A stretch of DNA of 64,000 nucleotides, taken from contig NZ_SSDF01000091.1 of NCBI RefSeq assembly GCF_004794515.1, positions 1 through 64,000 on the forward strand, written 5' to 3'. This document shows positions 1 to 64,000 of the stretch, piece by piece. Each line of letters opens with the position of its first letter. Position 1 is the stretch's first letter. The stretch comes from Microbacterium sp. A20. Its GTDB lineage: Bacteria > Actinomycetota > Actinomycetes > Actinomycetales > Microbacteriaceae. Below the pieces are notes generated by a model, which worked only from the letters and a program-made list of their open reading frames with translations, made no database searches and had not been told where the DNA came from. Made by a program: the position numbers and the translations under genes.

Positions 1-2454
1 GCCCCCGAGGCGCCCGCGCCCGCTGCACCGACTCCTGCCCCCGCGGCAGCGGCCCCCGCAGCACCCGCCGCGGAAGCATCCAAGCCCGCAGAGGGCAATG
101 CACCGACGCCCGGCGCCCCGCGTCCCGGCAACAACCCGTTCTCCTCCGCGCAGGGTATGGGTCAGCGCCCGGCCGGACCCCGTCCGGGCAACAACCCGTT
201 CGCATCCGCGCAGGGCATGGGCCAGCGCCCGACGCCGGGCAACATCCCGCGTCCGCAGGCTCCGCGCCCCGGCGCGCCCCGTCCGGGTGCTCCGCGTCCC
301 GGCTCGCCTCGTCCGGGTGCGCCCCGCAGCGGCGGTGGCGGTCGTCCCGGCGCTCCGTTCCAGCAGCGTCCCGGCGGCCCCGGTCGTCCCGGCGGTGCCG
401 GTGGCCCCGGTGGTGCCGGTGGTCCTGGTGCACGTCCCGGCGGTGGCGGCGGCTTCGCCGGTCGTCCCGGTGGCGGCGGTGGTCGTGGTCGTGGTCCCGG
501 CGGTGGTACCGCAGGTGCCTTCGGCAAGGGCGGCGGCAAGAGCAAGCAGCGCAAGTCGCGGCGGGCGAAGCGGCAAGAGTTCGAGATGCGGAGTGCTCCG
601 GTCGTCGGTGGCGTCAACGTCACCCGCGGCAACGGAGAGATCATCCGCATGCGCCGCGGCGCATCCATCGCGGACTTCGCCGACAAGATCGAGACGCTGA
701 CCGGCTACACGGTGCAGCCCGGAACCCTCGTCACCATCCTCTTCAACCTCGGCGAGATGGCCACGGCCACCGAGTCGCTGGATGAGGCGACGTTCGAGGT
801 CCTGGGCGCTGAGCTCGGCTACAAGATCCAGATGGTCTCGCCCGAGGACGAGGACAAGGAGCTCCTCGAGGGCTTCGGTCTCGACCTCGAGGCCGAACTG
901 GAAGCCGAGAGCGAAGACGACCTCGAGATCCGTCCTCCGGTCGTGACCGTCATGGGTCACGTCGACCACGGTAAGACGCGACTTCTCGACGCGATCCGCC
1001 AGACCAACGTCATCGAGGGTGAAGCCGGTGGCATCACCCAGCACATCGGTGCCTACCAGGTCTGGACCGAGCACGAGGGCATCGAGCGGGCCATCACGTT
1101 CATCGACACCCCGGGTCACGAGGCGTTCACCGCCATGCGTGCCCGTGGTGCGCAGGTCACCGACCTCGCGATCCTCGTGGTCGCAGCCGACGACGGCATC
1201 ATGCCGCAGACGGTCGAGGCGCTGAACCACGCCCAGGCGGCCAATGTGCCGATCGTGGTCGCTGTGAACAAGGTGGACAAGCCCGACGCCAACCCGTCGA
1301 AGGTGCGCCAGCAGCTCACCGAGTACGGTCTGGTCGCCGAGGAATTCGGTGGCGACGTCATGTTCGTCGACGTGTCCGCCCGGGCCAACACGGGTATCCA
1401 GGAACTCCTGGACGCCGTGCTGCTCACGGCCGATGCCGGTCTCGACCTGACCGCCAACCCGAACAAGGCCGCTCGCGGTGTCGCCATCGAGGCGAAGCTC
1501 GACAAGGGTCGCGGTTCGGTCGCCACGGTGCTCATCCAGTCCGGAACGCTTCGGATCGGTGACGCGATCGTCGCGGGTACGGCATACGGCCGTGTGCGTG
1601 CGATGGCGGATGAGAACGGCGAGCAGGTCCTCGAGGCCTACCCGTCGCGTCCGGTCCAGGTGCAGGGTCTGAACTCCGTTCCGCGTGCCGGTGACGTCTT
1701 CATCGTCACCGAGGAAGACCGCATGGCCCGCCAGATCGCGGAGAAGCGCGAAGCAGTCGAGCGCAACGCCCAGCTGGCCAAGGCCCGCAAGCGCATCTCG
1801 CTCGAGGACTTCACCCGCGCTCTCGAAGAGGGCAAGGTCGAGTCGCTCAACCTCATCATCAAGGGTGACGTCTCCGGTGCCGTCGAGGCGCTGGAGGAGT
1901 CGCTCCTCAAGATCGAGGTCGACGATTCGGTCCAGCTGCGCATCATCCACCGCGGCGTCGGCGCCATCACCGAGTCCGACGTGAACCTCGCGACGATCGA
2001 CAACGCGATCATCGTGGGCTTCAACGTCCGTCCTGACACGAAGGCGCGCGAGCGTGCTTCCCGTGAGGGCGTGGACATCCGGTTCTACTCCGTCATCTAC
2101 AACGCGATCGACGAGATCGAGAGCTCGCTCAAGGGCATGCTCAAGCCGGAGTACGAAGAGGTCCAGTCGGGTGTCGCCGAGATCCGCGAGGTGTTCCGCT
2201 CCTCGAAGTTCGGCAACATCGCCGGTGTCATCGTGCGATCGGGAACGATCACTCGAAACGCCAAGGCTCGTGTCATCCGCGACGGTGTCGTGCTGGCCGA
2301 TGGTCTCGCCATCGAGTCGCTGCGTCGCTTCAAGGACGACGTCACCGAGGTCCGTACCGACTACGAGGCCGGTATCGGTCTCGGCAAGTACAACGACATC
2401 CAGATCGGTGATGAGATCGAGACGACCGAGCTCATCGAGAAGCCTCGCGGCTGA
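1..2454 (+). CDS. infB: Translation initiation factor IF-2, 5' end missing
   Basis: IF-2 is the GTPase that places initiator tRNA on the 30S subunit and drives subunit joining in the cytoplasm. The frame is open from base 1, so the true start lies outside the window; 817 codons are present. The visible N-terminus is Ala/Pro-rich, then a long Gly/Arg/Pro low-complexity stretch (about 120-550 nt), then a conserved IF2 N-terminal subdomain. The G domain shows GHVDHGKT (955-978), DTPGH (1105-1119) and NKVD (1267-1278), followed by the beta-barrel and C-terminal domains to a normal end. rbfA follows 94 bases downstream, the usual order. Identification is certain; only the amino terminus is unknown. 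Confidence 0.98.
121..231 (+). repeat. In-frame tandem repeat in the IF-2 N-terminus
   Basis: Two 17-codon units (121-171 and 181-231) separated by three codons encode nearly the same peptide, RPGNNPF followed by [11 protein letters not shown]. The codons differ at several silent positions, so the duplication is not brand new. It lies in the unstructured, species-variable N-terminal extension. Confidence 0.85.
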
Positions 2455-2472
2455 TCAATTTCGAACACCTTC

Positions 2473-2521
2473 GGGCGTCCTCCCCTCCCGCTCCTCCGGA
2501 GCGCGGAGAGGAAGGGCGCCC
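2473..2521 (+). other. Long imperfect hairpin between infB and rbfA
   Basis: A GGGCG...CTCC arm (2473-2494) pairs imperfectly with a GGAG...CGCCC arm (2498-2521) around a short loop. No T-run follows, so it is not a classical intrinsic terminator. It could be an attenuator, a processing site or a partial terminator that lowers rbfA expression relative to infB. Confidence 0.5.
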
Positions 2522-2548
2522 TGAGGGTTCCTGGACAGGGAGAGAACA

Positions 2549-2974
2549 ATGGCAGGCGAACGACAGGCCCGGCTCGCGGACCGAATCCGCGTGATCCTCG
2601 CAGAGCGGTTGGAGAAGGGGCTGCGCGATCCGCGCCTCGGCTTCGTCACCATCACCGACGTGCGTGTGAGCGGAGACCTTCAGCACGCATCGGTGTTCTA
2701 CACGGTGCTGGGCACGGAGGAGGAGCGCATCTCCAGCGGTGCCGCCCTCACCTCGGCCACCGGCATGCTGCGCAGCGAGGTCGGACGGCAGCTGAGCACC
2801 CGTCTGGTGCCCACGCTGGAGTTCATCCCGGATGCTCTCCCCGAGAACGCGGACCACATCGGTGCGCTGCTTCGCGAGGCGCAGCAGCGCGATGCCGACG
2901 TCGCGAAGCTCGCGTCATCCGCATCACACGCCGGCGACGCGGATCCGTACCGCACCGAGGACGAGCCGGAGTGA
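2549..2974 (+). CDS. rbfA: Ribosome-binding factor A
   Basis: Small KH-fold protein (141 aa) that binds the 30S subunit and is needed for late 16S rRNA 5'-end processing and cold adaptation. The sequence fits the family from its start (ERQARLADRIRVILAERLE) through the RLGFVTITDVRVSGDLQHA core, with a short acidic tail (TEDEPE). An AGGGAGAG ribosome-binding site lies just before the ATG. It follows infB in the conserved order and is probably co-transcribed with it. Confidence 0.96.
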   Translation: MAGERQARLADRIRVILAERLEKGLRDPRLGFVTITDVRVSGDLQHASVFYTVLGTEEERISSGAALTSATGMLRSEVGRQLSTRLVPTLEFIPDALPENADHIGALLREAQQRDADVAKLASSASHAGDADPYRTEDEPE

Positions 2975-2985
2975 TCACGGTTTGA

Positions 2986-2991
2986 TACGCT
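2986..2991 (+). promoter_or_regulatory. Putative -10 for the LuxR-type gene
   Basis: TACGCT fits the actinobacterial TANNNT -10 consensus and would start transcription near 2998, giving about 90 bases of leader. No clear -35 is visible. Confidence 0.35.
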
Positions 2992-3088
2992 CGGCTTCGC
3001 GGGACTGCTTCCGTGAAGCTGGGGGAACGGCATCGAGGGTACGGGTACACAGGGGGCTCTCTTCGTCGCGCCTGCCGCGCTGGGCCTG

Positions 3089-5212
3089 TTGCTCGACGAG
3101 CTCCTGGATGTCGATCTCGGCTGTGTGCCCCATGTGCTCGCCCGCCTCGCCGCCGAGCTGGATGCGGACTCCCGGGCTATCCTCGAAGTCGCCGAGCGGT
3201 TGTCGGCGGATCAACGCCATGGCTTGCGCCCGCTGCCCAGCCCGCTGCCGCTCGTACCGTCCATCGCACGCAGATTCGAGGCGACGGAGCTCGGTGCCAG
3301 AGACCGCGAGTTGCTCACGGCGCTCGCGCTCTCGCTGGACGGTGGACTCGACGCCCTCCTCGAGTTCGACGGCAGGTCCGCGGCCGCGATCGCCGCGGGC
3401 CCGTTGGGGGAGCACATGCGGCTCCATGCCGGTCACGCGCGCTTCGCCGATCCCCGCCTCTCCATCTGGATCAGGGCAACGACCGGCACCGCAGCCGTCG
3501 CCGGCGTCCATGCGCGGCTCAGTGTGATCTTCCGTCGTCGAGGGGACCGGGTGAGTGAGGATTGGCACCGCGCTCGCGCCTCCCTCGAGGGCGCTCCCGA
3601 GAGCGCAGTCGAGTTGACGACCATCGCGAGGCAGCTCAGCGAGGCCGGCCACCCGGAACGGGCGCTGCTGCTCGCGCGGGAGGCAGCGGAGCATGCGCTC
3701 GGCGAAGCCCGGGACGAAGCGCATCTCGTCGCGGGGGCTTCGGCCGTCGGCGCCGGCTTCGCGACGGAAGCGATCGCGTGGTTCAGCGGGCTGTATCCGC
3801 ACTCCGCGGAGCGCTGGCGACTCATGGGCCTCGGCGGCCTGCTCGTCGCCCAGGCGTTCGAGCAGGGCGCAGTGCCGGAGGTCGAACCGAAAGCCTTGCG
3901 CCCGCGCACGGATGACGCCGCGGACTGGTGCCATTGGACGAGGGCTGCGGCGCTGGCCGCCGTGATGTGCGCGGAGCGGGGCGATCGTCGCGCGATGCGG
4001 GTATGGCTCGACGCCGTGCGGGAGGGCACCGCACGAATCGGTGGAGAACGCGAGCTCGCAGACCCCGTCATCGCGCTGAGCTGGCTGATCTCCGGAGAGC
4101 GCGACATCGACGCGACTGCGGGCTCGGGCCCGGTGGCCGGCGGGATGCTGCGTGCGCTGCAGGCCGCGATGGACGGCGACGTCGATCTGGGGCTGCGGGT
4201 GCTGGCACGGGGCGGATCCGGAATGTCCGCCGAGGCGGACCCGTTCGTCCCGGGATTCGAGCACAGTCCCGTCGTCCAGGCGTATCGCGCTGTCATCGAG
4301 GTGCTGCTCCTGGTGTGGCGCGGTGACATCGGTCTTGCGCGCGACCGGCTGATCCAGGCCGCACTCGTGTTGCCGGTCTCGTTGCCCCTCGCCGGACTGG
4401 GTGTGGTGCTCGCCAGACGTCTCGATCTCGCCGTGCTCGGCGAACTGGGACCGTACGCGCGATCGCTCACCGCCGCGCTGCCGGCCGGTGCGAGGATCGA
4501 CCGTCTCGTGGATCGGGGCATCCAGTCGTTTCTCGCGGGTTCCTTCGACGATGCTGCAGCGACGATCCGCCTCTGGGCCGATCTCGGGTCGGCGCGGACC
4601 ACCATGACGGTTCCGGCGCTCGATGAACTCGCGCTCGACCCGGAGGGTGGCTCGACGCCGGCGCCATCCATCGAGCCGCCGGAGATCGCTCTCGCGCAGC
4701 GACTGCGGGTCCGGCTCGCGACGGCCGGAGACGGTCGCTGGCGGTCCGAGTGCATCGAGGTGCGAGAGGCGGCACGGACGCTCCGTTCGCCGTTCGCGCG
4801 GGCGAGGGTCGAGACGATGCTCGGTACCCAGTACGCCATACGCGATGACCATCGCTCGGCGCGCATCCACCTGCAGCATGCCGAGAGGCTGTTCGAGCTG
4901 TGCGGCGCGACGGCATGGGCGCGGACGATCCGCGGACGGTTGGACAGGCTCGACGCCAAGGAAGGGAGCATCGTTCCCGCCGTCGATGCCTTGTCGGCGT
5001 GCCGAGCCGCATGGTCGCTTCAGCTGACCGCGCGCGAATTGGAAGTGGCGATGTGCGCCGTCGGGGGAGCGGCGAACCGCGACATCGCTGAGCACCTCAA
5101 CTTCTCGGTCCGCACGGTGGAGGTGCACCTCGGTCGCATCTTCACCAAGCTCGACGTCCGCAGTCGAGTCGAGCTGACGGTGCTCGCGCATCGCACCGAC
5201 CACCACCTCTGA
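3089..5212 (+). CDS. LuxR-family (LAL-like) regulator lacking the ATPase core
   Basis: Predicted DNA-binding regulator of 707 aa. The C-terminal 65 residues are a LuxR helix-turn-helix (LTARELEVAMCAVGG...NRDIAEHLNFSVRTVEVHLGRIF). The middle is helical, as in the TPR-like arm of large ATP-binding LuxR (LAL/MalT-like) proteins. No Walker A or B motif is present, so the protein matches the part of a LAL regulator that follows the ATPase core. The start is uncertain: the frame is open back to 3017 with no ATG or GTG, and TTG at 3089 is the first usual start codon. Its stop lies six bases from the convergent mutY stop. The target genes are unknown. Confidence 0.75.
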   Translation: MLDELLDVDLGCVPHVLARLAAELDADSRAILEVAERLSADQRHGLRPLPSPLPLVPSIARRFEATELGARDRELLTALALSLDGGLDALLEFDGRSAAAIAAGPLGEHMRLHAGHARFADPRLSIWIRATTGTAAVAGVHARLSVIFRRRGDRVSEDWHRARASLEGAPESAVELTTIARQLSEAGHPERALLLAREAAEHALGEARDEAHLVAGASAVGAGFATEAIAWFSGLYPHSAERWRLMGLGGLLVAQAFEQGAVPEVEPKALRPRTDDAADWCHWTRAAALAAVMCAERGDRRAMRVWLDAVREGTARIGGERELADPVIALSWLISGERDIDATAGSGPVAGGMLRALQAAMDGDVDLGLRVLARGGSGMSAEADPFVPGFEHSPVVQAYRAVIEVLLLVWRGDIGLARDRLIQAALVLPVSLPLAGLGVVLARRLDLAVLGELGPYARSLTAALPAGARIDRLVDRGIQSFLAGSFDDAAATIRLWADLGSARTTMTVPALDELALDPEGGSTPAPSIEPPEIALAQRLRVRLATAGDGRWRSECIEVREAARTLRSPFARARVETMLGTQYAIRDDHRSARIHLQHAERLFELCGATAWARTIRGRLDRLDAKEGSIVPAVDALSACRAAWSLQLTARELEVAMCAVGGAANRDIAEHLNFSVRTVEVHLGRIFTKLDVRSRVELTVLAHRTDHHL

Positions 5213-5217
5213 GCCTG

Positions 5218-6114
5218 TCAGCGAGGCAGGGAGAGGGCGGCTCCATCGGCTTCGGCGAGGCCGTCGGCGATGAGAGAGTCGATCGCGCGGTCCCGCTGAC
5301 GGGCGTCCGGCCAGTCAGGGAGCACGAGGTCGAGCGGCACAGCCCCGGGAGATCGATCGCGCAGCAGCCGCAGCACGGCACCCCGCGCCTGTCGGTCCGA
5401 ACCCTCGTAGGCGGCCTGGCGACGACGTTCGTCCCCGGTGTCCGGCCTGCCGGCTGCCAGCCACGCACAGCCGCTTGCGAGCGGACACAGCTCGCACCGC
5501 GGGGAACGCGCCGTGCACACGGTCGCGCCGAGCTCCATCATGGCGGCGTTGAACTGCGCGGCGTCCGCAAGCGACTCCGGCAGGAGGGAGTCCATCAGAT
5601 CGAGGTCCCGGCGTGATGCGGCGCCGGGCTGGGCGCGGCCCTCGACAGCGCGGGCGAGCACGCGTCGGGTGTTGGTGTCGACGACGGGGTGCCGGTCGCC
5701 GTAGGCGAAGACGGCGACGGCGCGGGCCGTGTAGTCGCCGATGCCGGACAGGGCGAGGAGGGAATCGACGTCGCGGGGCACGACCCCGCCGTGGCGCTCG
5801 GTGATCTCCACGGCTGCCCGGAACAACCAGAGCGCGCGACGCGGGTATCCGAGGTTGGCCCACTGCTGCACGACTTCCGCTGCCGAGGCAGAGGCCATCG
5901 CCGTCGGCGTGGGCCATCGGGCAAGCCACGCCTCGAGATGCGGGATGACCCTTGCGACCGGGGTCTGCTGAAGCATGAACTCGCTCACGAGAACACCCCA
6001 CGCGCCGAACTCGTTATGAAACGTAGACCGGCGCCACGGCAGGTCGCGAGCGGTCGATCGATACCATTCAGGCAGGTGCGACCTCATTTCAGGACGGGCC
6101 TGCAATTCGGGCAT
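5218..6114 (-). CDS. mutY: A/G-specific adenine DNA glycosylase
   Basis: Removes adenine mispaired with guanine or 8-oxoguanine in base-excision repair. All landmarks are present in 298 aa: catalytic Glu45 in SEFMLQQT, the helix-hairpin-helix LSGIGDYTA (about 122-130), catalytic Asp146 in VVDTNTRR, and the [4Fe-4S] ligands Cys200, Cys207, Cys210 and Cys216 (C-X6-C-X2-C-X5-C). The MutT-like C-terminal domain of E. coli MutY is largely absent, as is usual in actinobacteria. The ATG lies exactly six bases after a TAGGGT -10, so the mRNA is probably leaderless. Confidence 0.96.
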   Translation of the reverse strand: MPELQARPEMRSHLPEWYRSTARDLPWRRSTFHNEFGAWGVLVSEFMLQQTPVARVIPHLEAWLARWPTPTAMASASAAEVVQQWANLGYPRRALWLFRAAVEITERHGGVVPRDVDSLLALSGIGDYTARAVAVFAYGDRHPVVDTNTRRVLARAVEGRAQPGAASRRDLDLMDSLLPESLADAAQFNAAMMELGATVCTARSPRCELCPLASGCAWLAAGRPDTGDERRRQAAYEGSDRQARGAVLRLLRDRSPGAVPLDLVLPDWPDARQRDRAIDSLIADGLAEADGAALSLPR

Positions 6115-6126
6115 CCATCCACCCTA
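6115..6126 (-). promoter_or_regulatory. Leaderless promoter of mutY
   Basis: Read on the minus strand, TAGGGT (6121-6126), six bases, then the ATG. This places the transcription start on or next to the start codon. Confidence 0.6.
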
Positions 6127-6169
6127 CGTGAGCGGCCCGACGAGCCTGAGACCGGAGATTGGGGCACAC

Positions 6170-6823
6170 ATGATCAACACACGTACGAGCGCGCTCGTCG
6201 TCGCCACGACCTTGGCTGTGGGAAGCCTGGTCGGGTGCGCGGGGACATCGACACCCGCGTCGACGCCCAGCGGCGGATCCACGCCGACCGCAACGGCAAC
6301 GACCACTCCGAGCCCGACGGCGGAGCCCCGGGTCGAGGATCCGGCGGACCCCGCTACCTGGATCATCGACGAGGCGGGAGTCGGACCGATCGACGTCGGA
6401 GGTGATTTCACCTCGACGCTCGGTGGCCTTGCCGGGCCATGGGCCAACGACACCGCGAACTGCTCGTGGTCAGCGTGGTGGATGGCAGCGGACTCGGCCT
6501 ACGGTGTTTCCTTCGTCCGCGGAACAGAGAGCGAGGCGGCGCCCATCCGTGAGATCTCCGTGTACTCCGCAGCCGAGACTCCCGCCGTGGTCCCGGGGCC
6601 GGTGACGGAGGTCGGGCTGGGCATCGGAGCGACCAAGGCCGAGGTGCTCGCTGCGTACCCTGACGCGCAGGAGGGAGTGTCGACGATCGGAAGCGACACC
6701 TGGATCATGCTTCCGAGCGCGACCGATGCTCATGTCTACTTCGCCTTCCGCGAGAACAGCGACACCGCCTGGGACGTCACGGTGACGACCGGTGCTGAAC
6801 CCTCGTACGAGGTCTGCGGCTGA
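6170..6823 (+). CDS. Secreted lipoprotein, function unknown
   Basis: A 217-aa predicted lipoprotein. ATG 6170 is preferred over the upstream in-frame GTG 6128 because it gives a normal signal peptide (MINTRTSALVVATT...) ending in the lipobox SLVGC with Cys23, and because a GGAGATTGGGG ribosome-binding site lies in front. A Thr/Ser/Pro linker (about 24-60) tethers a globular domain containing a single pair of cysteines (mid-domain and C-terminus), which could form a disulfide. The segment GLGIGATKAEVLAAYPDA resembles actinobacterial lipoproteins of unknown role. It sits between mutY and truB with no functional link visible. Confidence 0.8.
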   Translation: MINTRTSALVVATTLAVGSLVGCAGTSTPASTPSGGSTPTATATTTPSPTAEPRVEDPADPATWIIDEAGVGPIDVGGDFTSTLGGLAGPWANDTANCSWSAWWMAADSAYGVSFVRGTESEAAPIREISVYSAAETPAVVPGPVTEVGLGIGATKAEVLAAYPDAQEGVSTIGSDTWIMLPSATDAHVYFAFRENSDTAWDVTVTTGAEPSYEVCG

Positions 6824-6855
6824 CCCGAGCGGCCGGTGCGCGGCATCGCTCTCGG

Positions 6856-6867
6856 TAGGCTGGGGGG
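6856..6867 (+). promoter_or_regulatory. Leaderless promoter of truB
   Basis: TAGGCT (6856-6861), then six G residues, then the truB ATG at 6868. The G-run could also look like a ribosome-binding site but abuts the start codon, which favours leaderless translation. Confidence 0.6.
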
Positions 6868-7767
6868 ATGGTCTCGCCCGGCATCCTTCTCGTCGACAAG
6901 CCCGCTGGGATGACCAGCCACGACGTGGTCGCACGCACGCGGCGCGCGTTCGGCACGCGGAAGGTCGGCCATGCGGGCACACTCGATCCGATGGCGACCG
7001 GACTCCTCGTCATCGGCATCGAAGGAGCCACCCGACTGCTGACCTACATCGTCGGCGCGGACAAGACCTATGAGGCGACGATCCGTCTCGGACAGACCAC
7101 CGGGACCGACGATGCCGAGGGCGAGATCCTTGCCACCGCCGAACCCGAGGCGTGGAGCGCGGTCACGGATGCCGCCGTCGAAGATGGCATCCTGGCGTTG
7201 ACCGGCGAGATCTCACAGGTTCCCAGCTCGGTGTCCGCCATCAAGGTCGACGGCCGGCGTGCATACGATCGGGTCCGGGCGGGCGAAGAGGTCGTGCTCG
7301 CGGCGCGGGACGTCGTGGTCTCTCGATTCGAGGTGGCGGCACGGCGTCAGCGGGACGGTTTCCTCGACCTCGATGTGATCGTCGAATGCTCGTCCGGAAC
7401 GTACATCCGGTCCCTCGCCCGCGACCTCGGCGCGTCCCTCGGCGTCGGCGGACACCTGACCGCACTGCGGCGCACAAGAGTGGGGCCTTTCGAGGTGAGC
7501 GACGCCGTGGGCCTGGATGCGCTGGAGGGGGCCCGCACACTGACTCCGGCGGCCGCCGCCGGCCGCATCCTTCCCGTGCTCGACGTGTCGGCCGAGGAGG
7601 CACGCGATCTCCGCCACGGAAAGCGACTCCTGGATCAGGCCGGTCGCCTCGACGGCGCAGGAGCGAACACCGCGGCCGTCGACCCGGACGGCGTCCTGGT
7701 GGGCATCGTCGAGAAGCGCGGCGCAGATCTGAAGAGCGCCATGAACATGCCCGAGGGCGACCGATGA
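6868..7767 (+). CDS. truB: tRNA pseudouridine-55 synthase
   Basis: Converts U55 of the tRNA T-loop to pseudouridine. The 299-aa protein begins with the family pattern GILLVDKPAGMTSHDVV and carries the catalytic Asp40 in GHAGTLDPMATGLL, then KTYEATIRLG, and the RNA-binding C-terminal part with CSSGTYIRSLARDLG. Its stop overlaps the start of the next membrane-protein gene (ATGA), and ribF follows two genes later. The truB-ribF neighbourhood is conserved in bacteria. Confidence 0.97.
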   Translation: MVSPGILLVDKPAGMTSHDVVARTRRAFGTRKVGHAGTLDPMATGLLVIGIEGATRLLTYIVGADKTYEATIRLGQTTGTDDAEGEILATAEPEAWSAVTDAAVEDGILALTGEISQVPSSVSAIKVDGRRAYDRVRAGEEVVLAARDVVVSRFEVAARRQRDGFLDLDVIVECSSGTYIRSLARDLGASLGVGGHLTALRRTRVGPFEVSDAVGLDALEGARTLTPAAAAGRILPVLDVSAEEARDLRHGKRLLDQAGRLDGAGANTAAVDPDGVLVGIVEKRGADLKSAMNMPEGDR

Positions 7768-8132
7768 TCCTGTGGCTGACGATCGCGCAGATCGCTGTCG
7801 CCGTCGCCGCCGGGGTCTTCTGCGTCGTCGCCGGCCTGAGTGGGCGTCGACCCAGCGACATCAGCGTCGGCGCGCTCGCCCTCGTCGAGGTGCTGCTCGT
7901 CGTCCAGGTGATCGTCGCGATCGTCGCACCGCTCGCGGGAAACCCGCCCACGGGAGACCTGCTCGAGTACTGGGTCTACCTCGTGTCGGCGGTGCTCCTC
8001 CCCATCGGAGCCGTGCTGTGGGCGCTCATGGAGCGCAGTCGGTGGAGCACGGTCATCCTCGGAGTCGCGGCACTCGCCATCGCGATCATGCTGTGGCGCA
8101 TGCAGGTCATCTGGACCGTCCAGATCGCGTGA
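7764..8132 (+). CDS. Small integral membrane protein
   Basis: A 122-aa protein translationally coupled to truB by an ATGA overlap. Four hydrophobic helices are visible (about 1-24, 34-56, 66-90 and 97-115) with short Arg-containing loops. No catalytic motif is seen. Similar unnamed membrane proteins are common beside truB/ribF in Microbacteriaceae, but no function can be assigned. Confidence 0.8.
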   Translation: MILWLTIAQIAVAVAAGVFCVVAGLSGRRPSDISVGALALVEVLLVVQVIVAIVAPLAGNPPTGDLLEYWVYLVSAVLLPIGAVLWALMERSRWSTVILGVAALAIAIMLWRMQVIWTVQIA

Positions 8133-8173
8133 CGCGAGGCGTCGTGGCGGAGTCCGCCTCCCTCTCGCGGCTC

Positions 8174-8179
8174 TAGGAT
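8174..8179 (+). promoter_or_regulatory. Putative -10 upstream of the second small membrane gene
   Basis: TAGGAT lies ten bases before ATG 8190, so the mRNA leader would be only a few bases long. The same bases (AGGATGG) could alternatively serve as a ribosome-binding site. Confidence 0.4.
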
Positions 8180-8189
8180 GGAATGCGCT

Positions 8190-8627
8190 ATGAGCTCCAC
8201 CGCCCCCTCCACTCGGATGACCGGAATCGGTCGCGTCCTGGTGATCGTCTACGCCGTCATGGCGCTGGCGGCCACCGGCCGCAGCTTCGTGCAGATCGTC
8301 CGTCGATTCGACGAGGCGCCGCTGGCGTACTCCCTCTCCGCACTCGCTGCGGTCGTCTACATCCTGGCGACCCTCGCGCTCATCCTGGCCCGTCGTCGCG
8401 GGTGGTACACCGTCGCCTGGGTCGCGATCGTCTTCGAGCTCACCGGTGTGCTCGTCGTCGGGCTGCTGAGCATCCTGATGCCGGCGCTGTTCCAGCACGA
8501 GACGGTGTGGTCGCTGTTCGGGCGCGGATACCTGTTCATCCCCCTGGTCCTCCCGGTGTTCGGGATCTGGTGGCTGCGCACGCACCGCCCCGTCGACGCC
8601 CCGGTTCCCACCGAGGTGCACGCGTGA
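8190..8627 (+). CDS. Integral membrane protein upstream of ribF
   Basis: A 145-aa protein with four predicted transmembrane helices (about residues 8-27, 41-62, 70-94 and 109-126). ATG 8190 is chosen over the in-frame ATG 8178 because the latter would lie inside the probable -10. Its stop overlaps the ribF start (GTGA), so it is translationally coupled to ribF. No recognisable enzyme motif; function unknown. Confidence 0.78.
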   Translation: MSSTAPSTRMTGIGRVLVIVYAVMALAATGRSFVQIVRRFDEAPLAYSLSALAAVVYILATLALILARRRGWYTVAWVAIVFELTGVLVVGLLSILMPALFQHETVWSLFGRGYLFIPLVLPVFGIWWLRTHRPVDAPVPTEVHA

Positions 8628-9577
8628 TCGTCTTCCGCAGCCCCGAGGAGGTTCCGGCCGGATTCGGGCCGAGCGCGGTCGCCATCGGCAAATTCGATGG
8701 TGTCCATGCCGGTCATCGTGCGGTCATCGAACGGCTGAAGGAAACGGCCGCGTCCACCGGCAGCCGCGCGGTCGCCGTGACCTTCGACCGCAATCCGCTG
8801 GCCGTGATCCGCCCGGATCGGTGTCCCGAGAACGTCGTCACCGTCGATCGCAAGCTCGAGCTGCTGGGTGGCCTCGGCCTCGACGCGACCCTCGTGCTCA
8901 CGTTCGACGAGGAGATGGCCGCCCGCAGCGCCGAGGACTTCGTCGTCGACATCCTCGTCGGTGCCCTGCAGGTGTCGACCGTGCTGGTCGGCCAGGACTT
9001 CCGTTTCGGCCACCGGGGCGCGGGCACCCCTGAGCTGCTGCGCGAGCTCGGCCCCCGCTACGGCTTCTCCGTCGAGGTCGTCGACGACGTGTACCTTCCG
9101 GGCTCCACCCGACGCGTCTCATCCAGTTGGATCCGTGAGCTGCTGATGGAAGGAGACGTCGCGTCGGCGGCCACGGTTCTCGGGCGCTATCCCGATGTCC
9201 GCGGCGAGGTCGTCCACGGCCTCAAGCGCGGCCGGGAGCTGGGGTTCCCGACCGCCAACCTCTCGACCATCGTCGACGCGTTCGTTCCCGCCGACGGCGT
9301 CTACGCCGGGTGGCTCGTCGATCACGACACGGGCATCCGTCATCCTTCCGCGATCTCCGTCGGCACGAATCCGACCTTCGATGACGTCCTCGTGCGGCAG
9401 GTCGAGGCGCATGTGCTGGGTGAGACCGGCCTCGACCTGTACGGACACGACGTCACGGTCGAGTTCGTGGCGCGGCTGCGGGGCATGGTGGCGTTCGAGG
9501 GAATCGAGAAGCTGATGGAGCAGATGGGGGCGGACGTCACGGAAGCTGCTCGGGCTCTCGGCGTCACGTTCGAGTAG
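8624..9577 (+). CDS. ribF: Bifunctional riboflavin kinase / FAD synthetase
   Basis: Makes FMN from riboflavin and then FAD from FMN. The 317-aa protein has an N-terminal adenylyltransferase domain (IGKFDGVHAGHRAVI, with the HxGH-type nucleotide-binding motif) and a C-terminal flavokinase domain (GRELGFPTANL and SVGTNPTF). The GTG start at 8624 overlaps the stop of the preceding membrane gene. A much longer frame back to 8183 is only read-through of the upstream gene in another phase. In many bacteria rpsO follows directly; here it lies 17 kb away. Confidence 0.97.
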   Translation: MIVFRSPEEVPAGFGPSAVAIGKFDGVHAGHRAVIERLKETAASTGSRAVAVTFDRNPLAVIRPDRCPENVVTVDRKLELLGGLGLDATLVLTFDEEMAARSAEDFVVDILVGALQVSTVLVGQDFRFGHRGAGTPELLRELGPRYGFSVEVVDDVYLPGSTRRVSSSWIRELLMEGDVASAATVLGRYPDVRGEVVHGLKRGRELGFPTANLSTIVDAFVPADGVYAGWLVDHDTGIRHPSAISVGTNPTFDDVLVRQVEAHVLGETGLDLYGHDVTVEFVARLRGMVAFEGIEKLMEQMGADVTEAARALGVTFE

Positions 9578-9652
9578 TCTCCGCCCGCCGCCGTCCGCGC
9601 CCTCCTCGGACGACTCGGCGTGGGCGATCCGCAGGTGTCGCGTCGGATGACA

Positions 9653-9658
9653 TAGAAT
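9653..9658 (+). promoter_or_regulatory. Putative -10 for the SNF2 gene leader
   Basis: TAGAAT matches the -10 consensus well. Transcription would start near 9665, about 145 bases before the SNF2 start codon and immediately ahead of a strong hairpin. No -35 is obvious. Confidence 0.55.
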
Positions 9659-9664
9659 GGACTC

Positions 9665-9800
9665 GGCTCCCGCCGATTCTCACGCTTCTCGCGTGCTTCG
9701 GCGGGAAGAAGACCCACTGTTCGTACGGTCCTGGCTCACGCCACACGCGGACATCGAGAACGGCCCGCGGCTTCATGGGGAAGCCGGAGCCTTCACGCTC
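9665..9800 (+). ncRNA. Structured 5' leader of the SNF2 gene, type unknown
   Basis: Three hairpins are visible in the predicted 5' UTR. P1 (9669-9705) has an 8-bp outer stem CCCGCCGA/TCGGCGGG and a 5-bp inner stem CACGC/GCGTG. P2 (9716-9729) is ACTGT-TCGT-ACGGT. P3 (9768-9786) is CGGCTTC-ATGGG-GAAGCCG and ends about 14 bases before the AGGAGG ribosome-binding site. I do not recognise it as a named riboswitch. The region is also open in the SNF2 frame (from ATG 9657), but the AGGAGG-preceded ATG 9810 is the better start. Confidence 0.5.
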
Positions 9801-9809
9801 AGGAGGAGC

Positions 9810-11954
9810 ATGCCGACCACGGCAACCGCCACCACACGGCGCAAGAAGACGTCCCGTCGAGATGACGAGGCACCCCTCATCCCGATCCTCGCGCGCAAGG
9901 TGCGCGAGATCGAGGCGAAGTCGCAGCGAGGGAAGCTCGGCCCGACCAATCGGGTGAAGTTCCAGGTGATCGCATTCCTGGTGCGCGAGGAGCGCGCCCG
10001 AGTGAAGGCGGATGCCGAGATCGGCGAACCCGCCCGCGCTGAGCTGCTGAAGCGGCTCGACGGTGTGGCCACGATCCTCGCCAAGACGGCTGCACGCGAC
10101 ACTTCGCTCATCCAGCTGCTCGAGGCCGACCAGGCGACGTCGCCGGTGGCCAAGCGCATGCGACGCGACTGGCTGCTCGAATCCGGTGCGGAGCTGGCTC
10201 CCGAAGAGCTGATCATCGCGGATGCCGCACCGGTCCAGATCTCCACGATCCCCGCGGCCATCGCCGAGCGACAGGTCACGCCGCCCTCGGTCGAGTCCCG
10301 GCAGTTGGCGAACCCGTTCCTCGCTCCCGACCTGACGCCGCGACCGGCCGCGACCCCGCGCCGCCGCCTCGACGGCTGGGAGCTCATGGGCCCGCTGTAC
10401 AAGGCTTTCGAGACCGGCGCCGGCGGATCCGCTGCGTCCATGGATCTGCCACCCGCGCCGGAGTACGACCACATCTCGCCCAAGGGCCTCGAGGTCATGG
10501 TGCATCAGTCACGATTCCTCGAGGCCGTGAAGGCGGGCCACCGCAGCTTCCTCCTCGCCGATGAGCCTGGCCTCGGCAAGACGGCGCAGTCGGTGCTGGC
10601 CGCGTCGGTGGCCGGTGCCTACCCGCTGCTCGTCGTCGTGCCCAACGTCGTGAAGATGAACTGGGCGCGCGAGGTCGAGCGGTGGACGCCGCAGCGACGG
10701 GCCACGGTCATCCAGGGCGATGGCACCGACATCGACGCATTCGCCGACGTGTTCATCGTGAACTACGAGATCCTCGACCGGCACATGTCGTGGTTGGCCT
10801 CGATCGGTCTGCGCGGAATGGTCGTCGACGAGGCGCACTTCATCAAGAACCTCTCCTCGCAGCGTTCGCAGAACGTGCTGTCGCTCGCCGCGCAGGTTCG
10901 TGAGCGCACCCCGGGACACGATCCGCTCATGCTCGCTCTCACGGGCACCCCGCTGATCAACGACGTCGAGGACTTCGACGCTATCTGGCGCTTCCTGGGG
11001 TGGACCACGGGGGAGAAACCGGGTCCCGAGCTGATGGAGAAGCTGGATGCGACCGGGTTCACCCCGGCCGACAAGGCGTTCTACTCCGAAGCCCGCGACG
11101 CGGTCATCTCGATGGGCATCGTCCGCCGTAAGAAGAAGGACGTCGCCGCCGACCTGCCGGACAAGCTGATCGCCGATCTGCCCGTGCAGCTCGACGACGA
11201 GTTCGGACGCAGCATCCGTCAGGCCGAGCGCGAGCTGGGGGAGCGGCTCGCCGCTCGCTACCGCCGCATCATCGAGGCCCGTGGCGACCGCGGGTTGGCC
11301 CCCGGAGAGATCGACGACGACATCGTGCGTCTCGTCGCTCAGAACGAGCTCGAGGAGTCGAAGGCCGCCGGCACCGGGGGAGACAACGTCTTCACCATGG
11401 TCCGTCGCATCGGTCAGGCCAAAGCGCCGCTGGCCGCGGACTACGCCGCCCAGCTGCAGCGCTCGGTCGGCAAGGTCGTCTTCTTCGCGAAGCACATCGA
11501 CGTGATGGACCAGGCCGAGGCGCACTTCGCCGCCGTCGGCATACGGTCGGTGTCGATCCGAGGCGACCAGACCTCGACGACACGTCAGCAGGCGATCGAC
11601 GATTTCAACAGCGATCCCGCCGTGGGCATCGCCGTCTGCTCGCTCACCGCTGCCGGCGTGGGGCTCAACCTGCAGGCGGCGTCGAACGTCGTGCTCGCCG
11701 AGCTGTCGTGGACGGCTGCCGAGCAGACGCAGGCGATCGACCGCGTCCACCGCATCGGTCAGGACGAGCCGGTCACCGCGTGGCGGATCATCGCCGCGCA
11801 TACGATCGACACCAAGATCGCGGAGCTGATCGATCAGAAGCAGGGTCTCGCAGCTCGCGCGCTCGACGGTGAGGCTGTCGAGGAGTCGGCCGCAGAGCCC
11901 GTGCAGCTGGCGGCGCTCATGCACCTGCTTCGTCAGGCTCTGGGCTCGGCCTGA
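9810..11954 (+). CDS. SNF2-family DEAD/DEAH-box ATPase (helicase-like)
   Basis: A 714-aa superfamily 2 ATPase, probably a double-stranded-DNA translocase. The N-terminal 220 residues are family-specific: a basic RRKKTSRR start, then a charged helical region. The two RecA-like domains follow, with motif I DEPGLGKT (about 250-257), motif II DEAH (about 340), LTGTPLIND as motif III, and motif VI QAIDRVHRIGQ (about 640). The 'HRIGQ' ending is typical of Snf2 proteins. ATG 9810 is chosen because AGGAGG precedes it closely. No methylase, nuclease or other defence gene is adjacent, so a role in repair or transcription-coupled remodelling is a guess. Confidence 0.88.
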   Translation: MPTTATATTRRKKTSRRDDEAPLIPILARKVREIEAKSQRGKLGPTNRVKFQVIAFLVREERARVKADAEIGEPARAELLKRLDGVATILAKTAARDTSLIQLLEADQATSPVAKRMRRDWLLESGAELAPEELIIADAAPVQISTIPAAIAERQVTPPSVESRQLANPFLAPDLTPRPAATPRRRLDGWELMGPLYKAFETGAGGSAASMDLPPAPEYDHISPKGLEVMVHQSRFLEAVKAGHRSFLLADEPGLGKTAQSVLAASVAGAYPLLVVVPNVVKMNWAREVERWTPQRRATVIQGDGTDIDAFADVFIVNYEILDRHMSWLASIGLRGMVVDEAHFIKNLSSQRSQNVLSLAAQVRERTPGHDPLMLALTGTPLINDVEDFDAIWRFLGWTTGEKPGPELMEKLDATGFTPADKAFYSEARDAVISMGIVRRKKKDVAADLPDKLIADLPVQLDDEFGRSIRQAERELGERLAARYRRIIEARGDRGLAPGEIDDDIVRLVAQNELEESKAAGTGGDNVFTMVRRIGQAKAPLAADYAAQLQRSVGKVVFFAKHIDVMDQAEAHFAAVGIRSVSIRGDQTSTTRQQAIDDFNSDPAVGIAVCSLTAAGVGLNLQAASNVVLAELSWTAAEQTQAIDRVHRIGQDEPVTAWRIIAAHTIDTKIAELIDQKQGLAARALDGEAVEESAAEPVQLAALMHLLRQALGSA

Positions 11955-11981
11955 GCGTGAAGAACATCCGTTCTTAACGCT
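11954..11981 (+). terminator. Weak terminator-like hairpin after the SNF2 gene
   Basis: AGCGT...AGAAC pairs with GTTCT...ACGCT around ATCC with one mismatch, followed by GGTTT. The U-tract is short. Confidence 0.5.
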
Positions 11982-12093
11982 GGTTTCCCCTCTCCGACGA
12001 CCGGAATCGGGAAGTTCGTCGATATCGGCGAATCTCGGTGTCAAGATCGGTGGTTTTCGTCGCCATCGAATGGCGCGGGGGGAGCCGGGACGC

Positions 12094-12099
12094 TAGTGT
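12094..12099 (+). promoter_or_regulatory. Putative -10 for pfkA
   Basis: TAGTGT lies about 57 bases before the pfkA start. The -35 region is not obvious. The surrounding 200-base gap holds no gene. Confidence 0.4.
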
Positions 12100-12156
12100 C
12101 GATCGAAGGCAGCGTCGCCTTTCCCCCATATCTCCCGAACGTCTGAAGGCACCAGC

Positions 12157-13185
12157 ATGAAGATCGGCATCCTGACGAGCGGCGGCGACTGCCCCGGCCT
12201 CAACGCGGTCATCCGCGGCATCGTGCTCAAGGGCACCACCACGTACGACCTGGAGTTCGTCGGCATCCGTGACGGGTGGCGAGGCCTCGTCGACGGCGAC
12301 TTCATGCCTCTCACCCGCCACGAGGTGAAGGGTCTGTCCAAGGTCGGCGGCACGATCCTCGGCACCAGCCGCACGAACCCCTACGAGGGTGAGCGCGGGG
12401 GAGCGGAGAACATCGCCAAGACCCTCTACGGGCACAAGATCGACGGCATCATCGCGATCGGCGGCGAGGGCACTCTCGCCGCGGCCGACCGTCTCGCGAA
12501 AGACGGGATCAAGGTCATCGGGGTCCCCAAGACGATCGACAACGACCTGCAGGCGACGGACTACTCGTTCGGCTTCGACACGGCCGTGAACATCGCCACG
12601 GACGCGATGGACCGGCTTCGCACCACCGGTGACTCGCACCAGCGGTGCATGGTCGCCGAGGTCATGGGACGCCACGTGGGCTGGATCGCCCTGCACGCCG
12701 GCATGGCTGCGGGCGCGCACGTGATCTGCATCCCCGAGGTGCCGATGTCGATCGACGACATCACCGAGCTCGTGACCAGCGCCCACGACCGAGGCCGCGC
12801 GCCCCTGGTCGTCGTCTCCGAGGGTTTCAAGCTGCTCGGTATGGACGAGGCATACAGCGACAAGGGCCTCGACGCCTTCAACCGGCCGCGGCTGGGTGGT
12901 ATCGGCGATCTGCTCGCGCCCGAGATCGAGCGCATCACGGGCATCGAGACGCGCGCCACGATCCTCGGCCACATCCAGCGGGGCGGGTCTCCTTCCGCAT
13001 TCGACCGTGTGCTGGCGACGCGTCTCGGCCTCCACGCCGCGGACGCGCTCGTCGACGGCGCCTGGGGTCAGATGGTGGCGATGCAGGGCACCGACATCGT
13101 GCGGGTCCCGTTCGCCGACGCGCTCGGGGAGCTGAACACGGTTCCGCGCTACCGCTACGACGAGGCCGCTGCGCTCTTCGGCTGA
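12157..13185 (+). CDS. pfkA: 6-phosphofructokinase
   Basis: Phosphorylates fructose-6-phosphate in glycolysis. The 342-aa protein starts with MKIGILTSGGDCPGLNAVIR and carries GGEGT (about 102-106) and PKTIDND (about 125-131). Gly at the third position of the phosphoryl-donor loop favours ATP, whereas pyrophosphate-dependent enzymes usually carry Asp there. The Lys in PKTIDND is typical of the mixed actinobacterial PFK group. MGRHVGW and the substrate-binding HIQRGGSPS are present. A GAAGG ribosome-binding site precedes the ATG. Confidence 0.95.
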   Translation: MKIGILTSGGDCPGLNAVIRGIVLKGTTTYDLEFVGIRDGWRGLVDGDFMPLTRHEVKGLSKVGGTILGTSRTNPYEGERGGAENIAKTLYGHKIDGIIAIGGEGTLAAADRLAKDGIKVIGVPKTIDNDLQATDYSFGFDTAVNIATDAMDRLRTTGDSHQRCMVAEVMGRHVGWIALHAGMAAGAHVICIPEVPMSIDDITELVTSAHDRGRAPLVVVSEGFKLLGMDEAYSDKGLDAFNRPRLGGIGDLLAPEIERITGIETRATILGHIQRGGSPSAFDRVLATRLGLHAADALVDGAWGQMVAMQGTDIVRVPFADALGELNTVPRYRYDEAAALFG

Positions 13186-13219
13186 GACTTCGGCTCGCCC
13201 GGCGCTCTGTTCGCCGATT

Positions 13220-13284
13220 CAGGCGATGTTGCGACAACAGGCAGTTTCGCCGCTCAGATGCCTGAATCCGGCTGATTGCCTGAT
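13220..13284. repeat. Left 65-bp repeat flanking the DUF559 gene
   Basis: Conserved blocks with fixed spacing: CAGGCGAT (13220), 8 bases, AACAGGCAGTTTCG (13236), 10 bases, GCCTGA (13260), 12 bases, GCCTGAT (13278). The same blocks with identical spacers recur at 14268-14332 in the same orientation. CAGGC/GCCTG units point both ways, so hairpins such as CAGGCA/TGCCTG can form. Confidence 0.8.
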
Positions 13285-13295
13285 CTCGCGGGCGT

Positions 13296-14147
13296 TCAGG
13301 CGTGCGCGCGACGGCAATGCAGACCCTGCGCCATCGCGGTCAGCACCGTCTGTTCGACGTAGCGGGCGTCGTTCATCACCTGGTGCACGTCGAATCGGAG
13401 GATCGTGTAGCCGCGGAGCACCAGGCGCGCATCGGCGCGGATGTCGCGGCGCCGATCCTTCGGGGAGCTGTGATATGCGAACCCGTCGATCTGGATGCCG
13501 AGGCGGTCACCGATCATCCCGTCCAACGGGTGCCCGTCGACCCAGACCTGCTGGCGCACGACGACGCCGATCCCGCGCATCAGGGAGACGAAGGTGGTCT
13601 CCGGCCCCGAGTCCGAGCGATCGCCGACGAGCATGGTGAGACGGGATGCCGCCGCCGAGCGCCACGCGACGCGCTCGAGGACATCGACATCGACCCCGCC
13701 TCGGCGCACCGCGGACTCCCAGACCGTCAGGGCATCCGGTTCAGGCAGACACCGGGCGATCTGGAACAGGACGTTGATTACAGGCTCCTCCGTCGAGCGC
13801 GGATGCACGGGAACGGGACCCTGGCTGCGGTGGACGAGGATGCCGGATGCATCGAACCGCGATGCGCTGTGCGCGAGTGCGACGTGCACGGCATCCGTCT
13901 TCAGCTCCCACCAGCCGCGGAGACTGGCCGCGCTCGCGCAGGTCACGCGTCCGCCGACCTTCGCAGCCGCGACGCGCCTCGGGTCGCACTCGGGGGTGAG
14001 GAGCCAGGATCGGCGTACACGCCTGAGCCGTCCGTCCTCCACTGCTCGCGACACCGCGTGATCGGTGAAACCCGCACGGCGGAGGGCGGAGGAGTGCGCG
14101 GCACCGTTCTGCGCGCGCACCCATTCCGCAGCTGTCAGATCAGGCAT
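13296..14147 (-). CDS. DUF559 endonuclease-like protein with AbiEi-like N-terminus
   Basis: A 283-aa protein. The N-terminal 80 residues form a winged-helix-like segment (SSALRRAGFTDHAVSRAVEDGRL...), as in AbiEi-type type IV antitoxin domains. The C-terminus (about 180-280) is a DUF559/Vsr-like PD-(D/E)XK-fold segment with ETTF, then IQIDGFAYHSS and a basic DRRRDIRADARL helix. Such proteins are common orphans in actinobacteria, and their function is not established. ATG 14147 is chosen because the upstream in-frame extension is Arg/Pro-rich shadow coding. A CAAGCT element lies six bases upstream. The gene is bracketed by 65-bp repeats, which suggests mobility. No partner toxin gene is adjacent. 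Confidence 0.8.
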   Translation of the reverse strand: MPDLTAAEWVRAQNGAAHSSALRRAGFTDHAVSRAVEDGRLRRVRRSWLLTPECDPRRVAAAKVGGRVTCASAASLRGWWELKTDAVHVALAHSASRFDASGILVHRSQGPVPVHPRSTEEPVINVLFQIARCLPEPDALTVWESAVRRGGVDVDVLERVAWRSAAASRLTMLVGDRSDSGPETTFVSLMRGIGVVVRQQVWVDGHPLDGMIGDRLGIQIDGFAYHSSPKDRRRDIRADARLVLRGYTILRFDVHQVMNDARYVEQTVLTAMAQGLHCRRAHA

Positions 14148-14207
14148 GAGGTCAGCTTGCCCGTGCCGGCGGGCGTGGCGGAGCCGCAGTCCCGGCGCTG
14201 GGGGAGA

Positions 14208-14242
14208 GACGCCCTCGCGCGCGAATCTGTGGAGAGGGCGTC
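14208..14242. other. Inverted repeat upstream of the DUF559 gene
   Basis: GACGCCCTC (14208-14216) and GAGGGCGTC (14234-14242) form a perfect 9-bp stem with a 17-base loop. It lies in the 199-base gap between the DUF559 start and the ptrB stop and could be an operator or a hairpin. Nothing else is recognisable there besides the right repeat. Confidence 0.45.
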
Positions 14243-14267
14243 GCGCGCGCCGGCGGCAGAGCCGAGA

Positions 14268-14332
14268 CAGGCGATCGCGCCGGAACAGGCAGTTTCGGGC
14301 GGGATCTGCCTGATTGGGCGGGATCGCCTGAT
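14268..14332. repeat. Right 65-bp repeat flanking the DUF559 gene
   Basis: Same blocks and spacing as the left copy: CAGGCGAT (14268), AACAGGCAGTTTCG (14284), GCCTGA (14308), GCCTGAT (14326). Within this copy GGGCGGGATC-(T)-GCCTGATT occurs twice in tandem (about 14296-14332). A further TCAGGC at 14347 includes the ptrB stop codon. Confidence 0.8.
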
Positions 14333-14346
14333 GCGGCCGCGGCGGC

Positions 14347-16446
14347 TCAGGCCTCGGCGAGTCCCAGCGTGTCGAGCAGCCAGGCGAGCTCGAACGCACG
14401 CTCGCGCCACGAGTTGTAACGGCCGCTCACGCCGCCGTGCCCTGCCACCATCTCGCACTTGAGGAGCACATCGGATGCGCCGGCCTCGCGCAGGCGCGCG
14501 ACCCACTTCGCCGGTTCCACGTACAGCACGCGGGTGTCATTGAGCGATGTCACCGCGAGGATGCGCGGGTAGCGGATGCCGTCGCGCACGTTCTCGTACG
14601 GGGAGTACGACTTCATGTACTCGTAGACGTCGGCGTCGTGAAGAGGGTCGCCCCACTCATCCCACTCGATGACGGTCAGCGGCAGCGAGGGATCGAGGAT
14701 CGTCGTCAGTGCGTCCACGAACGGCACGCCCGCGAGGACGCCCGCGAAGAGCTCGGGCGCGAGGTTGGTCACGGCACCCATCAGCAGTCCGCCGGCGCTG
14801 CCGCCCTCGGCCACCATCCGGCTCGGCGAGGTCACACCGGTCGCGACCAGGTGCTCGCCGCACGACACGAAGTCCGTGAAGGTGTTGCGCTTGTTGAGCA
14901 GCTTGCCGTCTTCGTACCACTGGCGGCCCATCTCGCCGCCGCCGCGCACGTGAGCGACCGCGAAGATCACGCCACGATCGAGCTCCGAGAGCCGCGCGAC
15001 CGAGAAACCGGGGTCGATCGAGTGCTCGTAGGAGCCGTAGCCGTAGAGATGCACGGGACGTGCTTGCGCACCCGGCTCTCCGAATGACCGCTTCCACACG
15101 AGAGAGATCGGCACCCGCACCCCGTCGGAGGCCGTCGCCCACTCCCGCCGCTGGCCGTACTCTTCGGGGTCGTAGCCGCCGAGGACGGTGACCTGCTTGC
15201 GCAGCAGCAGCTCGCGGCTGGCGAGGTCGAGGTCGTACACCGTGCCGGGCGTGACGAAGGATGTGTATCCGAGTCGCAGGAAGGGCGAGTGCCACTCCGG
15301 GTTCCCGCTCACCCCGGCCGAGTACAGCGGCTCGTCGAAGGGGATCTCGTCGACCGTATCCGTGGCGTAGTCGAGCAGTCCGACACGCTCGAGACCTTCG
15401 CTGCGGTACTCGATCGTGGCGAAGTCGCGGAACGCATCCATGCCGAGCAGACGCCGGCCGGCTTCGTGGGCGATCACCCGGTGCCGCTCGCCCTGAGGGT
15501 CGGACGCCGCCACCGAGACGAGTTCGAAGTCGAGGGCTCCGTCGTTGTGCAGGATGAAGAGCCGGTCCTCGCCGTCCACCACGGCGTGATCGATCGAGTA
15601 CTCCACTCCTTCCCGGCGCGGCCAGACCAGGCGGGGTGCCGCGGTCAGGTCGCCGGTCAGGTCGACGAGGTACTCCTCGCTCGTGATGCTCGAACCGACC
15701 CCGATCACGAGGTAGCGCCGGCTGCGCGTGATCCCTGCGCCGAGCCAGAACTTCTCGTCGGGTTCGTGGAACAGCTGCACGTCGTCGGTGATCGGAGTGC
15801 CGAGACGGTGGAGCCAGAGCGTGTCCGGACGCCACGCCTCATCCCGGGTCGTGTAGAGGACGCCGGTGCCGTCCGGGGTGAAGAACGCGCCGCCGGTGTT
15901 CGGGATCTCGTCCTCGAGGGTGTCGCCCAAGACGAGGTCGCGCACGTGCACCGTGTACAGCTCGTCCCCCTCGAAGTCGGTCGACCAGAGCAGTTTCGTC
16001 GCGTCGTCCGACGTGTCGAACGCCCCGAGCGAGAAGAACTCGTGCCCCTCGGCCTCGACGTTCCCGTCGAGCAGGATCACCTCACCGGGAACCGGCACGC
16101 CGGCCTCGAGCGTCGGGGGAGTCCAGTCGTCGTGTTCCGCGGCAGCCCGGCAGTGGATGCCGTACTGGGCGCCTTCCTCGGTGCGGCTGTAGTACCACCA
16201 GTCGCCGCGTCGGGTGGGCACCGACAGGTCGGTCTCCTGCACCCGGCTCTTGATCTCCTCGAAGAGGCGCTCGCGGAGATCGGCCAGGTGCGCCGTCTCA
16301 GTGTCGGTGTGGGCGTTCTCCGCTTCGAGGTGTGCGATGACCTCTGCGGAGTCCTTCGCGCGCATCCACTCGTACGGGTCGTCGAACGTGTCACCGTGGT
16401 GCGTGCGAAGTGCGGAGCGGCGGGCAGCGAGAGGAGCGTCAGTCAC
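14347..16446 (-). CDS. ptrB: Oligopeptidase B (protease II, S9A family)
   Basis: Cytoplasmic serine peptidase that cleaves short peptides after basic residues. At 699 aa it has family length: an N-terminal beta-propeller, then the alpha/beta-hydrolase domain with the nucleophile in GGSAGG (Ser about 550), the acid in SLNDTRVLY and the histidine in GHGGVSGR. The DPYEWM segment near the start is typical. The GTG start lies exactly six bases after a TAGCGT -10, so the mRNA is probably leaderless. It is divergent from the phosphate transporter gene. Confidence 0.94.
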   Translation of the reverse strand: MTDAPLAARRSALRTHHGDTFDDPYEWMRAKDSAEVIAHLEAENAHTDTETAHLADLRERLFEEIKSRVQETDLSVPTRRGDWWYYSRTEEGAQYGIHCRAAAEHDDWTPPTLEAGVPVPGEVILLDGNVEAEGHEFFSLGAFDTSDDATKLLWSTDFEGDELYTVHVRDLVLGDTLEDEIPNTGGAFFTPDGTGVLYTTRDEAWRPDTLWLHRLGTPITDDVQLFHEPDEKFWLGAGITRSRRYLVIGVGSSITSEEYLVDLTGDLTAAPRLVWPRREGVEYSIDHAVVDGEDRLFILHNDGALDFELVSVAASDPQGERHRVIAHEAGRRLLGMDAFRDFATIEYRSEGLERVGLLDYATDTVDEIPFDEPLYSAGVSGNPEWHSPFLRLGYTSFVTPGTVYDLDLASRELLLRKQVTVLGGYDPEEYGQRREWATASDGVRVPISLVWKRSFGEPGAQARPVHLYGYGSYEHSIDPGFSVARLSELDRGVIFAVAHVRGGGEMGRQWYEDGKLLNKRNTFTDFVSCGEHLVATGVTSPSRMVAEGGSAGGLLMGAVTNLAPELFAGVLAGVPFVDALTTILDPSLPLTVIEWDEWGDPLHDADVYEYMKSYSPYENVRDGIRYPRILAVTSLNDTRVLYVEPAKWVARLREAGASDVLLKCEMVAGHGGVSGRYNSWRERAFELAWLLDTLGLAEA

Positions 16447-16458
16447 CGTCCCACGCTA
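16447..16458 (-). promoter_or_regulatory. Leaderless promoter of ptrB
   Basis: On the minus strand, TAGCGT (16453-16458), six bases, then the GTG start of ptrB. Confidence 0.55.
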
Positions 16459-16470
16459 TCCCAGGTCGAG

Positions 16471-16499
16471 TTGACCGGCACGGGGGAGGGTGGGAGAAT
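16471..16499 (+). promoter_or_regulatory. Sigma70-type promoter of the phosphate transporter
   Basis: TTGACC (16471-16476), a 17-base spacer and GAGAAT (16494-16499) make a good -35/-10 pair, giving a leader of about 95 bases. Around and after it lie TTCACC (16500), GGTTAAC (16512) and GGTGAAC (about 16531). These resemble the GTTCACC half-sites of actinobacterial PhoP boxes, but the spacing is irregular, so phosphate control is only a suggestion. Confidence 0.6.
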
Positions 16500-16601
16500 T
16501 CACCGGGGCCGGTTAACGGAAGTCAAACCCACGGTGAACTCTTCGTTCGTCACGTCGATCACGTCGACATCTCCTTCTTCCTCAACGACCGAAAGCGAAC
16601 G

Positions 16602-17972
16602 GTGGAAACCGCAGCCCTCATCGTCGTGCTTGTCATCGCGCTGGCACTCTTCTTCGACTTCACCAACGGCTTTCACGACACGGCGAACGCCATGGCGACG
16701 CCGATCGCCACCGGTGCGCTCAAGCCCAAGACCGCCGTCCTCCTCGCCGCCGTCCTGAACCTCGTGGGTGCGTTCCTGTCCACGGAGGTGTCCAAGACGA
16801 TCTCCGGCGGCATCATCCGCGAGGACGCGATCATCTCTGCGGGAGCGGATCTGTTCCTCTCGCTGATCTTCGCGGGCCTCATCGGCGCCATCACGTGGAA
16901 CATGCTGACGTGGCTCCTCGGCCTCCCGTCGAGCTCCTCGCACGCACTTTTCGGCGGCCTCATCGGCGCCACCCTGGTGGGCGCAGGTCTCGGCGGCATC
17001 GACTTCGGCATGGTGCTCTCGAAGATCGTGCTGCCGGCGCTCATCGCCCCCGTCACCGCGGGTCTCATCGCCTTCGCGGCGACGAAGATCGCCTACTCGG
17101 TCACGCGACGCTACGACGGCAAGCCCGACGGTCGCGACGGTTTCCGGTGGGGGCAGATCTTCACGTCCTCCCTGGTCGCCCTCGCGCACGGAACCAACGA
17201 CGCGCAGAAAACGATGGGTGTGATCACCCTCGCCCTGATCACGATCGGTTGGCAGTCCGGAGTGCACCACGAACCGCAGCTCTGGGTGATCGTCGCGTGT
17301 GCCTTCACGATCGCGCTCGGCACGTACCTCGGCGGCTGGCGTATCATCCGCACCCTCGGCAAGGGGCTCACCGACGTCAAGCCCGCCCAGGGCTTCGCAG
17401 CGGAGAGCTCGACCGCCGCGACCATCCTGGCCTCCAGCGCGCTCGGCTTCGCCCTCTCGACCACGCAGGTGGCATCGGGATCCGTGATCGGCTCCGGCCT
17501 CGGTCGCAGAGGCTCCACGGTCCGCTGGCGGACGGCGGGTCGAATCGGCATCGGATGGCTCCTCACCCTCCCCGCAGCGGGAGCCGTTGGCGCTCTGGCC
17601 GCTCTTCTGGTCGTCTGGCTCGGCAACTGGGGTGTGGCGATCGATGCGGTCATCGCCCTCGCCATCATCCTCGGCCTCTTCATGCGCTCGCGCCGCAACG
17701 CGGTCACGTCGGCGAATGCCATGAGTGACGTGGCCGAATCGGGCATGGCCATCGAGCTGCCCGACACCCCGCCGCCGACGCGTCGCCAGCAGCGCATCCA
17801 GCAGGCCAAGGCGGAGGCGAAGGCCCGGGCCGAGGCCCGTGAGAAGGTCAAGGCTCAGGCGAAGAAGGACGCGCAGGCCAAGGCGAAGAAGAAGGCACAG
17901 GCCAAGGCGAGTGCCAAGGTCGACTCTTCCTCGAAGAACACGGACGCGATTCGGAACGGGGACTCGGAATGA
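16602..17972 (+). CDS. pit: Low-affinity inorganic phosphate transporter, Pit family
   Basis: Membrane symporter taking up inorganic phosphate or metal-phosphate (456 aa from GTG 16602). The first helix begins right after the start (ETAALIVVLVIALALFFDF) and contains the family motif FTNGFHDTANAMA. The second signature, LAHGTNDAQKTMGVI, lies in the middle. About ten helices are visible. The last 60 residues are an unusual hydrophilic Lys/Ala/Gln-rich, probably helical tail (KAEAKARAEAREKVKAQAKK). Weakly supported upstream starts exist, but the GTG puts the first helix at the N-terminus. The next small membrane gene overlaps its stop by ATGA. Confidence 0.92.
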   Translation: METAALIVVLVIALALFFDFTNGFHDTANAMATPIATGALKPKTAVLLAAVLNLVGAFLSTEVSKTISGGIIREDAIISAGADLFLSLIFAGLIGAITWNMLTWLLGLPSSSSHALFGGLIGATLVGAGLGGIDFGMVLSKIVLPALIAPVTAGLIAFAATKIAYSVTRRYDGKPDGRDGFRWGQIFTSSLVALAHGTNDAQKTMGVITLALITIGWQSGVHHEPQLWVIVACAFTIALGTYLGGWRIIRTLGKGLTDVKPAQGFAAESSTAATILASSALGFALSTTQVASGSVIGSGLGRRGSTVRWRTAGRIGIGWLLTLPAAGAVGALAALLVVWLGNWGVAIDAVIALAIILGLFMRSRRNAVTSANAMSDVAESGMAIELPDTPPPTRRQQRIQQAKAEAKARAEAREKVKAQAKKDAQAKAKKKAQAKASAKVDSSSKNTDAIRNGDSE

Positions 17973-18304
17973 ACGTCGTCATCGATTGGATCGCGTTCCT
18001 CCAGGTGTTCCTCGCGGCGCTCATCGGCGCCGCCGCGATCGTCACCTTCTACGCCCTCGGTCTTCGTCTGCTGGTGCGCAGCGGTCGCGCACCGGTGGTG
18101 AGCCCCGCGGAATTCACGGATGCCATCACCGTGATCACCGAGAAAGAACTGAAGCGCGCGGAGAAGCAGGCGGCGAAGGCCGCGCGGAAGAGTCCGCTCA
18201 CCGAGGGGCAGAAGCGGGTCGCACTCCTCGGCGCGTACGGCTGCTTCGCGCTGTGTGCCGCGGCCGTGGTCGCCGGCATCCTGCTCCTCGTCATCGGACA
18301 CTGA
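17969..18304 (+). CDS. Small membrane protein coupled to the phosphate transporter
   Basis: A 111-aa protein with two transmembrane helices (about 8-33 and 84-109). They flank a basic, Lys/Ala-rich cytoplasmic loop (ELKRAEKQAAKAARK) that resembles the tail of the Pit protein upstream. The ATGA overlap implies translational coupling and perhaps a joint complex. The function is unknown. Confidence 0.75.
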   Translation: MNVVIDWIAFLQVFLAALIGAAAIVTFYALGLRLLVRSGRAPVVSPAEFTDAITVITEKELKRAEKQAAKAARKSPLTEGQKRVALLGAYGCFALCAAAVVAGILLLVIGH

Positions 18305-18346
18305 TCCGAGCTCGGCGCCGGCACGTCGAGCGTCGGTGCGGAGGCC

Positions 18347-18358
18347 TAGGCTGTTGGT
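18347..18358 (+). promoter_or_regulatory. Leaderless promoter of the cpdA-like gene
   Basis: TAGGCT (18347-18352), six bases, then ATG 18359. Confidence 0.6.
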
Positions 18359-19279
18359 ATGTCCGCAGGAACGGGGAGAACGTACGCCTTCGGCCGCCAT
18401 GAGCCCGCAAGCCATGTGCTGATCCACGTCAGTGATCCGCACTTCCTCGCGGAGGGGGCCCGGCTCAGCGGCCGCTACGACGTCGAAGCGAACTTCGCCC
18501 GAACGCTGGACGCCATCAGATCCGTGCATCCGCATCCGTTGGCGATCGTCGTCACCGGCGACCTCGCTGATCTGGGCGAGCCCGACGCATACCGCCGGCT
18601 GAGAGCCGCGGTCGAGCCGGTGGCGGATGAGCTGGACGCTCCGCTCATCTGGGTCGCGGGCAACCACGACGAACGCCCGGCACTGCGGGCAGGACTGCTC
18701 GATGCGGAGGCGACCGAAGACCCGGTGACGGGCGTCTGGGACCTCGACGGTCTTCGTCTCATCGCCCTCGACACGAGCGTCCCCGGCTGGCATCACGGCG
18801 ACATCGATCAGGACCAGCTGTCCTGGCTCGCCGATGTGCTCTCGGACCCCGCTCCGTACGGCACCCTGCTCGCGATGCACCATCCACCGCTCCCGAGCCA
18901 TCTGCCGCTCTTCGACATCCTGGAGCTGCGGCATCAGGACGAGCTCGCCGAGGTCATCCGGGGAACAGATGTCCGCGGCATCCTCGCCGGGCATCTGCAC
19001 TATTCGTCCCAGGGCACGTTCGCCGGAGTCCCGGTGAGCGTCGCATCGGCCACCTGCTACACGATGAACGTGGCGCGCCCGTCGGCCGACGTGAACGGTA
19101 TGGACGCGGCGCAGGCGTTCCAGCTCGTGCATGTGTATCCGGAGACGATCACGCACACGGTGGTGCCGGTGACCGAGGCTCCGACGGGAGACTACTTCTC
19201 CGAGGCCTGGCTGGAGCGGATGGCCGCCCTCACGCCGGAGGAGCGACTCGAGGCGTTCTCCCGCAAGCCCGGTCGGTGA
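18359..19279 (+). CDS. Calcineurin-like phosphodiesterase, CpdA type
   Basis: A 306-aa metallophosphoesterase close to 3',5'-cAMP phosphodiesterases. The five metal-binding blocks are all visible: VSDPHF (D-x-H), GDLAD, AGNHDER, the isolated His in AMHHPPLP, and GILAGHLHY (GHxH). No signal peptide is present, so it should be cytoplasmic. The ATG is the first codon after a TAGGCT-N6 element. Substrate choice (cAMP versus other cyclic or phospho-esters) cannot be read from the sequence. Confidence 0.88.
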   Translation: MSAGTGRTYAFGRHEPASHVLIHVSDPHFLAEGARLSGRYDVEANFARTLDAIRSVHPHPLAIVVTGDLADLGEPDAYRRLRAAVEPVADELDAPLIWVAGNHDERPALRAGLLDAEATEDPVTGVWDLDGLRLIALDTSVPGWHHGDIDQDQLSWLADVLSDPAPYGTLLAMHHPPLPSHLPLFDILELRHQDELAEVIRGTDVRGILAGHLHYSSQGTFAGVPVSVASATCYTMNVARPSADVNGMDAAQAFQLVHVYPETITHTVVPVTEAPTGDYFSEAWLERMAALTPEERLEAFSRKPGR

Positions 19280-19285
19280 GCGGCG

Positions 19286-19291
19286 TAGACT
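19286..19291 (+). promoter_or_regulatory. Putative -10 for aspA
   Basis: TAGACT just after the preceding stop gives a leader of about 40 bases. A GAGGATG ribosome-binding site lies before ATG 19341. Confidence 0.5.
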
Positions 19292-19340
19292 GGCAGCATC
19301 CCCCACCCTTCTCACCCGCCACGACCCACGAGGATGTGAC

Positions 19341-20801
19341 ATGGCTTCTGCCGCGCCTACCCCGACCCGCACCGAGACCGATTCGCTCGGGAGCATGGAG
19401 ATTCCCGTCGACGCGTACTGGGGGATCCACACTGCCCGCGCCGACGCGAACTTCCCGATCACGAAACGGCCCATCTCGGTCTACCCCGACCTCGTGGTCG
19501 GCCTGGCGATGGTGAAGCAGGCGAGCGCGCGGGCGAACCGCGAGATCGGCGTGTTGGATCACGAGCGTGCCGACCTGATCGACCGTGCGGCGCAGCGCGT
19601 GATCGACGGCGAGTTCCACGAGCAGTTCACGGTGGGCGTCATCCAGGGCGGTGCCGGAACCTCGACCAACATGAACGCGAACGAGGTCATCACCAACATC
19701 GCGCTCGAGCTGGCCGGCCGCGGGAAGGGCGACTACGCGTTCCTCTCGCCGATCGACCACACCAACCGCAGCCAGTCCACCAACGACGTCTACCCGACCG
19801 CCGTGAAGATCGGCCTGTCGCTGACGCTGCGCTCGCTGCTTGAGGAACTGGACCTGCTGCGCCTGTCGTTCCTCGGCAAGTCCCGCGAGTTCCACGATGT
19901 GCTGAAGGTCGGACGCACTCAGCTGCAGGACGCCGTGCCGATGACGCTCGGCCAGGAGTTCAACGGCTTCGCCACGACCCTCGGCTACGACCACACGCGG
20001 CTGACCGAGAACGCCTCGCTCATGTTCGAGATCAACATGGGCGCCACGGCGATCGGAACTGGCATCACCACGCACCCCGGCTACGCGCCCGCCGTGCTCA
20101 AGCACCTGCGGGAGATCACCTCGCTCGACCTCCGCACGGCCGGCGACCTGGTGGAGGCCACCAGCGACACCGGCTCGTTCATGTCGTTCTCCTCGACCCT
20201 CAAGCGCAACGCGATGAAGTTGTCGAAGATCTGCAACGACCTCCGTCTGCTCTCTTCCGGCCCGCAGGCGGGCTTCGGCGAGATCAACCTGCCGGCGATG
20301 CAGGCGGGCTCCAGCATCATGCCAGGCAAGGTGAACCCGGTCATCCCCGAGGTCGTGAATCAGGTGGCCTTCGCGGTCGCGGGCGCCGACATGACGGTGA
20401 CGATGGCCGCCGAGGCGGGTCAGCTGCAGCTGAACGCGTTCGAGCCGGTCATCGCACACTCGATCTTCCAGTCGATCACGTGGATGCGCCAGGCGATGTG
20501 GACCCTGCGCGTGAACTGCGTCGACGGCATCACCGCCAACCGCGACCGTCTCGGCGCGATGGTCGGAGCATCGGTCGGCGTCATCACCGCCCTGACGCCC
20601 TTCATCGGATACGCGGCAGCCGCGGCGCTCGCGAAGACCGCGCTGCTGACGAACCGGAGTGTCGCGGACCTGGTCGTCGAGGCCGGTCTGATGTCGCGCG
20701 ACGAGGTCGTCAAGCAGCTCTCGCCCGCGCGTCTGTCCGGACTCGAGACGATCACCGCGGCGATCCCGGTGATCTCGCCGGAGGACCGCATCGAGGTCTG
20801 A
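19341..20801 (+). CDS. aspA: Aspartate ammonia-lyase
   Basis: Reversibly converts L-aspartate to fumarate and ammonia. The 486-aa protein has the aspartase/fumarase signature GSSIMPGKVNP and the GGAGTSTNMNANEV and HTNRSQSTNDVYPTA regions. The N-terminal DSLGSMEIPVDAYWGIHTARA and the GYDHTRL segment favour aspartase over class II fumarase. It is a single-gene unit ended by a strong hairpin. Elsewhere in the window dctA and a DcuRS-like system could supply or sense its C4-dicarboxylate product. Confidence 0.9.
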   Translation: MASAAPTPTRTETDSLGSMEIPVDAYWGIHTARADANFPITKRPISVYPDLVVGLAMVKQASARANREIGVLDHERADLIDRAAQRVIDGEFHEQFTVGVIQGGAGTSTNMNANEVITNIALELAGRGKGDYAFLSPIDHTNRSQSTNDVYPTAVKIGLSLTLRSLLEELDLLRLSFLGKSREFHDVLKVGRTQLQDAVPMTLGQEFNGFATTLGYDHTRLTENASLMFEINMGATAIGTGITTHPGYAPAVLKHLREITSLDLRTAGDLVEATSDTGSFMSFSSTLKRNAMKLSKICNDLRLLSSGPQAGFGEINLPAMQAGSSIMPGKVNPVIPEVVNQVAFAVAGADMTVTMAAEAGQLQLNAFEPVIAHSIFQSITWMRQAMWTLRVNCVDGITANRDRLGAMVGASVGVITALTPFIGYAAAAALAKTALLTNRSVADLVVEAGLMSRDEVVKQLSPARLSGLETITAAIPVISPEDRIEV

Positions 20802-20816
20802 CCTGCTGCGAACGCG

Positions 20817-20854
20817 AGAAGGGGGATGGATGCCGCGGCATCCATCCCCCTTCT
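20817..20854. terminator. Strong bidirectional terminator between aspA and the FAH gene
   Basis: A perfect 17-bp stem (AGAAGGGGGATGGATGC at 20817-20833 with its complement at 20838-20854) closes a CGCG loop. TTCTTCG follows on the plus strand and pyrimidine-rich bases on the other side, so it can serve both convergent genes. Confidence 0.9.
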
Positions 20855-20870
20855 TCGTGCGTCGAACTTT

Positions 20871-21740
20871 TCAGTCGATGATGCGGCAGTGCGTCGTGAG
20901 CTCGCCGATGCCGTCGATGCCGACGGTCACGGTGGAGTGATCGCGCAGGAAGATCTGCGGATCCCGCGAATAGCCGGCGCCGCCGGGGCTTCCGGTCGAG
21001 ATGAGGGTTCCGGGCAGCAGCGTGAGGGACTGCGAGAGGTGCGCGATCAGTTTCGCGACGGAGCGCACCATCTGGTCCGTGCTGGCGTCCTGAACGGTGT
21101 GGCCGTCCACGACAGCCCAGATGTGCAGATCCTGCGGGTCGGCGACCTCATCGGCGGTCACGGCGAACGGTCCGGTCGGAGTGAAGCCGTCGAACGACTT
21201 GCAGCGCGACCACTGAGCCTCGGAGAACTGGATGTTCCTGGCGGTGATGTCGTTGACCACGGTGTAGCCCCAGACGTACGAGAGCGCATCCGCTTCGCTG
21301 ACGTCTTTGGCGGGGGTGCCGATGAGCACACCGAGCTCGGCCTCGTAGTCGACCGCCTCGCTGAGGGACCGTGGCCACGACGTGATCTGCTCGTGCCCCG
21401 TGAGCGAGTTCGGCCACAGCGTGAACACGGTCGGCGCGGCATCGGTCTTCAGGCCCAGCTCGCTGGAGTGCGCTGCATAGTTGAGCCCGACGGCGAGCAC
21501 GGCCGGGGGAGCGATCACGGCGGAGGAGAACGTCCAGTCGCCCAGGGGATGGCGCACCACGTCTCCCGCGGCCAGCGCAGCGCGCAGTCGCTCGAGCAGG
21601 GCGTCTCCTCCCTCGATCAGCTGCTGCAGCGTGGCAGGGGGGTCGTTCAGGAGATCAGAGACGAGGATGGCGTCCGAGTCCTGCACCACCGCGAGAACGG
21701 CGCGGGGGGAGTCAGGACGGCGCAGGTGAGCGAACCGCAT
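20871..21740 (-). CDS. Fumarylacetoacetate hydrolase family protein
   Basis: A 289-aa FAH-fold enzyme, a family that includes acylpyruvate hydrolases, fumarylpyruvate hydrolases and oxaloacetate tautomerases. The metal site is intact: DYEAELGVLIG provides the acidic ligands, followed by GYTVVNDITARNIQ and KSFDGFTPTGP. The N-terminal domain (about 1-75) is the family's variable region. The ATG follows a TAGCGT-N6 element. No aromatic-degradation genes are nearby, so the substrate is unknown. Confidence 0.9.
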   Translation of the reverse strand: MRFAHLRRPDSPRAVLAVVQDSDAILVSDLLNDPPATLQQLIEGGDALLERLRAALAAGDVVRHPLGDWTFSSAVIAPPAVLAVGLNYAAHSSELGLKTDAAPTVFTLWPNSLTGHEQITSWPRSLSEAVDYEAELGVLIGTPAKDVSEADALSYVWGYTVVNDITARNIQFSEAQWSRCKSFDGFTPTGPFAVTADEVADPQDLHIWAVVDGHTVQDASTDQMVRSVAKLIAHLSQSLTLLPGTLISTGSPGGAGYSRDPQIFLRDHSTVTVGIDGIGELTTHCRIID

Positions 21741-21752
21741 GGTTCTACGCTA
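21741..21752 (-). promoter_or_regulatory. Leaderless promoter of the FAH gene
   Basis: On the minus strand, TAGCGT (21747-21752), six bases, then ATG 21740. Confidence 0.6.
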
Positions 21753-21817
21753 CCGGCTGGCGCACGGCGAGCGGGTGGAGGACTCAGCCATACCCGGGCC
21801 GCCTGGTTTGTTCCCCA

Positions 21818-21829
21818 TAAGCTTTGGCT
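21818..21829 (+). promoter_or_regulatory. Leaderless promoter of the PrsW-like gene
   Basis: TAAGCT (21818-21823), six bases, then ATG 21830. Confidence 0.55.
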
Positions 21830-23059
21830 ATGAGTTTCGGAGGACCCCCGCCGCCGCAGCAGCCCTCGCCGTACATGCCGCCGCCCGCGCGGCAGCCGTC
21901 GTATGCCTCACCTTTGGCGCAGCCGACGCCGTACACGCCTCCCGCGCCGGTCGCGCCGTCGCCGGCCGAGTCGCTGCCCGCGCTGCCCGTGCCGACACGC
22001 AAGGGACGCACGATCTCCCTCTGGCTCTTCGGTTTCCTCGGCTTCCTGCTGCTCGCTCTGGTGGGCTACTTCGGGTGGGCGCTCGGAGTGTTCGCCTCGG
22101 TCGTCGGCCTGGTGCTCGCCCTCATCCCGCTCACGGTCGTGTTCCTCGGAGTCCGGATGATCGACCGTTGGGAGCCCGAACCGAAGCGCCTGGTCTTCTT
22201 CGCGATCGCCTGGGGTGCCGTGGCGGCTGCGGGACTGACGCTTCTCGTCGACGTGGGGCTGACGATCCTCCTCGGCGTCACGTCCGATGCCTTCACGGCG
22301 GTCGTGCAGGCGCCGATCGTCGAGGAGTTCTGGAAGGGGCTCGGGATCTTCCTGATCTTCCTGCTCGCCCGGCGCGCGTTCGACGGCCCGGTGGATGGCG
22401 TCGTGTACGGAGCGCTCGTGGGGGCGGGGTTCGCTTTCACCGAGAACATCCAGTACTTCGCGCTCAGTCTGATCGAGGGAGGCGGCGAGCAGCTCACCGT
22501 CACCTTCGCCGTGCGCGCGATCCTGTCCCCGTTCGCACACGCCATGTTCACCGCGGTGACCGGTTTCGCCATCGGACTGGTCGCGCGTCGCCACGGGTCC
22601 GCGAGTTCCGCGATCGGCGCCGGCCTGCTCGGAATGCTCGGAGCCGTTCTCCTGCACGCACTCTGGAACGGCTCCGCGACCTTCGCGGACTTCTTCGGGC
22701 TGTACTTCACCCTGCAGGTGCCGCTCTTCATCGGCTTCATCCTCGGGATCGTCGCCCTCCGCCGCGAGGAAGCGCGCCTCACTCGTGCGCGGCTCGCCGA
22801 GTATGCGAATGCCGGTTGGTTCACGCCCGAAGAGGTCACGATGCTTGCCACACCAAGCGGGCGCAAGGCCGGTCTCAACTGGGCACGAGGTCTTCGCGGC
22901 GACCGGCGACCGATCATGCAGGAGTTCATCAGGGACGCGACCGCGCTGGCCGCGGTCCGTCAGCGGGCGATCACGGGTCGCGACCCGCTCGCCGTCGAGG
23001 ACGAGCGCGCGCTGCTGATCCGCACCCGCGCCGCCAGGGCGGCCCTGCTGGCCTACTGA
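21830..23059 (+). CDS. PrsW-family intramembrane metalloprotease
   Basis: A 409-aa membrane protein. ATG 21830 is preferred to TTG 21824 because of the TAAGCT-N6 element. A Pro/Gln-rich cytoplasmic head (about 1-65) precedes eight or nine helices. The PrsW hallmarks are visible: the paired glutamates in APIVEEFWKGLG, a second conserved region GALVGAGFAFTENIQYF, and histidines in AHAMFTAVTGF and LLHALWNGSA. PrsW in Bacillus cleaves an anti-sigma factor; no anti-sigma gene is adjacent here, so the substrate is unknown. The C-terminal 90 residues are soluble. Confidence 0.85.
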   Translation: MSFGGPPPPQQPSPYMPPPARQPSYASPLAQPTPYTPPAPVAPSPAESLPALPVPTRKGRTISLWLFGFLGFLLLALVGYFGWALGVFASVVGLVLALIPLTVVFLGVRMIDRWEPEPKRLVFFAIAWGAVAAAGLTLLVDVGLTILLGVTSDAFTAVVQAPIVEEFWKGLGIFLIFLLARRAFDGPVDGVVYGALVGAGFAFTENIQYFALSLIEGGGEQLTVTFAVRAILSPFAHAMFTAVTGFAIGLVARRHGSASSAIGAGLLGMLGAVLLHALWNGSATFADFFGLYFTLQVPLFIGFILGIVALRREEARLTRARLAEYANAGWFTPEEVTMLATPSGRKAGLNWARGLRGDRRPIMQEFIRDATALAAVRQRAITGRDPLAVEDERALLIRTRAARAALLAY

Positions 23060-23098
23060 CCTCCGCTCCGCGATACTCGTCGTGAGGAGGCGGTCGCG

Positions 23099-23779
23099 AT
23101 GAGCACATTCGTCCTGATCCACGGTGGGGGAGACGTCGGGTGGTCCTGGCATCTCGTCGCCGCAGACCTCGTGGCGCGCGGACACGAGGTCGTCGCGCCC
23201 GATCTCCCCGCCGATGACGAGTCCCTCACTCTCGAGGACTACGCGGACTCCGTGGTGGCGGCCGTGGGGCAACGCGTCGATGTCGTCGTGGTCGGTCACT
23301 CGTTCGGGGCGTTCACGGCGCCCTTGGTCGCCGAGCGGCTGTCCGCCGACCTGCTCGTGCTTGCCGCGGGGATGATCCCTGCTCCGGGTGAACCCCCGGA
23401 GCGGTGGTGGTCCGAGTCCGGCTACCTCGCCGCCGCCGAGGCGCAGGCGGCGATCGACGGCGGGCTGACCGGTAACGACGACCCGTACGTGAGCTTCTAC
23501 GACGACGTGCCGCGGGAGTTGGCGGACGAAGCCCTGCGGCGGGAGCGCGCCCATCCGTCCGCAGCGGCCATGGAAGAGCCGTGGCCGAGGGAGAGATGGC
23601 CGGAGGTGCCGACGCGTTTCATCGTGTTCGCGGACGACCGCTTCTTCCCGCCGAGCTTTCTCCGCGACCTCGCCCGCGAGCGTCTCGGGGTCGTCGCCGA
23701 TGAGGTCCCGGGCGGACACTGCGCGATGCTGAGCAGGCCGATGGAGCTCGCGGAACTGCTCGCCGGCTACGTCGACTGA
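23099..23779 (+). CDS. Alpha/beta hydrolase
   Basis: A compact 226-aa esterase-like protein. The oxyanion region LIHGGGDVGWSW, the nucleophile elbow GHSFGA (Ser about 69), an acid in FADDRFF and the histidine in VPGGHCAML complete a catalytic triad. A GAGGAGGCGG ribosome-binding site precedes the ATG. The substrate is unknown; it resembles plant-type methyl-esterase-like hydrolases in general layout only. Confidence 0.88.
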   Translation: MSTFVLIHGGGDVGWSWHLVAADLVARGHEVVAPDLPADDESLTLEDYADSVVAAVGQRVDVVVVGHSFGAFTAPLVAERLSADLLVLAAGMIPAPGEPPERWWSESGYLAAAEAQAAIDGGLTGNDDPYVSFYDDVPRELADEALRRERAHPSAAAMEEPWPRERWPEVPTRFIVFADDRFFPPSFLRDLARERLGVVADEVPGGHCAMLSRPMELAELLAGYVD

Positions 23780-23804
23780 CGCGGAGGAACCCTGTCGTGG
23801 CAAG

Positions 23805-23855
23805 ACTCAGCGCCCGGTGCTGCGGCGATGCCTGCGAGTCTCCCGGGCGCTGAGT
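23805..23855. other. 13-bp inverted repeat after the alpha/beta hydrolase gene
   Basis: ACTCAGCGCCCGG (23805-23817) and its exact complement (23843-23855) enclose a 25-base loop. It could act as a terminator for the hydrolase gene, although only TTGATCTG follows and there is no U-tract. Confidence 0.5.
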
Positions 23856-23868
23856 TGATCTGTAATCA

Positions 23869-23917
23869 GGGTGCACCCGACCACGGAGGGTGTCAAGAGG
23901 CTGTTGTCGGTGCACCC
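23869..23917. promoter_or_regulatory. Pair of GGTGCACC palindromes upstream of the FKBP gene
   Basis: GGGTGCACCC (23869-23878, a perfect palindrome) and GGTGCACCC (23909-23917) lie about 39 bp apart, centre to centre. They sit 110 to 70 bases before the FKBP start and look like two operator sites for a dimeric regulator. I do not know the protein. Confidence 0.4.
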
Positions 23918-23952
23918 TTTCGAAGTGTTCGCTGTGAGCAGGTGCAATCGCG

Positions 23953-23987
23953 TTGACCCCTCCCGCGGGCTCGGGTTTGATGGAGGC
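23953..23987 (+). promoter_or_regulatory. Promoter of the FKBP gene
   Basis: TTGACC (23953-23958), a 17-base spacer, TTTGAT (23976-23981), then six bases (GGAGGC) and ATG 23988. The spacing fits a leaderless start, although the GGAGG could also serve as a ribosome-binding site on a longer mRNA. Confidence 0.6.
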
Positions 23988-24356
23988 ATGACTGATCGCA
24001 CAAAGCCTGAGTTCGATGCCCCCAGCGCCCCCGCTCCCGCGGAGCTCGTCATCCGCGACATCATCGAGGGTGACGGAGCCGAGGCGAAGCCCGGTGACAC
24101 CGTGACCGTCCACTACGCCGGTGTCGAGTTCGAATCCGGCGAGGAGTTCGACTCGTCCTGGGGCCGTGGTGAGACGATCCAGTTCCCGCTGCGCGGACTG
24201 ATCCAGGGCTGGCAGGACGGCATCCCCGGGATGAAGGTCGGCGGACGCCGTGAGCTGATCATCCCGCCGCACCTGGCCTACGGCCCGGTCGGCGGCGGCC
24301 ATTTCCTCTCCGGCAAGACGCTGATCTTCATCATCGATCTCGTCGCCGTCGGCTGA
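23988..24356 (+). CDS. FKBP-type peptidyl-prolyl cis-trans isomerase
   Basis: A single-domain 122-aa cytoplasmic prolyl isomerase and folding helper. The FK506-binding-protein core is complete: GDTVTVHYAGVEFESGEEFDSSW, FPLRGLIQGWQDGIPGMKVGGRRELIIPPHLAYG and LIFIIDLVAVG. ATG 23988 is chosen because it follows the promoter at the right distance and the upstream extension has no family character. A UUCG-capped terminator follows. Confidence 0.93.
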   Translation: MTDRTKPEFDAPSAPAPAELVIRDIIEGDGAEAKPGDTVTVHYAGVEFESGEEFDSSWGRGETIQFPLRGLIQGWQDGIPGMKVGGRRELIIPPHLAYGPVGGGHFLSGKTLIFIIDLVAVG

Positions 24357-24373
24357 GTCCGGCCCGCACGCAC

Positions 24374-24405
24374 AGACGCCCTTCCTCTTCGGAGGAGGGG
24401 CGTCT
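24374..24405 (+). terminator. Terminator after the FKBP gene
   Basis: AGACGCCC (24374-24381) pairs with GGGCGTCT (24398-24405), and the inner CCTC/GAGG stem is closed by a UUCG tetraloop. About 14 bp in all; the tail is CTGCTGTATAT. Confidence 0.8.
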
Positions 24406-24430
24406 CTGCTGTATATCGGAAGAACATCCG

Positions 24431-24458
24431 CATTCAGGGGAATATATGCGAATGAATG
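24431..24458. promoter_or_regulatory. Inverted repeat in the AT-rich region upstream of the YceI gene
   Basis: CATTCA (24431-24436) and TGAATG (24453-24458) are inverted across 16 bases in an unusually AT-rich stretch (AATATATGCGAATGAATG) about 80-107 bases before the YceI start. The same ATTCA/TGAAT arms occur, closer together, in the promoter of the LLM monooxygenase gene at 44374. Confidence 0.45.
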
Positions 24459-24537
24459 TAAGTTGTCACAGAGGTCGCGGCGAACGCGGCCCCTGTCCGA
24501 AGCCGCATCAGCGGCAGATGTCTCCGGAGGAGAAACC

Positions 24538-25092
24538 ATGACCAGCATCGACATTCCCGGCTACCGTCCCGGCACCTGGGTGCTCGACCCCTCGCACAGC
24601 GAGGTGACGTTCAGCGTCCGCCACATGATGATCTCCAAGGTGCGCGGCACCTTCGGCGTCAAGAACGCGACCCTGATCGCGCCCGAGAACCCGCTCGAGG
24701 CCAAGGTCGAGGCTTCTGTCGACGTCACCTCGGTCGACACGAACGACGAGGGCCGCGACGCCCACCTGCGCTCCGCGGACTTCTTCGACACCGAGAACTT
24801 CCCGACGATGGAGTTCGTCTCCACCGGCGCGCGCGTCAAGGGCGACGAGCTCTTCGTCGACGGCGACCTCACCATCCGCGGCATCACCAAGCCGGTCAGC
24901 TTCGAGCTCGACTTCGGCGGCTTCGGCACCGACCCGTATGGCAACTACAAGGCGGGCGCTTCCGCGAAGACCGTCATCAACCGCGAGGACTTCGGTCTCA
25001 CCTGGAACGCCGCACTCGAGACCGGTGGCGTGCTCGTGGGCAAGGACATCACGATCAACCTCGACCTGCAGGGCGCGCTGCAGCAGGACTGA
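24538..25092 (+). CDS. YceI family protein
   Basis: A 184-aa lipocalin-like beta-barrel protein. Some family members bind polyisoprenoids, and they are often induced by stress or acid. The family layout is clear: WVLDPSHSEVTFSVRHMMISKVRGTF at the N-terminus, VDVTSVDTNDEGRDAHLRSADFFD in the centre, and NREDFGLTWNAALETGGVLVGKDITINLDL at the C-terminus. There is no signal peptide, so this copy is cytoplasmic. CGGAGGAG before the ATG is a strong ribosome-binding site and fixes the start. Confidence 0.93.
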   Translation: MTSIDIPGYRPGTWVLDPSHSEVTFSVRHMMISKVRGTFGVKNATLIAPENPLEAKVEASVDVTSVDTNDEGRDAHLRSADFFDTENFPTMEFVSTGARVKGDELFVDGDLTIRGITKPVSFELDFGGFGTDPYGNYKAGASAKTVINREDFGLTWNAALETGGVLVGKDITINLDLQGALQQD

Positions 25093-25111
25093 TCCCGTCA
25101 GGCGGTTCCTC

Positions 25112-25141
25112 GAACCCCGGGCCCGTCAGGGCTCGGGGTTC
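25112..25141. terminator. Bidirectional terminator between yceI and the MFS gene
   Basis: A 13-bp stem with one G-U pair (GAACCCCGGGCCC with GGGCTCGGGGTTC) closes a GTCA loop. It overlaps the MFS stop codon (25126-25128), and TCTGCG follows on the plus strand. Confidence 0.75.
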
Positions 25142-26418
25142 TCTGCGTCGTAGTCGTGGAAGCGGCGGTTGCGGCGCGAGAGCATCGCGACGAGGGCGAT
25201 CACCAGGACCCCGCCGAGCAGCGGGGGGAACCACAGAGTGGTCAACGTGGCGAGCGTGCCGGCGTAGAGGGCTCCGACCCGCGGGCCACCGGCCACGACC
25301 ACGACGAACAGGCCCTGCAGTCGTCCGCGCATCGCATCGGGCACCGCCGCCTGCATCATCGTGTTGCGGTAGATCGAGCTGACGTTGTCGGACGCGCCCG
25401 AGAGTGCGAGCGCCACGCAAGCGGCGACGATCAGGCCGATGTTCGGGGCGTCTTCGCCGGCGGGCGCGGAGAACGCCCCGATCAGCAGCACCACACCGAA
25501 GAGCAGGATCGATGCACCGTAGGCCTCGACAGCCCGCGCGATGCCGCGTCCGTGCCACCGGTACTGAACGACGCGGCCGGAGAACATGCTGGACGCGAAG
25601 GTTCCGACCGCGACGGCCGCCGTGAGGATTCCAGTCGTCACGGCACCACCGCCCAGGAGGACGGTGCCGAGGGCGGGGAAGAGCACGAGGGGCTGCCCGA
25701 ACGTCATCGCGATGATGTCGATGATGTACTGCATCCGGATGTTGCCTGCCCTGCGCAGGAAGCGCCAGCCGTCGACGAGCGACTCCAGCCCGGGGCGCAC
25801 GATCTCGCCCTCCGGCCGCAGCACCGGGAGCGTCCACAGGCCGAGGAACATCGACAGCATCAGCACGACGTCGATCGTGTAGGTCCAGCCATAGCCGGTG
25901 AGGGCCACGAGCAAGCCGGCCAGTGCGGGGCCCGCCATGACCGTGAGGCCGAAGGCGACTCCGTTGAGTGCGGATGCCGCGGCCAGCTGACCCCGGGGGA
26001 TGAGGCGCGGCACGATCGCCGTACGCGTGGCCATGCCCACAGAGTTCGCGGCGGAGTTGATCATGCTGAGTGCGTACAGCCACCAGATCGTCTCGGTGCC
26101 GGTCCAGGTGAGCGCGGCGAGCAGTGCGGTCGATGCAAATGTGATGGTCGCCGCGATCAGGGCCACCCGGCGCCGGTCGAACGCGTCCGCGAGCATCCCG
26201 CCGTACAGCCCGGCGAGGATCATCGGGATGAGTCCGGCGACCGCGATCATCGAGACGGCGAACGTGCTCTCGGTGAGCACGAACACATGCAGCATCACGG
26301 TGACGATCGTCAACTGGCCACCGATGCCGGCGAGGGTCGATCCGATCCACATCCGCGCGAAGGCGGGACTGGTCTTGAGAGGAGTGAGGTCGATCAGGTG
26401 ACCGCGTCGGCCGCTCAC
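25126..26418 (-). CDS. MFS transporter (EntS/MdtG-like, 12 TM)
   Basis: A 430-aa major facilitator protein of the group that includes enterobactin exporters and macrolide-efflux-like carriers (DUF894/MFS_3 type). Twelve hydrophobic helices are visible; GLYGGMLADAFDRRRVALI is the loop 2-3 MFS motif and MRGRLQGLFVV the matching C-half motif. The GTG start (26418) is chosen because it overlaps the stop of a leaderless 7-codon ORF and leads straight into LTPLKTSPAFARMWIGSTLAGIG, the usual family start. The substrate is unknown. Confidence 0.88.
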   Translation of the reverse strand: MSGRRGHLIDLTPLKTSPAFARMWIGSTLAGIGGQLTIVTVMLHVFVLTESTFAVSMIAVAGLIPMILAGLYGGMLADAFDRRRVALIAATITFASTALLAALTWTGTETIWWLYALSMINSAANSVGMATRTAIVPRLIPRGQLAAASALNGVAFGLTVMAGPALAGLLVALTGYGWTYTIDVVLMLSMFLGLWTLPVLRPEGEIVRPGLESLVDGWRFLRRAGNIRMQYIIDIIAMTFGQPLVLFPALGTVLLGGGAVTTGILTAAVAVGTFASSMFSGRVVQYRWHGRGIARAVEAYGASILLFGVVLLIGAFSAPAGEDAPNIGLIVAACVALALSGASDNVSSIYRNTMMQAAVPDAMRGRLQGLFVVVVAGGPRVGALYAGTLATLTTLWFPPLLGGVLVIALVAMLSRRNRRFHDYDAENPEP

Positions 26419-26438
26419 TCGTCGATCTTCTTCTGCAC
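26415..26438 (-). CDS. Leaderless 7-codon ORF coupled to the MFS gene
   Basis: On the minus strand a GTG lies exactly six bases after TAGGCT. It opens a frame of seven codons (start, Gln, Lys, Lys, Ile, Asp, Glu) ending in a TGA that overlaps the MFS start codon (GTGA). This would let ribosomes load on a leaderless mRNA and reinitiate at the MFS gene, which has no ribosome-binding site of its own. Read from sequence alone; translation is inferred. Confidence 0.5.
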   Translation of the reverse strand: MQKKIDE

Positions 26439-26450
26439 CGTTCGAGCCTA
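26439..26450 (-). promoter_or_regulatory. Promoter of the 7-codon ORF and MFS gene
   Basis: On the minus strand, TAGGCT (26445-26450), then six bases, then GTG 26438. Confidence 0.55.
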
Positions 26451-26507
26451 GTTGACCCCGATCGGGCCGCGGCCTCGGCGTTGTCACGCGGGGGACCCCT
26501 CGGCTGG

Positions 26508-26513
26508 TAGACT
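26508..26513 (+). promoter_or_regulatory. Putative -10 of rpsO
   Basis: TAGACT would start transcription near 26520, giving an 85-base leader with a GAGAGGGGA ribosome-binding site. A TTGTCA (26481-26486) is present, but its 21-base spacing is too long for a normal -35. Confidence 0.5.
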
Positions 26514-26604
26514 CTTCAGGTTGCCGTTCGATCGGCCGCGGATAAAGAGAGCCCTCGCATCAGGCGTCGGGCGCCGCGCAACAAGCAGAGAGGGGATCGA
26601 ATCT

Positions 26605-26874
26605 ATGGCACTGGAAGCAGACGTCAAGAAGGCGATCATCGAAGAGTACGCGACGCACCCCGGTGACACCGGATCCCCCGAGGTGCAGGTCGCAATGCTG
26701 ACGCAGCGCATCAAGGACCTCACCGAGCACCTCAAGGAGCACAAGCACGACCACCACTCGCGTCGTGGTCTGTTCCTGCTCGTCGGTCAGCGCCGTCGCC
26801 TGCTGGGTTACCTGCAGGACATCGACATCAACCGCTACCGGTCGCTCATCGAGCGTCTCGGCCTGCGTCGATAA
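26605..26874 (+). CDS. rpsO: 30S ribosomal protein S15
   Basis: A component of the 30S platform that binds the 16S rRNA three-way junction (89 aa, normal length). The sequence contains the S15 signature: [35 protein letters not shown] and [15 protein letters not shown] 26605 has a ribosome-binding site; the longer frame upstream is leader. In most bacteria pnp follows directly, but here a terminator and about 27.7 kb of other genes separate them. Confidence 0.98.
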
Positions 26875-26915
26875 AGCAAGGCGATCCTGCGTTCAATCGC
26901 GCAGAACATTCTTGA

Positions 26916-26946
26916 GAAGGCCGCCCCACGGTGTGGGGCGGCCTTC
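26916..26946 (+). terminator. Terminator of rpsO
   Basis: A 14-bp perfect stem (GAAGGCCGCCCCAC at 26916-26929 with its complement at 26933-26946) and a GGT loop, followed by GTCGTGTTC. The convergent MFS gene ends eight bases downstream, so it may serve both. Confidence 0.88.
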
Positions 26947-26953
26947 GTCGTGT

Positions 26954-28171
26954 TCAGGGGCGTGCGGGCACCACAGACGGCACCTGCAGGTCGACCGGGC
27001 GGCAGCGGATCACGAACCCCACGACCAGGGCGAGCGCCGCGGCGCACACGATCATGAACACGAGGCTCGCCGTCCAGCCGGCGGTGAGGTCGTGCAGGAC
27101 CCCGACGAGAAGACTCCCCGCGCCGGCGAAGGCGTAGCCGATGCCCTGCGCCACAGCTGACAGCACGCCCGCCGAGGCCTCGTTCGCGGCGAGCATCACG
27201 ATGAGCGCGAGCGAGAGCCCGAACGTCGCGCTCTGCACGGCGCCGAGCACGACGGTGATCGCGATGTACGACTCGTCGCCGGAAGCGAGCCAGACGAACG
27301 CCGCCAACATCGCTATACCGAGGCCCGGACCGAACCAGAGCAGCACACGGCGGCGTCGGGCGAGGATCGGCGCGACGAGCGTCGGCACCAGGCCCGCGAC
27401 GCTGGTCAGCGCGAGCAGCCAGCCGGCGGTCTGCGCGTCCACACCGCGATCTCCGAGGATGCGGGGGAGCCACGAGGCCACTGCGAAGAACAGCATGGCC
27501 TGCAGGCCGAACATCGCGGTGATCAGTGCGACGGTCGGTCGGGCCGACCGGGGCAACGTCATCCGAGACGAAGAAGGCGGAGGAGCATCCGAGCGCAGTG
27601 CCACGCCGACCATGGCGCCCGCGGCGATCAGAGCCGGCACGGCCCAGAGCCCGAGTGCCACGGCGGGCCCGCCGACCGCCTGGCTCAGCGGCACGGCGAG
27701 TCCCGCCCCGAGCGCGGCGCCTGCGCTGAACGACATGCTGCTCAGGCCGATCCAGAGTCCGCCCGCCCGAAGGGACTTCAGGTACTGCGGGAGCAGGGTC
27801 CCTGCAGCCATGATCGATACCCCGGCGAGGAACGTCCCCGCGAGCATGCCCCCGGGAACGGCGACCCGCAGCGCGAGCGCCCCGGCGAGCGCCACCATGG
27901 TCCAGATCAGCGCCCTGGTCACGCCGAGACGGCGGGCGAGCAGCGGCCCGACCGGTGCACTGATCCCGAAGGCGATCACCGGCAGCGTCGCCAGGAGGTT
28001 CAGCTGCACCGGTGCGAGGTCGAACGCCACCCTCGTCGGCTCGAGCAGAGCGGCGACCGAGGTGATCGCCGGGCGCAGGTTGAGCCCGATCAGCAGGGCT
28101 GCGCCGAGCCCGACCGCGCGATCGCGGAACTCGCTGCCTCGACGCTCAGAGCGCGAGGACACGAAGGCCAT
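26954..28171 (-). CDS. CynX/NimT-type MFS transporter
   Basis: A 405-aa, 12-helix transporter of the cyanate/2-nitroimidazole (CynX/NimT) branch of the MFS. The opening GLNLRPAITSVAALLEPTR matches this branch closely, and ISAPVGPLLARRLGV is the loop 2-3 motif. The start is ambiguous: ATG 28171, GTG 28162 and GTG 28183 are all in frame, and none has a clear ribosome-binding site because all overlap the end of the amidohydrolase gene. It is the last gene of the opp-amidohydrolase operon and probably moves a substrate, intermediate or product of that pathway. Confidence 0.85.
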   Translation of the reverse strand: MAFVSSRSERRGSEFRDRAVGLGAALLIGLNLRPAITSVAALLEPTRVAFDLAPVQLNLLATLPVIAFGISAPVGPLLARRLGVTRALIWTMVALAGALALRVAVPGGMLAGTFLAGVSIMAAGTLLPQYLKSLRAGGLWIGLSSMSFSAGAALGAGLAVPLSQAVGGPAVALGLWAVPALIAAGAMVGVALRSDAPPPSSSRMTLPRSARPTVALITAMFGLQAMLFFAVASWLPRILGDRGVDAQTAGWLLALTSVAGLVPTLVAPILARRRRVLLWFGPGLGIAMLAAFVWLASGDESYIAITVVLGAVQSATFGLSLALIVMLAANEASAGVLSAVAQGIGYAFAGAGSLLVGVLHDLTAGWTASLVFMIVCAAALALVVGFVIRCRPVDLQVPSVVPARP

Positions 28172-29354
28172 CGGCGACCACACGGCCGTCGTGCATGACG
28201 AGTCGGTCGACTCCTCGGTCCATCACCGCGCTGGTGGGCGTCTCGCCATCGACCAGGACCAGATCGGCCCGGTCGCCGACAGCCAGGCCGGGTCGGTCGT
28301 CGACCCCCTTGAGGCGCGGAGACGAGGCGGACATGATGCTCGCGCCACCCATCGTCGCGACGGCGAGAGCCATCTCGATGTGGTCGTCGCGGCGGAAACC
28401 GTTGGTGAAGGCCAGCTGCCAGGTGCGGTCGAGCATGTCTGTGTTGCCGTACGGGCTCCAGTAGTCGCGCTGGCCATCCTGACCGAGCCCGATCCGCACT
28501 CCGGCCTCGACGAGCTGTACCAGCGAGAGCTGGTTGCTGGTCGACGGGGCGACCGTGGCCATCGAGATGTCGAGCTCGGCGAACTCCTCGATCAGACGAC
28601 GGCTGGTGGCCTCGCTCACCGAACCGAGTTCGTACGCGTGCGACATTGTGACTTTGCCCTGCATGCCGAGCGCACGTGTTCGTTCCATCACGAGCTCGGT
28701 GCTGAACACCCCGAGCGCACCGGGCTCGTGCAGGTGGATGTCGACCTCGACCTGGTACTTCTCGGCGAGACCGAACACGATGTCCAGGTGCTTGGCGGGG
28801 TCACGGTCGAGCTGTGACGGATCGATGCCGCCGATCACGTCCGCGCCCTGCTTGAGGGACTCCTCCAAGTACTCGACCGTCCCTTCTTCGCGAAGGATGC
28901 CGGCCTGGGGGAAGGTCATCACCTGCACGTCGGCGTGCCCGGCGAACTTCTCCTTCGCCGCGATCACCGCGTCGAACTTCTCGAGCTTGCAGTCGACGTC
29001 GACCTGCGCGTAGGAGCGGACGCGAGTCGTCCCCCGGGCGATCATTCGCTCGAGGGTACCGGCCACGCGGGTGGGAAGGTCGATCTCCGCATTGCGCCAG
29101 TTCTCGCGGTCGTTCATCATCATGCCCCAGACCCCGGGAGCGCCGGTGTGCTCACGGAACGGCAGTCCGATCCGGGTCGAATCCAGGTGCACGTGCACGT
29201 CGCTGAAGGAGGGCAGCAGAAGCCGGCCACGTCCGTCGACGTCATCGCCGGACACGGGCGCCTCTTCATGAGGGAGGATCCGGGTGATGCGCCCGTCCTC
29301 GATCAGGACATCGGAGGCGGAGCCGCCCCAGGGGCGCACGTCACGAATCAGCAT
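28146..29354 (-). CDS. Amidohydrolase, cytosine deaminase-like
   Basis: A 402-aa metal-dependent amidohydrolase of the cytosine deaminase / N-isopropylammelide hydrolase (AtzC) type. The metal-binding His pair is intact in SDVHVHLD (54, 56), followed by HLHEPG, SHAYELG and the Asp in GLGQDGQRDYW. An AGGAAAG ribosome-binding site precedes ATG 29354, which overlaps the end of the upstream ABC ATPase gene by 14 bases. It is expected to deaminate or hydrolyse an N-heterocycle or amide brought in by the linked ABC importer. The exact substrate cannot be read. Confidence 0.86.
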   Translation of the reverse strand: MLIRDVRPWGGSASDVLIEDGRITRILPHEEAPVSGDDVDGRGRLLLPSFSDVHVHLDSTRIGLPFREHTGAPGVWGMMMNDRENWRNAEIDLPTRVAGTLERMIARGTTRVRSYAQVDVDCKLEKFDAVIAAKEKFAGHADVQVMTFPQAGILREEGTVEYLEESLKQGADVIGGIDPSQLDRDPAKHLDIVFGLAEKYQVEVDIHLHEPGALGVFSTELVMERTRALGMQGKVTMSHAYELGSVSEATSRRLIEEFAELDISMATVAPSTSNQLSLVQLVEAGVRIGLGQDGQRDYWSPYGNTDMLDRTWQLAFTNGFRRDDHIEMALAVATMGGASIMSASSPRLKGVDDRPGLAVGDRADLVLVDGETPTSAVMDRGVDRLVMHDGRVVADGLRVLAL

Positions 29355-30372
29355 GGACTTTCCTTTCTTCGGGGGAGCCGAGCCGCGACGCGAGGTCGGC
29401 GGCTTCAGCGAGATGATGGCACGCGGCGTCGCCGGTGGGAACCTGATCCACGCACTGCCGGCGCCTGTCTTCGTCGAGAAGGGGCAGCACCGGGCAACGT
29501 GTGCGGAACACGCACCCGCTGGGCGGGTTCGACGGATGGGGCAGGTCGCCGACGAGACGGATGCGCCGACTGCGATCGGCTGTGGGATCGGGGCTCGGAA
29601 CGGAGGACAGCAGCGACTGCGTGTACGGGTGCTGTGGAGCGCCGAACACCGCGTCCCTGGTGCCGTGCTCCATGATGCGCCCGAGGTACATGACGGCGAC
29701 CTCGTCGGCGAAGTGCTTGACGACCGACAGGTCGTGCGCGATGAACACGTAGGAGATGCCGGTGTCGGCCTGGATGTCCTGCAGCAGGTTGATGACCTGC
29801 GCCTGAACCGAGACGTCGAGGGCTGATACCGGCTCGTCGCAGACCACGACGTCGGGCTCCAGAGCGAGCGCCCTGGCGATGCCGACACGCTGCTTCTGTC
29901 CACCCGAGAACTCATGCGGGAAGCGGTTGTAGTGCTCCGGGCGCAGACCCACCCTGTCCATCAGAGCCGCGACGCGGTTCTTCATACCCTCCTTGGGGGC
30001 GATGCCCTGGGCCTGAAGGGGGGCCGCGATCGCCGCACCGACGCTCTGCCGCGGGTTCAACGACGAGGAAGGGTTCTGGAACACCATCTGCACGCGGCGC
30101 CGGAACTGCTGCAGGTCCGCTCCGCGCAACTGCGAGACGTCGGCGCCGTCCAGCAGGATCCGCCCCGACGTGGGAGTGAGCAGGCGCATCAGCAGCCGTC
30201 CGGTGGTGGACTTGCCGCAGCCGGATTCACCGACCAAGCCCAGTGTCGATCCGCGTTCGAGCGTGAAGGAGACCCCGTCCACCGCTTTCACCTGCGAGGA
30301 ACCGCGCAGGAACCCCTTGCTGACGCTGAAATGCTTGGCGAGGTTCTCGACGCTCAGCAGCGGTTCGCTCAT
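29341..30372 (-). CDS. ABC transporter ATP-binding protein, OppF/DppF type
   Basis: A 343-aa ATPase subunit of an oligopeptide-type importer. Walker [11 protein letters not shown]-loop [14 protein letters not shown], signature FSGGQKQR, Walker [15 protein letters not shown] and the H-loop in IAHDLS are present. The C-terminal oligo_HPY region has [16 protein letters not shown] and a cysteine cluster (GCVFRTRCP) that can bind Fe-S. Its ATG 30372 overlaps the OppD stop by four bases. Together with OppB, OppC, OppD and the binding protein it forms a complete importer. Confidence 0.94.
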
Positions 30373-31391
30373 CGGGCCACCTCCTGCAGATCGAGCGTGG
30401 GAGTCGTGACGTCGATGTCCGTGAGGTGGCAGCGGGCACGGTGGTCGGTGCCGACCACCGTGAGGCCGGGGCGCTCGGTGCGGCATCTGTCGTCCGGGAC
30501 GAGCGCTGCGACGGGGCAGCGATTGGCGAAGAGGCAGCCCTGCGGGAGATCGAGCAGCGAGGGCGGGAAGCCGGGGATGGGCGTGAGGCGCCCTGCGTCG
30601 TCGACCATCGAGGGCATGGATGCGAGCAGGCCCTGGGCGTAGGGGTGCGCGGTCCGGAAAAACAGGTCGTGCACGCCGGCCTCTTCCACGCACTGGCCGC
30701 CGTACATGACGACGACGCGCCGGCAGACTTCGGCGACGACGCCTAGATCGTGCGTGACGAAGATCACGGCGGAACCGGTCTCCGCCTGGAGCGATCCGAT
30801 CAGATCGAGGATCTGCGCCTGCACCGTGACATCGAGCGCCGTGGTCGGCTCGTCGGCGATCAGGAGCTCCGGTTCGCAGATGAGGGCCATCGCGATCATC
30901 GCCCGCTGCCGCATGCCGCCGGAGAACTCGTGAGGGTACGAGTCGTATCGTGCCACCGGGTCGGGGATGCCGACGCGGTTCAGCATCTCGATCGCCTGGG
31001 CCTTCGCGGCTTTCGCGCTCACTCGGTTGTGCACGCGATACGCCTCGGAGATCTGCCGACCCACGGTGTAGAACGGGTGCATGGCCGAGAGCGGATCCTG
31101 GAAGATCATCCCGATCTTGCGACCACGATACGGGCGCATCTCGCTCTCGCTGAGCGGCACCAGATCCGTGCCGTCGAACAGGACCTGTCCGGTGACCCGG
31201 GCGCTGGTGCCCTTGAGGAGCCCCATCAGGGTCTGACTGGTCACCGTCTTCCCGGAACCGGACTCGCCGACGATGCCGACGGTCTCTCCGCGCTGCACGA
31301 CGAGGTCCATGCCGTTCACGGCATTGACCAGACCATCGTCGGTGGGGAAGGTCACCCGCAGATCGCGGATGTCGAGGATCGGCGTGGTCAT
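30369..31391 (-). CDS. ABC transporter ATP-binding protein, OppD/DppD type
   Basis: A 340-aa ATPase that pairs with the OppF-type subunit. Walker [10 protein letters not shown]-loop [13 protein letters not shown], signature FSGGMRQR, Walker [15 protein letters not shown] and FVTHDLG are present, with [13 protein letters not shown] and a GCLFANRCP cysteine motif at the C-terminus. It overlaps the permease gene upstream by one base and oppF downstream by four, so the operon is tightly coupled. Confidence 0.94.
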
Positions 31392-32389
31392 CAGTTGACT
31401 CTCACTCTCGGGTCGACGCTGGCATACACGAGGTCAACGATGACGTTCGCGGTGATGATGAAGAAGGCGGCGAGCATCGTGATCGCCATGGTGACCGGCA
31501 GGTCTCCCGAGGTGGCTGCCCGCACCGCGGTGAACCCGAGACCGGGGACGGAGAAGATCTGCTCCGTCAGCACGGCACCGCCGAGCAGGGCGCCGATGTC
31601 CAGGCCCAGCATGGTGATGATCGGAGTGATGCCGGCACGGACCCCGTGGGTCGTGATGCGTCCGGGACTCAGACCCTTCGCACGCGCCGTGCGCATGTAG
31701 TCCTCGCCGAAGGTCTCGATCATGTTGTTCCGCGTGATGCGGATGTACTGCGCACTGAACAGGATGGCCAGCGCGACCCAGGGGAGCAGGTAGTTCGTGA
31801 ACCACGCCCCGGGTCCGGCGGGGCCGAACGGGGAGGAGATCTGATTGCTCGTGAACGGCAGCCAGTGCAGTGCGCTCACGAACACGAGCAGGAGCAGCAG
31901 CCCGGTGACAGGGACGGGGAGCGAGACGCCCACGGATGCGGCGCCGACGATGATCTTGTCCGTCGCCCTGCCCTTGCGGAGCGCGGCGAGGAGCCCGAGG
32001 CCGACGCCGACCACGGTCCACAGCACGACAGCGCCGACGGCGATGGAGATCGTGTAGGGGAGCGCCCGGACGATGACGTCGGTGACGTTCTCGTTCGTCT
32101 GGAACGACTTGCCCAGGCAGGGCCAGGCGCACACCTGCTCGGCGCCGGGGGCTCCGATGAGCCGTTCGCTGAAGAACCCACTGAGGTAGGTGAAGTACTG
32201 CACCAGGAACGGCTTGTCCATGCCGAGAGCGACGCGCGCCTGGTCGATGCGGTCAGGGGTGCACTCCTGGCCACAGGCGGCTGCCGCAGGGTCTGCCGGG
32301 CCGATCTGGAACAGGGCGAACGTCACGAAGCTCACGACGAGCAGGAGGATGACCAGCGCGGTCACGCGGCGGACGATGAATCCGAACAT
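31391..32389 (-). CDS. ABC transporter permease, OppB/DppB type
   Basis: A 332-aa inner-membrane permease. It begins with the typical first helix (FGFIVRRVTALVILLLVVSFVTFALF) and has six helices. The EAA-loop region reads DYMRTARAKGLSPGRITTHG, the contact site for the ATPases. A Cys-containing periplasmic insert (ACGQECTPDRI ... CAWPCLG) follows the first helix. A hairpin separates it from the binding-protein gene upstream. Confidence 0.93.
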   Translation of the reverse strand: MFGFIVRRVTALVILLLVVSFVTFALFQIGPADPAAAACGQECTPDRIDQARVALGMDKPFLVQYFTYLSGFFSERLIGAPGAEQVCAWPCLGKSFQTNENVTDVIVRALPYTISIAVGAVVLWTVVGVGLGLLAALRKGRATDKIIVGAASVGVSLPVPVTGLLLLLVFVSALHWLPFTSNQISSPFGPAGPGAWFTNYLLPWVALAILFSAQYIRITRNNMIETFGEDYMRTARAKGLSPGRITTHGVRAGITPIITMLGLDIGALLGGAVLTEQIFSVPGLGFTAVRAATSGDLPVTMAITMLAAFFIITANVIVDLVYASVDPRVRVN

Positions 32390-32400
32390 TGCTGTCCCGT

Positions 32401-32432
32401 ACGGGGCCGACCGACCAAGCGGTCGGCCCCGT
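32401..32432 (-). terminator. Intercistronic hairpin between the binding-protein and permease genes
   Basis: A perfect 12-bp stem (ACGGGGCCGACC/GGTCGGCCCCGT) with an 8-base loop in the 69-base gap. On the coding (minus) strand no U-run follows. It is more likely to protect the upstream message or partly terminate, giving more binding protein than permease. Confidence 0.6.
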
Positions 32433-32458
32433 CCTTTCCGGAGGTGTCGTGTCGGGCG

Positions 32459-34183
32459 TTACTGCTCGACGCCGATGGTGGACAGGTCGATGCTTCCGAA
32501 GAAGTACCCCACCTGGGCGTTGTGGATCTTCGAGCCCACGACGCTGTTGGTGAAGGTGCGGATCAGCGGAACGAGCGGGTACGACTCCATGGCCTCGTTG
32601 TAGAGCTCCGCCCACTCGGTGTTCAGCTCTTCGGAGGTGCCGTTGGTGTTGCGCAGCTCGTACATGTCGCCGGAGAGCTTCTCGTCGTAGAAGCGCGAGA
32701 TGTTGCTGAAGCCGTACGTCGTTCCGTCGAGGCTCGGCCCGATGTTGGGGTCGACCGTGGTCCGGGTGGATCCGGAGGCCGCACCACCGCACCAGCCGGC
32801 GCGGGCGATGTCGGGCATCTCGTCGCTGGCGAGCACCGTGTAGTAGTTCGCCGCCGGGATCGGCACGAGCTGCAGATCGATGCCGAGCTCGGCGAAGTTC
32901 TGCTGGAGCACGGTGCCGAGGTTCTTGTACCGGTCGATCGCGTTCGAGTATCCGTACGTGAGCGAGGCCGGAACGTCCTTGCCCTCGAGCAGCTTCTTCG
33001 CGGCGTCGAGCTGCGGGGCGCCGTCGATGTCGAGGTCGGTGGTCTCGGCGACGTAGCCGACCTGAGAATCGTTGAGGTACGAGTTGGTGAGCTTGCCGAA
33101 GCGCGCACCGCCGTACTGCACCTGGATCGCCGCACGGTCCATCGCCAGGGCGAGCGCGTGGCGCACGTCGGGGTCGGTGATGGTCTCGGTGTTGAAGTTC
33201 AGCACGTCGGTGCAGCCGAGCAGTCCGGAAGCCGTGCGGTCGGCGACAGACGACTCGGTCAGGCGTGACGTGTCCGAGGCCTGCAGGGCGCCGTTCGAGT
33301 CGAGTGTGATCGCGGTCGGGTCGGCGTCGGAGATCAGCTGCTGGCTGATGGTCGCCTGCGCGGTCGAGAGGGAGAACGTGAAGGTGTCCGGGAGGGCGGT
33401 CCGGTTCTCATCGGTCGCGGGGTCCCAGGAGGGATTGCGCACGAGCTTCAGCTCCCGGCCGCGGTCGTAGCTGGCGATCATGTACGGGCCCGAAGAGATC
33501 GGGTGGTTCGTGTAGTCGAGCATCGTGTCCTTCGCCTGCGGGACCGGCGCCGTGTTGGAACGCGACACGAGTGCGGCGAAGTCCGGGTTCGGCTGCTTCA
33601 GGTGGAAGATCACCGTCTTGTCGTCGGGGGTCTCGACGGCCGTCAGATCGCCACCGCCCGAGTACGGCCCCTTGTAGTCATCGGCGTCGAGAGCGGAGTT
33701 CAACTCCTGCGGCGCCTGGGTGAAGACGTCGCGCGCGAACGTGCGGGCGATGCCGTACTTCACGTCGGCGGCGGTGATGGGTGTACCGTTCTCGTACTTC
33801 AACCCGTCCTTGAGGGTGTAGGTCCAGGTGAGGCCGTCCTCCGAGGCGGTGCCGGTATCGGTCGCGAGGTCGCCGACGATCGTGGGCGGCTCTCCGGCCG
33901 TCTCCTTCGCCATCGTCAACGTGCGGTAGTAGAGCTGGCCGACGTTCGCGGTCTGCACGTAGTTGCTGTTGCCGGGGTCGAGCGTCATGAAGTCGCTCGA
34001 CATCAGGACGTTGACGTTGCCGCCGGCCTCGTCGAAGCCCGGCTGCACGATGTGCGCGGCGTACGGGTCCTTCGAGCCGGTGGGGGCGGATTGCCCGTTC
34101 TGTGCGGTGACGCTCGTGCAACCGGTGACGACCAGGGCGATGGCCACGGTCGCAGCGGCGAGCAGGGGACTGCGGTGTCTCAT
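32459..34183 (-). CDS. ABC transporter substrate-binding lipoprotein, family 5 (OppA/DppA type)
   Basis: A 574-aa extracellular solute-binding protein anchored by a lipid at Cys22 (lipobox VVTGC). Family 5 features are visible: the early TLDPGNSNYVQTANVGQLYYRTL, YTLKDGLKYENGTPITAADVKYGI, and the DVRHALALAMDRAAI helix in the middle. Family 5 proteins carry peptides, nickel and many other solutes. The amidohydrolases in both arms of the module make a small N-containing solute more likely than peptides, but this is inference. Confidence 0.93.
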   Translation of the reverse strand: MRHRSPLLAAATVAIALVVTGCTSVTAQNGQSAPTGSKDPYAAHIVQPGFDEAGGNVNVLMSSDFMTLDPGNSNYVQTANVGQLYYRTLTMAKETAGEPPTIVGDLATDTGTASEDGLTWTYTLKDGLKYENGTPITAADVKYGIARTFARDVFTQAPQELNSALDADDYKGPYSGGGDLTAVETPDDKTVIFHLKQPNPDFAALVSRSNTAPVPQAKDTMLDYTNHPISSGPYMIASYDRGRELKLVRNPSWDPATDENRTALPDTFTFSLSTAQATISQQLISDADPTAITLDSNGALQASDTSRLTESSVADRTASGLLGCTDVLNFNTETITDPDVRHALALAMDRAAIQVQYGGARFGKLTNSYLNDSQVGYVAETTDLDIDGAPQLDAAKKLLEGKDVPASLTYGYSNAIDRYKNLGTVLQQNFAELGIDLQLVPIPAANYYTVLASDEMPDIARAGWCGGAASGSTRTTVDPNIGPSLDGTTYGFSNISRFYDEKLSGDMYELRNTNGTSEELNTEWAELYNEAMESYPLVPLIRTFTNSVVGSKIHNAQVGYFFGSIDLSTIGVEQ

Positions 34184-34231
34184 GACGCGTTCTCTTTCAG
34201 TGGGGGTCGGGATGTTCGGGAGCGGGAAAGG

Positions 34232-35245
34232 TCAGCTGCGGGAGGCCTTGGGATCGAGCGCATCACGCACGGCGTCGCCGAGCAGGTTGAAAGCGAGCAC
34301 CGTGATGATGAGCGCGGTGCCGGGCACGATCAGGAACCAGGGGTCGCTCAGATACCAGTTGCCCGCCTGTGCGGCGTTGAGCATCTGCCCCCAGGACGGC
34401 GTCGGGTCCTTCACGCCGACGCCGAGGAACGACAGTGCGGCTTCGGCGGAGATGTTCGCGGGGATCATCATGGTCGCGTACACGAGCACGACCCCGAGCA
34501 CGTTCGGGATCACCTGACGGAAGATGATGGTCCGGTGCGAGGCTCCGTAGGACTTCGCCGCCTCGATGTACTCCTGCTCGCGGATGCTCAGCACCTGGCC
34601 GCGCACGACTCTGGCCAGGTACGCCCAGCCGAAGAACCCGAGGATCAGCACGAGGGAGGCGATGGGGACGAAGCTGCCCTGACCGAGCGGGGTGTCCCGC
34701 AGCCGCGACTGCAGGATCGGGGTGAGCGAGAGCACCAGGAGAAGATGCGGGAACGCGAGGAACAGATCGATGATGCGGCTGATGACCATGTCGACCTTGC
34801 CACCGAAGTAGCCGGCAGCGGCGCCGAGCACGGTGCCGAGGACGACCGAGACCACGGTAGACAGAAGGGCGATCAGCAGCGAGACCTGCGCTCCGTAGGC
34901 GATGCGCGCGAAGATGTCGCGCCCGAGTCCCGGCTCGACCCCGAGCCAGTGCTCCACGGACGGGTACATGTACGCGGGGAGCGGCAGGCCGGGGGTGTTG
35001 AAGTTGTCGAGCACTTCGGGCCCGGTGTTCGTGGTGAACGGATCCTGCCCCTCGATCGCGACCACCACGGGGGCGAGCAGGGCGAAGAGCACGATCGCCA
35101 CGACGACCCCGAAGGAGGCGAGTGCGACCGGACTCCGACGGATGCGCAGCCACGCCGTCCCGAGGAGCGAGCGTCCGGTCGCGATCTTCGGCGGCGCGGT
35201 GGGCAGCGCCTCCGTCTTCGGGCTCAGCGTCTGGGTGTCCGTCAC
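34232..35245 (-). CDS. ABC transporter permease, OppC/DppC type
   Basis: A 337-aa permease whose EAA loop reads EYIEAAKSYGASHRTIIFRQVIPN. A soluble head of about 35 residues is followed by the first helix (ASFGVVVAIVLFALLAPVV) and five more, and the C-terminus has NLLGDAVRDALDPK as in OppC. GTG 35245 is chosen because an AGGAAG ribosome-binding site precedes it; a longer frame to 35296 has none and would run into the operator region. It is the first gene of the operon, which is an unusual order (C-A-B-D-F). Confidence 0.92.
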   Translation of the reverse strand: MTDTQTLSPKTEALPTAPPKIATGRSLLGTAWLRIRRSPVALASFGVVVAIVLFALLAPVVVAIEGQDPFTTNTGPEVLDNFNTPGLPLPAYMYPSVEHWLGVEPGLGRDIFARIAYGAQVSLLIALLSTVVSVVLGTVLGAAAGYFGGKVDMVISRIIDLFLAFPHLLLVLSLTPILQSRLRDTPLGQGSFVPIASLVLILGFFGWAYLARVVRGQVLSIREQEYIEAAKSYGASHRTIIFRQVIPNVLGVVLVYATMMIPANISAEAALSFLGVGVKDPTPSWGQMLNAAQAGNWYLSDPWFLIVPGTALIITVLAFNLLGDAVRDALDPKASRS

Positions 35246-35281
35246 GATCTTCCTTGATGGCTCGGGGAGCGGGTGCTCAGA

Positions 35282-35292
35282 ATTGTATACCA
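35282..35292. promoter_or_regulatory. GntR-type operator 1 overlapping the opp -10
   Basis: TTGTATACCA (35283-35292) matches the FadR-group operator pattern TNGTNNACNA exactly. On the minus strand the same bases include TACAAT, a perfect-looking -10 for the opp operon. A bound regulator would block transcription. Confidence 0.55.
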
Positions 35293-35304
35293 GCATCGGT
35301 CAAC

Positions 35305-35317
35305 TTGGGATACCAAA
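35305..35317. promoter_or_regulatory. GntR-type operator 2
   Basis: TTGGGATACCAAA shares the GATACCAAA half with operator 3 and lies just upstream of operator 1 in the divergent promoter region. Confidence 0.5.
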
Positions 35318-35370
35318 TCTCCAAGACGTCAATACGGCGCCGATTTAGTGGGCGAATTCAGCGGCGGCGG

Positions 35371-35411
35371 TTGAGGGGAGTAGGCGCGTGAGATAGTTTT
35401 TGGATACCAAA
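35371..35411 (+). promoter_or_regulatory. Promoter of the amidohydrolase-gntR operon with operator 3
   Basis: TTGAGG (35371-35376), 17 bases, TAGTTT (35394-35399). The operator TTTGGATACCAAA (35399-35411) overlaps the expected transcription start, so the same regulator probably controls both arms. Confidence 0.6.
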
Positions 35412-35437
35412 CCGCATCTCAGATCATCGGGGCTCTC

Positions 35438-36904
35438 ATGCGCACATTGCTCACCGCCGACCACGTCCTGGTGTTCGACGGCACCTCACATGCAGAACTT
35501 CGGCAGGGGGCCGTGATCGTCGAGGACGATGTGATCGCCTATGCCGGTCCGGCCGAGGAGGCGCCGTCGAACGTCGATGACCGCATCGACCTCGGGGAGA
35601 GCCTGCTGATGCCCGGGCTCATCGACCTGGACGCGCTCACGGACATCGACCACCTGATCCTGGACGCATGGGGTACCCGCGAGCAGTCGGCGCGACTGCA
35701 GTGGTCAGAAGGCTATTTCGATCGTCGACGGCATGTGTTCGACGAGGAAGAACGCGCGCGAGTGCGGGAGATAGCTCTCGTCCAGCTCGCGCTGCACGGC
35801 ATCACCTCGTACATGCCCATCGCCTCGGAGGTGCACTCGGCGTGGGCTGAGTCGGCGACCGACCTTCACCGGATGGCGGAGTTCTCGCGGAAGCTCGGGC
35901 TGCGCGGCTTCCTCGGTCCGTCCTATCGGTCTGGCGTGAACGTCGTGACGGCGTCGGGTGAACGCGAGGTGCGGTTCGCCCCGGAGGAGGGTGAGGCCGG
36001 GTTCGCCGACGCCGTCCGATTCCACGACGAACTCGCTGCACTCGACGATCCGCTGCTGACCCCGGTCTTCCTGCCCTGCCGCATCGAGACCTTGACTCCT
36101 GCGCTGCTTGCGGCGACCGCAGCGGCGGCTGCCGAGCGCGGCGCGATCGTCCGGCTTCATGCGCTGCAGGGCGAGGTCGAGCGCGAGCTCGTCCTCCATG
36201 CCCACGGCTGCACTCCGCTCGAGTTCATCGAGAAGATGGGGCTGCTGAACGATCGCCTCATCGTGCCGCACGGCGTGTTCCTCGACGTGAACCCGCGGGT
36301 GCACGGCGAAGACCGCGGCGACCTCGCCCGACTGGTCGATGCCGGGGTGTCGATCGTGCACTGCCCGCTGACGAACGCCCGCTACGGATCCGAGCTGGAG
36401 ACGTTCCAGCGCTACCGGCAGGCCGGAGTGAACATCGCGCTCGGTACGGATTCGTTCCCGCCCGACCTCGTCCGGGGCATCGACACCGGGGTGTCGGTCG
36501 CGAAGGTGCAGAACGGCAGTCTGGCTGCCGGCGACCTCGCGGGTTATGTCGACGCGGTGACGCTCGGAGGGGCTCAGGCGCTTCATCGGCCGGATCTCGG
36601 TCGAATCGCGCTCGGCGCCCAGGCCGATCTGACGGCGTTCCGGCTGGACGACGTGCGGATGGGCGCCGTCGATGACCCGCTGCGCACCCTGGTCCTCAAC
36701 GGCACGGCGCGCGATGCGTGTCTGACGATGGTCGCCGGTCGGGTCGTCATGCGAGACGGGAGGGTCGACGGGATCGACCTCGACGCGATCCGCGCCGACA
36801 CGCAGATCCTCTTCGCACGGATGCGGAACGCCTACACTGGGCGCGACCATCTGAGCGGAACGACGGACGAACTCTTCCCTCCGGTCTTCCCCCTTCATGC
36901 CTGA
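35438..36904 (+). CDS. TRZ/ATZ-type amidohydrolase with altered metal site
   Basis: A 488-aa protein of the chlorohydrolase/deaminase branch of the amidohydrolase superfamily. Recognisable parts are the N-terminal beta-sandwich strands (LLTADHVLVFDGT), RLHALQGE, the His in VPHGVFLD, IVHCPLTNARYG and LGTDSFPPD. The usual HxH after the PGLI strand is missing: the sequence is PGLIDLDALTDIDHLI, which puts Asp where the two His should be. I recall related amidohydrolases with this DLDALxDID pattern, so it may be a distinct subfamily rather than a dead enzyme. It is co-transcribed with the GntR gene and divergent from the opp operon. Confidence 0.84.
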   Translation: MRTLLTADHVLVFDGTSHAELRQGAVIVEDDVIAYAGPAEEAPSNVDDRIDLGESLLMPGLIDLDALTDIDHLILDAWGTREQSARLQWSEGYFDRRRHVFDEEERARVREIALVQLALHGITSYMPIASEVHSAWAESATDLHRMAEFSRKLGLRGFLGPSYRSGVNVVTASGEREVRFAPEEGEAGFADAVRFHDELAALDDPLLTPVFLPCRIETLTPALLAATAAAAAERGAIVRLHALQGEVERELVLHAHGCTPLEFIEKMGLLNDRLIVPHGVFLDVNPRVHGEDRGDLARLVDAGVSIVHCPLTNARYGSELETFQRYRQAGVNIALGTDSFPPDLVRGIDTGVSVAKVQNGSLAAGDLAGYVDAVTLGGAQALHRPDLGRIALGAQADLTAFRLDDVRMGAVDDPLRTLVLNGTARDACLTMVAGRVVMRDGRVDGIDLDAIRADTQILFARMRNAYTGRDHLSGTTDELFPPVFPLHA

Positions 36905-36922
36905 CACCCGAGAGGTTCCGCG

Positions 36923-37588
36923 ATGAGTTCCGACAGCATGATCACCGACGGATCCGCCCTCGCCGAGCGGGTCTATCGCGGCGTGCTGCGCAGGATCATC
37001 ATCGGCGAGCTCACGCCGGGATCCTGGCTGAAGGAGCGGGATCTGTCGGAGCGGTTCGAGGTGTCCCGCGTCCCGGTTCGGCAGGCACTCCAGCGGCTGG
37101 AGGTGGAGGGTTTCGTCGTCACGACCCGAAACAAAGGGGCGAGTGTGACGCCGGTGACCAGGGCAGACGTCGAGGAGCTGTATGACGCGCGGCTGTGCAT
37201 CGAGCCCTATGCGACGCGCCATGCCGCGCAGCGTGTCCACTCGGGAGCGGCGAGCGCTGACCGGTTGCGCGAGCTCCTCGAGCGTGCGCTCGCTCCGGGT
37301 GAGACGGCGGAGTTGGGGGAATCGAATCTCGGGTTTCACCTCGAGATCGTGCGCCTCTCCGGGAATCGCATCCTCGAACGCAGTCTGCTGCCCATGCTCG
37401 GCCGGATGCAGTGGATCTTCGGGATCACGCACGCCACGCGCGAGCAGGAGCACGCGGTGGAGCACCAGCAGCTGCTCGATGCCATCGTCGCCGGGCGCGG
37501 TGAGGTGGCGGCTGCGCAGGCCTACGCGCACATCGACCAGGGGCGCGAACCCATCATCGAAGCTCTCGCGAAGGCGCTCGACTGGTAG
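36923..37588 (+). CDS. GntR-family regulator, FCD domain
   Basis: A 221-aa transcription factor. The N-terminal winged helix (VYRGVLRRIIIGELTPGSWLKERDLSERFEVSRVPVRQALQRLEVEG) is classic GntR, and the helical C-terminal FCD domain binds the effector and usually a metal through Asp and His residues (LCIEPYATRHA, NLGFHLEIVRLSGN). FCD-type GntR proteins generally repress nearby catabolic genes and bind TNGTNNACNA-like operators, three of which lie between the two arms of this module. Confidence 0.92.
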   Translation: MSSDSMITDGSALAERVYRGVLRRIIIGELTPGSWLKERDLSERFEVSRVPVRQALQRLEVEGFVVTTRNKGASVTPVTRADVEELYDARLCIEPYATRHAAQRVHSGAASADRLRELLERALAPGETAELGESNLGFHLEIVRLSGNRILERSLLPMLGRMQWIFGITHATREQEHAVEHQQLLDAIVAGRGEVAAAQAYAHIDQGREPIIEALAKALDW

Positions 37589-37603
37589 CGACGGTCGTTC
37601 GGG

Positions 37604-38608
37604 TCAGGCCGTCGCGCCCACGAGGTCGGCGTGGTGGATCGCAGCGACGTCGGGGTGAGCGCGCAGGCGCGACTTGAGGGCGTTCTCCCCATAGAGGGCA
37701 TGGATCGGGTTGTTCGGATCCTTCGTGACGCCCTTCGCCTCCGCCGCGAGCTCGGGCGGAAGCTCGATCAGCGGGAGGCGCTGGTCGAGCGCGGGGTTGA
37801 AGAAGAACGGGATCGAGATCCGGTCGTTCGGAGCCTTGGGCGACACGACGCGGTGGTTCGTCGCCTTGAGGTAGCCGCCGGTGGCGTACTCCAGCAGCTC
37901 GCCGATGTTCACGACGAAGGCGCCGGGCACCGGGGGAGCGTCGACCCAGGTGCCATCGCGTTCGACCTGCAGGCCGCCCTTGCCGGGTTCGACCCAGAGG
38001 AGTGTGAGGACGCCCGAGTCCTTGTGCGCCCCGACGCCCTGCTGCGGCTCGGGTTCGTGGGTTCCCGGGTAGCGGACGATCTTGATAAGCGTCGAGGGCT
38101 CACCGAAGTGATCGTCGAAGTAGGTCTCATCGGCTCCGAGCGTCTGTGCCCACTCCCGCAGGAGACGCCGGGCGACGTCGGACAGGGTCGCGTGCCATTC
38201 GGCGACGACCTCCTGCAGCTCCGGCTGTGCCGCGGGCCACAGGTTGGGCCCGACGAGACGGTTGAACGCCGGACCGCCCTCGACGGGCTCGCGCTCGGGT
38301 CCGATGTCGATCTGCTCGCGCCAGTCGACCTGGCCCTGGGTCCGCTCGCCGCCGATGCGGGTGTAGCCGCGGAAGTGCGGGCTGTTGACGTTCTCGATGG
38401 CGAGCTTGTCGGCCTCGGGGAGGGCGAAGAAGTCGAGGGCGGCGCGGTGCAGGCGCGCCTCGAGCTCGGGGGAGATGCCTGTGCCGGTGAGGTAGAAGAA
38501 GCCGACGTCGTGCGTCGCCGCCCTGAGGTCGTCGCGGAATCGTGCGGCGGCCTCCGGGCCTTCATCGAGCTGGGACAGGTCGAGGATGGGGAGCGAGAGT
38601 TCAGCCAT
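37604..38608 (-). CDS. Isopenicillin N synthase-like Fe(II)/2-oxoglutarate dioxygenase
   Basis: A 334-aa non-haem iron oxygenase. The double-stranded beta-helix carries the iron triad His and Asp in GAHKDSG and His in ATNHRVVSP, and the RxS co-substrate motif in DRISIP. The N-terminus has PILDLSQLDEG and the DVGFFYLTGTGI pattern of the family. The substrate is unknown; members range from ethylene-forming to antibiotic-modifying enzymes. The ATG follows TACCCT by six bases. It is convergent with the GntR gene and upstream of the iron-uptake operon, which could be meaningful for an iron enzyme or coincidental. Confidence 0.88.
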   Translation of the reverse strand: MAELSLPILDLSQLDEGPEAAARFRDDLRAATHDVGFFYLTGTGISPELEARLHRAALDFFALPEADKLAIENVNSPHFRGYTRIGGERTQGQVDWREQIDIGPEREPVEGGPAFNRLVGPNLWPAAQPELQEVVAEWHATLSDVARRLLREWAQTLGADETYFDDHFGEPSTLIKIVRYPGTHEPEPQQGVGAHKDSGVLTLLWVEPGKGGLQVERDGTWVDAPPVPGAFVVNIGELLEYATGGYLKATNHRVVSPKAPNDRISIPFFFNPALDQRLPLIELPPELAAEAKGVTKDPNNPIHALYGENALKSRLRAHPDVAAIHHADLVGATA

Positions 38609-38620
38609 GGACCGAGGGTA
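38609..38620 (-). promoter_or_regulatory. Leaderless promoter of the dioxygenase gene
   Basis: On the minus strand, TACCCT (38615-38620), six bases, then ATG 38608. Confidence 0.55.
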
Positions 38621-38720
38621 TGTCGGCTTTCGGGGCGGGAGGGCGACTGTTGCGCCGCGTTACCGTCCGGGGTCACCGGTGGGCGGCATTCGGTGTTCCG
38701 GGATGATGCGAACGCGGTGC

Positions 38721-38754
38721 TAGAGTCCTTTAGGTAAGGGCTGCCTTACCTCAA
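38721..38754 (+). promoter_or_regulatory. -10 and DtxR/IdeR-like iron box of the efe operon
   Basis: TAGAGT (38721-38726) is the likely -10. Directly after it, TTAGGTAAGG (38730-38739) and CCTTACCTCAA (38744-38754) form an inverted repeat with 8-bp arms AGGTAAGG/CCTTACCT. Its left half fits the iron-box consensus TTAGGTTAGG with one mismatch. A bound Fe(II)-regulator would cover the transcription start. Confidence 0.72.
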
Positions 38755-38777
38755 TCGTCGCTATAGAAATCGTCTCC

Positions 38778-39722
38778 GTGCTCGCCACTTTTCTCATCGG
38801 CCTCCGTGAAGGTCTGGAAGCCGCGCTCGTCGTCGGCATCCTCGTCGCCTACCTCCGCCGCCTCGGCCGGAGGGACGCCCTGCCGAAGATGTGGGTCGGT
38901 GTCGGCCTCGCCATCGTCCTGGCCCTGGGTATCGGTGCCGTGCTCACATTCGGCGCCTACGAGCTCACCTTCGAGGCGCAGGAGCTGATCGGCGGCGGGC
39001 TCTCGCTGCTCGCCGTCGCGATGGTCACGTGGATGATCTTCTGGATGCAGCGTGCCGGACGCACCATGAAGGCGACGTTGGAGGGTGGCATCGATCGTGC
39101 GCTCACGGTCGGCGGACTCTGGGCGTTGATCGCGATCGGCTTCGTGTCCGTCGCGCGGGAGGGCATCGAGACGACGCTCCTCCTCTGGTCGATGGTGCAG
39201 GCCTTCGGCGACGCGCCGTCCGCTCTCCTCGGCGCTCTGCTCGGGCTCGCGGCCGCCGTCATCATCGGCTGGCTCATCTCGCGCGGGGCCGTGAAGCTCG
39301 ATCTCCGCCGCTTCTTCGCCTGGACCGGCGGCTTCCTGGTCATCGTCGCCGCGGGGGTGCTCGCCTATGCGCTGATGGATCTCCAGGAGGCCGGCGCCCT
39401 CCCCGGCCCGTTCACCAGCGCGGCGCCGCTCGATCCCGCCACCGGGGCGGTCGCGATCGGGTGGGCGGCGTTCCCGTTCGGCTGGGCGTTCGACGTGTCG
39501 TCCGCCATCGCACCCAGCGGGGCGCTCGCCGCTGTGCTGCAGGCCACTGTCGGCTTCATGCCGGCGATGACCTGGCTGCAGGTCATCGCCTGGACTCTCT
39601 ACATCCTCATCGTCGGTTCGTTGTACGTCCGCGGTCTCCGCTCGCGCCGCGCGCCGAAGCCCCGTGCTTCGGACGAGCTCGAATCCGACACGACCCCTCT
39701 CTCACCACAAGGAGCAGTATGA
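38778..39722 (+). CDS. efeU: Iron permease EfeU (FTR1 family)
   Basis: Membrane permease for iron uptake, 314 aa, seven helices. The two REXXE motifs needed for iron passage are present: REGLE in the first helix (LIGLREGLEAALVV, about 10-14) and REGIE in the fourth (about 130). The GTG start is placed so that the first helix opens the protein. Its stop overlaps the efeO start (ATGA). A DtxR-like box upstream implies iron repression. Confidence 0.94.
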   Translation: MLATFLIGLREGLEAALVVGILVAYLRRLGRRDALPKMWVGVGLAIVLALGIGAVLTFGAYELTFEAQELIGGGLSLLAVAMVTWMIFWMQRAGRTMKATLEGGIDRALTVGGLWALIAIGFVSVAREGIETTLLLWSMVQAFGDAPSALLGALLGLAAAVIIGWLISRGAVKLDLRRFFAWTGGFLVIVAAGVLAYALMDLQEAGALPGPFTSAAPLDPATGAVAIGWAAFPFGWAFDVSSAIAPSGALAAVLQATVGFMPAMTWLQVIAWTLYILIVGSLYVRGLRSRRAPKPRASDELESDTTPLSPQGAV

Positions 39723-40951
39723 CCACCTCTCATCGTGTCTTGGGGGCACTCGCCGCCGCGGGCGCTGCCGTCCTCGTCCTGAGCGGCTGCGTCGCGAAGA
39801 GCGATGTCGCGGCCGGTGCCTCGTTCGACGTCTCGTCGACCGATGGCGACTGCGCGGTCTCGGCGGCCACGGCGAAGAGCGGAACCCTCACCTTCGACGT
39901 GAAGAACGACACGGATCAGGTCTCGGAGTTCTACCTGCTGGCCGAGGACGGTCTGCGCATCGTCGGCGAGGTGGAGAACATCGCGCCGGCCGCCTCGCGC
40001 ACGCTGACCGTGGTCGCGCAGCCCGGCGACTACTTCACGCTGTGCAAGCCCGGCATGCTCGGCGACGGCGTCGGAAAGGCGGCCTTCACCGTCACCGGTG
40101 ACCGCGTCGCCGTCGACGGTCCCGATGCCGAGCAGAAGCAGCAGGCCGTCGACCTCTACGCCGCGTTCGTCAAGGACCAGGTCGGCCAGCTCGTCCCGGC
40201 CGTCGAGGAGTTCGTCGCGGCGTACGAGTCAGGAGATGATGAGGCCGCCCGCGCGAAGTTCCCGCTGACCCGTGCGTTCTACGAGCGCATCGAGCCGGTC
40301 GCCGAGGCGCTCGGAGACCTTGATCCGCGAATCGACTACCGCGAGGTCGACGCGGTGGCCGAGGGCCTGGACTGGACGGGGTTCCACCGCATCGAGAAAG
40401 ACCTGTGGGTGCCGGCGCAGGACGCGCTCAACGCCGATGGTGAGACCCCGGCCTGGCAGGATTGGGCTCCGTCGACGCCGGCAGAGCGCGCTGACTTCGG
40501 CGACCTGCTGCTCGCCGACGTGCAGGAGCTCTACGACTATGTGCATTCCGACGACTTCACGACGGCTCTCGACGATCAGGGGATCGGAGGCATCTCGAAC
40601 GGCTCCATCGCACTGCTCGACGAGGTCGCCACGGGCAAGATCTCGGGCGAGGAGGACTGGTGGTCGGGCACCGACCTCTACGACTTCGCGGCGAATGTCG
40701 AAGGCTCGAAGATGGCGTTCTCGCTGGTGAAGGACTTCGCCGCGGCACAAGGCGACGACGGTGAGGCACTCGTCGCGGAGATCGAGGGCGGCTACGCCGC
40801 GCTCGAGGAGTCTCTCGCCGCTCACGGCTCACTGACCGACGGCTTCGTCGGCTACGCCGAACTGATCGAAGACGACAAGCGCGAGTTCACCGACCTGATC
40901 AACGCACTGGCCGAGCCGCTCTCGCAGCTCACCAGCACCGTCCTCGACTGA
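39719..40951 (+). CDS. efeO: Iron uptake lipoprotein EfeO (cupredoxin plus M75 domain)
   Basis: A 410-aa extracellular partner of EfeU, lipid-anchored at Cys24 (lipobox VLSGC). The N-terminal part (about 30-125) is a cupredoxin-like domain with a Cys in DYFTLCKPGML. The C-terminal part (about 140-405) is an imelysin/M75 domain with the metal-binding HxxE in GFHRIEKDLW (His about 223). EfeO is thought to bind iron at the surface and deliver it to EfeU. The ATG overlaps the efeU stop; a GGAG ribosome-binding site precedes it. Confidence 0.93.
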   Translation: MTTSHRVLGALAAAGAAVLVLSGCVAKSDVAAGASFDVSSTDGDCAVSAATAKSGTLTFDVKNDTDQVSEFYLLAEDGLRIVGEVENIAPAASRTLTVVAQPGDYFTLCKPGMLGDGVGKAAFTVTGDRVAVDGPDAEQKQQAVDLYAAFVKDQVGQLVPAVEEFVAAYESGDDEAARAKFPLTRAFYERIEPVAEALGDLDPRIDYREVDAVAEGLDWTGFHRIEKDLWVPAQDALNADGETPAWQDWAPSTPAERADFGDLLLADVQELYDYVHSDDFTTALDDQGIGGISNGSIALLDEVATGKISGEEDWWSGTDLYDFAANVEGSKMAFSLVKDFAAAQGDDGEALVAEIEGGYAALEESLAAHGSLTDGFVGYAELIEDDKREFTDLINALAEPLSQLTSTVLD

Positions 40952-40989
40952 ACAGCGTCGAGCGGAATCGAACGGATACCATCACGGAC

Positions 40990-42294
40990 GTGAACGAACC
41001 AGCAGCGGAGGCCGCGCCCGACACCTCATCGACGGGTGAGGTCTCCGCCTCCGGCGGGCTGAGCAGGCGCGGACTCCTCGGCCTCGCCATCGGCGGTGGC
41101 GTGGCCGGGCTTGCGGTCGGGGCTGGCGCGGGCCTGACCGGGGGAGTGGCGCTGGGCCGGGCGCGCGCCGCGGAGGACGCGCATTCGGCGTACGAGTTCT
41201 TCGGGACGCACCAGGCCGGCATCACCACGCCGGTGCAGGATCATCTGCATTTCGCGAGCTTCGACATGATGCCGCGCAGCGACCGCGACGATCTGATCTC
41301 GCTGCTGCAGGATTGGTCGTACGCCGCGGCCCGCATGTCGCAGGGACTCGAGGTCAGCGCGAGCGGCGCCGTCGGCGGCCCCGCCGAAGCACCGCCGGAC
41401 GACACCGGCGAGGCGCAGGGACTCCCGGCCTCCGGCCTCACGATCACGTTCGGGTTCGGGCCCGGCCTCTTCGAGAACGAAGACGGCGACCGCTACGGGA
41501 TAGCCGCGCGGCGTCCACCGGGCCTCGAACGGCTCCCGCCATTCCTCGGCGACGATCTCGACCCGCAGGCCTCCCACGGAGACCTCTGCATCCAGGCCTG
41601 CACCGACGACCCCCAGGTCGCCGTGCACGCGATCCGCAACCTCAGCCGTATCGCCTTCGGGCGTGCGCGCCTGCGCTGGTCGCAGCTGGGATTCGGCAAG
41701 ACCTCGCGCACGACCGCCGCGCAGGCCACGCCCCGCAACCTCTTCGGCTTCAAGGACGGCACCGCGAACATCCTCGCCGATGACACCGAGGCCCTCGCCG
41801 ACCATGTGTGGGTGTCTGAGAAGGACGAACCCGCCTGGCTCGCGGGTGGCTCGTACCTCGTCGCCCGCAAGATCGCGATGCTGATCGAGACCTGGGATCG
41901 TGTGCGCCTGTCGGAGCAGGACGCGATCATCGGACGTGACAAGGGGGAGGGTGCGCCGCTCTCGGGTGGAGATGAGTTCACCCCGCCCGATTTCCACGGT
42001 CGTGCCATCGACCCGAACAGTCACGTGAGCCTGGCGCATCCCGAACAGAACGACGGGGTGCGGATCCTGCGCCGCGGCTACAACTACGTCGACGGCAACA
42101 ACGAACTCGGACGCCTCGACGCCGGACTCTTCTTCCTGTCATACCAGCGCGACCCCGCGCAGTTCATCTCGCTGCAGAGGCGGCTGTCGACCGATCTGAT
42201 GAACGAGTACATCCGGCACGTCGGCTCGGGGATCTGGGCCGTGCCGCGAGGAGCGACCCCCGGTTCGTACGTGGGCGCGCAGCTGTTCGCCTGA
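40990..42294 (+). CDS. efeB: Deferrochelatase / DyP-type peroxidase EfeB, Tat-exported
   Basis: A 434-aa haem peroxidase. A twin-arginine signal (LSRRGLLGLAIGG, Arg26-Arg27) followed by a Gly/Ala-rich helix shows export of the folded protein. The DyP signature GFKDGTANI (catalytic Asp about 255) and the NPNSHVSLAHPE-like haem-ligand region (DPNSHVSLAHPE) are present. In the Efe system EfeB is proposed to oxidise Fe(II) or release iron from haem. GTG 40990 lies 38 bases after the efeO stop. Convergent with the next gene, six bases apart. Confidence 0.93.
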   Translation: MNEPAAEAAPDTSSTGEVSASGGLSRRGLLGLAIGGGVAGLAVGAGAGLTGGVALGRARAAEDAHSAYEFFGTHQAGITTPVQDHLHFASFDMMPRSDRDDLISLLQDWSYAAARMSQGLEVSASGAVGGPAEAPPDDTGEAQGLPASGLTITFGFGPGLFENEDGDRYGIAARRPPGLERLPPFLGDDLDPQASHGDLCIQACTDDPQVAVHAIRNLSRIAFGRARLRWSQLGFGKTSRTTAAQATPRNLFGFKDGTANILADDTEALADHVWVSEKDEPAWLAGGSYLVARKIAMLIETWDRVRLSEQDAIIGRDKGEGAPLSGGDEFTPPDFHGRAIDPNSHVSLAHPEQNDGVRILRRGYNYVDGNNELGRLDAGLFFLSYQRDPAQFISLQRRLSTDLMNEYIRHVGSGIWAVPRGATPGSYVGAQLFA

Positions 42295-42300
42295 CTCTGC

Positions 42301-43179
42301 TCAGACCCCGTGTCGGGCGGTCTCGAGGATGTCGACCACCGTGGCGGCCATCTCGTCCGCGCCGAAGTGGTCGGCAGCGGTGATGGTCACGACCGCGTCG
42401 TCGAGGAAGATCAGCAGCTGGCCGTGTGCGCCGTGGAGCCGCCACCCGCGTCCGGGACCGCCCCAGCCGGCGAGGGCGTAGCGGTCGTAGCCGGGGTTCG
42501 GGCCGGCGACGACGCCGTTCTCGTGCATCGCATCGATCCACTGCGGCGAAACCAGCTGCTCGCCGCGCCACCTCCCGCGGTCGCGGATCAGCAGGCCGAT
42601 CCGCGCCATCTCGCTCGTTCGCAACGGAAGCCCGCCGCCCGCTTCGATGCGTCCGTTCGGGCTCCGCGCCCAGGCCACGCCATCGATTCCGAGCGGGCGG
42701 AAGAATCGGACGTCCAGGTAATCGCCCACATCTCCGACTCGCGCGGCGAGTGCCGTCATCGCGGTGTAGGTGCTGGCGTTCGAGTACTGGAACACCCGCC
42801 CGCGCGACGGCCGACTCAGGAACTCGCGGGCGAGGTCCGGCCAGTCCGTCATCAACGTCTCGGACCACGGCAGATCGATGCCGCTCGACATCGTGAGCAG
42901 GTGGCGCAGGGTGACCGCGTCGACATCGTCACCGAGATCGAAGTCGGGCAGGTACGTGGCCACGGGCACATCGAAGGAGATCGCGCCCTCATCGGCGGCG
43001 ATCGCGGCCGCCAGCACGCATACGCCCTTGGCGACCGAATGCATGTCCTCGCGCACATCGGGCGTCCAGCGGTGGTCCGCCTCGCCGGCTCCGATGCGCA
43101 CGTGGAGTCCGTGCGCGTCGAACCCCGACATGGACGCGGCCTCGACGATGCGGTCGCGGACTGCCTCGGCGACGGTCAT
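42301..43179 (-). CDS. Serine hydrolase, beta-lactamase/PBP-like family
   Basis: A 292-aa protein of the beta-lactamase (class C / esterase) fold. The nucleophile motif SxxK reads SVAK (Ser48, Lys51), and the YxN motif reads YSN (132-134). A HGAHGQ segment near the C-terminus takes the place of the KTG box. There is no signal peptide, so it is cytoplasmic and more likely an esterase or peptidase than a beta-lactamase. The ATG overlaps the stop of the upstream acyltransferase gene (ATGA), so the two are coupled. Confidence 0.86.
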   Translation of the reverse strand: MTVAEAVRDRIVEAASMSGFDAHGLHVRIGAGEADHRWTPDVREDMHSVAKGVCVLAAAIAADEGAISFDVPVATYLPDFDLGDDVDAVTLRHLLTMSSGIDLPWSETLMTDWPDLAREFLSRPSRGRVFQYSNASTYTAMTALAARVGDVGDYLDVRFFRPLGIDGVAWARSPNGRIEAGGGLPLRTSEMARIGLLIRDRGRWRGEQLVSPQWIDAMHENGVVAGPNPGYDRYALAGWGGPGRGWRLHGAHGQLLIFLDDAVVTITAADHFGADEMAATVVDILETARHGV

Positions 43180-44318
43180 CGAGACTCGGCCCGCGGTCGT
43201 CGCGATCCGGTGGGGTCGTTTCGGCGTCCTTCCCGCGATGTGAGCGCGGGGTCGGCGAAGAGCCAGCGGGGGCGAGGCTCGACGAGTGGCCGGAACACCC
43301 AGCGCACCGGCTTCGTGGCCAGCAGCAATGCGACGACCACGGAGAGCGCCGTCACCAGCGGCAGCCAGATCCACGTCGGTTCCAGATCGCGCAGCGCGCC
43401 CGTCTCGCGGAACGGATAGAGCACGAACGAGTGGAGGAGGTAGACGTACATCGTGTACTGGCCGAACGTGGTCCACCAGTACGAGCCGCGCGGGATCAGG
43501 GCGAAGAAGGCGGCGCACAGCAGGACCGCGAGCAGCATCAGGGCGATGCGGATCGCGCCGGCCCACCACTGGTCGCCGACCAGGTCGGAGTACGAGTCCT
43601 CGTAGAACAGCCAGTGACGCAGGTCGACGGCCTGCCACAGTGGCAGCCAGTTCCACGCCGCCCAGCCGACCCCCGCGAAGACCGCGACCGCGGCGACCCG
43701 GATCCACCAGGGACGGAAATCGAGCAGGCGGAGCCGATCGACGATGTCGTGCTCGCGCAGCCACCAGCCGAGCGCGAAGAACGGCAGGAGACCGAGAGTG
43801 CGGGACAGCGAGAACGTGCTGTCGACGTTCGGAAGATAGCCGGAGCCGATCGAGATCACGACCGTCCACAGCAATGGCCAGCGCAGCAGTGCGAGATAGG
43901 GGAGCACCAGCCGGAAGATGCCGAGCGCGAGCAGGAACCACAGGGTCCAGCTCGGCTTCGTGAAGTTCGGTGTCGCCTCGCCCTCGACGAGCCACTTGGT
44001 GAGCGTCCACAGGGTCTCGAAGATCACGTACGGGAGGATGATGTCCGTGATCACCCGGGCCATCTGCGTCTTGGTGGGCGTGCCCGACTTGGAGAAGTAG
44101 CCGGAGATGATCGCGAACGCCGGCATGTGGAATGCATACAGCGCCAGGTAGAAGGCGAAGGCGATGTCCGAATCGTAGATGAGTCGCTGGATCGCATGCC
44201 CGAGCACGACGAGGACGATGCAGATGTATCGCGCGTTGTCCCAGAAGGGCACGCGCCGGCGTTTTCGCGGGATCGATCCTGTGGTGGGCCCTGAGATGTC
44301 CGCGCCGGTACTGCTCAT
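43176..44318 (-). CDS. Membrane acyltransferase, fucose 4-O-acetylase-like
   Basis: A 380-aa integral membrane protein of the acyltransferase 3 group. It has about ten helices and the family opening WDNARYICIVLVVLGHAIQ, whose His is the likely catalytic residue, plus AFHMPAFAIISGYFS. Such proteins acetylate surface sugars or lipids. The coupled serine hydrolase downstream could remove such groups, but this pairing is inference. The ATG follows a TAGCCT-N6 element. Confidence 0.87.
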   Translation of the reverse strand: MSSTGADISGPTTGSIPRKRRRVPFWDNARYICIVLVVLGHAIQRLIYDSDIAFAFYLALYAFHMPAFAIISGYFSKSGTPTKTQMARVITDIILPYVIFETLWTLTKWLVEGEATPNFTKPSWTLWFLLALGIFRLVLPYLALLRWPLLWTVVISIGSGYLPNVDSTFSLSRTLGLLPFFALGWWLREHDIVDRLRLLDFRPWWIRVAAVAVFAGVGWAAWNWLPLWQAVDLRHWLFYEDSYSDLVGDQWWAGAIRIALMLLAVLLCAAFFALIPRGSYWWTTFGQYTMYVYLLHSFVLYPFRETGALRDLEPTWIWLPLVTALSVVVALLLATKPVRWVFRPLVEPRPRWLFADPALTSREGRRNDPTGSRRPRAESR

Positions 44319-44330
44319 CGTTCGAGGCTA
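44319..44330 (-). promoter_or_regulatory. Leaderless promoter of the acyltransferase gene
   Basis: On the minus strand, TAGCCT (44325-44330), six bases, then ATG 44318. Confidence 0.6.
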
Positions 44331-44360
44331 CAGGCCGGGAATAAAGTTGCGATGAGCGCG

Positions 44361-44390
44361 TTGACACATATACATTCAAATGAATAGAAA
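44361..44390 (+). promoter_or_regulatory. Promoter of the LLM-reductase operon with operator in the spacer
   Basis: TTGACA (44361-44366), an 18-base spacer and TAGAAA (44385-44390). The perfect inverted repeat ATTCA-AA-TGAAT (44374-44385) fills most of the spacer, an ideal position for repression. The same arms flank the promoter region of the YceI gene. Confidence 0.6.
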
Positions 44391-44429
44391 CGGATGCGAG
44401 TCATCCGGTTCGGAGAACACGGAGCAATC

Positions 44430-45656
44430 ATGAGCGAGCAGTCAGGCGCGCAGGCGATGCAGTTCGGCATCATGTCGGTCAGCGACATCACCCGCGATCC
44501 CACCACGGGCATCACCCCCAGCGAGCAGGAGCGCATCAAGGCGACCACGGCCATCGCCGTGCACGCCGAAGAGGTCGGCCTCGACGTCTTCGCGATCGGC
44601 GAGCATCACAACCCGCCGTTCTGGTCCTCCAGCCCGACGACCTTCCTGGCGGCCCTGGCCGCGCAGACCGAGCGCCTCATCGTGTCGACCTCGACGACGC
44701 TCATCACCACGAACGACCCGGTGCGCATCGCCGAGGAGTACGCGATGCTGCAGCACGTGTCCGACGGGCGCATGGACCTCATGCTCGGGCGCGGCAACAC
44801 CGGACCGGTCTACCCCTGGTTCGGTCAGGACATCCGTCAGGGACTCCCGCTCGCGATCGAGAACTATGCGCTGCTGCACAAGCTATGGCGTGAAGACGTC
44901 GTCGACTGGGAAGGAAAGTTCCGCACCCCGCTGCAGGGCTTCACCTCGACGCCGCGCCCCCTCGACGGCATCGCGCCCTTCGTGTGGCACGGCTCCATCC
45001 GCACTCCGGAGATCGCCGAGCAGGCCGCCTACTACGGCGACGGGTTCTTCGCGAACAACATCTTCTGGCCGAAGGAGCACTACCAGCGGCTCATCGAGCT
45101 GTACCGTCAGCGCTTCGAGCACTACGGTCACGGCACCCGGGAGCAGGCGATCGTCGGCCTCGGTGGACAGGTGTTCATGGCAGCCAAGTCGCAGGACGCG
45201 GTGAACCAGTTCCGTCCGTACTTCGACAATGCGCCGGTGTACGGTCACGGGCCGAGCATGGAGGACTTCACCGAGATGACGCCCCTGACGGTCGGTTCGC
45301 CGCAGCAGGTCATCGATCGCTACGCCGGCATGCGCGAGCACTACGGCGACTACCAGCGTCAGCTCTTCCTCATCGACCACGCCGGTCTCCCGCTGAAGAC
45401 GGTTCTGGAACAGCTCGACATCCTCGGGTCCGAGGTCGTGCCGGTGCTGCGCAAGGAGCTTGCGAAGGACCGCCCGTCCTCCGTGCCGGACGCACCGACC
45501 CACGCCGCCCGGGTCAAGGCCGAGTTCGGTGACGGTCCGACGCGCCAGGCTCGCCCCGGCGCCAACCGCGGTGACAACCTCACCGGCGACTCGCCTTACC
45601 AGGACAGCCCGGCACCCGCCGGGGCAGCGTTCGGGCTCGGCCGGAAGGAGGCGTGA
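44430..45656 (+). CDS. LLM class flavin-dependent oxidoreductase
   Basis: A 408-aa luciferase-like monooxygenase. The TIM-barrel opening (MQFGIMSVSDITRD), FAIGEHHNPPFWSSSPTTFLAALAAQTERL, and the DGRMDLMLGRGNTGPVYPWFG segment match the CE1758-type subgroup. ATG 44430 is preferred over ATG 44394 because ACGGAGC lies in front and the upstream start would leave almost no mRNA leader. An FMN reductase gene follows at once and should supply reduced flavin. The physiological substrate is unknown. Confidence 0.9.
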   Translation: MSEQSGAQAMQFGIMSVSDITRDPTTGITPSEQERIKATTAIAVHAEEVGLDVFAIGEHHNPPFWSSSPTTFLAALAAQTERLIVSTSTTLITTNDPVRIAEEYAMLQHVSDGRMDLMLGRGNTGPVYPWFGQDIRQGLPLAIENYALLHKLWREDVVDWEGKFRTPLQGFTSTPRPLDGIAPFVWHGSIRTPEIAEQAAYYGDGFFANNIFWPKEHYQRLIELYRQRFEHYGHGTREQAIVGLGGQVFMAAKSQDAVNQFRPYFDNAPVYGHGPSMEDFTEMTPLTVGSPQQVIDRYAGMREHYGDYQRQLFLIDHAGLPLKTVLEQLDILGSEVVPVLRKELAKDRPSSVPDAPTHAARVKAEFGDGPTRQARPGANRGDNLTGDSPYQDSPAPAGAAFGLGRKEA

Positions 45657-45657
45657 G

Positions 45658-46302
45658 ATGACCTCGCGTCGTATCGCCGTCGTGGCGGCGGGGCTCTCGA
45701 ACCCGTCGTCCACCAGGATGCTCGCCGATCGGCTGGCCGCGGAGACGGTGAAGGCCCTCGCGGAGCGCGACATCGAAGCCACCGTCGACGTGATCGAACT
45801 GCGCGACTATGCGCACGACATCACGAACAACATGCTCACGGGGTTCGCGCCCCAGGCGCTGGAGACCGCGATCAACACGGTGGTCTCCGCCGACGCGCTC
45901 ATCGCCGTCACGCCGATCTTCTCGACGAGCTATTCGGGGCTGTTCAAGTCGTTCATCGACGTGCTCGACCCCGATGCGCTCACCGGGAAGCCGGTTCTGA
46001 TCGGCGCGAACGCAGGTACGGCTCGGCATTCGCTGGCGATCGACTATGCGATCCGTCCGCTGTTCGCCTATCTGCACGCCGAGGCCGTCTCGACGGGCGT
46101 GTTCGCGGCATCGAGCGACTGGGGCGATTCGGGTGACGACGTCGCTCCGCTCGCCAAGCGCGTGGAGAAGGGTGCGAGGGAACTCGCTGATGCGATCGCA
46201 CGGAAGGAAGCGACGACGGTCGTGGACCCCTACGATCCCGCGACGTACCTGGGCGAAGGGCGCTCTTTCGGGCACATGCTGGGCGGTCTCGCCGGAGAGT
46301 GA
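45658..46302 (+). CDS. NAD(P)H-dependent FMN reductase (CE1759-type)
   Basis: A 214-aa flavodoxin-like reductase. The flavin phosphate loop AAGLSNPSSTRMLAD and the TPIFSTSYSGLFKSFID segment are characteristic. It starts one base after the stop of the LLM oxygenase gene and shares its promoter; the two form a flavin-dependent monooxygenase system in which this protein delivers FMNH2. A GGAGG ribosome-binding site lies inside the end of the upstream gene. Confidence 0.92.
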   Translation: MTSRRIAVVAAGLSNPSSTRMLADRLAAETVKALAERDIEATVDVIELRDYAHDITNNMLTGFAPQALETAINTVVSADALIAVTPIFSTSYSGLFKSFIDVLDPDALTGKPVLIGANAGTARHSLAIDYAIRPLFAYLHAEAVSTGVFAASSDWGDSGDDVAPLAKRVEKGARELADAIARKEATTVVDPYDPATYLGEGRSFGHMLGGLAGE

Positions 46303-46320
46303 TCCGCCTTCCTCCGACCT

Positions 46321-46361
46321 GAAACGCGCCGAACGCCCGAAGAGGGCGTGCGGCGCGTTTC
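46321..46361. terminator. Bidirectional terminator after the FMN reductase gene
   Basis: An 11-bp outer stem GAAACGCGCCG/CGGCGCGTTTC and an inner CGCCC/GGGCG stem, followed by ATCGTTC. The response-regulator gene converges from the other side. Confidence 0.88.
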
Positions 46362-46442
46362 ATCGTTCGGGGAGATCACATCACGGCCCGCAGATCGGTC
46401 AGGCGTCGCCCTGCATCGGAGCGGTCCGCGAAGATCAGTCGG

Positions 46443-47159
46443 TCACCGGGCCGCGAGTCCACCGTCGCCCACCCCGTCCGCTTCCTGTCGCCAGGCATAC
46501 TCCGTCTCGGGGCGGCCTCGTGCGCCACGACGGGCGGTTCGGAGAACGACCCCTTCGGCGGTCAGGTGCTCGAGGTACCGGCGGGTCGCCACCCGGGAGA
46601 GCCCGAGCCGATCAGCGGCTTCGCGTGCCGACAGCGGCCCGTGCGCGCGCAGCTCCACCGTGACGCTCTCCAGAGACGAGGACGACAGTCCTTTGGGGAG
46701 CGGGATCGCTCCGGTCGCACGGCCGAGCAGCGCATCGATCTCCGCCTGCGTGGCCTGGCCTCTGGTCGATCGCGCTTGCTCCCGATGAGCGCGGTACTGC
46801 TCCATCCGCTCCCGGAACACCGCGAACGGAAACGGCTTGACGAGGTACTGGTGCACGCCCAGCGCCGCCATCTGTCGGACGCTCTCCGCATCGCGGACGC
46901 CGGTGATCGCGATCACGTCGGTGGCGGCGGCACGGGCGCGCAGTGCGCGCAGGACGTCGATCCCGGAGCCGTCGGGCATGGTGATGTCGAGGAGAACGAG
47001 GTCGAACGCGTCGGCACCGGGGTTCCTCAGCACGGCATGCATCGCTGCGCGGGCACTGCTGCATTCTCCGGCAACGATGAATCCGTCGAGCCGGGCCACG
47101 TAGTCCCGGTGCAGTTCGAGGGTCAGGGCATCGTCGTCGACGATCAGTGTGCGGATCAT
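46443..47159 (-). CDS. Response regulator, CitB/DcuR type
   Basis: A 238-aa two-component regulator. The receiver domain has the acidic pocket (VDDD, 7-10), phospho-acceptor Asp58 in LLDITMPDG and Lys108 in LVKPF. The C-terminal half carries the winged-helix output (LSAREAADRLGLSRVATRRYLEHLTAEGVV) found in citrate/C4-dicarboxylate regulators. It is coupled to the kinase gene by an ATGA overlap, and the pair is divergent from dctA, its probable target. Confidence 0.92.
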   Translation of the reverse strand: MIRTLIVDDDALTLELHRDYVARLDGFIVAGECSSARAAMHAVLRNPGADAFDLVLLDITMPDGSGIDVLRALRARAAATDVIAITGVRDAESVRQMAALGVHQYLVKPFPFAVFRERMEQYRAHREQARSTRGQATQAEIDALLGRATGAIPLPKGLSSSSLESVTVELRAHGPLSAREAADRLGLSRVATRRYLEHLTAEGVVLRTARRGARGRPETEYAWRQEADGVGDGGLAAR

Positions 47160-48445
47160 GCTTGCGACCTCCGGGATTGCGCGCCAGGGAGCACGACGCG
47201 GAACATCGTGGGGTCGTCGCTCACCGTGACCGAACCGCCGAAACCCGTGACCACGGAGCGCACGAGTGCCAGCCCCACGCCGCGTCCCTGCGCATCGGCG
47301 GGCTTCGTGGAATAACCCTGGTCGAAGATCCGCTCGCGGAGCGACTCCGGTATGCCGGGGCCGCTGTCGGCCACGTCCAGCACGATGCCCCCGTCGCCAC
47401 TCGGGCGCAGCAGCACCTGCACCCACCTGTCGTCGGACTCGGCTGCCGCGTCCATCGCGTTGTCCACGAGGTTGCCGAGCACCGAGACGGCGTCCACGGG
47501 TGACAGCGGGGTGCGCGGTGTGTCCGGCTCGATGCGGACCCGCCAATCGATGCCGCGCTCCTTCGCCTGGGACGCCTTGCCGAGCAGGAGAGCGCCCACG
47601 GCGGGGTCCCCGTGGCGGCGGGCGGTCACCTGATCGACGAGCGACTGACTCTGGCGCGACGTCTCCGTGAGGATCTCGATCGCCTCCGCTGTGCGCCCGA
47701 GCTCCAGCAGCGCGACCGCGGCGTGCATCCGGTTGCCGTGTTCGTGGGTCTGCGCGCGCAGCGCCTCGCCCAGCGTCCGGATGGATTCGTACGACGACAC
47801 GGCATCCCGCAGCTGCCCCGGCGGAAGGTCACCGGCGATGCGCCGGGTCAGCCGCCGAGCGATCACGGCCCCGCCGGCACCGAGCGCGACCAGCCCCACG
47901 GTGATGCCGAGTGAGAGGGGCAGTCGTCGGAGCAGGGTGTCGCTGATCGATTCGGTCGTGACGCCGGCGGCCACCCACCCGATGAGCTCTCCGCGGGATG
48001 TGGTCACCGGCGCGATCGTGCGAACCGATCGTCCGAGCGTGCCGGTGAACTCTTCCGTCAACGTGCGAGCTGTCGTCGGGATGGTGCCGAGGTAGTGTCC
48101 ACCGATCCGGGTGAGGTCGGGGTGCGTGATCCGGATGCCGTCCGGCGTCATGATCGTGATGAAGTCCAGTTCTGCGTCCTCGACGACGACGTTGGCATAC
48201 GGTTCGAGCGCAGCGGTGACCGCCTCATCCTCGTCATCGACCTCCGCCTGCAGACCGGCGACGACGGCGGGGGAGTGCGCGAGTGCGACAGCTGTGGCTG
48301 CGGTCACGCGCTCGGCCTCGGCCCGGATGGCACGCTGCGCCTCGACCACGAGGAACACCGCCACCAGGGCACCGACGACCAGTGCCGCGCCGAGCACGAC
48401 GAGGAACACACGCGAGGCGATGCTGCGTCCGGAGGTGTGCGGCAT
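47156..48445 (-). CDS. Sensor histidine kinase, CitA/DcuS type
   Basis: A 429-aa membrane kinase. Two helices (about 15-35 and 170-190) flank an extracellular PAS-like sensor domain with DGIRITHPDLTRIGGHYLG, typical of citrate/C4-dicarboxylate sensors. The kinase core has the SpoOB-type phospho-acceptor THEHGNRMH (His about 233), NLVDNAMDAA (N box), DSGPGIP and GRGVGLALV. GGAGGAAGCG before the ATG is a good ribosome-binding site. An apparent 998-codon frame extending upstream runs antisense through dctA and is not real. Confidence 0.92.
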   Translation of the reverse strand: MPHTSGRSIASRVFLVVLGAALVVGALVAVFLVVEAQRAIRAEAERVTAATAVALAHSPAVVAGLQAEVDDEDEAVTAALEPYANVVVEDAELDFITIMTPDGIRITHPDLTRIGGHYLGTIPTTARTLTEEFTGTLGRSVRTIAPVTTSRGELIGWVAAGVTTESISDTLLRRLPLSLGITVGLVALGAGGAVIARRLTRRIAGDLPPGQLRDAVSSYESIRTLGEALRAQTHEHGNRMHAAVALLELGRTAEAIEILTETSRQSQSLVDQVTARRHGDPAVGALLLGKASQAKERGIDWRVRIEPDTPRTPLSPVDAVSVLGNLVDNAMDAAAESDDRWVQVLLRPSGDGGIVLDVADSGPGIPESLRERIFDQGYSTKPADAQGRGVGLALVRSVVTGFGGSVTVSDDPTMFRVVLPGAQSRRSQA

Positions 48446-48535
48446 CGCTTCCTCCGCTCGTCGATGGCCGGTGTCGAGACCAATACGACCACAAATCGCA
48501 TCGGGGTGCGCGGTGGACCACCGTGAGAACCGATC

Positions 48536-48553
48536 GGCGGCGCAGAAGCCGCC
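48536..48553. other. Small hairpin upstream of dctA
   Basis: GGCGGC and GCCGCC flank GCAGAA about 37 bases before the dctA start, in the 144-base divergent promoter region. A GGTGGACCACC palindrome also lies nearby (about 48513). These could be response-regulator sites, but nothing decides it. Confidence 0.3.
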
Positions 48554-48589
48554 ATTCCGACGAAGCCGTCGACGATCGAGGAGGAAGCC

Positions 48590-50026
48590 ATGGCGCTCAC
48601 AACAGGATTCGCACTGCCGAAGTTCAACTGGCGACGAGGGAAGCACGCGTGGGACCGGCACACCTGGCTGTACGTGTCGGTGCTGATCGCCGTCGTGCTC
48701 GGCGCGGTGGTGGGGCTCATCTGGCCGGAGGTGGGTCGTGGGTTCGAGGCGCTGGGCACGGGGTTCGTCGCACTGATCAAGATGATGATCGCCCCGATCA
48801 TCTTCTGCACGATCGTGGTGGGCGTCGGATCCATCGCCAAGGCCGCGACGGTCGGCAAGATCGGGGGCCTCGCGCTCCTCTACTTCATGGTGATGTCGAC
48901 GTTCGCCCTGGCGATCGGACTCGTCGTCGGGAACCTCATCCATCCGGGTGCGGGGCTCGACATGGCGTCTTCGTCTTATGACGCGGTCGAGGCGGAGGCC
49001 AAGACGACGCAGGAGTTCATCCTCGGCATCATCCCGACCACGTTCTTCTCCGCCTTCACGGGAGAGAGCGTGCTGCAGGTGCTGTTCATCGCCTTGCTCG
49101 TCGGGTTCGCCCTGCAGGGACTCGGCGAGCGCGGCGCGCCGATCATGGAGGCGGTCAAGCAGCTCCAGAAGCTCGTCTTCCGCATCCTCGGGATGATCCT
49201 CTGGCTCGCACCCATCGGCGCCTTCGGGGCGATCGCCGCCGTGGTGGGCAAGACCGGCGTGGCGGCGATCTGGAGTCTCGGGACGCTGATGGTCGCGTTC
49301 TACATCACCTGCATCCTGTTCATCGTCGTGATCCTCGGCGTGATGCTGTGGGCGGTGACGCGGGTGAACATCTTCGCCCTCACGAAGTACCTCGCGCGGG
49401 AGTACCTGCTGATCGTCGGCACATCGTCTTCGGAGTCGGCCCTGCCTCGCCTCATCGCGAAGATGGAGTTCGTCGGTGTGTCCAAGCCCGTCGTCGGCAT
49501 CACGGTGCCGACCGGATACTCGTTCAACCTCGACGGGACCGCGATCTACCTGACGATGGCCTCGCTCTTCATCGCCACGGGGATGGGGCAGCCGATGTCG
49601 ATCGGCGAACAGATCGGACTGCTCGTGTTCATGATCATCGCGAGCAAGGGAGCGGCCGGCGTGACCGGTGCGGGACTGGCGACACTCGCCGGAGGTCTGC
49701 AGGCGTATCGCCCCGATCTGGTCGACGGGGTGGGCGTGATCGTCGGCATCGACCGCTTCATGTCGGAGGGACGCGCGCTGACGAACTTCACCGGCAATGC
49801 CGTGGCGACGCTCCTGATCGGCACGTGGACCCAGCAGATCGACCGCGACCGCGTGCGTCGGGTGCTGAGCGGTGAGCTTCCCTTCGATGAGTCGCTGCTC
49901 GACGGCGTCGACGCGCACGGGCGTCCGGATGCGCCTCAGGGCGCGGACGTGCAGGAGCTGCGGGAGGCAGCCGTGACGGAGATGGCGGCGAAGGAGGAGC
50001 GGGCAAGGGCGCGCGCGGAACGCTGA
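48590..50026 (+). CDS. dctA: C4-dicarboxylate / cation symporter (DctA family)
   Basis: A 478-aa symporter for fumarate, succinate, malate and perhaps aspartate. The dicarboxylate/amino acid:cation symporter features are present: the GTSSSESALPRLI serine-rich re-entrant loop, PTGYSFNLDGTAIYLTMASLFIA, SKGAAGVTGAGL and NFTGNAVATLLI. GAGGAGGAAG before the ATG is a strong ribosome-binding site. It is divergent from the DcuRS-like pair, which probably controls it. The tail is a charged cytoplasmic segment. Confidence 0.93.
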   Translation: MALTTGFALPKFNWRRGKHAWDRHTWLYVSVLIAVVLGAVVGLIWPEVGRGFEALGTGFVALIKMMIAPIIFCTIVVGVGSIAKAATVGKIGGLALLYFMVMSTFALAIGLVVGNLIHPGAGLDMASSSYDAVEAEAKTTQEFILGIIPTTFFSAFTGESVLQVLFIALLVGFALQGLGERGAPIMEAVKQLQKLVFRILGMILWLAPIGAFGAIAAVVGKTGVAAIWSLGTLMVAFYITCILFIVVILGVMLWAVTRVNIFALTKYLAREYLLIVGTSSSESALPRLIAKMEFVGVSKPVVGITVPTGYSFNLDGTAIYLTMASLFIATGMGQPMSIGEQIGLLVFMIIASKGAAGVTGAGLATLAGGLQAYRPDLVDGVGVIVGIDRFMSEGRALTNFTGNAVATLLIGTWTQQIDRDRVRRVLSGELPFDESLLDGVDAHGRPDAPQGADVQELREAAVTEMAAKEERARARAER

Positions 50027-50040
50027 CGAGAGGAGTGAGG

Positions 50041-50074
50041 GATGCGGGAGCCGCGGTGAACGGGCTCCCGCATC
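50041..50074. terminator. Hairpin between dctA and the DUF5302 gene
   Basis: A 12-bp stem GATGCGGGAGCC/GGCTCCCGCATC with a 10-base loop sits between two convergent genes. No clear U-run follows on either side. Confidence 0.65.
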
Positions 50075-50081
50075 CGCGCGG

Positions 50082-50258
50082 TCAACCGCTCTTGCGTCGG
50101 AACTCGCGCCGGGTCTGCGGGGCGTTCGCACTGTGCACGGCGGAGTCGCCATCCAGGTGCGCCTCGCCCTGCCGGTGGTGCGCGTTCTTCTTCTCGAGCG
50201 CTTCCTTGAACTTGCGCTTCATCTCCTCAGACGAGGAGGCGCCTTCTTCGGTGCTCAT
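50082..50258 (-). CDS. DUF5302 small protein
   Basis: A 58-aa highly charged protein on the minus strand that is easily missed. It opens with an acidic/serine stretch, then a basic helix (MKRKFKEALEKKNAHHR), then GEAHLDGDSAVHSANAPQTRREFRRKSG, which fits the short actinobacterial DUF5302 family. The ATG lies six bases after a TAGGCT -10. The function is unknown; the C-terminal RRxFRRKSG suggests RNA or nucleic-acid contact, but that is only a guess. Confidence 0.85.
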   Translation of the reverse strand: MSTEEGASSSEEMKRKFKEALEKKNAHHRQGEAHLDGDSAVHSANAPQTRREFRRKSG

Positions 50259-50270
50259 GACCCGAGCCTA
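50259..50270 (-). promoter_or_regulatory. Leaderless promoter of the DUF5302 gene
   Basis: On the minus strand, TAGGCT (50265-50270), six bases, then ATG 50258. Confidence 0.6.
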
Positions 50271-50289
50271 GAGCACCTGCCGCGGCGGG

Positions 50290-50883
50290 TCACCCTCTCG
50301 TGCCGCGCAGGATGCGATCCAGCAGCACGCCCAGACCGAGCGCGATGACGATCGACACCGGGACGGCGACCAGCGGCCCGCCGGGAAGGACGGCGGCGAC
50401 CAGGGCGCCCACCGCTGCCTGGTACAGCGCCCATCCGGTCGCGGCCACGGCGACCAGCGCGAGGTACCGCGGTGGGTGGATGCGCGAAGCCCCGGCGACC
50501 AGGTTGATCGCCAGCCGTGCGAAAGGCACGAACCGCGCCGTGAAGAGCACAGTGGCCGTCCCGTCATCCAGGCGCCGCCGTGCCCATCCCAGTGCCTGCT
50601 GCACACGAGGCGCCCTCATCCACCGCCAGCGATCGGTCCCGACGATCCGGCCGACCAGGTAGCAGCAGGCGTCTCCGACGGTCGCGGCCGCCGCGGCGCA
50701 GACGATGACACCCCACAGCGGCGGGGTTCCGGTCGTCACAGCCAGCGCCCCGAGCGCGGTCACCGCGATCTCGCCCGGCACGACGACGAAGAAGGCATCC
50801 CCGACCACGAGCAGGCTCATCAGCACCAGGCTCCATGGGCCGGTGAGGGTTTCGGCGAGCAGATCCGTCGACACGTCGCCCAC
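50290..50883 (-). CDS. DedA-family membrane protein
   Basis: A 197-aa protein of the DedA/SNARE-associated (VTT) family, implicated in lipid flipping and membrane homeostasis. The hallmarks are FFVVVPGEIAV (the E near the first re-entrant loop), GDACCYLVGRIVG and RFVPFARLAINLVAGASR (FxRxxR-like region). GTG 50883 is chosen because GAGGG lies seven bases before it; GTG 50919 would lie in the probable -10 (TATGTG) and GTG 50874 is possible. It is divergent from the glycosyltransferase fusion gene. Confidence 0.87.
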   Translation of the reverse strand: MGDVSTDLLAETLTGPWSLVLMSLLVVGDAFFVVVPGEIAVTALGALAVTTGTPPLWGVIVCAAAAATVGDACCYLVGRIVGTDRWRWMRAPRVQQALGWARRRLDDGTATVLFTARFVPFARLAINLVAGASRIHPPRYLALVAVAATGWALYQAAVGALVAAVLPGGPLVAVPVSIVIALGLGVLLDRILRGTRG

Positions 50884-51002
50884 TGTGCCCTCGCACGGTG
50901 AACGGCAACCAAAGAGCACATAGCCGGTGACCCGTCGCCCAGCATCCGGTGAACATCCGGTGCCTCAGGCCGTTTACGGCAGGTGCGCTCTCGGAGCTCG
51001 GT

Positions 51003-51014
51003 CATCCTGAGGCT
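51003..51014 (+). promoter_or_regulatory. Possible leaderless promoter of the glycosyltransferase fusion gene
   Basis: CATCCT (51003-51008), six bases, then GTG 51015. The hexamer keeps the A at position 2 and the T at position 6 but lacks the first T, so the call is weak. Confidence 0.35.
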
Positions 51015-52955
51015 GTGAGAGTAGCGATCGTCACGGAGTCCTTCCTTCCGCACATGAACGGCGTCACCGGGTCTGTGCTGCAGATCCTGCGACACCTCGA
51101 GCAACAGGGGCACGACGCCCACGTGATCGCGCCCGCCGCCGCGGGAATGCCCGAGGAGGTGCACGGTGTGCCGATCGAGGCGATCCCGAGTCTCGCGCTT
51201 CCGGGGTATCACAGCGTCAGGGTCGGCACGTCGGGAGTCTCGCGCATCGCCTCCTCCCTGCGCCGGTTCCAGCCCGACGTCGCGCATCTCGCCTCGCCGT
51301 TCGCACTCGGTTGGCGCGGGGTGCTCGCCGCCGAGCGGATCGGTGTCGCCCGCGTCGCCGCGTACCAGACCGACGTCGCGGCCTACACGGAGCGCTATCG
51401 GGTCGCCGCGGCTACCGGAATCGCTCAGACACACATTGCGCGACTGCACCGACGAGCCACGTTGACGCTCGCTCCCTCTGCGGATTCCGCCCGGCAGCTG
51501 GCCAGACTGGGAGTCGATCGTGTGCGCCGCTGGGGGAGGGGCGTCGACGCGGAACGCTTCCAACCGAGTCGCCGGGATGCTGCGCTGCGTGCCGGGTGGG
51601 ACGCCGAGACCGTGATCGGCTACGTCGGCCGCCTCGCTCCGGAGAAGCAGGTCGAGGACCTCGCCGTGCTCCACGACATCCCGGGCACTCGATTGGTGAT
51701 CGTCGGAGACGGCCCGAGCAGGGCGCGATTGGAGGCGCTGCTCCCGAACGCGCTGTTCCTCGGCCACCTCGCCGGCGCTGCGCTCGCCGCGGCCACGGCA
51801 TCGTTCGACGTCTTCGTGCACCCCGGCGAGAGCGAGACGTTCGGGCAGACCCTGCAGGAGGCGCACGCCAGCGGGGTTCCGGTGGTCGCGACCGGTCGCG
51901 GCGGACCCCTCGATCTCGTTCGCATGGGGGTCGACGGGTGGCTGTACCGTCCCGGTGACCTCGGTGACCTGCGCATGCGCGTGGCCGATCTGGCAGGGGA
52001 TGCCCGCAAACGGCGTGCATTCGGCGAAGCCGGCCGAGAAGCGGTGCAGAGTCGCAGCTGGGCGAGTGTGTGCGAGCAGCTGCTCGGCCACTTCGAGGAG
52101 GCTCAGCTGCTGCAGCGGGTGGATGCGTCTTCGCGCGCTCGCCGCGTCGCGAGGCCCGAGTCGCCGCCGCCTGTCCCCGCACGCCGTTGGCGCCGCTTCG
52201 TCGCCCTGGGCGATTCGCTCACCGAGGGCCTGTGTGATCCCGCGCCGGACGGAGCTCTGCGCGGATGGGCCGATCGGCTCGCGCTGCTGCTCGCCGCACA
52301 GGGCGGGCTGCACTATGCGAATCTCGCGATCCGATCCAAGCGCGTGAGCGATGTGTCGGGTCGACAGCTGGAGCGTGCGCTCGAGTTGCATCCTGACCTC
52401 GTGTCGATCCTGATCGGTGCGAACGACCTGGTGAAGAGTCATGTCGACGTCGCAGCGCTCGCCGCGGAGCTGGAGCACACCGTCGTGCGGCTCCGGGCGG
52501 TCGGTGCGGATGTGCTGCTGGTCACTCCCTTCCTGCCGGATCGTCGAGCGGCTGCCATCTACGCACGGCGGTTCGCGGCATTCGCGACCGCGATGACGGG
52601 GATCGCGGCGCGCACCGGAGCGATCCTGATCGACACGGATCTGCATCCCTCACTGGGCGAGCGGCCGAACTGGGGTGAGGATCTGGTGCATCTGAGCAGT
52701 CGGGGGCACCGTTTCCTGGCGTATCGTGCGGCAGAGATGCTGGGGGTTCCCGATGCGGATGCGCTGGGCGTCCTCGACGCCGCCCTGCACGAGCACGAGC
52801 CGATCGGCGCGGGCGTGTGGTGGCGCCGGCATGCGCTGCCGTGGGTCTGGCGTCGCCTGCATGGCCGTGCGGCAGGTGATGGTCGAACCGCGAAGCACGA
52901 CGACTATGTGTATCTCGGGCGTTCGTCCGCGACGCGATGGGCGAACGTCGGCTGA
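51015..52955 (+). CDS. Fusion: GT4 glycosyltransferase plus SGNH/GDSL hydrolase
   Basis: A 646-aa two-domain protein in one uninterrupted frame. Residues 1 to about 370 form a GT-B glycosyltransferase of family 4, like actinobacterial mannosyltransferases: VRVAIVTESFLPHMNGVTGSV, YVGRLAPEKQVEDL and the donor-binding HPGESETFGQTLQEAHASG. After an Arg/Pro linker, residues about 395-580 form an SGNH hydrolase with GDSLTEG (Ser about 400), GANDL (about 467) and DLVHLSSRGH (Asp/His about 555-562). The C-terminal 60 residues are basic and Trp-rich. No signal peptide. It may glycosylate and deacylate the same cell-envelope lipid; that is inference. GTG 51015 begins exactly at the family start. Confidence 0.9.
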   Translation: MRVAIVTESFLPHMNGVTGSVLQILRHLEQQGHDAHVIAPAAAGMPEEVHGVPIEAIPSLALPGYHSVRVGTSGVSRIASSLRRFQPDVAHLASPFALGWRGVLAAERIGVARVAAYQTDVAAYTERYRVAAATGIAQTHIARLHRRATLTLAPSADSARQLARLGVDRVRRWGRGVDAERFQPSRRDAALRAGWDAETVIGYVGRLAPEKQVEDLAVLHDIPGTRLVIVGDGPSRARLEALLPNALFLGHLAGAALAAATASFDVFVHPGESETFGQTLQEAHASGVPVVATGRGGPLDLVRMGVDGWLYRPGDLGDLRMRVADLAGDARKRRAFGEAGREAVQSRSWASVCEQLLGHFEEAQLLQRVDASSRARRVARPESPPPVPARRWRRFVALGDSLTEGLCDPAPDGALRGWADRLALLLAAQGGLHYANLAIRSKRVSDVSGRQLERALELHPDLVSILIGANDLVKSHVDVAALAAELEHTVVRLRAVGADVLLVTPFLPDRRAAAIYARRFAAFATAMTGIAARTGAILIDTDLHPSLGERPNWGEDLVHLSSRGHRFLAYRAAEMLGVPDADALGVLDAALHEHEPIGAGVWWRRHALPWVWRRLHGRAAGDGRTAKHDDYVYLGRSSATRWANVG

Positions 52956-52971
52956 TCCTCGCGGCCGGTGG

Positions 52972-54282
52972 TCAGCGGCGGCCCATCCCGTGATACTGCC
53001 AGCCGGCTGCGCGCCAGGCTGCGGCGTCGAGGCAGTTGCGCCCGTCGATGATGACCCTGCCACGGACCAGACCGCCGGCGTGCGCGGGGGAGAGGTCGCG
53101 CCGGTACTCGTCCCACTCGGTGACGACGACGACCGCATCGGCTTCCCGAAGAGCATCGTCGCGATCCCGCGCATAGCCCAGCTGTGGATGCGCGGCGGCG
53201 GCGTTCTCCATCGCGGCGGGATCGGTCACCACGACATCTGCTCCGAGGCCGCGCAGGCGAACAGCGACGTCAAGGGCCGGGGAGTCGCGGATGTCGTCGC
53301 TGAACGGTTTGAACGCGGCGCCGAGCACAGCGATCCGACGTCCGAACACGAGCCCGCCCAGCGCGTCGACGACGAGTCGGACCGCCCGCTCGCGCCGTCG
53401 GAGGTTGATCGCGTCGACCTCGTGGAGGAAGCCGACCGCTTCGCCGCGACCCAGCTCCTCCGCACGCGCGGCGAACGCACGGATGTCCTTCGGCAGGCAC
53501 CCGCCGCCGAAGCCGATGCCGGCGCCGAGATAGCGTCGACCGATCCGCGAGTCGTGGCCGAGGGCGTCCGCGAGCAACGCCACGTCGGCGCCGGAGGCCT
53601 CGGCGATCTCCGCCATCGCGTTGATGAACGAGATCTTGGTCGCGAGAAACGCGTTCGCGGCCCCCTTGACGAGTTCGGCCGTGGCGAGGTCGGTGACCAG
53701 GAACGGCGTCCCCGTCTCCACGGCCGCCCCGTATACCTCGCGGAGCACTTCGACGGCGCGTGCACCGGCCGCGTCCGGTTCGGCGCCGACGACGAGTCGG
53801 TCCGGTGTCAGAGTGTCGTGCACGGCCCAGCCCTCTCGGAGGAATTCGGGGTTCCACACGAGGGTCGCACCGGAGTCGACGATGCGGGTCGCGAGTCGTG
53901 TGGCAGTGCCGACCGGAACGGTCGATTTGCCTGCGACAACGTCGCCGGGACGCAGATGGGGGAGAAGCCCGTCCACCGCCGCGTCGACGTATCGGAGGTC
54001 GGCGGCGTGACCGCCCGGGATCTGCGGCGTCCCGACCGCGAGGAAGTGCACCTTCGCGCCCGCGGCGTCCGCCATCCGATCGCTGAACCGGAGCCGTCCG
54101 GACTCCCGCCCTTTGGCGAGCAGCTCGGTCAGCTGTGGTTCGAAGAACGGCGCGGAGCCTGCATCGAGCGCCGCCACCTTCCGCTCGTCGACGTCGATGC
54201 CGACGACGTCGTGTCCGATGGAGGCCATGGCTGCGGCGTGCACGGCACCGAGGTACCCGCAGCCGATCACTGACATGCGCAT
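52972..54282 (-). CDS. UDP-glucose / nucleotide-sugar dehydrogenase
   Basis: A 436-aa four-electron dehydrogenase, most like UDP-glucose 6-dehydrogenase, making UDP-glucuronate for envelope polymers. The NAD motif is GCGYLGAVHAAAMASIGHDVVGIDVDE, then VGTP, GKSTVPVGT and WNPEFLREG. The catalytic cysteine lies in GFGGGCLPKD (Cys about 262), and the C-terminal sugar-binding domain has GAAFKPFSDDIRDSPAL. ATG 54282 or 54276 are both plausible; the longer frame to 54450 overlaps the pnp promoter. The convergent GT-SGNH gene may use related sugars. Confidence 0.92.
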   Translation of the reverse strand: MRMSVIGCGYLGAVHAAAMASIGHDVVGIDVDERKVAALDAGSAPFFEPQLTELLAKGRESGRLRFSDRMADAAGAKVHFLAVGTPQIPGGHAADLRYVDAAVDGLLPHLRPGDVVAGKSTVPVGTATRLATRIVDSGATLVWNPEFLREGWAVHDTLTPDRLVVGAEPDAAGARAVEVLREVYGAAVETGTPFLVTDLATAELVKGAANAFLATKISFINAMAEIAEASGADVALLADALGHDSRIGRRYLGAGIGFGGGCLPKDIRAFAARAEELGRGEAVGFLHEVDAINLRRRERAVRLVVDALGGLVFGRRIAVLGAAFKPFSDDIRDSPALDVAVRLRGLGADVVVTDPAAMENAAAAHPQLGYARDRDDALREADAVVVVTEWDEYRRDLSPAHAGGLVRGRVIIDGRNCLDAAAWRAAGWQYHGMGRR

Positions 54283-54398
54283 GGACACAGCACAACCGAC
54301 TCCCGCCACGGCGTGGCATCCGCCCGGTGAACGTTCCGTGGCCGGCGCATGTCCGCTGCGCGATGCGGGGGCGACGTGGGTTTTACGGCACGCGCTGG

Positions 54399-54404
54399 TA
54401 GGGT
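54399..54404 (+). promoter_or_regulatory. Putative -10 of pnp
   Basis: TAGGGT would start transcription near 54411, leaving a leader of about 230 bases that includes the structured element below. Confidence 0.5.
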
Positions 54405-54459
54405 GGAGGCGGTTGGCGTGTGTCAACCGCACAATCGAATATCGACTCATGGAGCGAGC

Positions 54460-54545
54460 GGCGGAGAAGCTGGTCCCCTGTGGTGGGTTCCTCGGCAGGA
54501 CGTGTCGGGTGGCTTTCTACTGGTGGCCAGCGCAGGCGACATTCG
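54460..54545 (+). ncRNA. Actino-pnp-like leader RNA
   Basis: The leader of pnp contains nested stems: GCTGGTC (54469-54475) with GGCCAGC (54525-54531), and inside it CTCGGCA (54491-54497) with TGTCGGG (54503-54509). Position, host group and shape match the actino-pnp motif described in actinobacterial polynucleotide phosphorylase 5' UTRs, but I matched it by eye, not with a covariance model. This is the only gap over 300 bases (54283-54643). Besides this element it holds the divergent ugd/pnp promoters, a GCCAC/GTGGC hairpin near 54305 and the 12-bp palindrome GACTCGCGAGTC (54611-54622). Confidence 0.65.
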
Positions 54546-54643
54546 CGGGAATGCCCGCGCGCCCGAACCCTTCCGTTCCGCTCCTTTGAACACGCTCGCG
54601 CGTCACATGGACTCGCGAGTCTAAACAAAGAAGGAGAGACCTC

Positions 54644-56920
54644 TTGGAAGGTCCTGAAATCACCGCCACCGAGGCCGTTCTCGACAACGGCCGCTTCGGC
54701 ACCCGCACCATCCGCTTCGAGACCGGCCGCCTCGCGCAGCAGGCTCAGGGCGCAGTCGCCGCGTACCTCGACGGCGAGACCATGCTCCTCTCGGCCACCA
54801 GCGCAGGCAAGCACCCGCGTGAAGGCTTCGACTTCTTCCCGCTGACGGTCGACGTCGAGGAGCGCTCCTACGCCGCCGGCAAGATCCCCGGCTCGTTCTT
54901 CCGTCGTGAGGGCCGCCCCTCCACCGAGGCGATCCTCGTCTGCCGTCTGATCGACCGCCCGCTGCGCCCGTCGTTCGTCGACGGCCTGCGCAACGAGGTC
55001 CAGGTCGTCATCACCGTCATGTCGATCGCTCCCGGCGAGTTCTACGACGCTCTCGCGATCAACGCCGCGTCGGCGTCCACGCAGATCTCGGGTCTCCCGT
55101 TCTCGGGCCCCGTCGCCGGTGTGCGCCTCGCGTTCATCCCGGGCAACGGCCAGAACGAAGACCAGTGGGTCGCGTTCCCGACCGCCGAGCAGGTCTCGGA
55201 GGCCGTGTTCGACCTGATCGTCGCCGGTCGCGTCGTCACCAAGGCCGATGGCACGGAAGACGTCGCCATCATGATGGTCGAGGCCGAGGCGACCGAGGGC
55301 AGCTGGAACCTGATCAAGGCCGGCGCCACCAAGCCGAACGAGGAGATCGTGGCCCAGGGCCTCGAGGCCTCGAAGCCCTTCATCGCCCAGCTCGTCAAGG
55401 CTCAGGCCGAGCTCGCTGCGACCGCGTCGAAGGAGCCGGGCGTCTACCCGGTGTTCCCGGCGTACAGCCAGGAGGTCTACGACTTCGTCGCCGGCCGCTC
55501 CTACGACGAGCTCGTCGGCGTCTATCAGATCGCCGACAAGGTCGAGCGTCAGACCGCTGATGACGCGATCAAGGACCGCGTCAGGGCCGAGCTCATCGAG
55601 GCCACCGAGGCGGGCTCGCTCCCGGCTGCGGCTCCGCTCGAGTTCTCCGCGGCGTACAAGTCGGTCACCAAGAAGATCGTCCGTGGTCGCATCCTCACCG
55701 AGGGCGCTCGCATCGACGGCCGTGGGCTTGCGGACATCCGCCCGCTCGACGCCGAGGTGCAGGTCATCCCGCGCGTGCATGGCTCCGCGGTCTTCCAGCG
55801 CGGCGAGACCCAGATCCTGGGGGTCACCACGCTGAACATGCTCAAGATGGAGCAGCAGATCGACTCGCTGTCGCCGGTCACGAGCAAGCGCTACATGCAC
55901 CACTACAACTTCCCGCCCTACTCGACCGGTGAGACCGGCCGTGTCGGTTCGCCGAAGCGTCGCGAGATCGGGCACGGCTTCCTCGCCGAGCGCGCACTCG
56001 TGCCTGTGCTGCCGAGCCGCGAGGAGTTCCCGTACGCGATCCGTCAGGTGTCCGAGGCGCTGAGCTCCAACGGCTCGACGTCCATGGGCTCCGTGTGCGC
56101 GTCGACCCTGTCCCTGCTGAACGCGGGTGTGCCGCTGCGCGCCCCCGTCGCCGGTATCGCGATGGGCCTCGTCTCCGACGAGGTCGACGGTGAGACCCGC
56201 TACGCGGCGCTGACCGACATCCTCGGTGCGGAAGACGCTCTCGGCGACATGGACTTCAAGGTGGCGGGTACGAGCGACTTCGTCACGGCGATCCAGCTCG
56301 ACACGAAGCTCGACGGCATCCCGACGTCGGTGCTCACGGGCGCGCTGACGCAGGCTCGCGAGGCTCGCCTCACGATCCTCAACGTCCTGAACGCCGCGAT
56401 CGACGCACCTGACGAGATGGCGCCCACCGCGCCGCGCGTCATCAGCGTGCAGATCCCGGTCGACAAGATCGGTGAACTGATCGGGCCGAAGGGCAAGACG
56501 ATCAACGCGATCCAGGATGAGACCGGCGCGCAGATCTCCATCGAGGAGGACGGCACCGTCTACATCGGCGCGACCGACGGCCCCTCGGCCGAGGCCGCCC
56601 GCGCCCAGGTCAACGCGATCGCCAACCCCACCAACCCGGAGGTCGGGGAGCAGTTCCTCGGCACCGTCGTGAAGATCGCCACCTTCGGTGCGTTCATCTC
56701 GTTGCTCCCGGGCAAGGATGGTCTGCTGCACGTCACCGAGGTGCGCAAGCTCGCCGGTGGCAAGCGTGTGGAGAACGTCGACGACGTGCTGTCGGTCGGT
56801 CAGAAGATCCTCGTCAAGATCACGAAGATCGACGACCGCGGCAAGCTCTCGCTCGAGCCGGTTCTCGACGATGCCGCCGCCGCAGAGGCAGCTCCTGCAG
56901 AGGACGCGGCCGCCGAGTAA
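54644..56920 (+). CDS. pnp: Polyribonucleotide nucleotidyltransferase (PNPase)
   Basis: A 758-aa 3'-to-5' phosphorolytic exoribonuclease of RNA decay. Two RNase PH domains (about 10-230 and 330-560) flank a helical domain. The KH domain is seen at [19 protein letters not shown] and the S1 domain at [25 protein letters not shown]. The Ala/Glu tail is typical. The start is TTG, supported by AAGGAGAG at the right distance and by family start [15 protein letters not shown] strong terminator follows. Normally next to rpsO, here 27.7 kb away. Confidence 0.97.
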
Positions 56921-56938
56921 GCGCGAATTGCGAAAACC

Positions 56939-56977
56939 GGAACCCGGGTCCGTCCGTCGAGGACGGGCCCGGGTTCC
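56939..56977 (+). terminator. Terminator of pnp
   Basis: A 17-bp stem with one G-U pair (56939-56955 with 56961-56977) and a GTCGA loop, followed by GTCGTATCC. Confidence 0.85.
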
Positions 56978-57058
56978 GTCGTATCCGGTGTGACCAAATC
57001 GTTATCGGCCGTTTCCGCGCCGTTCCCCGGATTGGTCAGGGCGTTCGATGAATTCGCT

Positions 57059-57064
57059 TACCCT
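57059..57064 (+). promoter_or_regulatory. Putative -10 of the AKR-fold gene
   Basis: TACCCT about 78 bases before the start. The leader contains a small GCACC/GGTGC hairpin (about 57073-57086). Confidence 0.4.
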
Positions 57065-57141
57065 CGAAGTACGCACCGGGGGGTGCAGATCCAGCAGGTA
57101 CGCAGGTCGGCACGCACCGATCGACGCGGGGGTGAGAGAGT

Positions 57142-58167
57142 ATGCGGTTGTTCAGCGTAGGCGCAGGAGCGTCGACTGATCGCGCCCAGCAGCACACCGA
57201 GCACCCGTCCGCCCCGATCCCCATCGTCGGACCGGGGATAGGGGAGACCATCCGCGTCCCGCTCGGCGAGACCGGCTACGAGACCTTCCCTCTGATGCTG
57301 GGCGCCGCCGAGTTCGGTTGGAACGTCGACCTCGAGACCAGCCACGGCATCCTCGATCGCTACCTGGAGTTCGGCGGCAACGCCATCCACACGGCCGACG
57401 GCTTCTCCGGCGGACGCAGCGAGCACATCATCGGCCAGTGGCTGCGGTCTCGCGGGCGACGTGATCGTGCCCTGCTGAGCGTGCGCATCGGCGCCCACGC
57501 CGACAATCCCGGGCTGGGCTCCGTCAACCTCGTGCGGGCTGTCGAGGGCTCGCTCACACGGCTCGGCGTCGAGCGCATCGACGTCCTCTACCTCGACGCG
57601 ACGCTCGACGCGACCACCAATCTGGAAGACACCCTGGCGACCGTCGAATGGCTGTCGGACGCGGGGAAGGTGGGTGCGCTCGGAGCCTTCGGCCTGTCAC
57701 CGGAGCGCCTGGTCGAGGCGCGGATCCTCGCCTCGGCCGGTTACCCGCGCATCCAGGTGATCGATGCGCCGTACAACCTCATCCGTCGTCAGCCGTTCGA
57801 GGGAGACCTGCGCCTCGTCGCCGGCGCTCAGAACCTCGCGGTCACTCCGTCGCATGCCCTCGAGCACGGCTTCCTCTCAGGGCGCCACCGCAACAAGGCG
57901 CTCACCTCGCGTGGTGTGCGCGGCGAGCAGCTGCGTGGGCACCTGAATCGGCGGGGAATCAAGATCTTGCGTGCGCTCGACCAGGTGGCCGAAGAGCTGG
58001 CCGTTCCCGTCGCAGCGGTCTCGATCGCCTGGTTGCTCGCTCAGCGCACGATCGCGGCTCCGATCGTGAACACCTTCGCGACCGATCACGTCGACGAGCT
58101 CATGCAGGGTGCGGGAGTCTCGCTCTCGCGGAGCCACGTCGCCGAGTTGACCCGGGCCGGCAACTGA
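57142..58167 (+). CDS. Aldo/keto-reductase-fold protein without catalytic tetrad
   Basis: A 341-aa TIM-barrel protein clearly built like an aldo/keto reductase (ETSHGILDRYLEFGGN, GRSEHIIGQWL, IDVLYLD, VEWLSDAGKVGALGAFGLSPE, VSIAWLLAQ). All four active-site positions differ from the D-Y-K-H tetrad: His83 in place of Asp (IHTAD), Phe88 in place of Tyr, Arg115 in place of Lys (LLSVRIG) and Asp152 in place of His. Oxidoreductase activity is therefore doubtful, and a binding or regulatory role is more likely. A 35-residue N-terminal extension is also present. A GGGGGTGAG ribosome-binding site fixes the start. Located directly after pnp. Confidence 0.85.
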   Translation: MRLFSVGAGASTDRAQQHTEHPSAPIPIVGPGIGETIRVPLGETGYETFPLMLGAAEFGWNVDLETSHGILDRYLEFGGNAIHTADGFSGGRSEHIIGQWLRSRGRRDRALLSVRIGAHADNPGLGSVNLVRAVEGSLTRLGVERIDVLYLDATLDATTNLEDTLATVEWLSDAGKVGALGAFGLSPERLVEARILASAGYPRIQVIDAPYNLIRRQPFEGDLRLVAGAQNLAVTPSHALEHGFLSGRHRNKALTSRGVRGEQLRGHLNRRGIKILRALDQVAEELAVPVAAVSIAWLLAQRTIAAPIVNTFATDHVDELMQGAGVSLSRSHVAELTRAGN

Positions 58168-58187
58168 GCATCGTCCCACCCGTGACA

Positions 58188-58193
58188 TAGGGT
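58188..58193 (+). promoter_or_regulatory. Putative -10 of the histidine phosphatase gene
   Basis: TAGGGT about 45 bases before GTG 58237. Confidence 0.45.
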
Positions 58194-58236
58194 GGGAGGG
58201 AGGCCCGGCGGATGCTGGCGATGAAGCGAGCGAGTT

Positions 58237-58839
58237 GTGACGCACTACATATATCTGGTCAGACATGGTGAACATCAGGATGCGGAGCATGGTCTCGCCG
58301 ACGGACCCCTCTCTCCTCGAGGGCAGCGTCAAGCCGAGTTGATCGCCGACCGGCTGTCCGGGCTTCCGCTCGACGCAGTGTGGCATTCGCCGTTGCTCCG
58401 CGCCAACGAGACGGCTCGAGCGATCGCGGCTCGTCTGCCGTCGGTCGACCCGGAGCCCACCGCGCTGCTGTTCGATTGCGTGCCCACCGGGATGACCGAA
58501 GAGACTCCCGCCGTATTCGAACCGTTCTTCGGCTCGGTCACCGAAGCGGAGATCGAAGCGGGGCGCGCACAGATGTCGGATGCGGTCGAGGAGTTCCTCG
58601 TGCGCAAGACCGGGGATGTGCACGAGGTCCTCATCACGCACAACTTCGTGATCTCCTGGTTCGTCCGCGAGGTGCTCGCCGCACCCGAATGGCGGTGGAT
58701 GACGCTGAACCAGTCGCATTGCGGCCTGACGGTGATCGCGCAGAAGCAGGGGCGGCCGTGGACCCTGCTCACCCACAACGACACCGGCCACCTTCCGGTG
58801 GAGCTCCGCACGGGCATTCCCGACGCGTTGCTCGTCTGA
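58237..58839 (+). CDS. Histidine phosphatase family protein (phosphoglycerate mutase-like)
   Basis: A 200-aa phosphatase. The phospho-histidine motif LVRHGEH lies at the N-terminus, the WHSPLLRANETARAIA helix carries the second conserved Arg, and ITHNFVISWFV supplies the C-terminal active-site histidine, although here HN replaces the common HG. The start is GTG or the overlapping TTG one base upstream. The substrate is unknown. Confidence 0.88.
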   Translation: MTHYIYLVRHGEHQDAEHGLADGPLSPRGQRQAELIADRLSGLPLDAVWHSPLLRANETARAIAARLPSVDPEPTALLFDCVPTGMTEETPAVFEPFFGSVTEAEIEAGRAQMSDAVEEFLVRKTGDVHEVLITHNFVISWFVREVLAAPEWRWMTLNQSHCGLTVIAQKQGRPWTLLTHNDTGHLPVELRTGIPDALLV

Positions 58840-58908
58840 GATCTCTCAGGTCCGGGATGGGGTGTGATCCACCCCGCGCGCCCCGGCCGGAGGGAGTCGC
58901 CGCCGAAA

Positions 58909-58920
58909 TAGACTGGACGC
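58909..58920 (+). promoter_or_regulatory. Leaderless promoter of dapB
   Basis: TAGACT (58909-58914), six bases, then ATG 58921. Confidence 0.65.
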
Positions 58921-59661
58921 ATGACCACGCAGGTAGCCCTCGTCGGCGGAACCGGGAAGCTCGGCACGATCATCGGTGCGGTGATCGATGAGCTCGAGGG
59001 CTTCGAGGTGAGCCGTGTGCTGACCTCGTCGAGCGATCTCTCCGAGCTGGATGGCGCCGACCTGGTCGTCGATGCCTCGACACCGCAGGTCAGCATCGAG
59101 GTCGTCCGAGCCGCCGTCGAACGAGGCATCAACGTTCTCGTCGCGACGTCCGGGTGGTCCTCGGAACGGATCGCTCTCGTGCGCCCGCTCGTCGAAGCCG
59201 CCGGCACCGGCGTGGTCTTCATCCCGAACTTCTCGCTCGGCTCGGTGCTCGGATCGGCACTGGCCGCCGCCGCCGCCCCGTTCTTCGGCTCCGCCGAGAT
59301 CATCGAAGCGCACCGCGAGACCAAGATCGATTCGCCGAGCGGCACCGCTGTGCGCACGGCCGAGCTCATCGCAGCGGCACGGGCGGAGCAGGGGCCGGTC
59401 AGCGCTCCGCACGCCGATCAGCGCGCGCGGGGGCAGCAGGTGGGCAGCGTGCCGATCCATTCGCTGCGGCGCCCCGGAGTCGTCGCCAAGCAGGAGGTCA
59501 TCCTCTCGGGACCCGGCGAGTCGCTGACCTTCACACACGACACCACGGACTCTGCGCTCGCGTACGCGCCGGGGATCCGTCTCGCCGTCCCCTTCGCCGC
59601 TCAGGCCAGCGGCGTGATCGTCGGCCTCGAGCACATGATCGATATCGGCATCCGCTCGTGA
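58921..59661 (+). CDS. dapB: 4-hydroxy-tetrahydrodipicolinate reductase
   Basis: Second dedicated step of lysine/diaminopimelate synthesis, needed for peptidoglycan (246 aa). The N-terminal nucleotide site reads VALVGGTGKLG, and the catalytic segment is EAHRETKIDSPSGTA. The catalytic His and Lys are retained, while the second His of the usual HH pair is Arg and the usual Ala after Asp is Ser. The following small membrane/TPR gene starts at the stop codon. dapA lies at the end of the window. Confidence 0.95.
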   Translation: MTTQVALVGGTGKLGTIIGAVIDELEGFEVSRVLTSSSDLSELDGADLVVDASTPQVSIEVVRAAVERGINVLVATSGWSSERIALVRPLVEAAGTGVVFIPNFSLGSVLGSALAAAAAPFFGSAEIIEAHRETKIDSPSGTAVRTAELIAAARAEQGPVSAPHADQRARGQQVGSVPIHSLRRPGVVAKQEVILSGPGESLTFTHDTTDSALAYAPGIRLAVPFAAQASGVIVGLEHMIDIGIRS

Positions 59662-60095
59662 TGTCACGGATCGGCGTCGGGCTGATGGCCGCGGCGCTCC
59701 TGGTCTACCTCGCCGTCGCGATCTGGCTTGCCGTGATGTTCATCTCGGTCGGCTCTCCGGTCTCGATCGGCATGGGCATCACGCTGCTGGTGCTGGCACC
59801 GATCGGGGCCTGGGCGCTGGTCCGGGAGATGATGTTCGGCTTCGGAGCGGATCGCCTCGGACGGCTCCTCGACAGCGAAGGCGGGATGCCTCCGGTGGAG
59901 ACGGAGCTGACGCCGAGCGGTCGCATCGCACGGGCCGACGCGGATCCGCTCATCGCGCGATACGCCGCAGAGGCCGATGCGGCCGGCGACGACTGGCGCG
60001 CACGCTACCGACTGGGGGTCGTGCAGGACGCCGCCGGGCGTCGGAAGGATGCCAGGGCCAGCATCCGCGAGGCCATCCGCCTCTCGCGTCGCTGA
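59661..60095 (+). CDS. Membrane-anchored TPR-like protein
   Basis: A 144-aa protein with two transmembrane helices (about 7-33 and 37-57). A soluble part ends in a single tetratricopeptide-like helix pair (ADAAGDDWRARYRLGVVQDAAGRRKDARASIREAIRLS). Its start overlaps the dapB stop (an in-frame GTG also lies at 59658), so it is coupled to dapB. It is a conserved neighbour of unknown role. Confidence 0.78.
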   Translation: MSRIGVGLMAAALLVYLAVAIWLAVMFISVGSPVSIGMGITLLVLAPIGAWALVREMMFGFGADRLGRLLDSEGGMPPVETELTPSGRIARADADPLIARYAAEADAAGDDWRARYRLGVVQDAAGRRKDARASIREAIRLSRR

Positions 60096-60110
60096 CCCCA
60101 GCCTCGTCCC

Positions 60111-60536
60111 TCAGGCGAGGGTGGCCTCGAGCGTGATCTCGATCCCTGCAAGCGCCTGAGACACCGGGCAGCCGGTCTTGGCGCCGGCCGCGATCTCCTG
60201 GAACGCCTCGGGCGTGAGGTTCGGCACCGTCGCGTTGACGTTCAAGTGACTGCCCGTGATGCCGACACCCGGCTTGAACGTGACCGACGCGGTCGTGTTG
60301 ACGCGCTCCGGCGGGGTGCCGTTCTCGGCGAGCGCGTGTGAGAGCGCCATGCTGAAGCACGCGGAGTGGGCTGCCGCGATGAGTTCCTCGGGCGTGGTCG
60401 TGGTGTCGCTGCCCTCGCTGCGGGCCTTCCAGTTGATCGGGAAGGTGCCGAGGTTCGACGACGAGAACGCGACCGTGCCCGATCCCTCCATGAGCGATCC
60501 GGTCCAGGTGCTGGCGGCTTCGCTGGTGACGGGCAT
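60111..60536 (-). CDS. OsmC/Ohr-family peroxiredoxin
   Basis: A 141-aa thiol peroxidase reducing organic hydroperoxides. The two reactive cysteines are in place: Cys60 in AAHSACFSMALSHAL and Cys123 in AKTGCPVSQAL. The layout is closer to OsmC than Ohr. CGGAGGAATC before ATG 60536 is a strong ribosome-binding site. It is the downstream neighbour of DUF4395 and thioredoxin-like genes on the same strand, which together suggest a thiol-redox group. Confidence 0.92.
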   Translation of the reverse strand: MPVTSEAASTWTGSLMEGSGTVAFSSSNLGTFPINWKARSEGSDTTTTPEELIAAAHSACFSMALSHALAENGTPPERVNTTASVTFKPGVGITGSHLNVNATVPNLTPEAFQEIAAGAKTGCPVSQALAGIEITLEATLA

Positions 60537-60621
60537 GATTCCTCCGCTTCTCGGGCCCCGCTCGGTGTGCGGGTCACGTAGCGGCCAGCCTACCGACGGG
60601 CCGGTCGGGACGGAACAGGAA

Positions 60622-61191
60622 TCAGGCGGACGCGGCGCGACCGACGATGCCGGCGCGCTGCAACAGGAGGTAGAGCTGGCACCCCAGGCAGAAGGCGAAC
60701 GCCGCGTTGAGGAAAGCGGCGATGAAAGCCGCTGCGGTGGCGATCGGAAGCGCCCACGGAACGCCGGCGAGATGCAGCAGGAGGCCGATGCCGACGACGA
60801 ACAGCCCCACCCCCTGGGAGAACCGGGGCGGGCGCGGGTCTTCGAGCTCTGCCGGCGGGGAGAGTCGCGGGCGGACCAGCGTGCGGAAGACGACGCTCCA
60901 CGGCGCGGTGCGCGGGGAGACGACACCCCACAGGAACAGGAGGGCGATCACGACCGCGAGCAGGAAGCCCGGGTCGAGCGCGCGTGCTCCCACGCTTGCG
61001 GAAGAGATGGCCCAGTCCCGGCCGGCGACGAATGCGAAGTCTGACGAGGGAGTGAGCGCGAACCAGCTGCCGGGGAGGCGAGCGGTCGATATCCCGATCA
61101 GCGCCAGGAACGTCGCCACGAGCAGCAGCAACGCGGTGATCGTCGCGGCGAAGCGCGGACCACGGGGATCGATGCCTGCGGGAGTGCTCAT
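60622..61191 (-). CDS. DUF4395 membrane protein
   Basis: A 189-aa membrane protein with four helices and the DUF4395 core: PRGPRFAATITALLLLVATF at the start, VFRTLVRPRLSPPAELEDPRPPRFSQGVGL in the middle and the Cys in AAFAFCLGCQLYLLL at the end, giving a CxxC inside or next to a helix. DUF4395 proteins usually occur beside thioredoxin-like or rhodanese genes; here the thioredoxin gene ends 23 bases upstream. The function is unknown but probably linked to sulfur or thiol chemistry. Confidence 0.88.
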   Translation of the reverse strand: MSTPAGIDPRGPRFAATITALLLLVATFLALIGISTARLPGSWFALTPSSDFAFVAGRDWAISSASVGARALDPGFLLAVVIALLFLWGVVSPRTAPWSVVFRTLVRPRLSPPAELEDPRPPRFSQGVGLFVVGIGLLLHLAGVPWALPIATAAAFIAAFLNAAFAFCLGCQLYLLLQRAGIVGRAASA

Positions 61192-61214
61192 TTGTGTGCT
61201 CCGGTCTTCGCGCG

Positions 61215-61628
61215 TCAGACGGCGGCGAGGGCTTCTGCGAGGGCGTGCCGGTGAGGAACGCCATGGAATCGTGCGCGGACCGCGCCGGTGCCGTCGACGA
61301 GGAAGGTCGTCGGTGTCTGCAGCACGCGGTAGCGCGTCGAGAGATCGGGACGATGGGTCAGGTCGACCTCGACGTGCGTGAGCCCGTCCTGGTCGGAGAC
61401 GTAGTCGCGCAGCAGTCGGCGCACCTGCGGGCACCGTGCGCACATCTCGGTACTGAACTGCACGAGGGTGGCACGATCACCGAGTCCGTTCGATGCCGCG
61501 TCGGCGGGATCGAATCGGAGGTTCCCGCCTCCGAGGCGTCTTCCGTCGCGACGCCGCAGCACGATGCCCACGACCGTCGCGAGCGCGAGGAGCGCAGCGG
61601 CGACGGCGAGAGCGAGGGCGGGCGACAT
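61215..61628 (-). CDS. Membrane-anchored thioredoxin-like protein
   Basis: A 137-aa protein. An N-terminal helix (about 3-24) anchors a thioredoxin domain whose active site is CARC (Cys63-Cys66) followed by Pro, and the cis-proline is in QTPTTF. The domain probably faces outward. The ATG follows TAATCT by six bases. It forms an operon with DUF4395 and perhaps the OsmC gene. Confidence 0.88.
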   Translation of the reverse strand: MSPALALAVAAALLALATVVGIVLRRRDGRRLGGGNLRFDPADAASNGLGDRATLVQFSTEMCARCPQVRRLLRDYVSDQDGLTHVEVDLTHRPDLSTRYRVLQTPTTFLVDGTGAVRARFHGVPHRHALAEALAAV

Positions 61629-61640
61629 GTGTCGAGATTA
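61629..61640 (-). promoter_or_regulatory. Leaderless promoter of the thioredoxin-DUF4395 operon
   Basis: On the minus strand, TAATCT (61635-61640), six bases, then ATG 61628. Confidence 0.6.
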
Positions 61641-61732
61641 CGTGCTCGGTCGGGGTGCGAGGCCGATGTTTCCGAGCATGACGAACCCTGATCCGCCCGG
61701 GGCGGTTCCGCCCGTGGCCCGGGGTGGGACGG

Positions 61733-61745
61733 TATCGTGGCTGTC
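61733..61745 (+). promoter_or_regulatory. Near-leaderless promoter of thyA
   Basis: TATCGT (61733-61738), seven bases, then ATG 61746. Confidence 0.5.
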
Positions 61746-62555
61746 ATGAGCGCAGCCGTCCCGACTCCCTACGAAGACCTGCTCCGCGACGTCCTGGAGA
61801 CGGGCACGCACAAGTCGGATCGGACGGGAACCGGGACCACGAGCGTCTTCGGCCGACAGATCCGCTTCGACCTGTCGAAGGGGTTCCCGCTCATCACCAC
61901 GAAACGCGTGCACTTCAAGTCCATCGCCTACGAGTTGCTCTGGTTCCTCCAGGGCGACTCCAACGTCGGATGGCTGCGGGAGAACGGCGTCACGATCTGG
62001 GACGAGTGGGCGGATGAGTCGGGCGATCTGGGTCCCGTCTACGGTGTGCAGTGGCGGTCGTGGCCGACGCCCGACGGCGGCAGCATCGACCAGCTGTCCG
62101 AGGTGATCGAGCAGATCCGCCGCTCGCCCGATTCGCGCAGGCTGATCGTGTCGGCGTGGAACCCGGCCGACATCCCCGACATGGCCCTCGCGCCCTGCCA
62201 TGCGCTCTTCCAGTTCTACGTGGCCGACGGCAAGCTCTCGTGCCAGCTGTATCAGCGCAGCGCCGACATGTTCCTCGGGGTGCCGTTCAACATCGCCTCC
62301 TACGCACTGCTCACGATGATGATCGCCCAGCAGGTCGGGCTCGAGCCCGGTGACTTCGTGTGGACCGGCGGCGACTGCCACGTCTACGACAACCATGTCG
62401 ACCAGGTGCGCGAGCAGCTGAGCCGCGAGCCTTTCGAGTACCCGACGCTGCGCTTCGCTCGGAAGCCGGAGTCGATCTCGGACTACCGCTACGAGGACTT
62501 CGTCGTGGAGGACTATCAGCACCACGCCCCCATCCGCGCGGCGGTGGCGGTATGA
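61746..62555 (+). CDS. thyA: Thymidylate synthase
   Basis: Makes dTMP from dUMP with methylene-tetrahydrofolate as donor (269 aa). The family features are complete: [19 protein letters not shown], the catalytic cysteine in [12 protein letters not shown] (about 151), the [20 protein letters not shown] segment and the [12 protein letters not shown] site. ATG 61746 is chosen over GTG 61737, which falls inside the probable -10. The stop overlaps the folA start (ATGA), as expected for enzymes of one folate cycle. Confidence 0.97.
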
Positions 62556-63028
62556 CCTGGGTCGGGCTCATCTGGGCCGAGGCTCACGGCGGCGTGATCG
62601 GCGCCGAGGGCGGCATGCCCTGGCACGTGCCCGAAGACCTGGCGCATTTCAAGGACGTCACCCTCGGAGCGCCGGTGGTGATGGGCCGCAAGACCTGGGA
62701 CTCGCTGCCTGAACGGTTCCGGCCGCTCGCGGGGCGCGACAACATCGTGGTGACCCGACAGCAGGACTGGTCGGAGGATGGTGCTCGCCGTGCCGCCACC
62801 GTCGCCGAAGCCGTCCGCGGCCTGGACCGGGTGTGGATCATCGGCGGTGCGGAGATCTTCCGCCAGGTGATCGGGGACGCCGACCGACTCGAGGTGACCG
62901 AGCTCGATCTCGCTGTCGACGGTGACGCCTACGCGCCCGCCAAGACCGCGTGGCGACTCGTCGACGAGGGGGAGTGGCGGACTTCGCGCACCGGCATCCG
63001 CTATCGCTTCCTCGGATACGAGCGCTGA
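62552..63028 (+). CDS. folA: Dihydrofolate reductase
   Basis: Regenerates tetrahydrofolate after thymidylate synthase (158 aa). The active site shows [28 protein letters not shown], with the substrate-binding acidic residue replaced by the usual Glu in PEDLAHF, then [12 protein letters not shown] and WIIGGAEIF. Translationally coupled to thyA; the next gene starts on the last base of its stop. Confidence 0.95.
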
Positions 63029-63789
63029 TGCCCACCGCTCTTATCACGGGAGCCAGCGCCGGACTGGGGGCGGAGTTCGCCCGCCAACTCGCCAGGCGCC
63101 GAGCCGACCTCATCCTCGTCGCGCGATCCGAGGACGCGCTGCAGCAGCTGGCAGCCGAGTTGCGCAGTGAGTACGGGGTGGCGGTCGAGGTGCTCCCCGC
63201 AGATCTGGCCGATGAAGCCGGGGTCGAGGGCATCGCCGCACGGCTGCGCGACACTTCCGACCCGGTCGACCTGCTCGTGAACAATGCCGGGTTCGGGTTG
63301 CCGCTCCAGTTCGCCGACAACGACATCGACGACGAGGTCCGGCACCTCCGGGTGCACGTCGAGGCGTCGATGCGTCTCATGCATGCTGCTCTGCAGTCGA
63401 TGCGCGGACGCGGAGGCCGCATCATCAACGTGGCCTCCGTCGCCGGCTTCATCTCCCGCTCCACCTATTCCGCATGCAAGTCCTGGCTGATCGGCTTCAG
63501 CCGCTGGGCGAACGCGGAGTACGCGCGCGACGGAGTGAGCGTCACCGCCCTCTGCCCGGGGTTCACACACACCTCATTCCACGAGCGGATGGGCTTGGCG
63601 GTGGGCGAGGAGGGCGTGCCGGGGTTCATGTGGTTGAACGCGCGCGACGTCGTCCGCACGGGGTTGCGTGATGCGGCCCGCGGCAAGTCCGTGTCCATCC
63701 CGTCGCTGCGATACAAGGCGATCGTGGGGTTGACGCGTGTGCTGCCCAGTTCGCTGACGTCGGGCGTCGCCCGTCGTGGTCGCGTCTGA
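63028..63789 (+). CDS. Short-chain dehydrogenase/reductase
   Basis: A 253-aa SDR. The cofactor motif TGASAGLG, NNAGFG and the catalytic Ser and YxxxK (YSACK) with VASVAG are present. The ATG overlaps the folA stop (TGATG), so it is the third gene of the thyA-folA operon. The substrate is unknown; classical SDR of the type annotated as ketoacyl-like oxidoreductases. Confidence 0.9.
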   Translation: MPTALITGASAGLGAEFARQLARRRADLILVARSEDALQQLAAELRSEYGVAVEVLPADLADEAGVEGIAARLRDTSDPVDLLVNNAGFGLPLQFADNDIDDEVRHLRVHVEASMRLMHAALQSMRGRGGRIINVASVAGFISRSTYSACKSWLIGFSRWANAEYARDGVSVTALCPGFTHTSFHERMGLAVGEEGVPGFMWLNARDVVRTGLRDAARGKSVSIPSLRYKAIVGLTRVLPSSLTSGVARRGRV

Positions 63790-63828
63790 CGAGCGTCACC
63801 GCGTCCGCATGACGGTGACCCGAACCGA

Positions 63829-63840
63829 TACGCTGGGTCT
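63829..63840 (+). promoter_or_regulatory. Leaderless promoter of dapA
   Basis: TACGCT (63829-63834), six bases, then ATG 63841. Confidence 0.6.
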
Positions 63841-64000
63841 ATGACGCACTCGGGCAACCCTTTCGGACAGGTTCTCGTCGCGCTCGTCACTCCGATGACG
63901 GCCGACGGAGAAGTCGATTGGCCCGCCGTCGAGAAGCACATCGATGACGTGATCACCGCAGGTGCGGACGGCATCGTCGTGACGGGAACGACCGGCGAGA
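63841..64000 (+). CDS. dapA: 4-hydroxy-tetrahydrodipicolinate synthase, 3' end missing
   Basis: First 53 codons only; the gene runs out of the window. The visible part (QVLVALVTPMTADGEVDW, then HIDDVITAGADGIVVTGTTGE) matches the N-terminus of DapA, including the TTGE loop near the active site. It condenses aspartate semialdehyde with pyruvate, the step before dapB. Confidence 0.93.
   Translation, partial: MTHSGNPFGQVLVALVTPMTADGEVDWPAVEKHIDDVITAGADGIVVTGTTGE

Follow-up and report, generated by a model that had tools for sequence, protein, structure and literature searches.

A gene for a DUF559-type protein lies between pfkA and ptrB in Microbacterium sp. A20 and a repeat stands at each of its ends, which raises the question of whether the gene and the repeats belong together and what such a pairing would do. 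The locus was analysed within a 64,000-nucleotide stretch of this genome, referred to here as the window. The answer favoured here, at a probability of about 0.6, is that the window holds one unit of the form element, nuclease, element, which would be part of a nuclease and site system in which the sites are bound, cut and repaired.

Each repeat is a 63 bp array of four near-invariant pentamer units, CAGGC-N13-CAGGC-N17-GCCTG-N13-GCCTG. Every copy is an imperfect palindrome in which two oppositely oriented 23 bp halves are separated by 17 bp (23-17-23). The units start at 13220, 13238, 13260 and 13278 in copy 1 and at 14268, 14286, 14308 and 14326 in copy 2, giving periods of 18-22-18 in both (Table 1). 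The first-pass annotation had described two copies in the same orientation, sharing sequence blocks and the spacing between them, with CAGGC/GCCTG recurring every 18–22 bp in both directions, and all of this holds at the positions in Table 1. The copies are real, but the length of 65 bp given to them counts 1–2 bases past the last unit, the true span being 63 bp. The outermost TCAGGC units, which coincide with the DUF559 and ptrB stop codons and which that annotation cautioned might be chance, are out of step with the array.

Table 1. Positions of the arrays, the nuclease gene and the host genes in the window.
Feature	Positions	Strand	Remarks
pfkA, left-hand host gene	12157..13185	+	
Array copy 1 (63 bp)	13220..13282	.	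13 bp past the nuclease stop codon; 34 bp past the pfkA stop
Copy 1, left 23 bp half (two CAGGC units with a period of 18 bp)	13220..13242	+	
Copy 1, right 23 bp half, inverted	13260..13282	-	
Nuclease gene, 283 aa	13296..14147	-	ATG at 14147, stop 13296-13298; a longer upstream reading frame exists
Vsr/EDxHD-like nuclease domain, residues 176-282	13302..13622	-	E183, D209, Q219, D221, H226, D235, D239
AbiEi-like module, residues 1-175 (winged helix and second domain)	13623..14147	-	6y8q_A Z 8.5; HMM
Array copy 2 (63 bp)	14268..14330	.	orientation as copy 1; 120 bp upstream of the nuclease start codon; 16 bp past the ptrB stop
Copy 2, left 23 bp half	14268..14290	+	
Copy 2, right 23 bp half, inverted	14308..14330	-	
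ptrB (prolyl oligopeptidase), right-hand host gene	14347..16446	-	

The 3.94 Mb genome of Microbacterium sp. A20 (G000) contains 12 perfect arrays and 1 with one mismatch, 13 copies in all. A looser pattern finds 0 further arrays at two mismatches and 1 at three. The reversed pattern, used as a control, has 2 matches at ≤3 mismatches and 0 at ≤1, and the array is therefore far above chance. Spacers vary among the G000 copies and the units are almost constant. The idea that the repeats are private to the DUF559 gene does not agree with these numbers, as only 2 of the 13 copies are in the window. Two arrays of this genome (C52:29507-29587 and C75:43721-43801) are accompanied by a fifth CAGGC unit that lies outside the array and in step with it at 18 bp.

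The protein encoded between the arrays matches two Pfam families, MTES_1575 (PF18741) at 37.4 bits, just under the cut-off of 38.2, and DUF559 (PF04480) at 22.9 bits, over the cut-off of 20.6. Matches to AbiEi and homing-endonuclease HMMs are weak, and NCBIfam has no match for the protein. The AlphaFold model, made with 73 sequences, has a mean pLDDT of 90. Its best match in the PDB is I-Bth0305I (3r3p_A), with residues 180-278 giving a Z of 14.0 and an rmsd of 2.3 over 96 aligned residues. Residues 175-278 match Vsr (1cw0, Z 10.5). For residues 1-175 the match is the AbiEi antitoxin 6y8q_A, with a Z of 8.5 and an rmsd of 4.9 over 172 aligned residues. According to this model, the gene product combines an AbiEi-like DNA-binding module with a Vsr/EDxHD homing-endonuclease-like domain in a single protein. 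The first description of the gene as an AbiEi-like/Vsr-like nuclease candidate is thus supported by the Pfam and HMM matches and by all three fold matches.

Five residues, D209, Q219, D221, D235 and D239, are invariant in the 109 relatives aligned, with H226 kept in 108 and E183 in 107 of these. DUF559-type nucleases have a glutamate at the position equivalent to Q219. The presence of Q rather than E in 109 of 109 relatives counts against the favoured reading. There is no AbiEii toxin gene beside the nuclease in the window, where the neighbours are pfkA and the prolyl oligopeptidase gene. Phage, plasmid and viral collections yielded no relative, the viral scan having confirmed 0 of 49 candidates.

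At 110 nuclease loci, up to 600 bp on either side of the gene was scanned for arrays. The set consists of 109 of the 150 listed matches (the 30 best and 79 more) and L194, which was chosen because of its arrays; some of the 110 come from near-identical genomes. Arrays are present on both sides of the gene at 80 loci, on one side at 15 and were not found at the remaining 15. Leaving out L194, both sides are occupied at 79 of 109. At 59 loci, 16 of 16 unit positions are matched on both sides. Neither shuffled flanks (0/220) nor gene interiors (0/110) show bracketing, and of 72 control windows 3 reach at least 15 of 16 positions and 1 reaches 16, although this control is biased upward because its loci were fetched for carrying CAGGC-N13-CAGGC.

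By tblastn within each stretch, 74 of the 110 loci are beside pfkA and/or ptrB and 36 are elsewhere. The latter fall into several separate neighbourhoods, with names read from translations, such as next to ffh and a glutamate-cysteine-ligase-like gene, next to an IMP-dehydrogenase-like gene, in the trmD-map gap and next to a DEAD-helicase gene. The occurrence of the gene with its arrays in separate neighbourhoods suggests that they have moved together or been inserted repeatedly. The earlier suggestion that the repeats accompany the gene is upheld, in that they are found with it at other loci and vary with it.

More distant and array-negative homologues were searched for palindromes of any unit in a set of 45 loci, made up of 16 of the 110 (mostly negative in the array scan) and 29 further loci, 27 of which belong to other genera. 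At least 20 of 28 pairs were found on both sides at 14 of the 45 loci; 20 pairs were reached in 1 of 95 control windows. Units of CGG, CCGGA and GAACAC were read in some of these 14, and the remaining 31 are without clear palindromes on both sides. The YAGG scan gave arrays on both sides at 4 of the 29 further loci. In distant homologues bracketing is demonstrated for a minority only. Across the family, a homologue at E<=1e-20 is present in 111 of 249 genomes and 50 of 85 genera.

The arrays themselves are also found in other Microbacterium genomes. With at most one mismatch, the CAGGC array is present in 78 of 366 Microbacterium genomes (G000 included) in up to 51 copies, and the YAGG array, with no mismatch allowed, is present in 179 of the 366, with 1281 copies in total. 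As an off-by-one comparison, an array with a centre one base shorter (62 bp) is found in 17 of 366 genomes. One clade (G184, G202, G240, G246, G258, G281 and G298) has 18–28 arrays of 62 bp in each genome in addition to 8–11 of 63 bp. A pattern with a free centre matches in 12 of 59 Microbacterium genomes and in 1 of 39 from other families of the order, this lone match being taken as chance.

Five or more YAGG arrays are found in 75 of the 126 genomes that have a nuclease homologue at E<=1e-60, a threshold of the analyst's own choice, and in 23 of the 240 others; these genomes are related, so contingency p-values overstate their independence. A scatter of the repeats over the genome with no link to DUF559 genes had been named in the first-pass annotation as evidence that would speak against it. 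The repeats are scattered, but the link is found. Copy numbers are 1–51 per genome, with a median of 7 in nuclease-bearing genomes. No YAGG array is present in 26 of the 126 homologue-bearing genomes; a different unit or spacing explains some of these (period 19 in G384 and G296, other variants in G013). These 26, and the 23 genomes that have five or more arrays in the absence of such a homologue, are exceptions to the link and count against the favoured reading. The surroundings of 36 copies, 13 from G000 and 23 from other genomes and a few of them adjoining the nuclease, were classified with a codon-usage ORF script. All 36 are intergenic, 24 between co-directional genes, 12 between convergent genes and 0 between divergent genes.

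The state of the pfkA-ptrB gap was surveyed in 30 genomes picked for lacking a close nuclease, of which 21 stretches span both genes. In 14 of the 21 the gap has neither array nor gene. The gaps in G200, G259, G262 and G002 are 58, 88, 60 and 65 bp long and their PfkA is 99–100% identical to that of the window, so that the unit of about 1.1 kb, previously proposed to be an insertion between pfkA and ptrB, is indeed missing from close relatives. Three of the 14, G143 (L244), G251 (L241) and G116 (L252), have approximately 1 kb of other DNA in this gap. A single array is kept in G182, G183 and G040 and three quarters of one in G261, with perhaps a C-terminal remnant of the nuclease in G182 and G183 (identified by eye in G182). 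Strains that lack the nuclease and still carry two copies, which had been held to tell against a link, are represented by 3 of the 21, G288, G140 and G365; in each of these, however, a fragment of the nuclease gene lies between the two arrays. This is read as decay and not as independence of the arrays.

For 11 dispersed G000 copies, the orthologous gaps were compared in six relatives, with 30 of 66 combinations being comparable. Arrays fill 12 of 15 gaps in relatives with an intact nuclease (G029, G199 and G203) and 5 of 15 in those where it is missing or truncated (G040, G183 and G260; Fisher p 0.025, kinship ignored). Likewise, perfect copies make up 45 of 51 copies with ≤1 mismatch in G000, G029 and G005 and 10 of 17 in G040, G182 and G183 (p 0.013, kinship ignored). 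From these comparisons, loss of the nuclease tends to go with smaller numbers of arrays and with more mismatches in them. Clean insertion with target duplication was not found among the sites compared; empty sites were seen, with unclean junctions. One candidate for a clean insertion site, at L415, was rejected, there being approximately 130 bp in G167 and approximately 10–20 bp in G031 with no readable duplication.

Pairs of elements also enclose DNA that differs between genomes. In G131, a 12.3 kb stretch carrying sulfate-assimilation genes, as read from translations, lies between two direct elements that are 93% alike (L426, G131:C1:3066500-3081000). G130 has one element at the same place, with the flanks joined and no 12.3 kb stretch. 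In G167, two elements separated by 1.3 kb enclose a lipoprotein-like gene (L416 1001-2363); G031 carries a single element there, together with a pyroglutamyl-peptidase-like gene. Such differences would arise if a cut at an element were followed by repair from a second element or annealing to it, and plain recombination between repeats would produce them equally well.

The array could act as a duplex, with its units as protein sites, or as a hairpin, and the first-pass annotation had left both readings standing. The fold of copy 2 is unusually stable (z -4.9) and that of copy 1 is not (z -1.5). An apparent excess of arm pairing (0.62 vs 0.49), considered as a sign of selection for hairpins, vanished under a same-genome control. 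In three genomes, represented by 13, 18 and 17 copies, pairing of arms within a copy against pairing between copies of the same genome is 0.535/0.542, 0.553/0.574 and 0.578/0.607. As there is no extra pairing within copies, the arrays are likely to be duplex sites rather than hairpins. Of the two readings, the array of protein sites fits and the alternative hairpins fail on this comparison.

Constraint on the units was assessed in 13 orthologous copies of G131 and G130, leaving out places with larger rearrangements and requiring a pattern match in both genomes. Units differ at 3 of 208 positions and spacers at 34 of 611 (p 0.011), with 139 differences in 2581 positions of the flanks. All 17 of the G131 stretches have a partner in G130. 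This indicates that the bias from requiring the pattern in both is small and that movement is rare. All three unit changes lie in G130, as deviations from the consensus; in this genome the nuclease (L406) is split by a deletion, the upstream element is lost and four arrays have a unit mismatch. Conservation of the units is equally compatible with a tamed regulator and with a cutting site that is maintained.

Across the loci the units are CAGGC, CAGGA, CAGGT, CAGGG or TAGG, with a period of 18 or 19 and a centre of 22–24. These variants were mapped on a tree of 109 nuclease proteins (94 with arrays), from which residues 85-116 were left out, and compared with 200 shuffles. The first base changes 5 times on the tree (lowest shuffle 11), the unit class 25 times (lowest shuffle 39) and the geometry 20 times (lowest shuffle 35). 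By this measure, unit and spacing follow the nuclease lineage. In the lineage of G130 and G131 (L398, L067 and L395) there is a wider conserved unit, about CGAGAACAGG, which is seen again immediately beyond the 63 bp.

Where a genome has two or three paralogues, the units differ between them, as in G274, G290, G013 and G257. Microbacterium sp. A20 itself has a second nuclease (contig C69, L447 1240-2490), 36% identical to that of the window and bracketed by near-perfect GAAGGAG palindromes of period 19, with 27 and 25 of 28 pairs. A search for base-reading residues in the nuclease gave column 93 (with base 5) and column 99 (with base 1) as the best candidates, which are not significant after pairing. 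The independent pairs going the expected way average 2.9 of 6 for residue 93 and 2.5 of 4 for residue 99, with none going the opposite way.

The preferred reading of the window as an element-nuclease-element unit draws on features read from the sequences, namely the array geometry, the bracketing, the lineage-specific units, the occurrence at several loci, gain and loss between species, the better retention of arrays where the nuclease is intact and the differences in the DNA enclosed by two elements. In this scheme, the AbiEi-like part would very probably bind the 63 bp duplex, with one protein on each 23 bp half and a dimer spanning the site. The Vsr/EDxHD-like domain would then, less surely but more likely than not, nick or cut at or beside the bound element. 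The break may be mended with a different element-bearing place as template or by the joining of two elements, a step for which the chances are about level. Repair of this kind could place copies of the element, or of the unit as a whole, in intergenic sites that lacked them, and could delete or insert the DNA between two elements, the nuclease included. That intact targets adjoin the gene is surprising for an enzyme that cuts actively. The proposal can be widened to a gene-and-site system of the Microbacteriaceae, in which an AbiEi-Vsr fusion carries a duplex four-unit target at each end, spreads and maintains solo targets at gene ends and allows the DNA between two targets to come and go as a cassette. 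The REP/RAYT organisation would thus have been reached independently with unrelated parts, and paralogues would keep separate target codes in one cell. This wider proposal is held at even odds, and the evidence points to a system that may be selfish or tamed.

The main rival to the site-bearing nuclease is a tamed chromosomal regulator, an AbiEi-like repressor or roadblock for which the arrays would be operators and gene-end stops, with the nuclease part silent or guarding against foreign DNA and nothing moving. The exclusively intergenic placing of the 36 classified copies (24 co-directional, 12 convergent, 0 divergent), the array copy upstream of the nuclease gene and the purifying selection that the units seem to be under, while the spacers drift like the flanks, all speak for a regulator, and AbiEi proteins autoregulate via inverted repeats in the available text of PMC7319586. 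It is nevertheless rather unlikely, given that arrays stand at both ends of the gene and do so at several unrelated loci, that its catalytic-type residues are nearly invariant and that the sites that are filled vary by species. Somewhat more doubtful still is that the solo elements are relics, not mobile in their own right, of nuclease insertions that were deleted by recombination between the flanking copies. The two arrays around a gene fragment in G288, G140 and G365, the one array in G182 and G183 and the element pairs enclosing DNA that differs between close genomes are in keeping with relics, but genomes have up to 51 copies and the 36 nuclease loci away from pfkA-ptrB are in few neighbourhoods.

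Mobile hairpins of the REP/RAYT type, moved by an unseen transposase with the nuclease as a passenger, are very improbable. The palindromes at gene ends, the flanked gene and their co-variation do make up a REP/RAYT-like organisation; the fold of the bracketed gene is AbiEi and Vsr and not HUH, however, arm pairing within copies is not in excess and the paralogues of one genome have different units. The least credible explanation is that the arrays are bidirectional transcription terminators that are beside the gene by chance. These would be placed at gene ends, as the arrays are, and copy 2 does fold well, but the fold of copy 1 is ordinary, pairing is not selected and bracketing at 80 of 110 loci compares with 0 of 220 in shuffled flanks. 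Neither a terminator nor a promoter consensus is present in 12900-14700.

In its organisation, the preferred nuclease and site system resembles REP/REPIN sequences and RAYT (TnpA-REP, 'REPtrons'), where, in the available text of PMC8266576 and PMC3733652, a chromosomal nuclease-type gene is flanked by, and varies with, palindromes dispersed at gene ends. Both features have a counterpart here in the flanking on both sides at 80 of 110 loci and in the 36 of 36 classified copies that are intergenic, with 0 divergent. RAYT is an HUH transposase acting on folded single-stranded REPs, according to the accessible parts of PMC8266576, whereas here an AbiEi-Vsr protein goes with a duplex four-unit array and the bracketed gene has no HUH fold. 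Recognition of a folded hairpin is not supported, indirectly, by pairing that is no better within copies than between them. The REP literature available puts REPs usually at more than 100 per genome, in contrast to the 1–51 array copies per genome here (median 7 in nuclease-bearing genomes).

The catalytic domain resembles the EDxHD homing endonuclease I-Bth0305I in fold (Z 14) and has EDxHD-type conserved acidic and His residues (E183, D209, H226 and D235) in 107–109 of 109 relatives. It also resembles the very-short-patch endonuclease Vsr in fold (1cw0, Z 10.5). Vsr is a mismatch repair enzyme that is not known to have dispersed sites. Insertion of a homing endonuclease gene destroys its own target, whereas the gene here is free-standing and bracketed by perfect arrays, a contrast that holds if these arrays are what it targets. 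According to the available part of PMC3943268, the I-Bth0305I dimer sits on a target of nearly 60 bp, which is close to the 63 bp of the array. The AbiEi antitoxin of type IV AbiE systems, including Rv2827c, is similar in the fold of residues 1-175, and the two 23 bp halves of the array are like its paired inverted repeats in geometry. In the accessible text of PMC7319586, AbiEi-family proteins bind pairs of 23 bp inverted repeats that are 3 or 13 bp apart, as against the 23-17-23 geometry known here from sequence. The window differs from AbiE in having no AbiEii neighbour, a fused nuclease instead and sites dispersed genome-wide. As far as these sources extend, the 23 bp halves and the span of about 60 bp agree with both fold relatives, the AbiEi family and I-Bth0305I. 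The Pfam matches relate the window protein to MTES_1575/DUF559 (PF18741, PF04480); the MTES_1575 Vsr-REase domain was named from a HEPN-transglutaminase protein, and the available part of that description makes no link with repeats.

In the open-access literature, of which coverage was partial, DUF559, AbiEi or Vsr genes with dispersed palindromes were not found described. The system fails the HUH and folded-hairpin tests, and has an EDxHD-like fold but intact arrays and no phage, plasmid or viral relative; it is therefore considered, with respect to that literature, to be a new category. If the protein binds and cuts these sites, there would be more than 100 natural nuclease-target pairs whose units differ by single bases (CAGGC/CAGGA, CAGG/TAGG) and whose spacing varies (period 18 or 19, centre 22 to 24), which would be enough to decipher how the AbiEi part reads DNA. 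It could explain some of the differences between strains in these genera, such as the 12 kb sulfate-assimilation cluster that lies between two elements in one genome and is missing in a close relative, and the natural nuclease-minus relatives make the question of why bacteria keep such repeats testable. If the protein binds and cuts the arrays, this would be a second and unrelated bacterial answer to REP/RAYT, a nuclease with a private, lineage-specific target code.
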